Made by a program: the position numbers and the translations under genes | In this document: positions 1 to 64,000 of the stretch, piece after piece | Numbering within the stretch: position 1 is the first letter of the stretch | How the letters are laid out: each line of letters opens with the position of its first letter | Notes under the pieces: generated by a model | Databases searched by the model: none | What the model was told of the DNA's origin: nothing | Seen by the model: only the letters and a program-made list of their open reading frames with translations | Assembly: GCF_037038585.1 (NCBI RefSeq) | Contig: NC_092522.1 | Span: 126,152,661-126,216,660 of the forward strand | Reading direction: 5' to 3' | Origin: Patagioenas fasciata | Lineage: Eukaryota > Chordata > Aves > Columbiformes > Columbidae | DNA: 64,000 nt

Positions 1-605
1 GTCAGTGAAGCATCGGGACCCTGCACCGCCCCGACTGCCCCTGCCCCAGGGAACCCCGGGCCTGCGGGGCCTCAGCTCCCCGGGAGACCCCCCGGTTCAG
101 CCCCCGGTTCAGAGTTTCCCGCGCACTTCACGGACCGCCTGCTCCTGCAGTTCAGAGCGTTTGGACAAAACGCGCGGCCGGCGCCGGGAGCCAGCGGTGC
201 CTGATCCGCATCCCCGCTCCGGATTCCCGGTCCCGAACCCGCCCCAGATCCCCGCTCCGGGTCCCTGGCGGGCCCGCGGCAGAGCACACCGGCCCCGCTA
301 CCCGCGCTCGGCGTCAGGGGCGACCGGGCCTTCGAAAGGAACGCGGGCGCTGCCGGCGGTGGCTCTGCGGCCAGCCCGGAGCGGCTCCCGCTGCCGCCCG
401 CCCCCGTGGGGACAGGGCCCGGCCAACGGGGCCGCCCATCGCGCCATCGAACACCGGCGCCGGGCCTGGGCGGGGGAAGCTCGGCCCGGCGAGACCCTCG
501 GGGCGAACCGCGAGTCCCACCCCGGCTGCGCCGGCGGCGCCATCCCGCTCCCGCCGGCCCGCGCCCCGGGGCAGCACGGCGGGCACGGCCCGGACCGACA
601 CTCAC

Positions 606-626
606 CGAGCCGCCGCCGCCCCGCAT
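606..626 (-). CDS. Possible first coding exon of a divergent minus-strand gene (partial)
   Basis: On the minus strand a start codon at 626-624 in a favourable context (CACC before the ATG) opens seven codons, MRGGGGS. They are followed directly by a strong 5' splice site, GTGAGT, at 605-600. The transcript would leave the window at its left edge, so no further exon can be seen and I cannot name the gene. In mammals CCDC121 lies head-to-head with GPN1 and ZNF512 is nearby, but seven residues cannot test that. It could equally be a noncoding upstream transcript. Confidence 0.35.
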
Positions 627-905
627 GGTGCCGCCGCCGCCACGTCAGCACGCACCGCGCCCGCCCGCGCGCCGCCGCGAGGCCCCGCCCGCCCACTTCC
701 GGCCGCCTCCGAGCGCCGTGGGGGAGCTGCTGCCGGCTGGCGCGGGGAGCCCGCAGGAGCCCGCAGGAGCCCGCGGTGCGCACCGGGCCCCGCACCGGGC
801 CCCGTACCGGGCCGGCGGCGGCAGCGCCACAGCCGGTCCCACCTGGGGCTGTGGGGCCGCCCCTCCCGCCGTCGCCCGCGCCCCGGAAGGACACGCGGGC
901 GCTGG

Positions 906-917
906 GAAGATGGCGGC
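906..917 (+). promoter_or_regulatory. TISU element / YY1-type site at the GPN1 start codon
   Basis: The start codon lies in GAAGATGGCGGC, an exact match to the TISU consensus SAASATGGCGGC (Translation Initiator of Short 5' UTR), which is also a YY1 site. In known TISU genes transcription starts a few to about 30 bases upstream, and translation begins with little scanning. That predicts a GPN1 start site at roughly 875-900. It also confirms the choice of ATG at 910. Confidence 0.8.
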
Positions 918-3900
918 AGCGGCGAGCAGCGCGGCGGCCCCGGTGTGCGTGCTGGTGCTTGGCATGGCCGGCTCCGGGAAAACCACCCTGGTGCAGGTGA
1001 GCGCGGCGGGGGGCGCTGCCGGTGTCCCCGCTGCCGATGTCCCCGCTGACGTGTCCCCGTGTCCCCGCAGCGCCTGGCGGCCCAGCTGCACGCGCAGCGC
1101 TGCCCCCCGTACGTCATCAACCTGGACCCGGCCGTGCGCGAGCTGCCGTTCCCCGCCAACATCGGTGAGTGCGGGCGGGCCCGATCCCGCCGGGACACGG
1201 CGTGACACCGGGCATTGGGAACACTGTGACACCGGGCACTGGGAACGCTGTGACACCGGGCACTGGGAACGCTGTGACACCGGGCACTGGGAACGCTGTG
1301 ACACCGGGCATTGGGAACGCTGTAACACCGGGCATTGGGAACACTGTGACACCGGGCACTGGGAACACTCTGACACCGGGCACTGAACACACACGGCGTG
1401 ACACCAGGCATTGGGAACACTGTGACACCAGGCACTGGGAACACTGTGACACCGGGCACTGAACACACACGGCGTGACACCGGGCATTGGGAACACTGTG
1501 ACACCGGGCACTGAACACACACGGCGTGACACTGGGCATTGGGAACACTGTGACACCGGGCACTGAACACACACGGCGTGACACCGGGCACTGGGAACAC
1601 CGTGACACCGGGCATTGGGAACACTGTGACACCGGGCACTGAACACACACGGCGTGACACCGGGCATTGGGAACACTGTGAGACCGGGCACTGAACACAC
1701 ACGGCATGACACCGGGCATTGGGAACACTGTGACACCGGGCATTGGGAACACTGTGACACCGGGCACTGAACACACACGGTATGACACCGGGCATTGGGA
1801 ACACTGTGACACTGGGCATTGGGAACACTGTGACACCGGGCACTGAACACACACGGCGTGACACCGGGCATTGGGAACACTGTGACACCGGGCATTGGGA
1901 ACACTGTGACACCGGGCACTGAACACACACGGTATGACACCGGGCATTGGGAACACTGTGAGACCGGGCACTGAACACACACGGCATGACACCGGGCATT
2001 GGGAACACTGTGACACCGGGCATTGGGAACGCTGTGACACCGGGCATTGGGAACACTGTGACACCGGGCACTGAACACACACGGTATGACACCGGGCATT
2101 GGGAACACTGTGAGACCGGGCACTGAACACACACGGCATGACACCGGGCATTGGGAACACTGTGACACCGGGCATTGGGAACACTGTGACACCGGGCACT
2201 GAACACACACGGCGTGACACCGGGCATTGGGAAGACTGTGACACCGAGCACTGAACACGCACGGCATGACACCGGGCATTGACCACACGGCCCATGTGAC
2301 ACCCATACATTAAACATACGGCCTGTGTGACACCCGGACATTGACCACACAGCCTGTGTGACACCTGTGCATCGAACACACATCCTTCCGGGAGTGCCTG
2401 TGTCCGTGTTCCACGGCACCGGCGGAGGGGTGGGTCTGTCACCCATTGGGCTGATCGCTGATGTCCTTTCAGAGCTTCCCGGTCCCAGCATAGGAATGAC
2501 TTTAAGCGTTTGTTGTTTGCTTTTAAATGTAACTCTTTTCTCCTACCAGTCTGTAACAGGTGAAGTTATAGGACCAAAGACATTCTTCTGTTGCGTTTGT
2601 CCGTTGTTTTTCACAAGATCTGGTTCAATTTGATGCGTTTTGGTTCTTGTGGGTGTTTTCTTTGTCAGCAATGAACATATTGGCAGGTTCCCTCTGGTTC
2701 CCTGTATCCAGAACAATGGTGGCCATATCTGCTAGCAAATAACTTCCTCACAGAGCTTTAAAAGACATGAACTTTACAGAAAACACCTTAACAATAAAAC
2801 AGACCTTATGTTATAGAATCATAGAATCATTTTGGTTGAAAAAGACCTTTAAGATCAAGTCCAACCATTAACCTCACACTGCCAAGGCCGCCACTGTTCT
2901 GTGTCCCTGCAAACCTCATGTCCGTCTGTCCAGCCCTCCAGGGATGGTGACTCCAGCACTGCCCTGGGCAGCCTGTTCCAATGCCCCACAGCCCTTTGGG
3001 GAGGAAATTGTTCCCAGATCCAACCCCAACCTCCCCTGGCGCAACTTGAGGCCGTTCCCCTTGTCCTGCGTTCCGCTCTTCCAAGGAGCTCACAGGTCGT
3101 TGGGTTTGTGAGCGTCCTGCCTCTTAGACTTTTCCAGGTTTGTCATCCTGCCTCTGCAGGGGGTAAACAAGCAGTGTGGGTACCCAGGTGGTTTTAGTGG
3201 TGTCAGGTAAATAATCAGAGTATCTGTTCCAGTGCTGGATCTCTAATAATACAGTCAGATACTGTTACCTTGTTAGCTGATGTTGATCAGCTGAGAAAAA
3301 CATTCAGCTGAAGAAATTGCAGCTAAAATCCTAAACTGGCAGTGTTTCATGTGAATTACATCGGGTTTCGTATGTATGTTGAGCCCTTAGCAGATGGGTC
3401 GGGTTGATTTATTTGGGAGATTTTTCCTGTTGGTGCTGGATCTGTTACTGAGACAAAAGGAAGGAAAAAATAAGGGTGTTCACCTGTCAGCAAATTGATG
3501 AAGAGGTGTATTTTAAATGTATTGTCCTAAAACTATTTATACGTCTTCCTTTTCTAGATATCAGGGACACTGTGAATTACAAAGAAGTCATGAAGCAGTA
3601 TCCTTTTTTGTGTAAATACCGCTCCGTGAAATCCCCGATTTGGTGGGAGCAGACTGTCGGTTCTGCAGACCGCGTGGAGGCGGCGGGAGGTGTTGGCATT
3701 GCAGCAATGCAGAATGCTGCGTGGAGGTTGGAAGGTTTCAACTATGTATTTCTTGCATGTGAGGTTAGAAATGTATGTTCTACAGGATTTGATACCCCTG
3801 AGGTCATTTTCTCCTGTGCTGAATGTGGTTCTGCCTATTAGTGTGTTCTTACAAACCATAGACCCTCTGCCCATGTTTTTTCCCTTGTTGTTCTTCTGAA

Positions 3901-6900
3901 GAGCTTGTATCTTCCTTGGTGGAAGCCAGCAACCTTCTCCTCATGTTTTAACAAATCAAATTTCATTTGTTATAAAAAAATACACAAATTCCTATTTGCC
4001 TGTAATGGGTGGAGAAAACTGTCTCCACATTGTTTGACTGTAAACAGAGCATGGTTGTCTTTCTGGATCTCAGACGCTGGACCGCTGGCTCTCGTTGCAC
4101 AGCAGCTGGTGACAATGGGTCAGTAACATCACACCGAAACGGCTGCACTTGGGAGCGGTGCGGAGGCCCTTTGTCTTCTACCCAGTAGCTTGTGCAGACG
4201 GAGATCATGTACAGTGTTTGGATTTGACTTCTAAATTTTATGTTTTAGACAAGAATAGAGATGGTGGGAGACAGAGTTATTGATTTTGGCTGTTGGTTGA
4301 TTTGGAGTTACCAGCGAAACATCCAAGTACAAGTTTCGGTTTGGTCCGTAGGTGCACTGTTTGCTTTGCTGTGTCTGTTAGCCATTGCTGGAGTTTGAGC
4401 ACCTCATTCAATAGTGCTGAAGGAGGGTGTCTGGCCTCGTGCTTGGATATTGAGAGCAGGGCCCTGGGAGACAGTAGGTACTGATCAATCAGTGCTGGTT
4501 CTTATGTAGTTAAAATAAAACAAACATGATTAATATATAGATCTGTATAAGTGAAAAAGGATTTTGAAGTCTTTAAGGTGACACTTGAAGTATCTTGACA
4601 ACATTAATTCCCATTATCATTTAAATTCTGCTGAAAAATTCATTATATTTTGAAGTATATATTCTTAAAATTAAGGGCATTCAGACCTTTGTTAAATTCT
4701 GAGTTATTTGCTGTGTTGTAAATCTCTTTGGAAAGACCAAGTTGGCTTTCCTGTGTACACATACCTATATTTTCTCTGTCCAGAACGGTTCTGCTCGAAT
4801 GCCGTCAAGGGGAAGCCACGGCCTGGCCCCGCCCCCTTGGTCCGTCACACGTGTTCGGGCAGGACAGAGACCAGTGGTGCTGGTTACAGACTGTGTACGA
4901 GGGGCGTGTGTTGGTGTCCGTGCGCGTGGTACGTGTGCAGCTGTTACCAGAGTCAGAAAGGCCCTCCGGGGTCTGCTCATCCCCCGCTTTCCTGAACAGA
5001 GCATCCAGATACGGGCTGGGCCCCAACGGTGGCATAGTGACCTCTCTCAATCTCTTTGCCACACGATTCGATCAGGTACGTGGTTGTGCTGTGTGAATTC
5101 GATCAGGTACGTGGTTGCTCTGTGTGAATTCGATCAGGTACGTGGTTGCTCTGTGTGAATTCGATCAGGTACGTGGTTGTGCTGTGTGAATTCGATCAGG
5201 TACGTGGTTGTGCTGTGTGAATTCGATCAGGTACGTGGTTGTGCTGTGTGAATTCGATCAGGTACGTGGTTGTGCTGTGTGAATTCGATCAGGTACGTGG
5301 TTGTGCTGTGTGAATTCGATCAGGTACGTGGTTGCTCTGTGTGAATTCGATCAGGTACGTGGTTGCTCTGTGTGAATTCGATCAGGTACGTGGTTGTGCT
5401 GTGTGAATTCGATCAGGTACGTGGTTGTGCTGTGTGAATTCGATCAGGTACGTGGTTGTGCTGTGTGAATTCGATCAGGTACGTGGTTGCTCTGTGTGAA
5501 TTCGATCAGGTACGTGGTTGTGCTGCGTGAATTCGATCAGGTACGTGGTTGCTCTGTGTGAATTCGATCAGGTACGTGGTTGTGCTGTGTGAATTCGATC
5601 AGGTATGTGGTTGTGCTGTGTGAATTCGATCAGGTACGTGGTTGCGCTGTGTGAATTCGATCAGGTACGTGGTTGTGCTGTGTGAATTCGATCAGGTATG
5701 TGGTTGCTCTGTGTGAATTCGATCAGGTACGTGGTTGTGCTGTGTGAATTCGATCAGGTACGTGGTTGCTCTGTGTGAATTCGATCAGGTACGTGGTTGT
5801 GCTGTGTGAATCCGATCAGGTACGTGGTTGTGCTGTGTGAATTCGATCAGGTACGTGGTTGCGCTGTGTGAATTCGATCAGGTACGTGGTTGTGCTGCGT
5901 GAATTCGATCAGGTACGTGGTTGCTCTGTGTGAATTCGATCAGGTACGTGGTTGTGCTGTGTGAATTCGATCAGGTACGTGGTTGTGCTGTGTGAATTCG
6001 ATCAGGTACGTGGTTGTGCTGTGTGAATCCGATCAGGTACGTGGTTGTGCTGTGTGAATCCGATCAGGTACGTGGTTGTGCTGTGTGAATCCGATCAGGT
6101 ACGTGGTTGTGCTGTGTGAATCCGATCAGGTACGTGGTTGTGCTGCGTGACTCCGCGGTACGAACGCCGCACCGGGACAGCGAGGTTTGTGCGTGCGGGG
6201 TCCCGAGAGCGCCGCGCTGGGGCAGCCTCGCGTCTGGAGGTACAGCGCTCTCCACACGCACCCATGGGTTCTACAGAGCAGCCAAGCGCGTTAACTTTCA
6301 TGTGAGAGATTTCAGTTTTCAGCTTTTTTGAAAGTAAAACATTCTTTAGTCTTTGTACATAGCTGTTGTGTTGCACTATGTCCGCTATAAAATCTTTCGT
6401 TTGAATGATCTGGTTTTGAAGTAGGGAAAGGTGTTACGTTTTCCCAGGCTTTGGTAATTGGCTGCTCTCTGTAATTGTAACGCTAAACCAGTGCTGGGGC
6501 AAGAACTTAAGCAAGATCTTGAGATGGTGCACGATCTGGTAGTAAAAAGGTGGGAACACCTGTGTTTGTTACACCGTCTCTTCAGCCCGGTGCCAGAACA
6601 GAAAACCGGGGTTGTCGTTGCCCTGTGCAGTGTCTGAGCGTCTGTCACCCTCCCTTAGTCGGGCATTTTCACACATAGAAAAGTCGAGACTTTGATCATC
6701 TTTTGACACGTAGTCTGTTATGAAATGATTATGAAGTTTCCTGTTGTGGGCCTGAACACAAAACATACTCCTCCTTTTTCATCAGGTGATGAAGTTTATT
6801 GAAAAACGACAAAATGCATCCAAGTGAGTACATTCTACCTGCTTTTCTGAGATCAGCGGGGGCAGACCCCATGAAGTCCTAAAAAGGTTCTCTGCATGTT

Positions 6901-9900
6901 TTCCAGTTGTTTCTCAGCCTCAGTATAAATTTTGTGTGGAAAAGGGCAAAGAATTAGAACAGATAAACCAGACTTCTGATACATTGAAGAAATGTCTGCT
7001 GATTCCAGTTCTGCTTTGCTCGTCTTCCATTAGACTGTCATTGTTCCTCACACAATGTTCAGTAGGCAACAATTAATTCTTCTTATGAACGGTTTGCAGT
7101 ACTAAGTGTCTGTCAGACTGATACCTTAGACTTCAATAGAATCTGAAGAAAGTAGGTGCATCTTGGTGACAGGATCCACACAGAAGTTTTCGGGCATGCC
7201 CGCAGATCTTGTCCCTGTTCGGGGGAAACTTCCCTGATCTGTAACGGAATAATCACGTGATCTGCTGTTACGTGCTTGTGGTAATTAATCCCTTCAGAAC
7301 AGGACCTTGTGCTTAACTAATCTTCCCTCATTGTTTCTGAGGGGCTACTTCTTAACAGGTATGTTATCATTGACACACCAGGGCAGATTGAGGTGTTCAC
7401 CTGGTCAGCGTCAGGAACCATCATAACTGAGGCCTTGGTGAGTGTTTTCTCCGTGACTTGGCAGTGGGGCTGCGGGAAAGAAGTGGCTGTGGAACAGCAT
7501 GTACTGCTGATTAAAGTGTCTTTTACACTTTGTTTCCAGGCTTCCTCCTTCCCTTCGGTTGTGGTTTATGTGATGGACACCTCTCGCAGTACCAACCCTA
7601 TCACCTTTATGTCCAACATGCTGTATGCCTGCAGGTAGGAAGAGCTGGAGACACAGTCCATCTGCTTGGATTGCCCTGTCTCTTTGAGATTTATTTTGGA
7701 GGGGAATCAGAGAATGGTTTGGGTTGGAAGGGACCTTTGAAGACCATCCAATCCAACCCCTTCCATGGGCAGGGACATTTTCAGTAGATTGGGGTGCTCA
7801 GAACCCCATCCAGGCCCCGTCCAGCCTGGCCTGGGATGTCTCCAGGGATGGTTCATCCACCCCCTCTCTGGCCAGCCTGGGCCAGGCTCTCACCACCCTC
7901 AGCACAAACAATTTCTGCATCATGTCCGGCCTGAATCTCCCTCCTTTAGTTTAAAACCATCACCCCTTGTCCTGTCACAACAGGCCCTGCTCAAAAGTCT
8001 GTCCCCATCTTTCTAATGGGCCCCTTTTAAGCACTGAAAGGCCGCACTCAGGTCTCCCCGGAGCTTCTCTTCTCCAGCTGAACCCCCCAGCTCTCTCACC
8101 TGTCCTCCCAGCAGAGCTGTTCCAGCCTCGGGTCATTCCTGGGGCTCCTCTGGCCCCTCTGCAGGAGCTCCATGTGTGTCCTGTGCTGAGGACCCAGAGC
8201 TGGACCAGCACTGCAAGGGGGTCTCACCAGAACGGGGCAGAGGGGCAGGATCCCCCAAACCTGCTGCTCACGGGGCTGGGGACGCAGCCCAGGACACGGG
8301 TGGGTTCTGGGCCATGAATTCACATGGCTGCCTCATAGCCATGTAATCTGCTGATTTGTTATTCTTTATCTTGGTGCTTTTCCTGTTGGATAAGCAAAAT
8401 AATTTCAGTGCCAGTAGACGTTTGAAAGCCATTGGGTCAGACTCCCACTGACAACATCACACAGTCCTGAGACTCCGGTGTGGTGAGGGCTGGTTACATC
8501 AGATCTAATGCACTGCCTGTTGCTTATAAAATCATTTATCTGAGGTGTATCAAGATAGTGTTGTTTAAGCTCCTGCTTGTAAACACATGTTTTATTCTGG
8601 TGGGTTTTTTTGTTTGTTTGATTTGGGTTTTTTTAATATTATTGATACTTTCCATGATCCTTCAAGATTTGTTTGGAGCTCAGCACAGCATGGAGTTCTT
8701 TTCTATGTGTTCCTCCTCATGCATGGATTTATCTGTTTGGTTTCATGTTAACCAGGGACTAAATACTTATGTAAAGATAACATACCTAGAGCTGTCGTAA
8801 TTCATGGTAAATGTTGGTCGGTTTTCAACTGGTTTTCAAATAGGTTTCAAAAACCTGTCAGTCCTGGTCAAAGGCAAAAGCTGTATCACCGTGATAGGCA
8901 GTTCTGCTTTGTAGATGTTCTGAGTTATTAGAATTCATTACTCAGTTCACAAAAAATATCTCAGAACCTAAGGTTTGAGTTAAAATAATTATAAAATGCA
9001 AAAAGAGTTGAAACTGGGATCTGAGAGTCCTAGAAAACAGTTATCAAAATCAACTGGCTGTCTAGAAAGGTATTTTACATCCTGCAGATGTGCCCTTGCA
9101 TCTGGGGGCGTACTTTGTTCAAGCTAGATCTGGGTGAAAGTCACATTCTAACTGACGTGGAGGAAAATCATCCCTTGAAGTCAAATATATTCAGTCTTGC
9201 ATAAGTCTTGTCTGCCTTATGCTTAACTTGTTTTCTATTCTAGTGAGATTTAAAATAATGTGTGATTTTTGGTGTCTTTTGTTTGTTCTCCCCTCAGTAT
9301 CCTGTACAAGACAAAGCTGCCTTTCATTGTTGCCATGAACAAGGTGAGTGGAAGCGCGGTTTCTGCGTCCTGCTGAGCGCTGCTTTGTTCAGTTTGCTTT
9401 GCTGTAGCGTCTTTGTCCTACTGCAAATGTGGATTTTCTAGGAAAGAGGGGTGGGAGGGAGCTGCAGGCTGAAACTGAACCTGAAACGGGTCTTCAATCT
9501 CATACAAATGCACAAGAAGAGTCGGGGTGGGCAGTTACACCCGAACTGTCCAGTTACAGGTAATACTGACAGGCTGAAAAGTAGTTTGCACCGTAACCCT
9601 AGGCTGTAGGGAAACTTAACGTTGTAGCGAAAGGGTGAGTTCACCACCGAATCTGCTCTTGCAGTCTCCTGTAATCAGTCCTCATTAATTACTTGTGCTC
9701 GGCAGCGGGCTGAGCGGGACTGTGTGACCCTGCCTGTTGTGAGGAGGAAGTCACACGTACTGCGGCAGCACAAACTGCACAAAAGGTTACGCTCAGACCG
9801 GGGCTGAATGTTTTGAATCCACGTTTTGAAACTAAGTTTAAAATGGAAAGTTTTTATTTGTCCACTGAACAGCCTGTCTAAGAATTAGTTCTTACTTCTA

Positions 9901-12900
9901 AGAAGTCTCTCTTATCCTTCCAGACCGACATCATTGACCACAGTTTTGCAGTAGAATGGATGCAGGACTTTGAGACTTTTCAGGATGCGCTGAATCAAGA
10001 GACGTCTTATGTCAGCAACCTGACTCGTTCTATGAGCTTAGTGTTGGATGAGTTTTACAGTTCGCTGAAGGTAAGGATCTTTTTTTCCTACCTCTCATAA
10101 AATCCTGCAGAAGAGAAAGCTGGAGGACAATATTATGATTTGTGTAAATACTTGATGGTGGGAATCACTGGAGAGGGTCCAGAGGTGGCTACAAAGATGC
10201 TGAGGGGTCTGCAGCATCTTTGTGATGAGGAGACTGGGAGAGCTGGGGCTGCTGAGTGGAGAAGAGAAGCTGAGAGGGATGTGATCAATGATCAGTAGCT
10301 CAGGGGGGGTGTCAGAGGATGGAGCAGACTCTGTTCAGTGGTGCCCAGCGCCAGGGTGAGGGGCAGCGGGCACAGACTGAAACACAGGAGGCTCCATGTG
10401 AACATGAGCAGAAACTTCTTTGCTGGGAGGTGCCAGAGCCTGGCCCAGGCTGCCCAGAGCGGGTGTGGAGTCTCCTTCTCTGAGACATTCAAACCCCTGG
10501 GATCCTGCGTGATCTGCCCTGTGACCCCGCGTGATCTGCCCTGTGACCCCATGTGATCTGCTCTGTGACCCCGCGTGATCTGCTCTGTGACCCCGCGTGA
10601 TCTGCTCTGTGACCCCACGTGATCTGCTCTGTGACCCCGTGTGATCTGCCCTTTGACCCCGTGTGATCTGCCCTGTGACCCCGTGTGATCTGCCCTGTGA
10701 CCCCATGTGATCTGCCCTGTGACCCCGTGTGATCTGCCCTGTGGCCCTGTGTGATCTGCCCTGTGGCCCTGTGTGAGCAGGTGGGGCTGAGGATCTGCAG
10801 AGAGCCCAACCCAGCCAGGCTGGGGCTGCGCAGTGAGGAAGGCAGAGACACACACGCTCTTTTCAATGGTGCCAGGTGAAAGGACAAGAGGCAATGGACA
10901 CAAAGTGAAATACAGGAAACTGGTTTAGACAGAAGAGGGAAAAAGAATTACTGTAATTTGACTGATTGAGCACTGGAACAGATGGTCCAGAGAAACTGTG
11001 AAGTTTCCATCCTTGGAGATGCTCAAAACATGTTCCAGCAACATCTTGAGCCACCTGTTCTAGTTAGTCCTGGTTTTTGAGCAGGAGAAGTTGCACTAGA
11101 TGATCTCCAGAGGCATCTTCCAAGCTCAGCCGTTCTGTCCTCTGTAAAAGGGCTTTGTGCTGCCCCTTCGAACTGGAATCTGTTGGTGGGCCCTGCATTG
11201 GGTGAGAATTTGCCGCTTTGAACATAAAGTAACTTTTGTGGCAGCCTGAATCATATCAAACTGCATTTAACTCATCTTCAGAGAAAGCTAAGATGGGCTG
11301 GTAAGAGGTAATGGGCTGTGTTGTGGTGTTTCCCATCTGAGACAATTTCCCTGGTTCTGAAAATGTCAAGTACAGCTGGACAATTCACTCTGTAGGAAGA
11401 GGGGAAAGAACCTGAAAAGCAAACAAACAAAATGCTGTATATTTGCTGACACAGGAAAAGTGGGGTTTCCACTTACCGGGTTTTGAGAGGACAAATCATT
11501 CAGTTTCTCTGAGAACACTGTGCACTGGGGGGTGCTCGTGATCCCGCAGTCTGTGCTAAAAAGGTTTCACTGAGTGTGTCTTTCATGAGATTTTACTTAA
11601 GAAAAAGCAAACAAATGGCTTTATGGATACTACAAGAAAGGCAATGAAAATGAATAAGTGATTCCATTCATACAGATAATGATAATTTAGCCAAAACAAC
11701 AATACTGTAAGTGCCCTGTGTGGAACAACATACAGTATTTTGAAGCCGACTGTTGTGGTGCCTGGTCCTTATTTGCCAATCAGCTGTTAGAACAGCAGAG
11801 TGCAGAGGACTATAGAGGAGAAGGCAGCTTGTACTGGAATGCAAAGAAGTGTAAATATTAACTTATATATGCACAGTGCCTAGACCAATGCTTAACATCC
11901 TTTGGAGTGCCTGACTGTTTGCTGTGCTACTGATGAAATGCAGGCCCGTGTTGGAAAAGTCTGACGTCCAAAGGCGAGGAGTTAAGACTGTGCCGCTTAT
12001 GACAAAGAGGGAGAATTTTCATTAAGGGATGTAAGATTCTTAAGGGTCACCAAGTACTGGCTAGTATAGCCTTCATTAGAGGTATGTTTTGATAATTGGT
12101 CTAATAAAAGCAGAGCAGGTGGCCAGAAGTGTAGTGACAGGTGTGCGTTTGGGATGTATTGCACAGTAACCGATGGAGTTCTCCACCTCTTGCTGTGCCG
12201 GAGCTGGATTTGGGTGCCCTTTGAGATGTGCTTCAGCAAAGCTCAGAACTGCCGAGGCTGCAGGTCGGTTCTGGTGGTCTGCTGTGCTCTGGTTCTAGCG
12301 CACGGATATTGCAGCAGTCCTACCGACCGCTTACAGCACCGGGTCAGAATGGGAGCTTGGGTTACTAACAACAACCAAGTAAACAGAGAAGGACTTGACC
12401 TTCCTGTTGAATTGCCCCATCTTGTTCATTATGTTTAGACATTGTCTTAACTCTGCTTTTTGTGGGATATTGAGATTGGGGGTACCAGGATGGTGCAGTC
12501 AGCTGTTCTATTTGTCTGTTTTTAACTGGAGTTCCTCCCTCATGGTAACACTTGTAAAACAGGAAAACCAGGCTCCGCAGAAGGGAACGAAAACCAAAGC
12601 AAATCAAACAGTAACCCAGACTGACAAACACCAAACCAAACAAACCAGAGGCAGCAACATTAACAGCAAGCAGGGAAACAGGTTGACAGTAGGAGTGACA
12701 GAAGCAGGAGTGTTACTGCACACCCGTACACACTGTGGTGGTTAAATGGGTGTCGTTAGATCCCCCTGGTGTTTTCAGTTTAGTTTTTGGTTTGTTTTAT
12801 TTCTTTTAAAGATACTGCTTAGCTCTTATCGTCCATCAGTTACCTAAATCTTGGCTCAGCTGCTCTTCAGTGCTGGCGTGGTTCTCTTTTCTAGGTGGTT

Positions 12901-15900
12901 GGTGTTTCGGCTGTGCTCGGCACGGGACTGGATGACTTCTTTGTTCAGCTTTCTAAAGCTGCAGATGAGTACGAGAGGTAAGGCCGTGACCGTCAGCCCC
13001 TGAAGTTACCCATTCACTCCTTCCATTGGAAGGGCTGTTCAAGGCAGCCCAGGGCGCTGGTAACTTCAGTGCAAGAGGCACCACAACAGGCAGCAAAGGG
13101 AGAGTTCAGTGGTGATTTTTGTGCTAACTGTTCAGTGAAGGAGTAAAAACCGTCTGTGCCAGCAGATCTGTGATTCCGTACAATGACCGAGGGCGAGCTG
13201 TCCTCGGGAAGCTCACTGGTCGCTGGCAGACCGAACAGGTGGGCAAGTGGAAATCCAATAATCCTCTGAGAATTCGCTCCTTGCTGGATTCCTCCCCATG
13301 AAACGCTGCCAGGATGCTCTGTAACACTAGAGAGCAAACACAGTAACTTGGGTTACTTGGAAATACCTAAACCAGACCATAGACTGTTGTTGGGGGAAAA
13401 TATATCATGCTGGACTGGACAGCTGGAGAGAGTGTGCCCTGGCTTCATGCTCCCAGGTCTAACTAGTCTGGCCTAGTCTTGCCCCAGGTTTGTGTGCTGC
13501 CTGCTCTGCTGACATACAGACAGACCCGTTCTTTCCCTTATCCCTCTGTTTTCCTGACTTGTTCCTCCACAAATCTCTAAGTCCCTCCCTTTTCCCACCT
13601 TTGGTTCCTCCCCTAAACATCCCACAATAAATTCTGTGCTATCCCCAAGTGCTCTTTCTCTGCCCCCGGGCAGCCCCCGCTCACCGGGTGACGCCGGGAG
13701 CTCCGCTGGGTCATGGTGATGGTGTCACCACGGTGATGGTGTCACACCAAGGCCACGGGAGGGTGGTTCTGGGACAGCCCCGGGGGCTGGGATGGGGGTC
13801 ATTCCTCCAACTCCTCCAGCTGGGTTCCTGCCAGCCCCTGTGCCTCCGTGTCCCCTGGGCTCACTGAGGTGGCTCTGCCCCAGTTTGGCGGCTCTGCCCC
13901 AGTTTGGTGGCTCTGCCCCAGTTTGATGGCTCTGTCCCGTTTTGGTGGCTCTATCCTGGTTTGGTGGCTCTGCCCTGGTGGCTCTGTCCCGTTTTGGTGG
14001 CTCTTCCCTGGTTTGATGTCTCTCCTGGATGGGCCCGGGGGTATTTGGGCAGGGTGTCATTTGTGCTGTCCCCGCTCCCTCCCGTTGTCTCTGTGCTCTT
14101 TGGAGGGGCTGAGGAGTTTCACCACGTAACCAACAGCTGCTCTGGGATCCACGGCCTGTGTAACAAACCCTCGTTAGCGGTTTCACGTCAGCCGTGTGCG
14201 TGCAGCCCAGACAGGCGGTCGTGTCCTGGGGGAGGCGATTGTCCCTTTCTGCTCTGCGCTGTGGGACCCGTCTGGGTCTCTGTGTCCAGCCCTGCCCGTG
14301 GCAGAGGACACAGAGCTGTTAGAGCCGGTCCAGGGGCCACGATGGCAGTTGGGACTGGAGCACCGTGAAGAGCCTGAGAGCCCCAGCCTGCAGGAGGAAG
14401 GGCTCCATAGACCTCACTGTGGCCTTTCAGCATGTGGAGGGGATGTAAGAGAGACAGAGTGAGGCGTTTTATGCAGGTGTGTAGTGGTGGGACACAGGCC
14501 AGCAGGTTTAAACCGCAAAAGGGTAGATTTAGATGGGACTTAAGACATTTTGTATGGTGAGGGTGGGGAGACACTGGAGCAGGTTGCCCAAAGAAGTTGT
14601 GGACTCCCCATCACTGTCAGTGTTCAAGGTCAAGTTGGATGGCGCTTTGAGCAACCTGATCTAGTGAAGATGTCCCTGCCCGTGGCAATGGAGGTTGGAC
14701 CAGGTGATACCTGAAGGTTCCTTCCAACCCAAACTGTCCATGATTCTATAGGGCATGCACATCTACTTCATCCTTCCTTCATTAAAGAAATGTCCAAGGT
14801 CCCGTCGTGGTGCTTTGGTTGGGAAGCCCGAGAGCTCCTTTCTGAGTTGCCTTTGAACTCTCGGGAGGCGCGAGCACCGGCAGAGGAGGCCGTGTCTGTG
14901 GTTCCAGGAGGTGACAGATGGGCTAACAGGGACATGGCCACCTCAGCCAGGCTGCTTTGATTTCTTATCCAACAAGGTGGTGTGAGAAAGGTTCCCTATT
15001 TTAACCGAGTATGTTCACTTATTTTTCATCCAAATCTGTATAAAAAAGTACTGTTAGCCTTTCTGAAACGTCTCTCAAACGTGAAAGCCTGGAGGAAACT
15101 TGGGGGAGGGAGGGTGTCCAGAAACAAGCCCCCAAATGATCCATACTTATTATAAATGGTGTATTAATTCAGAGTGGGTGCACTGTCTGTGTCTTTTCAG
15201 AGAGTACCGTCCAGAATATGAGCGCCTGAGAAAAACACTGGTAAGTACTTTTAACCCTTGTATACCCGGGCAGTGTGTCTTGGGGTCACTTTGATGCACA
15301 TAATTGCCTCTGTGTTGAGAGGGCCTAACATTTCATTTGCTGATCTCACTCCATGTGGAAAACTCCTGTCCTGAAGCTCACTGTGTGTCGCTTTTTCCTG
15401 GAGAGCTGTTTTGTAAAACAGATGTTGCTCAGTGTTCTAGTGCTAATAATTTACTTGGGCAAATTGTGAGAAAGTGATGGGGAAAGACTTTTATATCTTC
15501 CATTCTGAAGGACAGAAACTTTTTCAAACATAACTTTCCCAAGTGATTTGCTGAGAATATCCCTGTATCTGTCCGCACCAGTTAAGTGACTTGGACAATT
15601 AATGACTGGGACTGAATTACGGTACCAGAGTCAGTTGCTCTGCTCACTTGGAGCTCTGGCTGCCCAAGGACAGTCTCTGCAAGCACAGCTTCAGTTTGGC
15701 TTCCTGGTACTCCTGGGAATGTCTGGACGTCCATCAGGCTTTCCACATTTCTCCAAAAGTTCAGCGTACCCTCAGCTGTAACGTCAGGCCTTGCTGATCT
15801 GGCTCTGCTGGGGGACAGAACTGGTGAGGTTACTCTTCGCCTGCGTTTCACGCGTGCTCAGGACCCACATGTAACTGTACCTGCAGGAGAAGGCTCAGAA

Positions 15901-17229
15901 CAAACAGAAGAGGGAGCAGCTGGAGCACCTGTGGAAGGACATGGGCAGCGTGTGCGTGCAGGGGAACACACTTGCAGGTACCTTACCGAGCAGATTAAAT
16001 TGTGCAGAAGTTGTTTGAAGCGCCCGCCTGGGGCAGTCACATAGTGCTTGCTTTTCTGTCTTCACAGCAAAGGCGTGAAAGCAGCTTTGTGCCGGTTCCT
16101 GTAGGACGGGTCAGACGCAGCTCCTCTGTGTCAGGCACAGGCACCTTGCTGTGTGCACAGAGCAGTGGGTAGACTAGAAGTAATGAAACGCTTTAGAAAC
16201 AGTCAGAACAGGAGGAAGCTCTGCTGTTGGTTGAACTGTCGCCTTATATGAGGTTGAGTACAGCTGATGCAGACCGTCCTGTATCTTTGGACTCCAGAGC
16301 AGCTTTCTGTCCCTTAGGTTCCAATTGCTGTGTTGATGTGCAAGTAGGAATTGTGAGGGCCTGAGCCACCTTCTTGTTCACTGCTGGTCTGTGCATAACT
16401 GTTTCTGTTCCCTTCTAGGGTCTGATGATGCTTCTGCAATGGGACCCTCTGAGCTGATCCTAACGCGAGGAACTCTTGATGAAGAAGAGGAGAGGGAGAG
16501 TGATACTGATGACATTGACCATGAAGGTAAGGGAATGAGGGACCTGATCTGGTCTAAAAGCTGCCTGACTGCTCAGGAAATACGCTCTGTAGTTCATTAA
16601 CTGAATTGACTGTAAAGAATGCCTAGAAAACCAGTGAACATCTGGTCACCTCAGTAGAGGTGTCAGAATCTATAGCAGAAGCGCAGCTGCAATGCTTAGT
16701 CCAGCGATATCACCCTCTAACCTCTGTGAAAATTCAACTGTAAATTTTCTGTTCAAGTAATTATTTTTAATAGGTGTATGAGATGCATAAACCAGACAAC
16801 CCGTTACGCTTGGAGCGTGCAGGGGCCCCTGAGCCTGATCAATGCACGATATGTTTTGTAATCTTTTGGCCTGGTGGTTTCTACTCCTGTCTCTCCTCCC
16901 TTCCCTGTGGCTCCAGTCCTGGAGCAATCTTCTAAGTTCTTACAGTGTGGCTTTTATATAGCTCGCAGACTTAATCTTCATTCTTTCCCTGTTCTGTTGA
17001 TTTTTAGGTTATTTCTTTGCCTTGTAATGAAGATGAAATAGACTCTGTGTTGCTCTGACTAGCCTGACTGTAGCTCTGTTCAGTAACACAAGCAGAACAA
17101 GTGCTGAAATAGTGCTGAACTGTTGCTTTTTTCCTACCAGTTACCGAGGAGAGTCATGAAGAACCAGCCTTCAAGAACTTTATGCAAGAGACGCGGATGA
17201 AATACCAGAGAAGCAGCAATCCAAATTAA
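910..17229 (+). CDS. GPN1: GPN-loop GTPase 1, complete 14-exon gene
   Basis: GPN1 is a GTPase that acts with GPN3 in cytoplasmic assembly and nuclear import of RNA polymerase II. Coding exons, all with GT/AG borders and matching phase: 910-996, 1071-1164, 3558-3597, 5009-5075, 6786-6823, 7359-7437, 7540-7634, 9298-9343, 9924-10070, 12895-12977, 15201-15240, 15887-15977, 16419-16526, 17141-17229. They join into 367 codons plus stop, close to the 374-residue human protein. Visible motifs: P-loop GMAGSGKTT (18-26), the family-defining GPN in GLGPNGG (78-80), G3 DTPGQ (114-118), NKTD (181-184) and SAV (236-238). The C-terminus has an acidic stretch [12 protein letters not shown] and ends near [11 protein letters not shown]. 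The start is fixed by the TISU ATG. No frameshift or stop is seen, so the gene looks functional. Introns 2 and 4 are swollen by minisatellites. Confidence 0.97.
1197..2375. repeat. Minisatellite in GPN1 intron 2 (24- and 28-bp units)
   Basis: This is a tandem array starting about 35 bases after the exon 2 donor. It mixes a 24-bp unit (ACACCGGGCATTGGGAACAC plus TGTG) with a 28-bp variant in which the end is replaced by CACTGAACACACACGG. The two types alternate in a higher-order pattern. From about 2280 the units become degenerate. The minus strand is open in all three frames across the array because the unit lacks stop codons there, giving spurious reading frames over 600 residues long. Confidence 0.95.
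2814..3115 (-). mobile_element. CR1 LINE 3' fragment
   Basis: Read on the minus strand this ends in the CR1 3' tip (ATGATTCTATGATTCTAT). It carries the typical tail text, such as GGCTGCCCAGGGCAGTGCTG and a segment reading CCCCAAAGGGCTGTGGGGCA. It is truncated at its 5' side, as most CR1 copies are, and lies in GPN1 intron 2. Confidence 0.9.
5066..6150 (+). repeat. 35-copy, 31-bp array duplicating the GPN1 exon 4 splice-donor junction
   Basis: This is a tandem array of exactly 35 units of 31 bp (35 x 31 = 1085) with no insertion or deletion. Every unit contains the last ten bases of exon 4 (ATTCGATCAG, or ATCCGATCAG in late units), then the donor GTACGTGG (GTATGTGG in two units), then a short spacer such as TTGTGCTGTGTGA. 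The first unit straddles the real exon 4/intron 4 border at 5075/5076, so the repeat was seeded from that junction. Variation is limited to base changes, mainly TTGTGCT versus TTGCTCT or TTGCGCT. In the exon 4 frame each extra unit reads into TGA after six codons. Confidence 0.97.
7690..8265 (-). mobile_element. CR1 LINE fragment in GPN1 intron 7
   Basis: On the + strand the start reads TGGTTTGGGTTGGAAGGGAC, the reverse complement of a CR1 3' end. It continues into the CR1 text for the C-terminal reverse-transcriptase and 3' UTR region (AGAAGCTCCGGGGAGACC on the minus strand). It is 5'-truncated at about 8265. Confidence 0.88.
10150..11150 (+). mobile_element. CR1 LINE fragments with an internal minisatellite expansion (GPN1 intron 9)
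   Basis: Plus-oriented CR1 text is recognisable from about 10150 (AGATGCTGAGGGGTCTGCAG) through CAGACTCTGTTCAGTGGTGC to about 10500. There the stretch corresponding to the CR1 tail 'gatctgctctggtgaccc' has expanded into about a dozen units of roughly 23 bp (10497-10790). A second CR1 tail, lacking the expansion, follows at 10860-11150 and includes CACTAGATGATCTCCAGAGG. The expansion is open on the minus strand, which yields spurious reading frames. Confidence 0.85.
13865..14030 (+). repeat. About 19-bp tandem repeat in GPN1 intron 10
   Basis: Eight or so imperfect copies of a unit like GGCTCTGCCCCAGTTTGGT run head to tail. Later copies diverge to GGCTCTGTCCCGTTTTGGT. Confidence 0.85.
14360..14752 (+). 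mobile_element. CR1 LINE 3' fragment (GPN1 intron 10)
   Basis: The plus-oriented tail contains ACACTGGAGCAGGTTGCCCA and CTTTGAGCAACCTGATCTAG. It ends in CCTTCCAACCCAAACTGTCC followed by ATGATTCTAT. The wording differs from the copies at 31.9 and 35.2 kb, so it is a different CR1 subfamily. Confidence 0.88.
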
Positions 17230-17690
17230 TGAGATACTCAGAAACAGAGGGTTTGGAGTCCCTCGTAATGGAGTTAAAAGTAATGGAGCAGCATAAAGCA
17301 ACTCGCCTGGCACCATGCATGAAGCCTTCTACCTGTGAACAGCTGCTCCTCTGATACATTGATATCTTCCTGCAGTAGCTGTCGGTGATGTGAGTTACAG
17401 GTCTTTTATCCTACTGACTGCTCCACTGGCCATCTGCCACCAACTTCCTGCAGCTGACGGAGCCCGGCAGCACTTTGTTCTGCTCCAGGTTCTTTGGACG
17501 TGCCTGTTGGGAGCTGAGTTTTGAGCTCTGACAGCGGCGGCATCTCCAGCCCTTACTGGTCTCCACGGTGCGTTTGTTCCCCTGTGCAGACAGGACACAG
17601 TGAAATCCGCGCTGTGCGAAGCTCCCTCTATCTGGTGTTTGTCGTGGTTGTAATTAAATATATTTTGTGTACTAACAAATGTGTGATGGT
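17230..17690 (+). other. GPN1: GPN1 3' UTR with polyadenylation signal
   Basis: After the TAA at 17227-17229 an ATTAAA hexamer occurs at 17653-17658, followed by a GT-rich stretch (TGTGATGGTTAG). This is the first credible poly(A) signal and suggests a 3' UTR of about 450 bases. No experimental end is available. Confidence 0.6.
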
Positions 17691-17954
17691 TAGTAGCAGG
17701 AGGTTTAATTTCACTGTTCTAATGTGAAACTTTTCTGTGCTTATAGCTCACCCATATGGATACACAGCAAATGCATCCTGATTACATTACATATACACAG
17801 TACAGGTGCCTCCTAGGAAAATCCTGAGTGAAGAAAGTTCCCAGGAGATTAAGTAATAAAAAGAACATGGCTTGATTCAGCTGGGAAGGGAGGTCTGCAT
17901 GGCTGTGTACTGGCTGCGTGTATCTGTAGGTAACGTAAACCAAAGCTGTTTCTG

Positions 17955-18200
17955 TGGGTGAGTGCTCACCGTAACCCACCCCAGCAGTGCCCCGTGTCCT
18001 GAGAACCTCATCTGCTGTCCAGCCCTCCAGGGATGGTGACTCCAGCACTGCCCTGGGCAGCCTGTTCCAATGCCCCACAGCCCTTTGGGGAAGAAATTGT
18101 TCCTAAATCCAACCCCAAACTCCCCTGGCGCAACTTGAGGCCGTTTCCTCTCATCCCGTTGCTTGTTCCTTGGAATAAGGGACCAACACCTTCCATACTC
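17955..18200 (-). mobile_element. CR1 LINE fragment
   Basis: The + strand text CCAGCCCTCCAGGGATGGTG and GCCCCACAGCCCTTTGGGGA is the reverse complement of the same CR1 tail seen at 2.8, 26.1, 31.9 and 35.2 kb. The terminal tip is missing. Confidence 0.88.
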
Positions 18201-18639
18201 CAACCTCCTTCCAGGTAAATAATGCAGACAAGGACTTGGAGGTTGACTAATACTTGTTTTCCTGGTAGGAACCACAGGCACAGATGTTCACTTGCTTTTT
18301 ACCATCCTGAACTCGGAATCTTTGTTTTCTTTCCCCCAAACAATGAGGTGACCTCACTAGAGATCTCAGTGGGAATCTGGCAGCAGACTCCACCAGCACA
18401 GGTTCTGTAGCTTTGTGGAAAAACAGTTTCTGTGGATTTTACAAGTACAGCTGGCAGGGAAGGGGAATGGACGAGCAGCGGTTACCTGCCAGCTCTGATG
18501 TGATCACTGCTTTATTCACGTAGAACTTTCCAAGAGTATGACAATTGCAAATTTAGATAAACTAGACTGATCCTAGAAACAAGTATAATGAGAAGCAAAG
18601 CTGAAACAAAGACTCCATAGGATGCCAGTAAGGTTAATC

Positions 18640-19115
18640 GGAGAATCATACAATGGTTTGTGTGGGAGGACCTTCCCAGCCCCCCAGTGCCCCCCCTGCC
18701 ATGACAGGGACATCTTCACCAGCTCAGGGTGCTCAGAGCCCCGTCCAGCCTGGCCTGGGATGTCTCCAGGGATGGTTCAGCCACCACCTCTCTGCCCAAC
18801 CTGGGCCAGGCTCTCACCGCCCTCAGGGCAACAATTTCTTCCTTTTGCATTGTCTGAAGCCAGCCTCTTAGCTTCAAACCAAATACCCTTTCTATTGCTA
18901 CAGACCACGCTAAAAAGTCTCTCTCAATCTTTCTAACAAGCCCCCTGTAACTGTTGAAAGGCCGCACTAAGGTGTCCCCGGAGCTTCTCTTCTCCAGCTG
19001 AACCCCCCAGTTCTCTCACCTGTCCCCAGCAGAGCTGTTCCAGCCTCGGGTCATTCCTGGGGCTGCTCTGGCCCCTCTGCAGCAGCTCCACGTGTGTCCT
19101 GTTAAATGCTCTCAA
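18640..19115 (-). mobile_element. CR1 LINE fragment
   Basis: It begins with a degraded tip (GAGAATCATACAATGGTTTG) and continues in the reverse complement of CR1, ending near CTGCAGCAGCTCCACGTGTG. It is closely similar in extent to the copy at 7690-8265. Confidence 0.86.
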
Positions 19116-20050
19116 CCCCAGGTTTCCCACAGCAAAGTCTCAGGTATCTGTGCTTAAAAAAAAGAATCTAATCAAAAGCTAAAATGAAAACTGAATGGAA
19201 AGGTACAGCAAAGCCGCAGTCCGGACTGGGTGCCTCTCAAGGGGAGGGACCCCAACACAAAAGAGGTTTGGGCTTTTCAGCCCTCACAGCCTCTGCACCC
19301 GCTCTCCGCGTGTCCTGCACGTGCCGTCCGTGTCCTGTTTGGCCCAGTGGTGATTCTGGGCCTGGGCTCCTTTGTTTCTCACTGGGTTCTCTTTCTCCAC
19401 CCCCCAGGCAGCTCTTTGATGTGTCACTGTGATGGTTTGCAGCCTGTGCTCACACTTTCCTCTCTGGCTCCTGGTCTGGTCTGCAGGGCCCGTCACCAAA
19501 CACCCAGGGCGCGAAGGTTCTCAGGTGGCCTGAGCTCCAGCGAGCCCGGCCGCGCATCCAAGTTTGGCTGCTCTGCTAAAAGAGGCCATGCAAACAGAAC
19601 ACAGCTACAAGAACAGAATGCAAAACAACATTTAGTTGGATTAAACTTATCCCGCAACAACCAGAAGTGTCCAGTAGTTGCCAGGATGGTGAGTCAGTTC
19701 TGGGCCTCTGGCCCTCCATCATTTTAGTTAGATCCTGAATTTCCTGAATTACATTCAGTTAAAGACTCAGGAGAGTTACTGAAAATCTGCGTTTGGAAGC
19801 CATGCCTCAGTGAATGTGCAAAACCAAGTCATTTCTTTTTACTCTGGTCAGGAAACAACCGTTACACTTGAGCAAATGGCATTTGTAGTGTTGCTGGATC
19901 ACAGAGCGACAGCGTAGACACCACTGTCTGAGCCTTTCCCACGATCACCGCAACGTGTTTGCACGCCCTTGGTTCTTTTGTGAAGGTGTGTGGCCGTGGG
20001 GGTGGCCCCGAACGGGGGCCACGGGTGTTCACAGTAATGAGGGAATGGCC
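19116..20050. other. No gene recognised
   Basis: This is moderately GC-rich sequence without a supported exon or a repeat I can name. Parts may be an old interspersed repeat. SUPT7L, the usual tail-to-tail neighbour of GPN1 in mammals, is not visible on the minus strand here or further right. Confidence 0.5.
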
Positions 20051-20054
20051 CTGA

Positions 20055-20335
20055 CACAGCACCACGCTCTGTGCACCAGGCTTTCCACGTCAGGATTGGA
20101 CACGGCACCATGCTCTGTGCACCAGGCTTTCCACGTCAGGATTGGACACGGCACCATGCTCTGTGCACCAGGCTTTCCACGTCAGGATTGGACACGGCAC
20201 CATGCTCTGTGCACCAGGCTTTCCACGTCAGGATTGCACATGGCACCGCGCCCTGTGTACCAGGATTTCCACGCAGGGTTGGACACCGCACCGCGCTTTG
20301 TGCACCAGGATTTCCAGGGGACACGGCGTCACCAC
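20055..20335 (+). repeat. 46-bp tandem repeat
   Basis: About six units contain CTCTGTGCACCAGGCTTTCC and ACGTCAGGATTGGACACGG. The first four copies are nearly identical and the last two diverged. The array runs into the CpG island at 20340. Confidence 0.93.
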
Positions 20336-20339
20336 GGGA

Positions 20340-20920
20340 CCCCAGCCCCCCGGGACCCCCGAGCCCCCCGGGACACGCTGCCCCCGGATCCCCAGCCCCC
20401 CGGGACCCCCGTTCCCCGGACCCGCTGTCCCCGATCCCCGCCCGCCGCGCTCTGCGCCCCCTCCCGCCGCCGCCTTCAAACCCGCCCCTCGGCTGGCACG
20501 CACCGCCCGCCCATTGGTCGCCGCTGCGGACGGCCCCGCCCTCATCCGCCTGCCTCCCTCTCCGCCGAGCTTTCGCCGTTTCTCATTGGCCAACCACGCC
20601 GCCCGCCTGGCGGGCTGGGCGGGATCTCAGCGCTGATTGGTTGACGGGTGCAGTTGGGCGTTCGAGCGCGTGCGGGGAGGCGGCGACCGGGATAGAAAGT
20701 TGTTGAACAAGGGGCGTTGGTGAGGAGACAAAGTGGTTTCCGGGGGGGCGGACGGGACGGGTCGGGACGAGGCGAGGGTCACCCTGCTGAGCAAAGAGCG
20801 GCTGTGCGGGCAGGGAGTGTTTAACGGGGAACGGCGGGGCTGGCGCCTCAGGTTTGTCAGAGGGCAGCTGAGGCAGCACGGGCGGTGTGTGAATTCAGAC
20901 GGGCTGCAGGGTTAAATGAG
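20340..20920. promoter_or_regulatory. CpG island with three inverted CCAAT boxes
   Basis: GC-rich, CpG-dense sequence with ATTGG at 20513-20517, 20585-20589 and 20636-20640 and several CCGCCC boxes. This arrangement is typical of a TATA-less housekeeping promoter. I see no convincing coding first exon on either strand, so the transcript is unknown. It could drive a noncoding RNA, or a gene whose exons I failed to recognise in 21-29 kb. Confidence 0.65.
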
Positions 20921-23900
20921 CCGCAGCGTTGGTGGCAGCGATGAGTCTCTTGCAGAGCTCGCGGGTGTACCTGGCATTAAGTAAAAATTCTCTTCAAGCA
21001 TTTCATTTCTTTCTTGGCTATTACTGCTTTAAGTGAAGCACCTGGTTCCGCTGGAATCCCTGTCTGCCAGGGACACTTTCCGCAGGAGCGCTGGTGTCAG
21101 TGCCAGAGCCCTGGGCTCCTCCTGCCCGGGGACACGGGCTCGTCCCCACCCCAGCGCTGGGAGGACGCAGCGCGGCCTGGCGCAGTGACACGGGACGGGT
21201 GGTGAAGAGCAATAGCAGTAAGTATGTACTTTTTAAAAAAGTCTTGCCAGTTAATGATGAATCCTACTCCAGTTGTTGCCTTGTCATGATTTCTAGAAAC
21301 CCTGGCTGTCTTTCTCTTCCTCTTTACTGGTAAAGTTGTGGTTTTGTTACTAGTAGGTTACAATCAGGTGTTGATTCTGGAGGCATTGAACATGCCTGGG
21401 GAAAGCTGTAAATACAGTGAAATTGGTGATTTGTAATGTACAGTGATACTGACTGCATCTCTGGTTTTCAGTACTTTGTTCTGAGTGGCGTTTGGGAAAC
21501 GTAACAGGAAAGCCCAGCTGCAAGAGTTTAAAACTGGCTACAGGGTTATGTTGTGGGTTTTTTTTAACAAATTTAATTGGACTGTGGAAATAATTTTATA
21601 GATGCTACAAAGGTAAAAAATATAACAAGATTCGCAGAAACTGTCATCAGCTGTAATAGGAAAAAAAAGCAAAAGTAACTTTTACTTTGGTTTAAAGGAG
21701 GTATTCCAGAACTAGAAATGAAGATGAAGCTTTGCGTGGGAGGGAGATCAGCTCTGCACTAGGGAAGCTCCTTTTCCCTGGGTTTGCTGCAGCAGAGACT
21801 CAGGCACGGATTCCAGAAATTCTAAAATATCAGTTTATTTGCCAGGCACAGTGTAGAGCAGCTCGAGCTGCTGCTCCTGAAGAGGGACCGGAGCAGGAGA
21901 AGTCTTGGGCAGTCCTGCCCGCACGGTCCCGTCGGTCCAAGCTCTGGTGTTCGGTCGGCGTTCTGCCCGCAGCTCTGGGTGAGACCCGGTCGGACGCGGT
22001 TCTGTCCCCTCGCGGTGTGACGGACGCGGCTCCGCTCCCGGGGACACCTCGGTGCCTGTGACCCAGAGCTGGGCACCGCTCTGCGCTGTGACGCCTGTGC
22101 TGGGCACCAGCAGCACCTCCGGCTGCTGCCAGAGAGGCTCCTTTTCCACTGTGATCTCACGGGCGTGGGGGAGAGAGGATAAAAGTGACAAAAGCAGCTG
22201 GATGGTTCAACTTGTTTCAGAAAAGCCCCAACATACTAAAGCCAACTGCACAGCCAAACGTATTCCTTTACGTGTGAGTTTTTCAGGCAATTTCAGTGGA
22301 CTAGAGAGTCTTTTAAAAAATACAATAAAGGCAGCAAGCATGGGGACCGGCAGCCAGTAACAGGAGTGAGGCAAATGTGTATCAGTTAAATCAACTCGTC
22401 TCACGTTCTAATAATGCTCTGTTAACTTTCCAACTCCAGTGGAGTCCGACTCTCCTGCACCCCATCCATCGGCTGCGGCAGCTCGGCCACCTGTGCTTGT
22501 TCGTTTGGCTGGTTTTGGTTGTTTGTTGTTTGGGGTTTTTTTGTCCTTGTTTTTTTTTTTTTTTTTTGTTTGTTTGTTTGTTTAACCAGGACTTGAAATG
22601 AATGGGGCAAAAGAGAGGAAGGAAAACTGGGAAGAGCAGGCCAGGCCTGACCGAGACACTTAGAAATAAATATTTAGGAGTGGCAATGGCGCTTGCCACA
22701 ATAATTATCCACGTTTCCTACACGTCTATTCTAATTGTATACTAATAATTTATCCATTTCTTTCAATAATTTAATGAAGAAATATGTTCAGAAAACATTT
22801 TATGCTGAAAAAATATTCTATATTCCAGTAGTATTTTCCTGCCCGCAAACAAAAGCTGCTCTTACAGTTCATCTTATGATCATCTGGCTGAAATACACGA
22901 TTTAAATACAAGTTTCCAGCAAAGCTGCAACAAACCAGAATAAGTCACTGTCAGGGAATAGGCTGCCTTAGCTTATCAAATTACTGAGTATACGGCTTTG
23001 TACAGAACCTGGTTAGAAATGGCTTGTACAGAACTCGCTCAGCGTAAGGGAGTTTGCCCAACGCAGCTGTGAGCTGTGGTCCCTGGAACTTTGTTTGTTC
23101 TGGAAAAAGGCCTCAGAGTGCTCAAGACGAGGGAGCTGCTGAGAGAGGAACAGGACGGGTCTGCAGGGACGGGACACAGAGGGGAGTTTTGGCTACCGCA
23201 AATAACTTTTTATCTGCAGCTGCAGGTGCAAAATAGGAACTTGCAGGTCAGGACTTGGACTGACGGCCCCATCTGAGGTGAACGAGGAGATTCCGTGGAG
23301 AGCAGGGAGACCCCAGGCTCTAATGGTGCAGTTGGCCCGAGGGACGTGCGGGGGCTGGCACTGTGGGCAGAGCTGCCCAGGGTATTTCTGCAGAGGGTCC
23401 TGTGCAGCAGACACCCAGCTCGGGGTGCTCTGCGCTGTGCTGGCAAATCAGTTAATTAACAGTGATTTCTGGAATCTGTGCCAGTGTCTGCAGTGCAAAG
23501 CCTGGGGAAAAGAGCTGCCCTAGCTCGTGTGCTTTGACTCCATCCCCAGGCTCATTGAATTCTCATCTAATTAAAAACCAACAACAACAGCAACAAAGAA
23601 AAACCACTACCACCAAAAAACCAGAGACACACACAAAAAATCCCCCATAAGACTCAGAGGCGCTCCAGCTGCTGTAATTGACTTCCCCATCAGCTCTGCA
23701 TGTTGTGTTTGGTACATTCTCGCTTGCAGGTCTCTGTGAGCCTGTTTAACCAGAAGGCTTGGAGTAAAAGTTCTGAAGGAAAACTGACAGCTAATGTAGA
23801 TAAATGTCTGCTGTGGGTTGTTCTACTTCTCCTCCAGCCGCTCTTCTCTGGGTCTCAGCTGAGCCCGGCTGATTCACTGGTAATGTAAATTGCACTAATT

Positions 23901-26070
23901 AAAGAAAGAGCTGGGTGACAAAGCTCTGATTTTAGTTGTCTGCTGAGCACTTAAGGATGTTGAATGCAGCGGGGTTACAGCCCCTAGAATTGCTCACGGC
24001 GTTCTTGCCGTTCGGAACGCTGTGGTTGAACTCGTCTGTGCTCAAGCACAGGGTTGTGTGTTCGCTGGGTGAGGTTGAAGCAGGCGCTCCGTGGAGGCGT
24101 TAAGGTTCGAGAGGTGCTGCTGGGAAACCTGTGATCGCAGCTCGTCTGGGAAGGTGAGGGACAGCGGCAGCACAGCGGGTCACACGTGTGCTCTGTGAGA
24201 TCGTCAGCGCGGAGTCGGCAGGCGGTGTCTGCAGTGGGGATTTGGGCAGCCCTGCTGTGGGGCTGTGCAGAGCCGAGCCTTACGAAAGCACGAGAAGTTC
24301 TTGGGAAGATCCGGACGTGTGTGACTGTCGTGTTTCTTGTTAGGATGGGAAGAGGCTTTGTCCTGAATTGGGAAACAGTGGGTTGAGTTCTGTCACTCTT
24401 TGGTTGGTCTCTGCAGAACAAGTGACTTGGTAATGGAATTGGTAAATGAACCCATGAAGAGACCGGGAAGGAAAGGTTGGACAGTGTTTTTTCCTCCTGT
24501 GGGCTTTGACTTGTGTACAATATGAAGACAGTCGCTTCACGCTGTATTTTGGTCACATTGCGTGATCCTGCAGCTGAGGAGGAGCAATCAGTGCAATAAG
24601 GTGGGTGTGCTCGCAGAGGGAACCTCAGGAACGTGTCACCTGCCAAAAAACACAAACCTTTTTATTACCAGGCAAGAAGTGGCAATAAAACAGTTTTCTG
24701 GAAGTATGCATTTCAAATAAAAGCGGCCTGTAGAAGTGAACTGGGGACGGTGGGAAGCGCTGCGTGCCCGGGCTGCGTCAGATGGACTTTAAATGTCACT
24801 GTCCTTCCTCTGCCGCCCGTTACAGTGAAACTTGTTATTCCTTAAATAAAGGATTTTCTCTCATCCTCAGGATGCGTTATTGAATGATGTTGAGGGGGGA
24901 GAAAATCTGCCATGTAGTCCATGCTGTTTTGTGATACTAAAAGCGATACTTCAGGGCAGACTGAAGACAACAGCATCTACTTACTTAGCAAAGGCAACTT
25001 CATCCCCTTGTAATCTTCATAGTGCACAGGAGTGCACAGTGAATACTTGAAATCCAAACATCTTCTGTGGTTTTTATGTTCATGGCCCGAGTGTCAATTT
25101 TTAAATGTTCAGTTTCTGTAGGTTCATTCCCTTGTGGACAATCTGGTGAGCAATGGATGGGAATGCACTGAGCTCTTTTGCCTCGTTTAGCGGTGGTTTG
25201 GGTGTTTGTGTGACTGACCAGACTTGTATAAACACTGAACTGCAGGGAGGTTTTGCCTCTGGTGTCACAGGATCACTGCAGCCTTAGTATTTTATCAGCT
25301 TGCAGATGAACGTGTAGTGTGACCTTCACGGGGGTTTACTGCGTTGTGCTAACACAAATCAGCTTTGACCAGACCAATTTTGATAAGAGAACCTTTTATG
25401 AACTGTTTATATAATTGTAAATATTTTTTAAAATAAGTTGTTTGGCGATACAAAAACTATGTATTAACCTTAAAAAATAGTTTTTTCTGGTAACCTTTAG
25501 GCTACTTAATATTTCCATTTGTCTCATGGGTGAGAATGTAAGACAGAGCTGCTGACCAGGACAGAACAAGGGGTTTTTGTGGTCCGACGACGTCCCGCTG
25601 TCCGGCTGCACACTCTGTTGCGCAGAACCTCGCTGAGCTCCCCGGCCCAGCACCGCTCACAAAGGGGACACAAAGGGGAGAGAGCAGCTGGTTTGGGGCC
25701 AGAAGCGGAGATGAAGTTTCTGTTCCTGGCCTGAGAACAGGCTCATGCGGCCGACTTTGGGGCTCGGAAACAGGTTGAGTTTGTGGCTTTGGGCTCAGAA
25801 ATACAGGTCAAATCCTGCGTTTTTGGGACTGGAAAGCAGGCTCAGCAGCCGGGCTTGGGCTCGGAAACGGGCACTAAGTGAGCTGGTTTGGGGCTAAAAG
25901 CAGCAGCTTACGCTCCTTAGAATAGTTGTTAACTAATCATACAAACCCAGTAATGTTTATACAATGTACAACTATGATGTTTAATCCCAATACTCAGTTT
26001 TTCGCAGCAATTGGTTTAACAACCTTGTCAAAAGCCCAGACTGTTGGAAGCAGCTGGAGCTTGTAAGGAG
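20921..26070. other. Intergenic stretch, no gene supported
   Basis: There are no exon chains I can defend. It holds a T-rich run with (GTTT)n at about 22535-22583 and a loose repeat of about 48 bp at 25690-25910 built on TTTGGGGCTCGGAAACAGG-like units. A 223-codon open frame on the minus strand (24655-23984) shows no recognisable motif or splice context. Confidence 0.55.
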
Positions 26071-26071
26071 A

Positions 26072-26870
26072 ATTATAGAATCATTTGGTTTGGCAGAGAC
26101 CCTCGGGATCATGGAGTCCAACCATAACCCACCCTGGCCCTGCCCCATGTCCTGAGAACCTCCTGTCCGTCTGTCCAGCCCTCCAGGGCTGGTGACTCCA
26201 GCACTGCCCTGGGCAGCCTGTTCCAATGCCCCACAGCCCTTTGGGGAAGAAATTGTTCCCCAGATCCAACCTCAACCTCCCCTGGGCAACTTGAGGCCGT
26301 TTCCTCTGCTCCTGGCGCTTGTTCCTGGGGAGCAGAGCCCGACCCCCCTGGCTCCAAGCTCCTTTCAGGCAGTTCAGAGATCAGAAGGTCTCCCCTCAGC
26401 TCCTGTTCTCCAGCTGAACCCCCCAGCTCCCTCAGCCGCTCCCATCACACTTGTGCTCCAGCCCCTCACCAGCTCCGTTCCCTTCTCTCCACTCGCTCCA
26501 GCACCTCAAGGCCTTTCTTGGCATGAGGGGCCCAGAACCGCCCCCAGGATTGGCGGTTTGTCCTCCCCAGGTCCCAGCACAGGTTCGGTCACTGCCCTGG
26601 CCCTGCTGGCCACCCCAGTGCTGGTCCCAGCCAGGATGCTGTGGCCTCTTGGCCCCTGGGCACACTCTGGCTCATGTTCAGCCCATCACCAACAGCCCCG
26701 GGTCCTTTTCCAGCCGCTGTTCCCCAGCTGCAGCGTTCATAGGGTTGTTGTGACCCCAGTGCAGGACCCGGCCCTTGGCCTTGGTGACCCTCAGACACCA
26801 TCCAGGCCGTGAGCTGCAGCTTCTGCAGGAAAATGCTGGGGATACAGTGTCAAAGGCTTTGCTGAAGTCT
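26072..26870 (-). mobile_element. CR1 LINE fragment, about 0.8 kb
   Basis: Its 3' tip abuts AGAATTATAGAATCATTTGG. The minus strand then reads the standard CR1 tail and extends further 5' than most copies in the window. The 5' end is near 26870. Confidence 0.88.
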
Positions 26871-27184
26871 AAGTAATTCTTTAATAAAGGTAGTTGAAAA
26901 GTCCCTTGGAAAACAAAATGCAGGGAAGACATAAAGCTTGAATCTGAACCTTTTCCTCTGTGATTACTGTGATGTAATTTGTTTTCCAATAAAATAAGAA
27001 ATCTCAGTAAACAGGGGCAAAGACAAAAGGTCGGTTTTGAGACTTTTTGTAGGAACTTTTTCTTCCCTTTGCCCATGCTGAGCCGCCCCATCCCAGCTGA
27101 GGCACAACTTGCCAATTTTTAACTTTAATTTTATTGTTAGGTATTTTTAGAGATAAATTTAGTAATGAAGTGTCAGAAATACAG

Positions 27185-27620
27185 GCCACAAAGATGATTA
27201 AGGGCCTGAAACATCTTTCATATGAAGAGAGGCTGAGGGAGCTGGGACTGTTCAGGCTTGAGAAGAGAAAGCACAGGGGATCTTATCAATGTGTGTCGAT
27301 ATCTGACGTGCAGAACGAGCAGGAGGGAGCTGGACTCTTAGTGCCCCGTGAAAGGGCAAGAACAAATGGGCATAAACTTAAAAACAACCTGAACACAAGA
27401 AAAACACTTTTCTAGTCTATTTTTTTAAACTGTGCGAGGCTGCTCAAGCCCGGAGCAAGTTGCCCAGAGAGGCTGTGGAATCGCTGTCTGTGCAGATGCT
27501 GAACCCTGGCGCCGCCAGGACGGCTCTCGGGGCAGGACAGACTGCCTGAGCCGGGCTTGGACCCGCCGAGCTCAGGAGGGTCCCTTCCCACTGAGCAAGC
27601 CTGTGATCCGCGACATCCTG
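27185..27620 (+). mobile_element. CR1 LINE fragment
   Basis: Plus-oriented text such as AGAGAGGCTGAGGGAGCTGG is followed by GACTGTTCAGGCTTGAGAAG. The 3' part is diverged (TTGCCCAGAGAGGCTGTGGA) and ends before a clean tip. Confidence 0.82.
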
Positions 27621-27849
27621 AAAACCGTTGTCCTTAGTTTCCAAACCTGACTTATTTTATGTTGGGATCTTGTGTAATGGATAAAAATTTCCACTTCAAC
27701 CCATTTTGTGAAACCCAAAAAACCCCTCAGCATTACTGGATTTAAAGAAATTGCAAACTAGACAAGAGCAGCCGTCTGACCCCTGTTATTTTAACAGCCT
27801 CGAGATATTCCAGCTGGGCACTGAGCGTCTCCGTTGTCTCAGCGTAGCA

Positions 27850-28125
27850 GCGGCGCCCCCAGCAGCCATACCCACACCATCGGTGCCCACGCCATCGGCG
27901 CCCCCAGCAGCCGTACCCACACCATCGGTGCCCACGCCATCGGCGCCCCCAGCAGCCGTACCCACACCGTCGGCGCCCCCAGCAGCCGTACCCACGCCAT
28001 CGGCGCCCCCAGCAGCCGTACCCACACCATCGGCGCCCCCAGCAGCCGTACCCACGCCATCGGCGCCCGCCGCAGCCGTACCCACACCATCAGTGCCCCC
28101 AACAGCCGTACCCGCAGCAGCGGTA
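27850..28125 (+). repeat. 30-bp tandem repeat beside the FAM117B-like exon
   Basis: Units of 30 bp such as CCCCCAGCAGCCGTACCCAC plus ACCATCGGCG are tandemly repeated, with a 15-bp extra module in the first two. Because 30 is divisible by three the array is open in several frames on both strands. One frame (proline-rich PSAPPAAVPT) is long but has no independent support as protein. Confidence 0.9.
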
Positions 28126-28164
28126 CCCGGACGCCCGGCGGAGCAGACAGGAGCAGTAACAGCA

Positions 28165-29246
<1,082 letters not shown>

Positions 29247-29399
29247 TGAGTTGATCTTTACTACAGAATAAATAACATTCAACATTCAGAGTTACTCATT
29301 GGTTTATTGATTTTTGTCTGGGATCAGAATTATTAGTCCAGTTGCTAAAATCATGCTGACACCCTGATCTCTGTCCTGTGTGACTGTGTGCTGGTAGAT

Positions 29400-30110
29400 G
29401 CTTTAGGCATCTGAGATGCAGGGCAGCAGCCTCAGACTCCTCCAAGGCAGCTGCCTGGGATGGTTTTGTTATCTGTAGGAATCTCTCTCCTCCAGGATCC
29501 ACCCAAAGTCTCCACCCAGGCATCTCCTGGGTTCTCCAGGGCTCCTCTGACAGTGCCCCAGGATCCTGGTACCAGCCCCAGACTCCTCCACAGAAGCTAC
29601 CGGAGAAGACTTTTTTCTTCTGCAGGAAGCTTTGACCTCTAGAACGCACCGAGACTCTTCCCAGACTCTGCTGCAGCTGTTCGAGCTCTGCTTTCACTGT
29701 CTGAGATCCCAGCTCGCTGCCCCCGACTCCTCCAAGGAAGCTGCCAAAGATGACTTTTCTCACGCTAGAAGCTCGCTTCTCTGGGAAGAACACAAAACTC
29801 CTCCCAGGCACCTCCTGGAGTATTTTGACCTCTGCTTCAAGGACAGAAGATCCTGGGTGGCAGCCTCAGACTCTTCCAATGAATCTACCCGAGGTGATTT
29901 TTCTTTCTGAGTGGAAACTCTGTCCTGCAGGATCCACCCAAGACTCCTCCCAGGTACTCGCACAGTCACCTCACTTCCTATAGGAAGCTGAGAGCCCAGG
30001 TGGGAGCCCCAGACTCCTCCAGTGAAGCCACCTGACATGATTGTTCTCTTTTGGAGAAAACTGCTGCATCTGGGATCTGCCAGAGACTCCTCCTGCTCTG
30101 GTCCCGTCTG
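29400..30110 (+). repeat. Diverged tandem repeat with about 145-bp period, just upstream of the MROH-like gene
   Basis: The anchor CAGACTCCTCCA followed by a GAAGCT-like block recurs near 29430, 29580, 29725, 29870 and 30010, giving intervals of about 141-150 bp. Copies are only moderately alike, so the array is old. It ends about 200 bases before the MROH-family start codon, so it may contribute promoter sequence. Confidence 0.8.
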
Positions 30111-30308
30111 GTCCCTGCCCCACGGTGTGTCCCCAGCACGTGTCCCTGTGCCACCGCAGCCCTGGGCCAGGCACCGTGCCCTGCGGTGAGGTCACAGTGT
30201 CTGGGTTCTACCTCCTCCTCCTGGGGCTGGTGTTGCCTTGGTTTCTTGTGGAGTTTGAGGGAGGAGAACCTGGTGAGCGGAGAGCGTTGATCTGGGAGAT
30301 CTGCAGCC

Positions 30309-33300
30309 ATGAGGAGGATGAGGGCGCTCCGAGGTGAGGGGCTGGCGGGAGGCTGAGGCAGCGTCTGTCCCTCCAGGTGCTGGGGGCCGTGTCCCTGTCA
30401 CCTCCCCTGCCGTCCTGCTGCCAGGCACCTTCCTGAGGGCTCCATCCTGTCCCTGCCCTCCATGGAGCAGCCTGGGATGGCTCCGAGACAGCCTGGCCCA
30501 GCGGCTCTGGTGGTGCTGCCCAGCCCCAGCCCTCCCGGCCCCCTGGCAGAGCCCCGTGTCCATCCCTGCCCAGCTCAGCCCGGCGCTGGGCTCCCTCCAG
30601 CACGTCGCTGCTGCTCTGGCACTGGGGGCCCCCAACTGGGCCCAGTCCCCCAGGGGGTCTGCCCAGTGCTGCAGCGAGGGGCACACTCCCTCCTCTCATC
30701 CCACCGACTGCTCCTGCCAGCCCAGCCCAGCACGGGCTGGTGGTGCTGGGGAGGCTGGGGAGACCTTCACCCCCCTGCTGGAAGCTCTGCGGCCAGCAAT
30801 ACCAGTTCCTTCTTTCCTTCCAGCTCTCTGTCCGTGCGTGTGTCCCCCGTTCAGAGCCTCCAGTCCTGAGGACAGAGACCGGGCAACCGGAACTGTCCCT
30901 GAGGCTGTTGACACCTTTGTGGCCATTGGGACATCTCGGCTGAAACAGCTGCAGGACCATGAGGTGAGGGAGGGGGTGAGGGCTCCCCTCCGTGCCCCGG
31001 GCTTCCCCAGGGCCGTGGCAGAGAGGGATCTTGTCTGATGGCATCTCTGCCCTGCAAGCTGTGTCCCCAAGCGCTGATCCTGCCGCTCAGGTGGGACTAA
31101 TGTTGCTGCTCCCCACCTCCTGTCCCCAGGAGCTCTCGGCTCTCTCCTGGGCAGGGCAGGGCCTCTGCCATCAGCCCCAGCTTCTCCCCAGTGCCTTTCC
31201 CCAGGTACCCAAGGCCCCTCCTGAGCTTTGGTTTGGAGCTGTCCCAGCAGCCCGGGGCTCCTGCCTGTGCAAGGAGTGACACCGGGTGCAGGGTGCTCAT
31301 GGCTTCTCCCCCTCAGGGCAGGGACTGCTCCCCACGCCTTCCCCTTGCCCACCTGGCACCTTCCCTCTGACCGCCACCTTCCCCGTCCTCAGGAGTGACC
31401 CCCACGGCCTCTTCCCCGGTGGGGTCCGTGTCCCTCTCTGGCTCTCTGCTTGTCTCAGAGCTGCCGCAGAAGATCTTGCCGTTGCCCGTGGCTCTCCTGA
31501 CGCGATGCCTGCAGCTCGTACCTCATGCCCGTGTCCCACAGACGGTTTGGAGGACAGTGGTCTCTGGTGGCTCCCTGGGAACGAGGGCAACGCGAGTCCC
31601 ATCACTGCCCGTTGTGGTCTGTCCCCAGGGCGAGCGGGTGGACACGTACCGGGAGCTGGAGCGTGCCTTGCAGGGAGAGGATGGCTGCTTGCCCAGTGGT
31701 GTCGTGAACCGCCTCATCACAGAGGCCTCGGGTGACCTGCGAGCAGCCCAGGTGAGCTTGTTCTCCGGCAGGGCCACCAAAGCAGCGTGCCTCCATCCCT
31801 GGGTTCTGGGGAAACACAGGGATGTTCCTCGGTTATTCAGACACAGGGAGGTCCTCAGGGAGAAGCTCTGGGGATTCCTCATGACAGAATTTGAAGAGGG
31901 GACACAAAGCTGTGCCGAGAAGTGGACTTGGGGTTGTTTCTAACTGAGCAAGAGCTGGGGTCAGGCTCAGCGTTACTTCTCGAACACTGTGTTATACCTC
32001 GAATCCTGGGGTCAGTTTTGGGCCCATCACTGCAGGACAGCACTTGAGGTGCTGGAGCGAGTGGAGAGAAGGGAACGGAGCTGGTGAGGGGCTGGAGCAC
32101 AAGTGTGATGGGAGCGGCTGAGGGACCTGGGGGTTCAGCTGGAGAACAGGAGCTGAGGGGAGACCTTCTGATCTCTGAACTGCCTGAAAGGAGCTTGGAG
32201 CCAGGGGGGTCGGGCTCTGCTCCCCAGGAACAAGCGCAAGGAGCAGAGGAAATGGCCTCAAGTTGCCCAGGGGAGGTTGAGGTTGGATGTGGGAACAATT
32301 TCTTCCCCAAAGGGCTGTGGGGCATTGAACAGGCTGCCCAGGGCAGTGCTGGAGTCACCGTCCCTGGAGGGCTGGACAGACGGACAGGAGGTTCTCAGGG
32401 ACATGGGGCAGTGCCGGGGTTGGGTTAACAGTTGGACTCAGTGATCTTGAGGGTCTTTTCCAACCAAAATGATTCTGTGATTCTATGCGGCGCTTTTTCA
32501 GGGTGTGATGGATGATGTGAAGATGGCCGCCAGTGACTTCTTGGTGGCTCTGGCCCGCACCCACTTCTACTTCGTCATGGCTGAGCTGCAGAGCCACCTG
32601 AAGGTGGTGGGGAAGGTCCCTGATGAGGCTGTGCTCGTCACCTTGGGCAAGATGGCTGGCAGCTATGGTACGGCACATGCAGCCTCCTGGTTTTGGCAGG
32701 GGTCTGTGATAACAGGGAGAAGGGATCCCCCCTCCCTAAACGCCCTGTCTTGAACTGGGGGGACTCTGGAGTTGCCGTGCCTCCTCGCTTGGTGCCAGGA
32801 CCGGCCAGCAGCTCTGCCTCACCAGCCCAGTCCTGGTGCTTGGACAGTAGGACCCCACTGGAGACAAACCCGCAGGGTCTCTGTCCCCCACTGTCCCCCC
32901 TATTTCCCCACAGGGCTTCCCCGTGTCCCCCTCGGGAAGGCCACCCTCCCCACGCCCTCCGGTGTGTCCCACACGTCCCAGCAGCTCCAGCCTTGCCAGA
33001 GATGGACCCTGGTGTCCCCTGTGTGCCACTGACCCTCTGGGTCCCTCTGTCCCTTCTCTGCAGCCCTGCGCTGTGTCCCCTTCGCGGGAGCGACGCTGCT
33101 GGCCCTGCGCAGGATGCTGAGCCGGGCGGGGAGCGGCCGGACCCTGCGCACCATCTGCGGGGGTGAGTGTCAGCTCGGCCAGGGCCCGCGCAGGGGCTGC
33201 GTGGCCTTTGGTGGCTCCATGTGGTGGGTGGTGGGTGTCAGCCCACCCGGGACCCCAAACTGCTGGGTGTGCGGAGGAGAGGGGGAAGCCTGGGAGGTTT

Positions 33301-36300
33301 CTGTGGCAGGACACGTCAGGAGCTGCCGGGTCCCTTCCCGTGGCTTCTGTTCCTTACAAAGAGGAGCTATGAAGATGCTGAGGGGTCTGGAGCATCTTTC
33401 TTCTGAGGAAAGGCTGAGAGAGCTGGGGCTGTTCAGCCTGGAGGAGGCTGAGAGGGGACCTTATTTATTCTGGTAAATATCTGAAGGGTGGGTGTCAGGG
33501 GATGGACCAGACTCTGTTCAGTGATGCCCAACACCGGGGTGAGGGGCAACGGGCACAGACTGAAACACAGGAGGCTCCATCTGAACATGAGGAGAAGCTT
33601 CTCTGCTGTGAGGTGCCAGAGCCTGGCCCAGGCTGCCCAGAGCAGGTGTGGAGTCTCTTTGAGACATTCAAACCCGCCTGGACTGACCTGTGTGATCTGC
33701 TCTGGTGACCCTGTGTGATCTGCTCTGGTGACCCTGTGTGATCTGCTCTGGTGACCCTGCGTGATCTGCTCTGGTGACCCTGCGTGATCTGCTCTGTGAC
33801 CCTGCGTGATCTGCTCTGTGACCCTGCGTGAGCAGGTGGGGCTGGGGATCTGCAGAGGGCCCTGCAACCCCAGCCAGTTTGTGGTTTTGTGATTCCCCTG
33901 CTCTCCCCTGGGGTTTGGAGTTCCTGCACTGAAAGCAGAGTGTGTGGGAAGGGAAGGGGCTGTAGTGGCAAGTGCTGGAGGCAAAGGGGCCACTGAGGAG
34001 GAACAGGTGCAGTGGGGAGGAGAGAAACAGCGGGGTGTTAGAATCCAGACACCTGCAGAGCACAGCTTGTCCTCGGATCCAGATCTGGTCCTGGACCGGG
34101 CCCTGCTGAGCCTGGGGCTGTACGTAAAGCAGGCTTGGGCGAGGGCACAAGGGCAGACCCTTGCTGCAGACTCCCATGTGCTCCCTTGTCCTTTCCCTTT
34201 CCTGGTGCAGTTCTGGAGCGATGGTCCGAGGCCATCACCGTGTACTTGTGCAGCCAGAAGCGCCGCCCCTTTCCTCGCAGCAGGGCAGCACAGCTCTGTG
34301 GAGACATTTACCCGCTCTTCCATCACGCGGTGGTAAATTGGCTGGGCTGCAAGGAGGAAGAGGTGAGAGGTGCTGCTTCCCACAGCTGGGGCTGCAGCGG
34401 GGGTGTCCATGTCAGTGGGTCCGTCTGTGCCCTGTGGGGTCAAGCAGAGGGAGGTGGGGAAGGGAGGGGGTCTGGGGGGAAAGCCCCTGAACCAGGAGCC
34501 TGCTGGCACTGTGCTGGGGCTGGAGGCTCCCTGGAGAGAAGCAGCCGAGTCCTGTGGCCTTGGGCTACCAGCCTGAGGAAACGCCGGCTCTGCTCTGGAG
34601 TCCCTCTCCCATCGGGCAGAAGGGAAAGGGAACCCCTCCCAGTGGGAAGGGCAGACTGGTGTCCAGGGCGTGCTGAGCACCAGGCAGAGCTTCAGCTGCC
34701 CAAGCAGAGCCTCTCCCTTCCCTCCCCAGGATAACCGGGCTGTCCTCGGTGCGGTGGCTGCCATGGTTGGTGTCCTTGTGTGTGAGCAGCGGCACTGCCA
34801 GCGTGCCCGGGAGCAGCTCCTCTGGCTCCTGTGCCAGCACCAGCGGGTCCGGGACACCTCCCGGGTCACCGAGGTGAGGACTCACGCAGGGCCTGGCGTG
34901 GCTGATCGGCGGGTCTGTGCCAGTGCCACGCGGTGCTGGGGGCTGTGGGGTGCCAGGGGAGCTGGGAAGCCCTTAGAGGAGGAGCAGGGAGAGCAGAGGA
35001 GGCCTGAGGCTTCCTGGGCTCTTTGGGCAAGAAAAGAGCAATGAGGGGGACGGGGACAGGGGGAACCAAGAGTCCCTGGGGCTCATCTTCTTGGGAAGGG
35101 AGGCACTGGCACCTCCCTGGGGCTCTGTGTGTGGGCAGAGTTTTGCCTCAGAGCTGGTGAGGGGCTGGAGCACAAGTGTGATGGGAGCGGCTGAGGGACC
35201 TGGGGGTTCAGCTGGAGAACAGGAGCTGAGGGGAGACCTTCTGATCTCTGAACTGCCTGAAAGGAGCTTGGAGCCAGGGGGGTCGGGCTCTGCTCCCCAG
35301 GAACAAGTGCCAGGAGCAGGGGAAACGGCCTCAAGTTGCCCAGGAGAGGTTGAGGTTGGATGTGGGAACAATTTCTTCCCCAAAGGGCTGTGGGGCATTG
35401 GAACAGGCTGCCCAGGGCAGTGCTGGAGTCACCATCCCTGGAGGGCTGGACAGACGGACAGGAGGTTCTCAGGGACATGGAGTAGTGCCAGTGTTAGCTT
35501 GACAATTGGACTCGATCCTGATGGTCTCTTCCAACCAAAATGATCCTATGATTCTACGAATCGGAGTTGTCAGCAGTGTCCCTGTGCAGAGAGCAGAGAC
35601 CTTCTGATGCTGCTCTGAGAGGGGCAAATGAGGACCCCGGGCAGGAGGGTTTGGGGATGTCCCTGGGAGCTGACATCAGGGGCTCCCCTCATCCCAGCTG
35701 TGCTGGGCTTCTGCTTTCCCTGGAGCATTGCGGTGGCTTTAACCTCCTCTTCCTCCCCTCCCTGTTCTCCTGTAGAACCTCGGCCACGTACTGCAGATGC
35801 TGGGGGGAGGTCAGACCCCAACCGCACGGGGCTCAGCTCTCGGCACCCGCACCACTGGGCACCGCCAGGTAAGGGGAGCCTGCGGGGCAGGGCAGGGTGT
35901 CCCTCCGCCAGGACCAGCTGCAGACCAGCGCGCCAGGCTGCGAGCCAGGGGCCATGGAAGAGCCTTAAGGGTGCAGGAAGAGCAATGCTGGGATCCCAGG
36001 GAATGGCAGAAGATGTGCTGGGGAGGGTCAGTGGGACATGAGAAAAAGGTTCTTCACCCAGAGGTGACGGACACTGAACAGACTCCCAGGGAGGTGTCAC
36101 GGCCCCAACCTGACAGTGTTCAAGAAGAGACTGGACAATGTCCTCAGACACAGGGGGTGACCTGTGGGGTGTCCGGTGCAGGGACAGGAGTTGGACTCGA
36201 GATCCTTGTGGGTTCCTTCCAGCTCAGGACACTCTGTGGTTCTGCGCTTGGAAGGGGCTGGAGGGGCAGCCTGGTTCCCACAGCCATTTCCCTCTCGGCC

Positions 36301-39300
36301 AAGCTGCGGGAGGAGCAAGGGAGGGGAGGAAGGCAGAGAGCACCAATTCTTTTTGGTCCCTCTCAAGGCCGATGCACATTTCTCTCAAATGACCCACGTT
36401 CCCACAGGTCCCTGGTGTGACTGAGGTGCCTGGCCTGGCCTGTAAGGCAAAGCCATCCCGCCCCATGACGCTGCAGGGTAAGGAGAGGGGACGGGGCAAT
36501 GTCCCTGTGCCGTGGCAGCTCTGTCCCTGTCCTCGGCAGCCAGGGGCAGCCGCCTGCTAATGCAGAATGCGATTTCTTCCCTGCAGCCCGAACCTGCCCC
36601 GCAGCTGTTCTGTGGTCCCAGCTGAGGCACAGGAGCGAGGCCCAGCGTGTGTCAACCCTGAGCCTGCTGGGAGAGCTGGCCCGCTCTGACGGTCAGTGCC
36701 AGGGGCCGGGGCTGCTGGGCCGAATGCTGGAATGGGCTGGAAGTGGTGCAGCTGCACCCGAGAGGAGCTGCAAAGAGCGGGTCCCCCAGCTTAGCTGACC
36801 CCCTGTGATGATGCTCGAGCTGTCCCCGGCAGTTAGAAATGGGGGAACACCAGGGACGGTGCTCCAGGCTCAGTGACACGAGTGGGTGGTTTGCACAGGA
36901 GATGCTCGTACCAGTGCCATTTCTCCCATTCTCTGTGTTACCAGAGCTTTCAGTGCCTCTAAAATAGCTGTGCCTCTAGAAAGAGTCACTCTGGGCACAC
37001 CCCTGCCTGATGTGAATTCAGAGTCAGGCCCTGCTTCTCTGTCCCAGCAGTGTACGTGAAGCTTGGAAGCTTCAAGGAATCCTTCTGCCGTCAGGCTCTG
37101 CCTCAACACAGCTCTCTGTGTCTCTTCCAGCTCCTGTAGCAAGGCAGAAGCTGCCCCAGGGGGTGTTGGCCCTGCAGCTGGTGTGCACCGACCCCAGCGT
37201 CCAGGTGAGCTGGTTTGGGAAGGGACAGTGCTGCCAGGGAAGGCAGAGAAACCCTTTTCCTCGGGGCAGAGCCTGACCAGGCCATGGCAGCAGCAGCAGA
37301 AGCTTCTGCCGTGCCCTCGTCATCTCCCCGTGAGCCACAAAGGCTTCCCCAAGCGCAGGCGGCTTCCCTGTGGTTTGGAGCAGGAGGGTGATAACCACGC
37401 TCTCCCTGGCAGGTGCGGAGGGCAGTTCTGGAGTTCATGCGGGAACTGCTCAGCTCCGGCTCCCAGAGCTGCTGGCCATGGGATGTGGTGGGGCACATCT
37501 TCAGCGAGTACAGCCGGAGCTCGGGCAGACTGGTAAGGACAGAGCAGGACACCGGGGCTTCGGCCGGTGCCGGGGCCGTGCTGAGAGCTCCGCAGGCGCC
37601 CTTGCCCATGGAGAGCTCCACACTGCAGGGCCATTGGCGCCAGCTCAGCCATCGCAGCAGCCTCCACAGGGCTGTACCATGGTGGTGGAGATGTTGGGGT
37701 GACGTGGGTTTGCACCTGGTCACGCCACCCGGGACTGCCTGCACGCCCCACGGGCTGAACTGTGCACACACACACCTCCAGCAAAGCTGCCTTGTGAAGG
37801 GAGGGACAGACTTGTGGGGACAGGACATGATCCGTCCCGAAATGCTGATGGGCCATCAGCCCAGCTCAGCCCGTGCACACAGGTGGGCCTGGCTAGAGGA
37901 GCTTTCTGTGGTGTTCTCGTGCCCCGGCCCTCCAAAGCACGCCCTGGCCATCCCATAGCAGCCTGGGGCCCACATCCCTTCTGGCAAGGGGACAGGCTGC
38001 GCGGCAGCCCCTGCGGTGAGTGTTTCCAGACGGGCACCCAGGAGATGAAGGCCAGGGATGGCCCAGCCTCCTGCTGGCTTGCCAAGGATCTTCCCTCTCT
38101 GGCTGGAGCATCTGTCTGGCTGGGAGATGTGTGTGTGCCACTCTTCTCCAGGGCTCCAGGAGGCTGTTCTGGGAGCAGGGCAAAGGAAAGGGCTTCTGGG
38201 TTCTCCTTCGGGAGGTCGCTGCTCCCGGGATGCTGGTGCAGCAGCAGTGGTGGGGCTGTGCCTGAGCCTGGTCGGTCAGGAGCTGAGAGGAACGGGGTTT
38301 TGCCAACTCTGTCTTGCAGGCGGCAGGAGGCCTTTTTGCCTGGGAGCCCCAGGAGGACAGAGCTCTTCGAGCCCCGCACGTGGACATCCTGGGCTCGCTG
38401 GATGTCTCTCGGAGAGGAATGTCTCAAGTAAGTTGCCCTCTGGCGTGCTGCTGTGGCCACTTCTTGCCTTCAGAGTGTTTTTTGTTGCTCTTCCTCATGG
38501 CCTGAACCTCTCCCCCCACATGTGCTGAAGCGCACGAGGCTCAGGGAAATGTAGACCATCCTTTACATCTTGGAGCCGAGTGGAGATGCTGGTGTGCTGA
38601 ATTGCTCGGTTCTGCTCTGCAGCTCCTGTGGCCCAGGCTGCTGCAGTACGTGGTGCCAGCCCAGTGCAGCGGCGTGCTGATCCCGCTGTCCCGCTGCCTG
38701 CGAGCCCTGCTGGAGAGACGGGAGAGAGCGGGATGCGAGGAAGAGGAGGAGCCCGATGCTGTGGACTCGCAGGAGCAAGGTAGGAGCCCCAGGGAGTGCT
38801 ACTGGGTTTGGAAGGGGCTCAGACCAGTTTGTGTCTCCCTGTGCCCCATGAACCCTGAGCAGGAGCCCAGGGAAAGCAAATGGCAGAGTCAGGCTCTGGC
38901 TCCTGGGGAGCTGGGGCTCCTTCCTGGCCGTGCTGGATCTGCCTTCATCCCATGCGGGGCAGCCTGGGGAGCCCCCGGGCCAGCACTGTGGCCGTGCAGC
39001 TGCTCTCAGCCCTGTGTGGGCCACGGGAGGTACAGGGGTCAGGGCACAGCGGGGCCTCTTCATCTCACCAGCCTTTCCCCCTCCCCGCAGCCCGGCTGCC
39101 GGCTCCCCAGGCGCTGCTGGCTGGACCGCTGGTGAGTAGCGGGGCCCTGGGGAAAGAAAGAGCTTTTCTGGCAGCACTCCCGAGCCTGCCCGAGCCCCGC
39201 GGGGATCCCAGTCCTGTCTCGGGGCTGGCAGGGGTGGCTCTGGTGGCAGGGGTGACCCCTCTCTGCTGCCCTCGCCCAGGTGCTGGCAGCAGCTCCTCAC

Positions 39301-40742
39301 ACCAGCAGCGGCCGCGCAGTCACTGCCTTGCAGCTGCTGCAGGCCCTGCAGGGCTGGATCCGCGGGGCCTTGGGGACAGCGTGGGCCACCGAGATCCCCC
39401 TCCTGCTGCAGCGCCTGCCAGGTAAAGTGTGGGTGGGGGGAGAGGCTGGAGGGGAGGGAGGGCAGGAAAATGCAGCTTCCCAGCAGTCACACAGTGGGGA
39501 TCAGCCATGGTCAGTGTGTCCTTCCCCACCGTGAATCCAGTGGCTTTGACAAATGCCCCTGGGTTTCCTCCTGTGTCTGTGGCCTTGCAAGGGCTTTGGC
39601 ACAGGCGCTTGTGGGCCCTTTCCAGCCTGATGGCCTGGGACTTCTGGGAGGTCTGACCACAGAGGAGAACACCGGGTTCTTCTTTGCTGCGAGCTTGAGC
39701 AGCAGCAGAGCTTTTGCTTCCTCTTGCTTTCTAGGAAGAGCTGAGAGCTCCCTGGACTCTGCAGAGTGGGAGCAACATGTGCTTAAGGTACAGCATCCTC
39801 GGGGGTGTCATGAACAGACGGGGAGAAGAGGGAGCAGGCAGAGTTGTGGGGAGCTGGTGAAAAGAGGGCTGGGCTTGGCAGGGGGAGACACTGCCATTCC
39901 AGCAGCTCTCCCCCAGCAGCATCCCAGGACACATGGGTGTGGGAAGGGCCCTGGCCAAGGGCAGGGGGACACTCACTTCCTCTCCTCTTCCCCCCAGTTC
40001 TTGCGAGCGTCCCTGGAGCCCATTGAGGACGAGACCTGGACCGTGGGCCTGAGCCAGCAGCTGAGCCGGCAGCTGGGCAGCTCTGCCCCCGGCTCCTGGG
40101 AGAAGGTTTTTCTCCTGCCCCACACTGGGACTCTGCCCACACCGGCAGTTTTCACTGCTTCACCCCCAAACTGCGCTTCCCCCGTGCTGCCCCGGCCTGG
40201 CACTGCGGCCAGTGTCGCCTGCTCCGGGGGCAGTCGGGTCAGTGTGGGGCCAGCCCTCTCCTGACAGATCGGCCTGTGAACGCATCTCAGGCTCAACCTC
40301 TTCTCTTTCAGCTTTTCCTGTACGAGGCTCTCGGGACAGCGCTGGCAGGTTGTCGGGACCTCAGCCATGTCCAAGGGCAGGTGCTGATGTTCCTCCAGGA
40401 CACAGACTCTGTGGAGCTCTCTGAGACCCAGGTGAGGTGATGCTCATGTCCTGAGCATCCTCTGCCTGCTGCTGGTGCAGAGGGCGGGCTGGTGCTGGCC
40501 CTGCTCCAGACCTCCTTGATGTGCCCATTGCTGCTGTTTCCCCCTTATTGCAATGTCCTACCTGGCCATTGTCACTGGCCATGGCTGAGTGCCTGGGCTG
40601 CAGCCCACTCCCCGTTTCCCTGTGGTTGCAGGGGATGATTTCTGTGGTGTCCCATGCTGCTGAGACCCACTTCAACCTGGTCTTGGACACAGTGACTGCT
40701 TTAACCAGAGACAGGTTTTATGAGACTTCCATGGGCTGGAAG
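30309..40742 (+). CDS. Maestro heat-like repeat (MROH) family protein, 20 exons, C-terminus not found
   Basis: Exons joined by GT/AG borders and phase: 30309-30333, 30824-30963, 31629-31751, 32502-32667, 33064-33162, 34211-34362, 34730-34873, 35776-35868, 36408-36477, 36587-36691, 37131-37204, 37413-37532, 38320-38427, 38623-38779, 39091-39131, 39280-39421, 39735-39787, 39998-40105, 40312-40431, 40632-40742. They give 717 open codons from MRRMRALRALCP. Helical HEAT-like text runs throughout, for example AVDTFVAIGTSRLKQLQDHE, FVMAELQSHLKVVGKVP, SEAITVYLCSQKRRPFPRS and FLYEALGTALAGCRDLSHVQ, all characteristic of MROH proteins, whose molecular role is poorly known. The start has a good Kozak context (GCAGCCATGA). 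No frame break is seen, so purifying selection is likely. Family members usually continue for several hundred residues, but no further exon is visible after 40742. Reading through the last donor gives a stop at 40812. The exact paralogue cannot be assigned. Confidence 0.88.
31885..32487 (+). mobile_element. CR1 LINE fragment abutting MROH exon 4
   Basis: This full CR1 tail includes CTCAAGTTGCCCAGGGGAGG and ends in CCAACCAAAATGATTCTGTG followed by ATTCTATG. The element stops 14 bases before the 3' splice site of exon 4 (acceptor at 32500-32501), so it occupies almost all of the near-acceptor intron. Confidence 0.92.
33360..33880 (+). mobile_element. CR1 LINE fragment with internal repeat expansion (MROH intron 5)
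   Basis: Plus-oriented CR1 begins near GCTATGAAGATGCTGAGGGG. At 33685-33830 the CR1 tail motif GTGATCTGCTCTGGTGACCC is repeated about seven times (23-24 bp, later units lacking one G). The tail then resumes as GTGAGCAGGTGGGGCTGGGG. Confidence 0.9.
35150..35562 (+). mobile_element. CR1 LINE 3' fragment (MROH intron 7)
   Basis: It is almost identical in wording to the copy at 31885-32487 and ends in CCAACCAAAATGATCCTATG followed by ATTCTACG. The two belong to one subfamily and integrated in the same orientation. Confidence 0.92.
36020..36245 (+). mobile_element. Short CR1-like 3' fragment (MROH intron 8)
   Basis: The text GTTCAAGAAGAGACTGGACA and GGGTTCCTTCCAGCTCAGGA, then TCTGTGGTTCTG, is a CR1 tail of another subfamily. 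It is more diverged than the neighbouring copies. Confidence 0.75.
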
Positions 40743-43700
40743 GTAAAGGATCCAGGGTTTCGCTCTTTGACTTTCCTTTTTTTGACCTTATTTTCACTTC
40801 TACACCTTCTGTAGCCAAACTGTGGCAGCTGTGTTTATATCAGCCCTCTTGGAAGAGCTGCCCAAGACTTGTGTTTCAGAGGGGATGTCCCGGCATTGGG
40901 GCCCCTGAGATGTGCTGGGAAGGGCGGTGGTAAATCCGCCAGCAGTGTGTGCGATGCTGGCTGCTCCCTGCTCCGCAACCCGTGCCAGAGCCCCGGCTGC
41001 AGGACGGGAACAGCTCCCGGCCCCGGAGCTCGCAGCTCGAGGAGCTGGAACATGAGGGTGGGCAGGATCAGGGCAGTGAGCAGCAGGGAACACCACAAGT
41101 CACTCATCCTTTCTTCTCAGGACAGCACCGCACTGTGATCATCTGCAGTGCTCAAAATCCTGTGGTTTGACAGCACAAATTCTTCTATCATGCAACAGTT
41201 CCCCACATCTGGTATCTTCTCAGCCAGGAACAAGATGGGTTTAGGGAGGGGACTGCAGATGTAAAGCGTTACCCGCAGTGTGTGGAAAGAAGATGCTCAG
41301 AGCCATGAACTGGTTGAGAACTGGGGGTCCCCGGTCTGCAGTTGGTGTTTTGTCTGCTCATCAGACACTGGCGCTAAGTGCTCAAGCAAACTTTCCTTTC
41401 CACAGCCAGGCCCACCTGGGAGTTGGTTGAATGCATGAGCTGTCTTTAAAGAACACGTGAATTTATCTGATTCTCCGCTGGATTTTTTTCCCCCGTAGCT
41501 TTATGCCACCAGATTTGTTGCATTAATATGTTACTTACATAATTCCCTGCAGACCCACCTCTCAAGCCTCTTGTCATGTTACTTACCTGACACATTCAAT
41601 GCCTATACATCTCAGTAACAGTGTGCATCTTTGTACAACACAAACATGTGCGTGTGTGTATGCACATAAAGGTATGTAATTTGGGTCAAATCTTTATTTG
41701 CTGTATGTAAGTATGATAACACAACTTGCAGAAAAACACAACCTACCAATAAAAACAAGTTTCAGCTCTGCCCATGGGTGTTTTACCCGGATGACTGTTG
41801 ATTGTTCACCGTTACCCACCGGCGTCCTTTAAAACTCACAAAGGTATTGGGACTAGATTTGTTTTTTCATAACATGTTTGTATACTTAATGTATAACACA
41901 TCAATAAAGTGCACATTATACAGTAATTTAAGCAACAAAATAATTTCAGTGGAGATTTCTGGAAGTAAATGAAGGTATAACTGACGTATTTTATAGCTGC
42001 CCAATTTGTAGTTAATATGGTCAAAAATGTGCGATTACATGCAGTTATGTTGTGTGTAGATGTGCAGTTGTATACCTTGCTGATAAATGCATCCTATTGT
42101 GGGTATTTTCATAAGAATTGATATGGGAAAATGAATCCAGGTGGTGTTTCTTCCACTCCCCCCTCCCATATTGTTGTGTTTGCTCTTCAGAAACTGTTTC
42201 TGATAATACGGCAAGTTGTTATTGTTGGTTTGAATTCCCTGTAGATCACTGAAATGAAACACACACAGCTTCATTTCAGCAGGTTTAATAAAAATGAATG
42301 GGAGATATCAGGAGACCCTGAGGGAAATGTATCACATGAACTACTTGTGAGACCATTTAAAACTATTTATTATGTGCTAACTACACTTATTTTGTCCAAT
42401 TAATAGCTAATTGCACGCTTTCTTAAAGCTATCTTTCTGTTGAGTTGTGGCTCCTTACAGAAATAATCCAAAGCACACTGATCCAGTGTCCTTCTTGAGT
42501 CAAAAAACCCTCACAAAGTGTGTTTTATTAAACATGACTACAAACATATAGGCATTTATCAGTAAGGGTGGCCTTCATATTTACTGATTTTTATGGGTGA
42601 ATTATCTACACAAAGTGACACAATGCATTAATTCTGTAATGCAGAATGGTTACTTTTAGTCCGTTCCTTGCGTTTCCAGCAGAACTGTCTGTTCTGTGTT
42701 GTCCTTGCTGCGGGTCGGTTGCTCTGCCGTCTGGTTCAGGAGACTCACTGAGGGTAATGTCGCATGTCAATTTTATGGACATTCTTTCTAGAAACTCTGT
42801 GGGGTTTCTATTAACGTGAGGGCCTAGGGGAATTAGAGTTGCATTTGATGTATTGATAAAACACACTTGATTCCATAGCTGTATGTTTAGTTCATTCTCT
42901 TGTGAAGCTTTCTTATGAGCTGTTGGCATTTGAGCTGTGTGTCCTGTGTCTGATAGCAGAATTTGACCTGAGATGACGGTATAAACTTGGAATTTGCTTC
43001 AAATAAATATGTGCATTTGCCTGTATCTGGCAGAGATGATTGCATTTTATGAGTAACCTCCTATCCTGATGTATGGAGTATGAACTTTATGAGCTTGCTT
43101 TGTTTCTCCAAGTTGTGTAAAGTGACAGTATGTGCTGTGCAACAGTTAAATCAGTGTCTCTTTTCAGAATAGTGTGTAAAGTATTGAACAAGACCCGTGA
43201 GCGTGTTCATTGTCTGTACAAACTCTGACACCGTGTCGGTGCTGGATTTGCTGCTCTCATTGCCCACGCCTGCACGCTGTCTGATGATGGTGAGTTTCTC
43301 CATTGATGACATGATCATGGCCAGATAAAGACCCTCCTGGTGGAGAATAACCAGGCTGTTTGGTCTGGTTCCCCAACTGCTAAGCCCACGCGACGACTTT
43401 TTTTGGTCTCCGTAGGCTTTAGGTGGGTGTCTCTGGTCTGTCATTGCTGCTTTTGTGCTGGTCTTCTTTCTGTCTCCATTCACTGGAATCACATCCTCCA
43501 TTCAACTGCTGCAAGTCTGCACAGCCAGTCTGTTCAAGACAGCCAGTTTAAGCGTATTCTATTTAAAAGAAAGAAGTCTTTGGACACTCTGAGTTTACAG
43601 CTCTGTTCCGAAAGGGCACAAGTTAATACAGGTGGATCAACATTATGTAAATGCCATAGGACAAAATGTGGCTACTGTTGTTTATCTGCTACAATTTCTG

Positions 43701-44945
43701 CAGCATTTTCAGACAATTTTAGAAGTAGACTCTTGTAAGGAATCCAGGATCTTGTGCTTACCTGCATATTGCTCATTCTGCACATTGTCTTCAATTAATG
43801 CTGACCTGAGGTATTTATCTGCAGTACAACACAGTGTAGATACTAAATCAGGTCTGGAAGCCATCTCAGGAGATGTATTAGCTCATAATTACATCAAAAA
43901 TAGAAGGAATGCTACTTCCTTGTTTCCTGTGCTTATTGTAATAAGGCACATATGTGGTAGCAAGAGTTCGTGACCCCCATACTTCATATGCTTATAGCAG
44001 TGTACAAATAAGTTATTAAAATTAAACTGGCTTTCAGATCTTCTGTTTTAATTACTTTTCCAATTTGACTCTTTGTGTTTTTCTTTATCACTGGAGTCCA
44101 ACCCCACTCACTGTCCCGCGACTGGGGACTCCAGACAAGGCGACACAGACGTGGGGGTGGCTGCACAGTGGAGCTCAGCGGACTTGAGAACCACTCAGCT
44201 GGTGTGAGGATCAGAGACGTACAAAGCAACTTTGCTTTTTAAATGATGAGGATGATGTGCTTTGTTTTGGAAGACATCAGATTTTGAATGTTTAAGGAAG
44301 CTGTAACTACCTCGATGTTTCCTTCTTACCGCAGTCGGATTTCTGGTTCTGTCTGTCGAGTTGTGCTCCTCTCCCGCACCAAGTGGTGATCGTGGGGCTC
44401 AGGGTGAGGGGGGCAGGGAGGGCGGGGGTGTCCGTGGACTTGAATAAGTTTTGTTTGGGGTTTTTTAGACGCCTCTGTTGACACATTGTATAAAAACTGA
44501 TTGCTGCAGTGCTAATGAATGAACAGGAGGATAAGCAACAGATTTGAGAACCTGTTTGGGTTTTGGTTTATTGAAAAATTATTATTTAACTCAAAAAGCA
44601 ATAAGATCTTGCAGTGGTCTTCTAATACTTACTGGTAGCTTTGTAATGTACTGGTTTGGAACTTTGAGATTATATTTGATATGAAGTGGCTGTTCCATCG
44701 TGGAATATTGCAGGAGTAAACTCTTGCATTTCAGCATTCCTGGCAGATCTGCAGCTTGATAAAGACCTGAGGCTGTTTAGTTTAATCAGACTTTTGTAGA
44801 TCCCACCTTCACTGTTCAAAGCACTGGCTGTCAATGTGTTTTCTGGTGTTGTCACTTCTTTCTGAACAAAGACGACAGAGGTACACAGCTCTACTGGTAT
44901 TGTCTGTTTTATTTAAACATGGAACTTTAACTTGAAAGCTTAGAG
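40743..44945. other. Region after the MROH-like gene: AT-richer, mostly non-genic
   Basis: No MROH exon was recognised here. AATAAA at 41748-41753 could end an MROH transcript that reads through exon 20. A (TG)n-like patch lies at about 41645-41665. The only coding-like text is the minus-strand pair at 42606-43501, listed separately. Confidence 0.5.
42606..43501 (-). pseudogene. Two unassigned coding-like fragments on the minus strand
   Basis: The minus-strand segment 43501-43151 encodes 116 residues including SLVILHQEGLYLAMIMSSME and SSKSSTDTVSEFVQTMN, ending YSEKRH then stop. The segment 42929-42606 encodes 107 residues including ELNIQLWNQVCFINTSNATL and GPHVNRNPTEFLERMSIK, and its frame extends upstream to 42995 through SKFQVYTVISGQILLSDTGH. 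Both look like real globular protein rather than repeat or GC artefact. Each is bounded upstream by an in-frame stop and they are in different frames. I cannot name the parent gene. They may be neighbouring pieces of one decayed retrocopy or two exons of a gene fragment. Confidence 0.45.
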
Positions 44946-45860
44946 AGCTGTGGTCTGTGGTATATCTTTGTAATGTTTGTAAATTCTTATGCAGATACTC
45001 TTATGCCAACCAGCACGAACTTTTGTGAGTGTGAACTGCTGTGCAGTTAGAAAGAAGAAAGGTGTGTGAGCTAAACCAGCAGGAAGGCTGCAGCCGTGTA
45101 ACCCGGGGGGTGCAAACGGCACGAAACGGGCTGCAGCGGCGGAGCCCTCGGTCCCGGGCTGTCCCGGGCAGGCGGCAGAGCCCTCGGTCCCGGGCAGACG
45201 CAGCCTGAAAGCTCCCGGCCCCGCCCTGCGGGCGGACAGCGCCGCTCTGCGGCCGCCGGTGGCTCCGGGACGGGAGGCGAGGGGCAGGGGGGGCCAATGC
45301 CGGGCGCGGAGGCGGGGGGGGGGGGGGCGCAGCCCGGTGGCGGACGCGGACGGGATTGGCTCCTGCGCGGGATGGGCGGGGACACGCTGCGTAAGTGCGC
45401 GGGCCGCGGAGCGCGTGCCGGCGGTGCGGCGGCTGGAGCAGCGCGCGAGGAACGGCGGGGCCGGCGGTGAGCGAGGGGCGGGCGGGCGGACAGCGGGGAG
45501 ACTGGACGGGGCCGGCCCGGGACCGGCTGAGGGGCGAGGCTGGAGGGTGACAGACGGGCTGGTTTCGGAAGGAGGAAGGCGAGGGGCAGCCAGCCGCAAC
45601 AGCGCGGCCCCAGGCCGGGGCGAGGGGGAAACACGCGGGCGGCTGTGAGGGAAGGGAGCCCCGCGCTGAGCGCTGCGCGGGGCTCGGGCGGGGCCGTGGG
45701 GCGGAGGGGGAGCCCCCGTAGTGACACAGGACAGAGGGAGGAAAGCGAGCGGGAGGGGGCAGCGGCGGGTCGGGAGCGCCAAGGGGGGGCGCGAGGGGCG
45801 GGGGGGGCCGGGAACGGAGGGAGCGGCGGAGGAACCTGAGGGCGGGACGGTGCGGGAGGA
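44946..45860. promoter_or_regulatory. CpG island, probable promoter with a first exon on the + strand
   Basis: A very CpG-rich block with GC boxes, ATTGG at 45355-45359 and a run of 14 Gs at 45314-45327. A donor-like GGCGGTGAGCGAGG at about 45461-45474 could close a noncoding first exon whose next exon is at 47140. Both strands have long open frames because of GC content. I find no recognisable protein. Confidence 0.6.
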
Positions 45861-46765
45861 GCTTAGGCGGGAAAAGCTGAGGTACCTCGGGGAGGGGATG
45901 ATATCGGGGGAGGCTTTGACGGGAAAGGCTGAGGTACCTCGGGGAGGGGATGATATCGGGGGAGGCTTTGACAGGAAAGGCTGAGGTACCTCGGGGAGGG
46001 GATGATATCGGGGGAGGCTTTGACAGGAAAGGCTGAGGTACCTCGGGGAGGGGATGATATCGGGGGAGGCTTTGACAGGAAAGGCTGAGGTACCTCGGGG
46101 AGGGGATGATATCGGGGGAGGCTTTGACAGGAAAGGCTGAGGTACCTCGGGGAGGGGATGATATCGGGGGAGGCTTTGACAGGAAAGGCTGAGGTACCTC
46201 GGGGAGGGGATGATATCGGGGGAGGCTTTGACAGGAAAGGCTGAGGTACCTCAGGGAGGGGATGATATCGGGGGAGGCTTTGACAGGAAAGGCTGAGGTA
46301 CCTCGGGGAGGGGATGATATCGGGGGAGGCTTTGACAGGAAAGGCTGAGGTACCTCGGGGAGGGGATGATATCGGGGGAGGCTTTGACAGGAAAGGCTGA
46401 GGTACCTCGGGGAGGGGATGATATCGGGGGAGGCTTTGACAGGAAAGGCTGAGGTACCTCAGGGAGGGGATGATATCGGGGGAGGCTTTGACAGGAAAGG
46501 CTGAGGTACCTCGGGGAGGGGATGATATCGGGGGAGGCTTTGACGGGAAAGGCTGAGGTACCTCAGGGAGGGGATGATATCGGGGGAGGCTTTGACAGGA
46601 AAGGCTGAGGTACCTCGGGGAGGGGATGATATCGGGGGAGGCTTTGATGGGAAAGGCTGAGGTACCGCAGGGAGGGGATGATATTGGGGGAGGCTTTGAC
46701 GGGAAAGGCTGAGGTACCTCGGGGAGGTGATGACATTGGGGGAGGCTTTGGCGGGAAAGGGTGAG
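45860..46765 (+). repeat. 52-bp minisatellite, about 17 copies
   Basis: Highly homogeneous units contain AAAGGCTGAGGTACCTCGGG, GAGGGGATGATATCGGGGGA and GGCTTTGACA. Changes are few (CTCAGG for CTCGGG, GACGGG for GACAGG). Degenerate copies continue to about 46925 with AAATGCTGAGGTA. The array sits in what would be the first intron of the transcript from the island at 45.4 kb. Confidence 0.95.
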
Positions 46766-47139
46766 GGACTTAAAGGAGAGGACGGAAGGGAGAGAGGTTT
46801 TGGTGGTAAAGGCTGAGGTACCTCAGGGAGGAGATGGCATCGCAGAGGCTGCAGTGGGAAATGCTGAGGTAGCTCTGGGACGGGATGGCACTAAGGTGTG
46901 GTTTCAAAGGGAAATGCTGAGGTACTTTGAGGAAAGGATGCTGGGCTAGGAACTATGAACACATCAGATCGGTTAAGAGAATGTTGATGACAGAAATTTC
47001 TACAGTAAAGTATTCCAGCAAAGACAGGGAGATGAGCAAAACTTATATCAGGCCTCCTAGGATTCCTGCAGGTTAGGGGTCAGGGATGATGAGGTTGTTA
47101 ACTCGGTCCTAACTTTTTCTTTCTCTCCCTCTCTTGCAG

Positions 47140-47405
47140 CACCAGACTGAATGGAGAAGCAAGTGGATGGGAAGTTCCTGCGCCACGACACAGACCACAT
47201 TTATTACTCTCGCCCTCCGAGACCCGGAGAACCGAACCGTTCTCATCGTGCCTTGAAGCAACCTCTGCTCATGCGCTTCTCCCAGGGAGAAGGCAGAATG
47301 GGAGTGCCTCGCCACGTTAAACAACAGGGTGTACACTCTGCAGCTTTCAAGCCCAGCTCTGCGTTAGCTCACCCCTGCAATTTTGCACCGCCCACGCAAA
47401 TTTGA
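47140..47405 (+). CDS. Possible terminal exon with an 84-codon ORF
   Basis: A strong acceptor (TTTCTCTCCCTCTCTTGCAG, ending 47139) is followed by an ATG at 47151 and an open frame to 47405 beginning MEKQVDGKFLRHDTDHIYYS. It is downstream of the CpG island at 45.4 kb, so a two-exon transcript is plausible. I recognise no domain. It may be noncoding. Confidence 0.35.
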
Positions 47406-47830
47406 GTTGTCGCTGGTTGTTGCAGCGTTTGGCTTTGGTGAGGACAGCGTGTGTTTGTCAGCAGTTGGTGTAGGGTGGAATCTTGAGGAGAAAGTGATAT
47501 TTCCGTGCCAGAACTGGTTGGTGTTTGCATGGTATTGTGGTAGTTGTTCCCGCAGGTGATCAGTGCTGGAGTGTTATTGCAGGATGAGGGGATTTTGAAG
47601 GCTTGTCTGTGAGATGCACTAGAGGCAGCAGTTGCAAACGAAAGGCTGAGGTGTGGAGAGTTTGTCGGTGGGTTTTGGACAGTTGTCAGTTGAAGAGTTG
47701 GTTGTTTGCAGGTGAGGTGTAGAGCAGAGGGTGAAGCTGACTTTGCCTGGGCGGCGCAACTGGATGGGTGTGCAGAGCTGAGGAGAGCGGGCTTCTGCGG
47801 GTGACCCTAAAGCTGGAGAACCAGCCAGCG

Positions 47831-49478
47831 GCAGCTCCAGACAGTCCCGCTGCCGAGCTTGGCTGTGTAGGGCCGGTGCCCTGGGGCACAGGGAGTGTGA
47901 CCCTCCGCAAGCACCAAACAGCAGGTGAGGACTGTGGGGATTTGTACTGAGCTATGATATCTCTAAGGCATGTGCGAGGGGCCGGGGCCAAGGCAAGGTG
48001 GGCTCGCTGTGGGGTGTGGGGAGGTGTCAGCCCCCGGACTCAGCCCCTGTCTGATTGTAGTGCCCTTGGGCTGGTGTAGCTCAGTCCTCTGTGTGTTTCT
48101 CTTCAGGTGGAGCAGCGTGCAAAGGAAAAGCAAGGAAGGAGAGGAAGGTGGTGAACCTATGAGGAAGAGTGTAGCGAATCTGGCGTGGACTCACGGTAAG
48201 GTGCCATGAGAGACATTTATTACAAACTCAGGTTTGCATTTATACTCGCTATGATGCTTGCTCAAGCATTTGCTCTTTAGCTAAGTTAGACATTACATGA
48301 GCGATGTAACTGCCATATACGCATTTTTTTCTATAGTAAGCTGTCCCTCTGTCCCTGATGTATCAGTCCTGTATCCTGTATCTTAGTAGTCATAATTTTT
48401 CCCCAAGTAGATGAATATTTGCAAGCAGCTTTATCTCCAGTCGTTACCTGTTCATATAATTCTCATTCATCTTTGTGCCATGTCTCCAACTGAAATGTAC
48501 CAGTTGTAGGAAAGTCTAGCACATGATTAGCAATCCATTGTAATAAACTCACCAATCAGACCCCTGATACATCCTGATTTTGCGTTTGTAGCGCATGTTG
48601 AAGGAGATCCAGGGTTTGTCTTTGCTTAAGGGATAACTTCCCTCCCATGGTTCCCAATCGCTCACCTTTCGTTGGTGGTGGGCGCGCACTGTCCTGGTTC
48701 CCGGTCCTGTTTCCTGGTTTGATTGGGCTTCGCTACCAGAGCGGCTACTGCCTTTATAGGCACGCTGAAAGTCCCTGTTCCAGGGCGCCATTTGTAGCGA
48801 ATGCGGTACGGACTCTCTTTTAAGGTGCAATGAGAGATGTTTATTACAAATTCAGGCTTGTGTTTATACTCGCTATGATACTTGCTCAAGCATTTGTTGA
48901 TTAGCTAAGTTAGTCATTACATAAGTGATGTGTTTTGTGTTCCCACCAAAGTCACTGCCATAAACACCTTTTTTGTCTATCACAAGCTGTCCCTCTGTCC
49001 TTGATGCATCAATCCTGTATCAACTCCTCTGTCCTTGATGTATCACATAGCATACAGTCCTTTGTTCTTGTATTTTTCCACTAATGCTTGTTCTCATGCT
49101 GTTGACTCTTGCAGTTTCTCATGTGCCCGGTCTTCCGTGTACTGACACAGAAGAGCGATCACGAAAGCAGCCGGCAGCTCCAGACAGTCCCGCAGGGCCG
49201 GGCAGGGCCAGTGCCCTGGGGCACAGCGAGCGTGACCCTCCGCAAGCACCAAACAGCAGGCGAGGACCGTGGGGATTTGTACTGAGCTATGATATCTCTA
49301 AGGCATGTGCGAGGGGCCGGGGCCAAGGCAAGGTGGGCTCGCTGTGGGGTGTGGGGAGGTGTCAGCCCCCGTCTGACTGTAGTGCCCTTGGGCTGGTGTA
49401 GCTCAGTCCTCCCTGTGTTTCTCTTCAGGTGGAGCAGCGTGCAAAGGAAAAGGAAGGAGGCGAACCTGTGAGGAAGAG
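47831..49478 (+). repeat. Tandem duplication of about 0.34 kb, split by an LTR element
   Basis: Segment 47831-48169 is repeated at 49174-49478. Shared blocks include CAAGCACCAAACAGCAG, CTGAGCTATGATATCTCTAA and CTTCAGGTGGAGCAGCGTGC. Each copy contains a donor-like site after the AGCAG (GT in the first, GC in the second) and an acceptor before GTGGAGCAG. The insertion at 48170-49149 lies at the junction of the two copies. Confidence 0.9.
48170..49149 (-). mobile_element. Short LTR retroelement, minus orientation, 980 bp
   Basis: The element starts TGTAGCG and ends TGACACA, and is flanked by a 6-bp target duplication GAAGAG (48164-48169 and 49150-49155). LTR-like copies begin at 48170 and 48793 with the same text (TGTAGCGAAT, then TTTATTACAAA; AATAAA reads on the minus strand). 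On the minus strand the 5' LTR (49149-48793) is followed after a few bases by TGGCGCCCTGGAACAGGGAC (48789-48770), which closely resembles a lysine-tRNA primer-binding site with a small internal change. The two LTRs agree over about 210 bp of R/U5 but differ in U3. The interior is only about 220 bp with no gag or pol, so the element could only have moved with proteins supplied in trans. Confidence 0.75.
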
Positions 49479-49780
49479 TGATCGAGAAGGAGGGTTGGAG
49501 CGCACCTGTGAGTCAAGAGGGCCCCAGAAAGAAGACATGGGTGGTGGAACCACAGGTCAGGAGAGCTCAAGGAAGGAGAAAGGTGATTGGGGCAGTATGG
49601 GTTTTTCTAGCTCACGCGCTAATGGAAACAGTTTGGATAATAAAAGAAATATATTCAAAACCAATAATTAAAGGCAGGGAATGTTTATATGCTATGTATT
49701 GGATAGACCTGAAGGTGTATTTGTTCCTACAACAAAGGTGAAGTTACAATGGTAATTAACTGAAGATGTGAATTTCCAGA

Positions 49781-50720
49781 TTGCATTGGCAACATACGCA
49801 GGGAACATATCAGTTTATTACCCTCAACATAAACTGTGGGCTGAAATTGGTAATTTACCGATGTATGGCAAGTGCTGCTGTCAGCAACGACAAGACTGAA
49901 TTTACCGATGCCTCTGGTTGCTCACGTAAAGTTGTAATTACATGGCTAAACTCAGATACCCAGTGTTCCAAACACAAAGTAGAAAAAGGAGACCAGGGGT
50001 CAAACAAGTTCTTGAGCTGACAGCTGTTAGGATCGCTTTTGAGTGTTCTGTAATGAGGCTTTGAATGTTGTAACTGACTCATATTGTGCAGCTGGCATAC
50101 TTATCCGCCTGGAAGCTTCTTTTCTTAAGGAAGAGGATGATCCTCTTTTGATGGCTGGATTGAGAATGCTATGGTTCCTAATAAATCATAGACGTCATGG
50201 TTTTTATGCAGCGCACATCCGCTCTCGCGCTGCCCTTCCAGGACCTCTTGCGGAAGGCAATAGGAGGGCCGATGCACGAGCTGTGCCACTTACTGTGTCT
50301 AAAGCCTTGGAGCAAGCTAAATTATCACATAAACTCTTTCACCAGAATGCAGAGTCGTTAAAACGACAATTTCAAATTACAACGGATCAGGCCAGGAGCG
50401 TTCTTATGTCCTGCCCTGATTGCCAACAGTCGGCACCCGTGCCATCCAAAGAGGGTGTTAATCCAGGAGGGATTACTGACAAGTACGGCCAGCTGATGTA
50501 ACGCGTTGTTCTGAATTGGGTAAATACATATGTGTTTCTGTAGACGCTCATTCCAGATTTCTCGTTGCGGCTGCACGCACTGGTGAAAGAGCACGGGACG
50601 TCTGTAAACAGTGGTTGGCGTGTTTTGCTGTTTCAGGAGTTCCAGGATATGTAAAACCAGAGGAAAGCGGAACGCACGCTGGATTAGAGGAGCGATCCCC
50701 CGAGTGCCCAGCGCGCCGTA
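49781..50720 (+). pseudogene. Decayed endogenous retrovirus pol fragment (RNase H to integrase)
   Basis: From about 49880 the frame reads an RNase H beginning (EFTDASG). The frame then shifts near 50020. It continues through the RNase H end (HIRSRAALPGPLAEGN) into the integrase zinc-binding domain (histidines in SHKLFHQ and the CPDC pair) up to 50501. A further shift leads into the start of the integrase core (50516 on, VSVDAHSR with the first catalytic aspartate), which breaks off after about 45 residues. The rest of the core is missing. The order is that of a class II avian endogenous retrovirus. It is non-functional: at least two frameshifts and a large deletion. I have not reconstructed it. 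Confidence 0.85.
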
Positions 50721-51005
50721 ATAAAAGTGCCTGCTTTTTAACACTTTCAAAACCATGTTAAAGGGTCTGTTTGCCGACTTTTCGGTATCGTTTTCTGGCG
50801 ACGAGGATGGGATAATCTGCCTGACCTCCCGTGGACCCCAGGATCTCTGGGACCTTGTGCCGGCACCGGGGAATTCCCGGAAGGGATCACGGATCCTCGG
50901 GCCAGCTCGGGACGTGGGTAAAACCCCATCAATGAGATAAGGCACTTTCATAGTCTGGTTTGTTTGCAGGCTGCCTGCGCGAGACGTGGGCGACACCAGC
51001 GCGTT
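50715..51005 (+). mobile_element. Retroviral LTR R/U5 and leader-like sequence
   Basis: Directly after the broken integrase an AATAAA (50720-50725) precedes text like a retroviral R/U5. Then comes TGGCGACGAGGATGGGAT (about 50796-50813) in the position of a primer-binding site, followed by a GC-rich leader to about 51000. A leader following an LTR that itself follows pol is not normal 3' order, which suggests internal deletion or recombination between proviruses. The limits are uncertain. Confidence 0.5.
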
Positions 51006-53300
51006 GGGTCTGCGCGTTTTGGTAAATTGGGTAAATTAAAAAGAAATAAAAAACTAAAGAGGAAAATGAGAAAACAATAAATAAAAGAGAAAAACGAGGG
51101 AACAGTAATTTGGTAAAGGTACCTTTAGTGATTTTGCTGTTTGTGCCTTAGCAATTGTATGATTGTTTGTGTCTTTAGTGATTTGTTGTTGTTGTTACTT
51201 GTGTCTTGGGTGATTTTGTAGTCCAATACTTATGGTTCACCAATTGTCTGTTATTGTGATTGTGAAATAGGTAGTGGACAATGGACAGGAGCGATTCGGA
51301 AGAAATCCCGCCTGGGCTGTGTTTTGTGACAGTGGAAAAGGATCGTTTGACTCCCTGGGGAACAGCAACCAGGGAATATTGTAATTAATGGTGGCCACTG
51401 TAAATAATATTAATATGCTGCACAGGTCTGGGTAGGTATACCCGAGATGTGTAGTATAGTAATGCACTACATGTAATATATAATGAGATATGTTTTAAAT
51501 CATATATTGTCTATTATATAATGCATATTACACAATACAAAATGTTACATACGCATTGTATTTGAAAAAGGATAATCAGAGAAAGAAATTGAAACCAGTA
51601 AAAGGTTTGTTGACAAACAGATATTGGTGTACAATACACAGAGAACATTAGATCAGGATTGTCCCTTGGTGAATGCAGGGTGGCATCCTGATGTCCTTAT
51701 ATCGGGGGACAGGCTGAATTGGTATGGACAGTGCATTTTATACGGGATTGGACACGCTGTGCCTAAAGCTGTAAATACGCCAAAGCCTTCTGAGATAAAA
51801 CAGGATCGTCTGTGCCTCATTTGCTACACCTCTTTATCTGTTTCCCAAATTATGATTTAGACTGTATTTACCATTGTAAAAATAAAGCTTTCCCCCTTTA
51901 ATTTTTGTCATGTATTGGAGCCCGTCCTACCTAAACTGTAGAAAAGACAGCAGCCATGTGTATTTTTAAATAAAGATTAAATCAAGTCTGCTAGCCCATT
52001 ATCTCTAAGCGTTCTACTGTGATCACCTCCCTCCCAAGGTTTTGTGTCTATTGTATCAGGGCCTGACACCCACGGCCACAGTGGATGAATCACCATGGGC
52101 ACAGCACCAGGACCCGCTTGTTGGTGTCCAGGGTATCCACTCCAGCAGACACTGTTAGTAAAAGAGCACATCATGAAACTGGAGAACCATCTAATTGTGT
52201 CATTATACACATTCACTGCTCTTTTTTCTGCTTTATACCCCTGGTAGCTTTTTAAAATGGCACAGTTTGAAAAGGATTTCTGTTTTGGCCCTGCACACGG
52301 AGGCTGATTTTCCTTTTCTAGGGCCTTCCACCCGGTTCACCGCACCCGTGTGATCACTGCGCTGCACGTGGGCAAAATCAGCTGTGCCCTGTGTTTCTCC
52401 CGTAAAATAGTAAGAACGCTAATACAATCGTGCCAGGAACTACCTTCACTGTGAATATTTGAAGGAACCCACTGCTAATGTATTGTTAATTGGTACTTGT
52501 ATTATGGATTAGATGCAACAAAAATCCATACTTTCTTTTATCCTTTGCTGTACAGGAGGTGGTTGAACTTTTCTATAGCAGATTCAATCACCTGTTGTAA
52601 AGCGAGATGGTCGTCTCCTGTGAGGAAGCAGGGTAGATTTACCCATGCTCTATAAGCACCATGGATGAGCTATATAGAGTAACAGCTTAAAAACAAACCA
52701 ACCAACAACAAGAAGCTAACGATCAAAACAACAAAAGGAAAAAAACCCCAAACAAACCAACCCAGAAGCGCAGAGGCTCCTGAACGCCCCCTCTCAGTGC
52801 TGTGATGTCCGTTTCCAGGGAGCCCGTGGGGTGTCCTCACAACCGCAGACACAGGTGACCCGGCTGGGTGGTGCCAGCAGAGAACAGTTGGTGTGACCCA
52901 GCCCGCTGCGCTGCCCTGGGAAAGCCGGGGACAAAGGGCCGGGCCGGGGCATGGGGAGGTTGGTTCCAGCTCACGGATCAGCTCACAGCGACTGCGGAAA
53001 CAGCCCCGAGCCGGGACGGGCCCGGCCGTGTGCTCCTGTCCCCCCGCCGCGGGGTCCTGGCTCTGGACATCGTTGCACAGGATCGTTTGAGAACCGTTCC
53101 TGAAGGATGCGCAGCGCCCAGAGCAGCAGCGCCTGCCCGGCTGCTGCTCAGCCGAGGGTAAGGGCTGGAACTGACCCTGTAGCAGCAGCAGAGCTGCCAC
53201 AGCTGCGGGCGAGCCGAGTTACTGCTGCAGACAAGACACGGGGCACAGGGAGAGGCGATGTATTTTATTAGGATAGAAGGCATCTTTAGGAAAAAAACAC
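51006..53300. other. No gene recognised; AT-rich then mixed sequence
   Basis: It includes an AT-rich palindrome-like tract at about 51465-51545 (repeated ATAT and TGCATAT). The short ORFs here have no recognisable motifs. Parts may be retroviral remnants continuing from 51 kb. Confidence 0.5.
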
Positions 53301-53451
53301 ATTTTAGCAATGTCGGGCTATTATCTTTTATCAGTGTGTCTGCCATGTGCGCGGCTCTGGGAAAGCGCGTTCGGGGAGCTCGGGCTGCCCACGGGTCAAG
53401 AAAAAGCGCCCGCGCTGCGGGGCCCGGGGGCGCTGCGTGACCGCGCTCGGT

Positions 53452-53485
53452 GCTGCCGTCTGGTGGCCACAGCCCGAAACTGCAG
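53452..53485 (-). promoter_or_regulatory. Bipartite CTCF-like site 1
   Basis: On the + strand TGCCGTCTGGTGG is the reverse of the CTCF core, and about ten bases on, GAAACTGCA approximates the reverse of the CTCF upstream motif (one mismatch to GGNAYTGCA). The core therefore points to the minus strand. Confidence 0.6.
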
Positions 53486-53947
53486 CTGGGGAGCGGCGCC
53501 CGGTGCCCGTGCCGGGGGTAAGAGGGGGGCGCTGCCGCTGCGGGCGGCGTCGTGCCCGTCAGAAAGGGGGGGGCAGCGGTCGGACGAGCCGCCGGGAAAA
53601 AAAGAGGCGCCCGGCTCTCCCGGGGCGGCCCCGCTGCGAGAGGAACGGGCGAGGCGGCAGCAGGAGGCGGCGGCGTCTCCTCGGTCCCGGGCACAGGGGA
53701 GAGAAACCTGCCGGCCGGAGCTCCTTAGGGCTCTCTCTGTTCACAATGAATTTAAGGGTAGGTGACCACCCGCCCCCCTTGTCAGCGTAAAGCAAAGGAG
53801 CGCGGTTTGTTCTTTCCTTTCAAACGCGGCTGCTGGAAGCCGCGCGGGCAAAGGGCGGGGGGGGCCCGGCAGGGCGGAGAGCAGACGGGTGAGGGTGCAG
53901 AGCGGGCCAATCAGATGGCGCGGGAGGGCTGGGGGGGGGGCGGATCG

Positions 53948-54235
53948 CTGATAGGCTACCAAGGCACGTCAATTGCCATTCTGTCCGCCAATCAGATTGC
54001 CGGAGGGGCGGGTGTCGGACGCTCCGTACTGCGCATGAGCAAACTGCGAGTACTGATGGGCCAAGAGAATGATGATTGACTTGTCTTCGGCAGCCAATCG
54101 TGTTGCGGAAAGGGGCGGGTGCTGCTCTCTCCCTACTGCGCCTGCCCTCACTGCGAGCTCTGATAGGCGGAGAAAATGGTGATTGACGTGCCTAGGCAGG
54201 CTATCATTTTGCCGGAGGGGCGGGCGTTGCGGGCC
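53948..54235 (+). repeat. About 106-bp tandem promoter module, 2.7 copies
   Basis: The anchors CTGATAGGCT (53948), CTGATGGGCC (54053) and CTGATAGGCG (54160) are 105 and 107 bp apart. Each module carries in order a TGATAGG box, a CCAAT box (GCCAATC; decayed in the third), a GC box (GAGGGGCGGG) and, in the first two, a TACTGCGC NRF1-like box followed by ACTGCGAG. Confidence 0.85.
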
Positions 54236-55079
54236 TCTGGCCGCCGGACGGAGCATCCAATAGGAGGACAGCGTGGTGGGGTGGAAAGCAGCCAATCAGC
54301 GCGGGTCCTGGCGAGCGGGTCCGTGGTGTCTCGGGGTGGGTACCGGGAATTAACGGGAACGGGGGTCGGGGCGGCTGCGGAGCGGTTGCTGCAACCGGCA
54401 CCCGGGGACCTGGAGGCAGTCGGCTCAGGGCAGCCCTTCGTGAGGTCCCCGGAGGCGGCAGAAAGGAAGGAGGCGACAGAAAGGCAGAGGGGGCCTCCCG
54501 CCGCGGAGGTCTCCGGGGCGCGGCGGGTGTCGGTGCCCGCGGAGCCCGGCGGGACGGTGGGAGAGTGCGAGGGGAACGGAGCGGCGAAAGAGGCGGCAGG
54601 TGAGTGCGGCCGCAGCGAGGGTGACCGTGCCGTTGGAACGGGGGGAGTGGGATGGGCCGGCGCGGTGAGGAGGCGTTCGGTTCAGTTTCCCTCCTGCCCT
54701 TACGGCCGAGCTGGCGAAGCCGGTGGGAGGTGTGTGACCCCGAGGGCAGGTGCGCCGAAGGCTTACGGTCTGGAGCCGTGTGTCCCTCCGGGACAGCAGT
54801 CGCTCCGGGAGCGGCGCAGCCCCCGTTAGTCGGGGGGAGACGTTTCAAACCAGAGCTAAGGCGCGGTGGCAGGCTCGGTGGCGTGGCGGGTCGGGCGCCG
54901 CTTCGGCGGGAGCTCGGGGCGAGGCCCGGCGGGTTCTGTGTCCTGTACGCGCGGCTTTCGTTCCGCGGCTCTCTGTGTGCGTTTTTGTTTCGTTGCGTTT
55001 ATTTTCTGGGGTTTATTTTGCGGGGTTCCCGCGAAACGCGGCACGACCGCTCGCCCGGGGCTGCCGCGGCGGTCTCAGT

Positions 55080-55112
55080 GCTGCCGCCCTGTGGTGAAAC
55101 TCGGGTACTGCA
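55080..55112 (-). promoter_or_regulatory. Bipartite CTCF-like site 2
   Basis: TGCCGCCCTGTGG, a nine-base spacer, then GGTACTGCA. The upstream motif is exact; the core has one departure (TGTGG for RGTGG). It has the same orientation and spacing as sites 1 and 3. Confidence 0.5.
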
Positions 55113-55199
55113 GCGCACGGCCGGGGGAAGAGGCGCCGTTTGACCCGAGGCGGTCAGAAGTGCCAGAAACCAACGCCAGAACCGGCAGGAGCTGCGGCT

Positions 55200-56150
55200 T
55201 CGCAGTTCTGTCAGCATTGATCTTAGGACTCTGATTTTGATGCTAGTCGTTTTTACTTACATTACACTACAGTGTTCTGTTTGGTACTGCTAGTGGGTAA
55301 CAAATAATTGTGCTGTACCACAACGCGAGATGATAATATTTCATAGATTTATACTGCCAAAGAGTTTGCAAGTATATTGAAAAGGGGGGAATTCAAGAGA
55401 AGCTACCAAGTTAATGTATACTGCGATGAAGTTATAGAAGATGTACCCTTCATTAACCGGTTCACGTGGGGTAAATGCTTTCTGACCGCCTGCACGATGA
55501 GGGGATATTTTTCACCTTTTAGATCCTTCTGCACGACAAGAGGGAGACAGAAGATTTAATAACACATTGTTTAGAAGCTGAGAGCTTAGTTTATATTTAA
55601 CTAATAGATGTGTTGTCAGTGAGAAACTAAACATTTATAACTAACTTCATCAATTATTTCTTAGGCTAGATATATTGTATGTTCAAAATTTAAAACAATT
55701 GTAATTAATATGTAGCAACTGTGTGATTATAAGCAATGCAAGAGCATCCACTCGTGGGAGCACTTACAGAGGACGACCCCCAGAGCTCCCCCGTGCAGAT
55801 GAAAGAGACATTGCCTGCTTAACGGTGTAATTGACTCTGCTGTCAAGCTTATTTCTCCGTTTCAGTACGAGCCCATCCCGTGGCCTCACAGGGCTGTGTC
55901 CTGTGGCGGTGCTGTGGGGAAGGGGCGAGATGCTTTCCTGCACCGCTGGATGTGTTTGCTTTTATGTTGAGCGTGTCCTAAACGGTGTCAGTTTGTCTTA
56001 ATGCTGTCTGGCGTTGCTCCAGTTGCTCTGGTTTTTTGAGGATGCCTTGTGTTTTGGGGTGGCCCGTTTCCCTCGAATCCTCCGTTAGCTCAGCTGCTCT
56101 CCTGTCCCTTCTTCTGACTAATTCCTCTGCTTTCTCCTGCTCTATATTTT
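55200..56150. other. No gene recognised; AT-rich intron-like sequence
   Basis: Between two CpG-rich blocks. A 60-codon ORF at 55377-55559 has no motif. If the transcript from 54.5 kb is real this would be its first intron. Confidence 0.45.
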
Positions 56151-56154
56151 TCAG

Positions 56155-57190
56155 AGGCTGAACTCTAATTTGGAATTTCTGTGTTTCTGAGGGGGAGCTG
56201 TGAACGCCCGATGCTCAGCAGACCCCCCAGCCCAGGCGGGGAATGGAACCTGGGGAGCAGCGCCCGGGTGGGAGACGCGGCGCCGTCCTCCGTCCCCAGC
56301 GTGCGGCAGAGGAGCAGGAGGCGACAGCCGGCCGGGGGCAGATGCCGGGTGCGTCCCCAGCTCGCCAGAGCTCCCCCTGAGCCTCCTCCCGCGGCCCCGC
56401 TCGCCCCGTGCAGCCGCCCCCAGCTCCGGCAGCTCCTGTGAACCCGTCCCGTGTTCCTGGGCCGCTCCCAAGCCCCGTCGTGAAGGCGGCAAGCCGGCCC
56501 TCGGCACCTCTCCGGTGGCCCCTGCGGAAGGAGCAGGCTGGGGCAGGGGTGAGCTACGGTGCTAACGGCCGCTGCTTCTTCTCTCCCTCTCCCAGAGGCC
56601 GCGCTGAGGATGTGGCCGTTCGCTCCCAGCCCGGGGGATGCCGTTGGCTGCGCCCGCCTCGGGCTGGCGAGGCTCGTCTGGCAACGTGGCAGGAGAAGAC
56701 ACGGGGGAGCACGTCCCGTGCGTGGACGGGGGCTGCTGCTGCTGGAGCCAGAGAGGTTGGGGAGAGGTAAAGAGGAAGAAATGCGGGGCCGTCGGCCCAA
56801 CGTCCGCTTCCTGCGGCGGGCGAGAGAGCGAGCCCCTCTCTCCGGGTGGCGAAGGCTCCCTCTGCGCGGCGTGCGGCGGGCCGGGGGCCAACGTGCGCGG
56901 CAGGGCCCGTGCGCGTATCCTGGAGCGGGACGGCTGCCTGGCGAGCGAGCCAGCGAGGCTCCATGTCCCCGAAGCCTCGTCTCGTAGGAGCCCTGACACC
57001 CCACCGTGTTCTCCTAGGCTGAGGACGGCCGAGCGCCCCGAGTTACCGGAGAGGAAGGGAGGAGAGAAGGAGACGGGAGCGTCTGAGCTGTTAGAAGCCT
57101 CCTGGCAGCCACCGAAAGCGAGAGCCGCTGTGAGTCCCTGGCCCTCGGGGCCTCGTCCCCCACTTGCACGTCCTAGTGCCTCCCTGCCCC
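56155..57190. promoter_or_regulatory. GC-rich, CpG-dense block
   Basis: It follows an acceptor-like CTATATTTTTCAG at about 56141-56153. It is open in several frames on both strands (up to 279 codons on the minus strand), but residues are arginine/proline/glycine-rich as expected from GC bias. It could be an exon of the transcript from 54.5 kb or a second island. I see no protein family. Confidence 0.45.
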
Positions 57191-57204
57191 TCCTTGGTGG
57201 TGGT

Positions 57205-58045
57205 TTTGGTTTATGATTATTATTATTTTAAAATTTTGCTTCCCTATACCTCTCCTTTTCTCTCTATTTTTGTGTCCTGCTCCATCTTCTATAGCTGTTT
57301 TTCCCTTTTCCATATCTTTGTCTTGATCTGCATCAGTCTCTTTTTTTCCCCACAGTTTCTCTGGCCTGTTCCCTGCTGTTCTTTTCTTCTCAGTACCTGT
57401 ACGTGCAGCTCTTATCTCCCACCTTCCTATCTCTCTTCTTCCTGCCTTGCCCTTCTCTCTCTATTCGTTTGTCTCGCTCACTGTTGCTGGCGTTTTTTGT
57501 TCAGCATCTCAGCGTTCCATTCCTCCTTCCTGTTCATCTCTTATTCTTTCTGACCTTTAATGCTGCTCCCTGTCCCATTGTTTCTCGCTGTATCCCTGTG
57601 TCCTGCTCCTACCCACAGTCATATTCTTCCCTGTCCTGTTGGCCATCCCAGGTTTCTTCCTCCATCTCCATCCTCGCCCCATCTCTTGGTCCTGCTCCCT
57701 ACCCACCCCGGTTCCTGTTTCTCTGCCCTTCTCCTTGTCTTACTCCTGGTTTCTCTGTCCTCTTCCCTCTTTGTTTTTGTTTCTCTGTCGCTCTGCCCTG
57801 CTCCCTGTCACTGCGTTTCCTCCTTCCTGTCTCTGTCCCGCAGCCCGGCGCCCACTTCTCCTTTGTCCGTCTCTCCCACTGCCCATTCTAGGATTTTTCC
57901 CACCGTCTCTGTCTCCTGCTCCTTGTCTCTCATTTTGGCCTCTTCTTCCCTTTGCCCTGCTCCCTGGCCCTTTTGCCCCTCTCTCTGTGTCACCTTGTCT
58001 TGCTCCCTGTCCCTATCTTTCTCTGGCAAGCTTACCCTCCTTTTC
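57205..58045 (+). repeat. 0.84-kb polypyrimidine tract
   Basis: The + strand is almost pure C/T-rich text with recurrent words such as TCTCTGTC, CCTGCTCCCTGTC and TTGTCTTGCTCC, suggesting a degraded short tandem repeat. All three + frames are open for 120-180 codons, with serine/leucine/proline/phenylalanine residues typical of pyrimidine DNA, so I do not call a gene. Confidence 0.85.
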
Positions 58046-58475
58046 AAAGGAATCACAAAATCGCTTTGTTGGAAAAGATAACTGCAATTTAAAATATCTT
58101 TACCCTTTGAAGAAACAGCCTGGAAAAGATAATTTTTTTTTTTTCCAGTGGGGCGGTTCACGAGGACGGATGGGCTGCTGGGCTCTTCAATGACAGCATC
58201 CAGGGCGAGGAAGGAAATCTTGGCTATACTTGGGTGATATCTGTGTCTGTGTTCTGTGTGTATCTGGGAAAATGTGTTCTAGGGAACTCAGGCTGCCAAT
58301 GAGTCAAAAATGGCCTGGTTATCCAAAAAACGCAAACGCTCCAGTGGCCGTATCAACAGCTGTACTGAAGATGGTGCAAAATACTTTTTTCTCCACTCAA
58401 CTGTAGCCTTCACAAGAAAAAAGGAAGTGTCAGGTTCCTCTCCAGCTTTGTTCTGAAGGGCTTTTCCTCTTTCAG

Positions 58476-58574
58476 CTGGATGTCTGCTGCCACCGTTTCA
58501 CCGCGGTTGCCCCGTCTTCTGCTACAGAAGTACCAGACAGGCAGAAGGAATCCCGAGCGGTCTGCCCGTACAAG
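58476..58574 (+). other. Candidate internal exon, 33 codons, unassigned
   Basis: Acceptor CCTCTTTCAG ends at 58475 and donor CAAG/GTACGG begins at 58575. The 99 bases are open in phase 0 (starting LDVCCHRFTAVAPSSATEVP). No family is recognised. Confidence 0.3.
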
Positions 58575-60790
58575 GTACGGCTAGGACGCGTGTCTGCACT
58601 TTTCCTGAGGTACTTGTAGAGTGGACTTTAAAGTTAACATTAAGAATGCACCGACTCTCCTTCTATATTTTTAATACGAAATATTTTACCAGGAGTACTA
58701 AAAATAAGGTCTGTTCTGGAGCACGGTACACCTGTGCAGAGCTCACCTCCCTCTGGTTATTTTCTCTTCCTGAAAGCGTAATCTTCTGTTTCTGTGGGCT
58801 TACTATTGAATGATACTATGGAAATGATTTTGTACTAAAAGAGGAAAGGAGGTGTTTGTAAGAGTTCAGATGTCCAGAAGAAACAACCTGATTCAATGAC
58901 AAATGCTTTGTTCTTTTTCACTCAATAGGTTTTTAAAATATCTTAGAATAGTACTCAAAAAGCTGACAGAGATACAGGCACCTGGGCAAATCGGTTTTGT
59001 TCTGCGTGTTTGCCAGGTGTTCCCAAGAAGCACTTTCAGCCTCGTAACTGGTGGCGGTGAGTCCATGTGTGGTTTGGATGAGTTATTGTTTCAATAGTGA
59101 CTTTTTCTCTTAACCTACAGTGTGTAGTTCTGACTTCAGTTGGTAAGAAATCTTCCAAAACGGCAGCATTCCTCATTCCAAGAAGCTGCATTTTATGAAC
59201 CTGCCCTCCGAGTGGATCTTCCCAGGTGATGTAGTGGGCAGTGGCCTCATCAACAACAGGACTGTTCATTTTCTTTGAAACAACCAACCAAAGTCCATTT
59301 CCTTCCGCAGAGCCCAGCACAGCAGGCCTGGCAAAGGTTGGTGGCACCGCTGGGCTTTGGGTTCCCGGTTGCGACAGTCGAGCTGTCACGGTCACAGAAA
59401 CGTGTTCCCCTGTGTGCTGCAGTGCAGCCAAAAGTGTTCGTGAGTCTCACGCTCCTTTTTCGTAGCCTTATGCTGCACTGCAGGAATGGGGATATTTATT
59501 TATTTTTTAAAGTAAACCCATGTCTTCTATCTCACTGATTTTCCTATCAATGAAACTTAAAGCAAATGGTCTAATTTACATGTTGACTTCCATAGTTAAG
59601 AGTAATTGTTAAGTAGGTGCAGCATATAATTTATTAGGTGTACTTAAGCAGATGGGTATTTGTTCTAAAAACTGAAAAAGAGAGGCAACTGGATGCGATG
59701 AGTGTTTCCCCAATATCTGACAGCGTGCTCTGACGTACTTTGTTTCTGTCTGGCTCTCAGTGGCGCTTTTCCCTGGCAGGTCGGGGTGTCCCTCGTGCTT
59801 GAGCCGTGCAGCTGGCCACGTGTCACTGCTCATCGTGCCACACGCCAAGTGTGAATCGATAGCTCTGTCTAAATATACATAAATGTAATAATATGATTGT
59901 AACAATATGCCAACATCTGCAAGTCTAGAAAGATATTTGTGTCCAAAGAGAAGGCTAAACAGGTGCGTAATTATAAATGGATATTCTAGATAATAAGTGG
60001 TGATATATATAAGCATAAACAGATATTCAGTATAAGTTTAAGCAGATATATACATGTAAATGCATACGCAAGTGTGTAGATGTCTAAGTAGATATATATT
60101 ACAGTGGAAATAGATGATATATATGAATCAAATATATTCCCTAAATACATACGTATGTGTAAAAAGAGACATAGGAGTCAATGTCAGTGATGTACAAGGT
60201 TTTTAAAATGCAAAGAAATTCTGTTTATAGAAAGGATTAAAAAACTCATCCTTACCCGGAAATGTCTCTGGCGGGTGCACTTGAGGGAAAGGCCTGAGCT
60301 GCCCCCAGGGAGCAGAACGGCACCCGCACCTGGTCAGCGGTGGGAGCAGGGGCTGGGGGGCTCTGTGTGCGAGCCAGACGCTTCGTTCCATAACTGCGGC
60401 AGCCGGGGAGCTGCTGCGAGCTCTCTGCTGAGTGACTGACTGTGTGGTGATGGTTTTTACTACTCACAGGGCACTGGGCAAGCCCAATTTAGTTTTCTTG
60501 TAATCTAACTTAAGTAAAAGCGTACTGAATAGAATTAATCACCCGACTTACAAGGCTGTGTGTCGTCTTTGTGTTTGTGGGTTTTTTTTTTTTTTTTTTG
60601 AATACGCTCTCTGCTTCATGTTGCTGGGAAAACCGTGTGCTGTAAAGTTCTGCTCATATTTACCAAAAGCAGCTGCAGGTTACACTGGACATCTGTGAGA
60701 TCAGGTGTGGTTTGTACTTCGCAGGGAAAGAAACAGAAAACAGGAAAAGAAATAGAACGAGAATTAATAGAAGTAGAAATAATAGAAATA
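58575..60790. other. No gene supported; contains an unassigned minus-strand ORF
   Basis: A 131-codon open frame on the minus strand (59431-59036) includes VVDEATAHYITWEDPLGGQV and MQLLGMRNAAVLEDFLPTEV, with a donor-like CTGTAG/GTTAAG at about 59117. It reads like protein but I cannot name it. From 59860 to 60200 the sequence is AT-rich with many ATATAT and TACATA words. A run of 17 Ts lies at about 60583-60599. Confidence 0.4.
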
Positions 60791-60836
60791 GATGGGGTCG
60801 AATAGAAACGGAACAGAGCAGAGCGTCGTGCCGGAT

Positions 60837-61013
60837 ATGCAAATCTCCTCGGGGCTTGGGCAGGGAGGTGAGTAGGCGGGGAGAATGCAAATTGAGATTC
60901 GAAGCCTGCAAATCAGATTGCGAGAGATGAGAGGAGGGGCGGGGCGCGTGGGAACGACAGGCGGGGCGAGGATGGGGCGGAGAAATGCAAATCAGAGGCG
61001 TGGGTACGCAAAT
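60837..61013 (+). promoter_or_regulatory. Five octamer-type POU sites
   Basis: Perfect ATGCAAAT at 60837-60844, 60885-60892 and 60985-60992, and one-mismatch copies CTGCAAAT at 60906-60913 and ACGCAAAT at 61006-61013, all in the same orientation. Two doublets have identical 21-bp spacing and lie exactly 100 bp apart. Confidence 0.85.
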
Positions 61014-61261
61014 AGGGCACTAGAGAGCTCGAACGGGCCGCCGGGAGGTTCCGCCGAGGAGGGTTCTCTGGGTGGGCTGGTTCTCTAGAGCGGATTTTCT
61101 GTTCTGCGTTGTCCCGGGTGACTCGTTTGCTGTGGGTGATCCCGGGTGGTCACCCCGGTGCAGGTCACCCCCGCACACACGCGCACGTTCAGCCCCGGTT
61201 CCGCGCATGCGCGGTGGCGCCCCGGTGCTCCCGCGGTGCACCGCCCGCCGGGTGTCGCTGG

Positions 61262-61296
61262 TGCTGCCGCCCGGTGGCCACAGCGTGGTACTGCAG
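61262..61296 (-). promoter_or_regulatory. Bipartite CTCF-like site 3
   Basis: TGCCGCCCGGTGG, a nine-base spacer, then GGTACTGCA. Both the core (reverse of CCACYAGRKGGCA-type) and the upstream motif match well. This is the best of the three sites. Confidence 0.65.
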
Positions 61297-61765
61297 CCCG
61301 GCGCGGGGAGTGCGGCATCGGGCTCAAACCAGAGCTCAAGCCCTGCGCTTGTGGGCCGGCCTAGTAGAGCTGGGCTTCGGTTTGGAGGAGTTTTAATGCA
61401 CGTGTTAAATTCCAGAGGAAAACTTTGTCTAGTCAGTTAATTGATACGGTTTTAGTGGCATGTTTTACATGTTAATATACAAAGCAGGGTTACAGTGTTC
61501 TGTAACATGCATAGGAGGACGTATATTTAAGACAATTCTAGATGTAAACAAGCATTATGGTTCTTATTGGGATATTTTGGCATCTAAACTCTTAAATGGG
61601 GGAAAACGTGTGAAGCTCCTGCTAGAACCGCTGCAGGGTGGTGAAGAATGAATGTGGGACAGATCACGTTTAGATGCTTCACTCCTGTCACTTTCAGTCC
61701 ATAAAGAAGCCAAATAACATGCTTGTGATTTATAAATGTTACTTTAATGTTCATGGTTTTTGCAG

Positions 61766-61855
61766 GTCACACATCCCAGGGTCTCAGCTGCTGCAGTTCA
61801 CATAATGTACAGTGAACAGGAGGCGCTGGGTGTCCCCAAAGTGCGCTTCAAATCT
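61766..61855 (+). other. Candidate internal exon, 30 codons, unassigned
   Basis: Acceptor GGTTTTTGCAG ends at 61765 and the donor GTAGGG begins at 61856. The 90 bases are open in phase 0, beginning VTHPRVSAAAVHIMYSEQEA. It lies 0.5 kb downstream of the CpG island at 60.8-61.4 kb. Confidence 0.35.
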
Positions 61856-62658
61856 GTAGGGTACTATTACCTGGAACCCTCATTTGACATTTACCATCTT
61901 TGGTTTTCTGAGTGTATTCAACTAAGTAGTAGTTTATTTTTAATGCATCATATTCAATTTATGTTAAAACACTTTCTTTCTAATCTGTGAAAGTATGCAA
62001 CGTGACTCAATATGTTTGAATTGTAATTATTTGCCAGGTGACACGTAGTGGAAATAATCTTTATTATGATAGTGATGTTTTTGTCAAGGATTTTGCTAAG
62101 AAAAGCGAATTTCTCAGATTAAATGGGTAGAAGTCAGCCAATACCTTTTTCAAAGAATGTGAGTTTGTCTCTACCTCTGTGACTAGTTGGAAGTATTCAG
62201 GTGTACATAATGTATACATTAAAAACAAATAAAGGCATCACTGATGTTCTGTTGTTGTGTATGGGTGTTTTTTCCTGTTGCTTCATAGTGGTCCAGACAA
62301 ACTAAACAGAACACAACAGCAGAGTATGAGTCAGTGCACCTGGAGCTGGATTGTGTCATCTTGATCTTTATCACGAGACGTGTGATTCAATCACACTAAA
62401 AGAATATTACCAAATTGATATATGTCCACCTGTAAAATAATCGCTACATGCTTCGGTACAGTCTGTGTAGTTATGACAACATAATTTAGATAGCAGCAAT
62501 TTTTAACCTGTTTTTTCCCTGGTAAATAATTTGTGAAGATAGAATGGAAGAAAAAGATTAACAAAAGTTTCACTAAATAATTGTGTTCATAAAAAAAAAA
62601 AAATAGATTTTGTTATGATTTCCATTCAATTTCTGATCTGTTTACTTTTGTTTTACAG

Positions 62659-62726
62659 TTATCTCAAAATTCCTGGATACAGAGCAACTACTTTCCATTT
62701 CGGCACAGGTTCCAAAGCAGGATAAG
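62659..62726 (+). pseudogene. MSH4-like: Orphan exon resembling MSH4
   Basis: A good acceptor (TTTTGTTTTACAG, ending 62658) and donor (AAG/GTATGT) enclose 68 bases. Entered in phase 1 they read VISKFLDTEQLLSISAQVPK followed by QDK. This matches the internal segment of the MutS homologue MSH4 around FLDTEQLLS...PKQD. MSH4 acts with MSH5 in meiotic crossover formation. The flanking MSH4 exons were not found within 61.4-64.0 kb. The single intact exon is best explained as a duplicated fragment, though a gene with very large introns extending past the window cannot be excluded. Confidence 0.65.
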
Positions 62727-63860
62727 GTATGTTTCAAAATGCACCTTAGATGAGCAGTTACCTGGCTATATAGAAGTGTGGCACCTATGCATGATATGGT
62801 AGGAAAAAGACTGCGCCTTACAAAGACACGGACTAATGTTGTCATAGTCTGAGAGTGTATCTTATTGTACAGCAGCAGGAGATTCTATAGGAAAACATTA
62901 GAAACATTTGGGTTTGCTTCAATATCACGTTTATCTTAATTTATACAAACTGACTGCAAAAGCTGTTGACTTTTTCATCACTCCCCACTCTCATTCTCTG
63001 TAAATGTTCATCCTGTTTGACAGTACCAGGATGAGAGAGGAATTTTCTTCACATCAGCATAAAAGGAAAAAGTGTTAACAGACATTTACTCTCTTATTTT
63101 TGGAGGTTAATACAATTTTTAATAGCCAAAAGAAAATTAGGCATCTTTCTTACTAGAAATTAAATACTTTCTTAGCTTTTAGGTAAGACAAATTAAGATA
63201 AATCAGTCTTTATTGTCTAGAAAGATCATTTTGAAAATGGTTCTTAAGAAGCACTCTTGACCTGGCTCGGCTGTGCTTGTAATGCAGATAAACCTGTATC
63301 GATCACTGAGTCAGCTGTGTGAACACGCGAGGTCAGCGATGGGACGTGGCTGTCGGTTCCCGTGACACAGACGCTGCACGAGCCAAGCGCAGGTTTTTCG
63401 TGCCGATGTTCCGTGTTCCCCCCGCACAGCACCGGACAGAAAACGAAGCACGTCCTGGCAGAGCATCAGCCAGAACAGTGTCTGGCAGCCCCTTCTGCGG
63501 GCGGTTCTCACCTCGGCCCCTGCTTTTCTGCTGGCCTGTGAATGCAAGGAGCAGCAATGTAGTGAAGAACTGATTCCTGTGAAGTTTTCCCAGGGTCCTG
63601 TCTTAGGGATTAAAAGAGTGCCCTGCTCTTATCTGTCACCTTCAATCACATGTCTTACCAGGTGCACCAAAATGAAATGTGGATAAAAGCGCTTATTGCT
63701 AAAAGCATAAATAGACAATAGAGCTATAAATGCTTATAACAAGATAGTTTCCTTGAAGGACAAGCAATAGTTGCTGTGTTGATGTTAAAGCTTCATCAGG
63801 AAGGCATTTTCTTGCTCAGCGCAGGTTCAGTCTGTGAGCGCGTTGTGCCCCGTGTTGCAG
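62727..63860. other. No gene recognised
   Basis: AT-rich sequence with one GC-richer patch at 63300-63550 that gives short overlapping ORFs on both strands. No splice-bounded conserved text was found. Confidence 0.45.
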
Positions 63861-63938
63861 CCCCTGGAGCCTCAGGAGCTGGTGAACAGGGGAGGCTCCG
63901 TCACAGAGCGCCCGGGAGAGCTACTGAATGTTCTTCAG
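63861..63938 (+). other. Candidate internal exon, 26 codons, unassigned
   Basis: Acceptor CGTGTTGCAG ends at 63860. The 78 bases are open in phase 0 (PLEPQELVNRGGSVTERPGE and on to NVLQ) and are followed by a weak donor, GTTCAT. It is close to the window edge. Confidence 0.25.
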
Positions 63939-64000
63939 GTTCATGTTCCTTACAACCCCCTCTTTCCCCCTCAGGATTTATAGAGAATTTCACCTCTGAA

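Follow-up and report, generated by a model that had tools for sequence, protein, structure and literature searches.

The border between exon 4 and intron 4 of GPN1 in Patagioenas fasciata lies within a long tandem array of near-identical 5' splice sites, which raises the question of how one donor could be selected from so many apparent equals, and at what cost to the gene when another is used. Here this question was addressed by computational analysis of a 64-kb window (the whole stretch of DNA studied, 64,000 nucleotides; Table 1) together with searches of the 1.45-Gb host assembly.

Anatomy of the array

The array measures 1085 bp, that is 35 head-to-tail units of 31 bp, and was returned by TRF as 35.0 copies with 95% matches and 0% indels, which was confirmed unit by unit; the first-pass annotation of this locus was therefore exact as to position, unit length, number of copies and absence of indels. 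Each unit joins the 10 nt that end GPN1 exon 4 to the 21 nt that open intron 4. In unit 1 the first 10 nt (ATTCGATCAG) are coding, with codons ending ...TRFDQ, and the other 21 nt form the start of intron 4. The proposal that the exon 4/intron 4 border had seeded the array was borne out by the unit table, as was the count of 35 donor copies, the AG/GT junction being kept in 35/35 units and forming part of CAGGTACGT (CAG/GTACGT) in 33 of them and of CAGGTATGT (CAG/GTATGT) in the other 2. The array had also been described as perfect, which holds for its exact and indel-free length but not for its sequence, with eight unit types (present in 16, 8, 4, 2, 2, 1, 1 and 1 copies), only 16/35 units identical to the consensus and five variable positions. 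Variation was confined to unit positions 3, 14, 22, 23 and 27, with a mean pairwise divergence between units of 4.4%. The regularity of the array alone excludes chance, and the GPN1 donor array is confirmed as real.

The 15-mer core CGATCAGGTACGTGG, absent in its exact form from 2/35 units, gave 33 exact matches on the forward strand of the host genome, all inside the GPN1 array, and 0 matches on the reverse strand, with none for the reversed control; this exact 15-mer search of 1.45 Gb revealed no second copy of the array in the host assembly. A coding role of the array was considered and rejected for both strands, as TGA recurs about every 93 nt in each plus-strand frame within the array and the longest open stretch on the minus strand is 30 codons in each frame. 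No known RNA family was found over positions 3000-7400 at gathering thresholds. A decayed 36th unit 3' of position 6150 was likewise rejected, GGTACG alone being alignable and this no better than chance (P 0.19). The motif ACGTG, the core of the hypoxia response element, is present in most units (33 in total) and is probably incidental; positions 5066-6150 contain 73 CpG.

Table 1. Features of the GPN1 locus, given in positions of the 64-kb window.
Feature	Position	Strand	Description
GPN1 exon 3	3558..3597	+	40 nt; joined frame
GPN1 intron 3, probably U12-type	3598..5008	+	donor and branch-site motifs
U12-type 5' splice site GTATCCTTT	3598..3606	+	directly 3' of exon 3
U12-type branch-site-like motif TTTCCTGAAC	4988..4997	+	branch A at 4996, 12 nt before intron end
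GPN1 exon 4	5009..5075	+	67 nt; joined frame
Donor array	5066..6150	+	35 x 31 bp; exon 4 end and 5' splice site in each unit; from TRF and unit table
Unit 1	5066..5096	+	authentic donor, GT at 5076; from reading frame and GPN1 homology
GPN1 intron 4	5076..6785	+	1710 nt, of which the array takes 1075 nt
GPN1 exon 5	6786..6823	+	38 nt; joined frame

Gene model and consequences of alternative donor use

The exons of GPN1 were placed by tblastn with a human GPN1 query sequence, and junctions were chosen to keep a single reading frame open across exons 1-11, the joining being stopped at exon 11. The joined exons encode 272 aa with no stop, and this product matched Pfam PF03029 (ATP_bind_1) at 6.4e-83 and PDB chain 9t5j_B, 'GPN-loop GTPase 1', at 2.9e-158. 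Homology thus supports an exon 4 border at the donor of unit 1.

In the first-pass annotation it was predicted that use of any donor but the first would bring in an in-frame TGA six codons on. This was the case for 34/34 alternative donors (k = 2..35), all of which yield the same stop, at codon 102, with six added residues after the exon 4 end at codon 95 (both counted from 0). Skipping of exon 4, skipping of exon 5, retention of intron 4 and retention of intron 3 each also lead to a stop within the joined exons. A premature stop with several exons downstream is expected to elicit NMD, and since the shared stop precedes several downstream exons, transcripts made from later donors are expected NMD targets.

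A probable U12-type intron upstream of exon 4

U12-type introns are characterized by the consensus RTATCCTTT at the 5' splice site and TCCTTRAC at the branch site. The 5' splice site of intron 3, GTATCCTTT, agrees with the full RTATCCTTT consensus, is the sole match to it on both strands of the window, and pairs with U1 at just -2.3 kcal/mol. Towards the 3' end of the intron, TTTCCTGAAC is the sole TTCCTNRAC on the plus strand of the window; the branch-like TCCTGAAC within this region is one position off TCCTTRAC. No perfect copy of that consensus occurs in the window, and its relaxed form TCCTNRAY turns up 15 times on the plus strand of the window. Because the branch motif is one base off and its looser form recurs 15 times, the donor is the stronger evidence for U12 identity. 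From these motifs, intron 3 is very probably of the U12-type (minor) class, in which case exon 4 would couple a minor-class acceptor on its left to a 35-fold U1 target on its right.

A minor intron can be spliced more efficiently when U1 is bound to the major donor that follows it (Wu and Krainer 1996, as relayed in excerpts of PMC8034651 and PMC8329584). A literature search returned no paper pairing GPN1 with minor or U12-type introns, and GPN1 does not appear in the main text of PMC8034651, supplements aside. What is new here is the setting, namely a donor array directly behind a probable U12-type intron; the first-pass annotation had mentioned neither this intron class nor the human precedents treated below.

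Donor strength and choice of the first donor

Pairing energies were computed against the 5' end of U1. The array donors gave -9.0 kcal/mol in 33 units and -9.4 kcal/mol in 2 units. They had been called strong, which is a relative matter: among the 10 U2-type GPN1 donors scored (one of which, i12, is of uncertain placing) just that of intron 5 (-7.1 kcal/mol) is weaker. The donor of GPN1 intron 6 is among the sites pairing with U1 at -9.4 kcal/mol or better, a value reached by 59/3905 plus-strand GT sites outside the array. With near-equal U1 pairing across the units, strength cannot separate unit 1 from its copies.

Position may do so. Human events with near-equal donors between long introns show a preference for the upstream donor, and two identical strong donors tested under exon definition resulted in exclusive use of the upstream one in five minigenes; across all human donor pairs, with strength unmatched, ~60% prefer the downstream donor (PMC9225289 for all three). 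Together with the low one-unit retention in ABCA7 described below, the five minigenes offer a partial answer to how U1 deals with 35 equal sites.

RNA folding and accessibility of the donors

A segment of ten array units folded at -104.4 kcal/mol, as against a mean of -86.5 kcal/mol (sd 4.0) for 100 dinucleotide shuffles, of which 0/100 folded as well. With G-U wobbles counted as pairs, the core CGAUCAGGUACGUGGUUG forms a palindrome whose centre is the donor GUAC, and it pairs with a second copy of itself along nearly its full length (-19.8 kcal/mol). Self-complementarity as high was found in 26/278 other AGGT sites and 31/2000 shuffles, i.e. the core is not unusually palindromic. When 14 units were folded in their real flanks, the cost of opening the donor 9-mer was 2.8 kcal/mol for unit 1 and 6.8 kcal/mol (median) for the copies; in 300 control arrays tiled from shuffled units, this median was equalled or exceeded in 15 and the gap in 6. 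With the whole array, unit 1 was easier to open than the median copy in 8/8 settings, by 1.4 to 4.1 kcal/mol, and some single copy was easier to open than unit 1 in 4/8 folding settings. In partial transcripts the opening cost of unit 1 was 5.1-7.1 kcal/mol. Judging from these folding models, mutual masking of the copies would be a soft aid to first-donor use and not its cause.

Growth and age of the array

Like unit types recur at a lag of seven units in 14/28 cases, compared with a shuffle mean of 7.3 (P 0.0018; as the best of 15 lags, ~0.03 after correction), a pattern that fits duplication of seven-unit blocks; clustering of like types at lag 1 was not significant (12/34, P 0.11). At 1.34, the CpG observed/expected ratio of the array exceeds that of the remaining intron 4 sequence (0.86), in keeping with a young array, although low methylation would give the same result. 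Just five unit positions vary, too few to infer whether the donor copies are under selection.

Other arrays in the window and in the host genome

Three CAGGTRNGT motifs spaced 10-40 were found 550 times (332 + 218) in the host genome, as compared with 309 times (160 + 149) for the reversed motif. Among 100 matches listed of these 550, 99 fall in a single array of 36-bp units close to the beginning of contig 1 and 1 in a GTGTG-like repeat; the places of the GPN1 array itself belong to the other 450. The 36-bp array consists of 113.8 copies at ~300.9-305.0 kb of host contig C1 (1365-5461 in L039), with CAGGTGAGTTAAC in 113 copies at constant spacing, and no evident exon was seen in its 5' flank. 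An array of this kind with no clear exon suggests that exon junctions are not the only source of donor-motif arrays, and we make no claim to a general class. Beside it lies a 38-bp array of 67.8 copies (6626-9207 in L039).

Within the window, intron 2 of GPN1 contains a minisatellite at 1195-2386 with TRF periods of 52, 76, 128 and then 31 bp; it begins 31 nt past the intron 2 donor, which is itself excluded. Two GPN1 introns (2 and 4) thus open with kb-scale arrays. Further arrays at 10495-10776 and 33687-33831, with periods of 22 and 23 bp, have related units (...GTGATCTG...) and similar flanks, and look as if they had expanded within the 3' end of a CR1 LINE. At 45870-46836, 18.6 copies of a 52-bp unit adjoin a GC-rich stretch; the consensus unit carries the donor-like GAGGTACCTC, and no exon was identified at this array. 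Two Pfam hits lie elsewhere in the window: Maestro HEAT repeats (PF23210) at 38506-39135, a weak hit whose 1.2e-05 does not reach the curated cut-off, and an integrase zinc-binding domain (PF02022, 9.6e-13) at 50043-50501 that is probably part of an endogenous retrovirus.

Comparison with known donor-spanning minisatellites

Arrangements of this kind are already known, as minisatellites in human ABCA7, CBS and IFI6 span an authentic splice donor. The GPN1 array shares their anatomy, with units of minisatellite size, a first donor that is authentic by reading frame and homology, and later units that carry a usable-looking donor. The IFI6 minisatellite has a 12-bp unit. The primary paper on this minisatellite (the gene is also designated 6-16 or G1P3) is reportedly that of Turri et al. 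from 1995. According to excerpts of PMC4526556, two downstream repeat units of IFI6 are used as donors, giving three mRNA species. Minisatellite units thus serve as multiple splice donors in IFI6 much as the GPN1 units are donor copies, but the IFI6 unit is shorter and its downstream units lead to known mRNA species and isoforms, whereas those of GPN1 would lead to a stop.

In ABCA7, as far as the excerpted text of PMC5954066 describes it, the intron 18 VNTR has a 25-bp unit and 12 to ~427 units, its first GT being the donor of exon 18. One-unit retention amounts to 2 +/- 1% and is unchanged by VNTR length, while longer VNTRs are associated with lower expression and more exon 19 skipping, and the canonical transcript is outnumbered in some brain samples by the alternative ones combined (PMC5954066). 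On this description ABCA7 and GPN1 have in common a minisatellite at the 5' end of an intron, a unit that includes the authentic donor, slight variation between units, and a frameshift when one downstream unit is used; they differ in that the 25-bp ABCA7 unit begins at GT, with no exonic part as described, and in that polymorphism and RNA are known for ABCA7. For CBS, the portions of PMC2630376 and PMC1395315 consulted describe the c.1444_1467+7 VNTR as a 31-bp repeat of 16-21 units at the exon 13-intron 13 border. It therefore resembles the GPN1 array, to the extent that these portions show, in its 31-bp unit of invariant length, its single-base variants and its position across an exon/intron border. 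It is unlike GPN1 in having 24 exonic and 7 intronic nt per unit (as read from its name) and 16-21 units, and in its gene and sequence.

Origin and possible roles of the array

The array is probably a young and nearly neutral donor-spanning minisatellite in which the first donor is dominant and a small fraction of transcripts leaks into NMD. A 31-bp segment made up of 10 exonic and 21 intronic nt would have been duplicated and would then have grown by slippage or unequal exchange, partly blockwise. U1 is computed to pair with all 35 copies alike. Under exon definition the donor nearest the acceptor, that of unit 1, would be preferred, as published data suggest; exon 4 is likely to be recognized by exon definition because it is short and flanked by 1.4- and 1.7-kb introns. 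Pairing between copies is further predicted, as a soft effect, to make interior donors harder to open than unit 1. Rare use of a later unit, likeliest unit 2 by analogy with ABCA7, would result in the stop and hence in NMD, lowering GPN1 output slightly, perhaps more so in longer arrays. Strict neutrality is not assured, because in ABCA7 length altered expression and exon 19 skipping. The splicing-fidelity sink and the polymorphic unit number put forward in the first-pass annotation stand as conjectures.

Several other explanations were weighed. The copies might act as intronic enhancers, not splice sites, the extra U1 helping the U12-type acceptor of intron 3 to be recognized across exon 4, to the benefit of GPN1 output. 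The probable U12-type intron directly upstream speaks for this, but a single authentic donor already provides U1, the interior copies are predicted to be masked and the position of the array may be due to chance, so that we regard this explanation as unlikely. A variant, in which later copies are held in inter-unit duplexes and seldom spliced yet still recruit U1 to the benefit of the same acceptor, appears less likely again. Equally unlikely to the enhancer proposal is that unit number is under selection as a control of dose, setting the share of later-unit use or exon 5 skipping and hence GPN1 output. It would accord with the stop that follows from 34/34 alternative donors and from skipping of exon 4 or 5, with the drop in expression and the more frequent skipping of the following exon that go with greater ABCA7 length, and with the title of a paper on the CBS VNTR, which states an association with reduced activity; against it, one-unit retention in ABCA7 is constant across lengths, and the five variable positions of the GPN1 array give no readable selection on the donor copies.

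An error of assembly, affecting the unit number or the whole array, has to be considered for any tandem array, as such arrays are error-prone. The eight unit types in irregular order with no indel argue against it, and so does an assembly of 1.45 Gb in 359 contigs, which suggests long reads; an artefact is accordingly judged very unlikely. Recursive splicing, with each AG/GT serving as acceptor and then as donor so that the array is removed stepwise, would suit the direct adjoining of AG and GT in each unit and is the least credible of the explanations, to the point of being hardly tenable. The units have no pyrimidine tract, their pyrimidine content at -20..-5 being 0.50 as compared with 0.69-0.88 at 8/10 GPN1 acceptors (exons 2-11), and the candidate recursive AG/GT site was rejected on this ground; the content is likewise 0.50 at two GPN1 acceptors, those of exon 4 (U12-type) and exon 6. 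Introns of 31 nt would, moreover, be too short for vertebrates.

Implications

The locus offers 35 near-identical donors at fixed 31-nt steps facing one acceptor, a natural ruler for 5' splice-site choice on which donor use per unit would test exon-centric against intron-centric proximity directly. If the exon 4 acceptor is of the minor class, the locus would also provide a test, in an endogenous gene, of cross-talk between two spliceosomes, and if masked copies did recruit U1, the length of the array would tune minor-intron splicing and not donor choice alone. The GPN1 case adds a bird gene to a kind of arrangement described in a few human genes, one of which, ABCA7, shows effects on expression.
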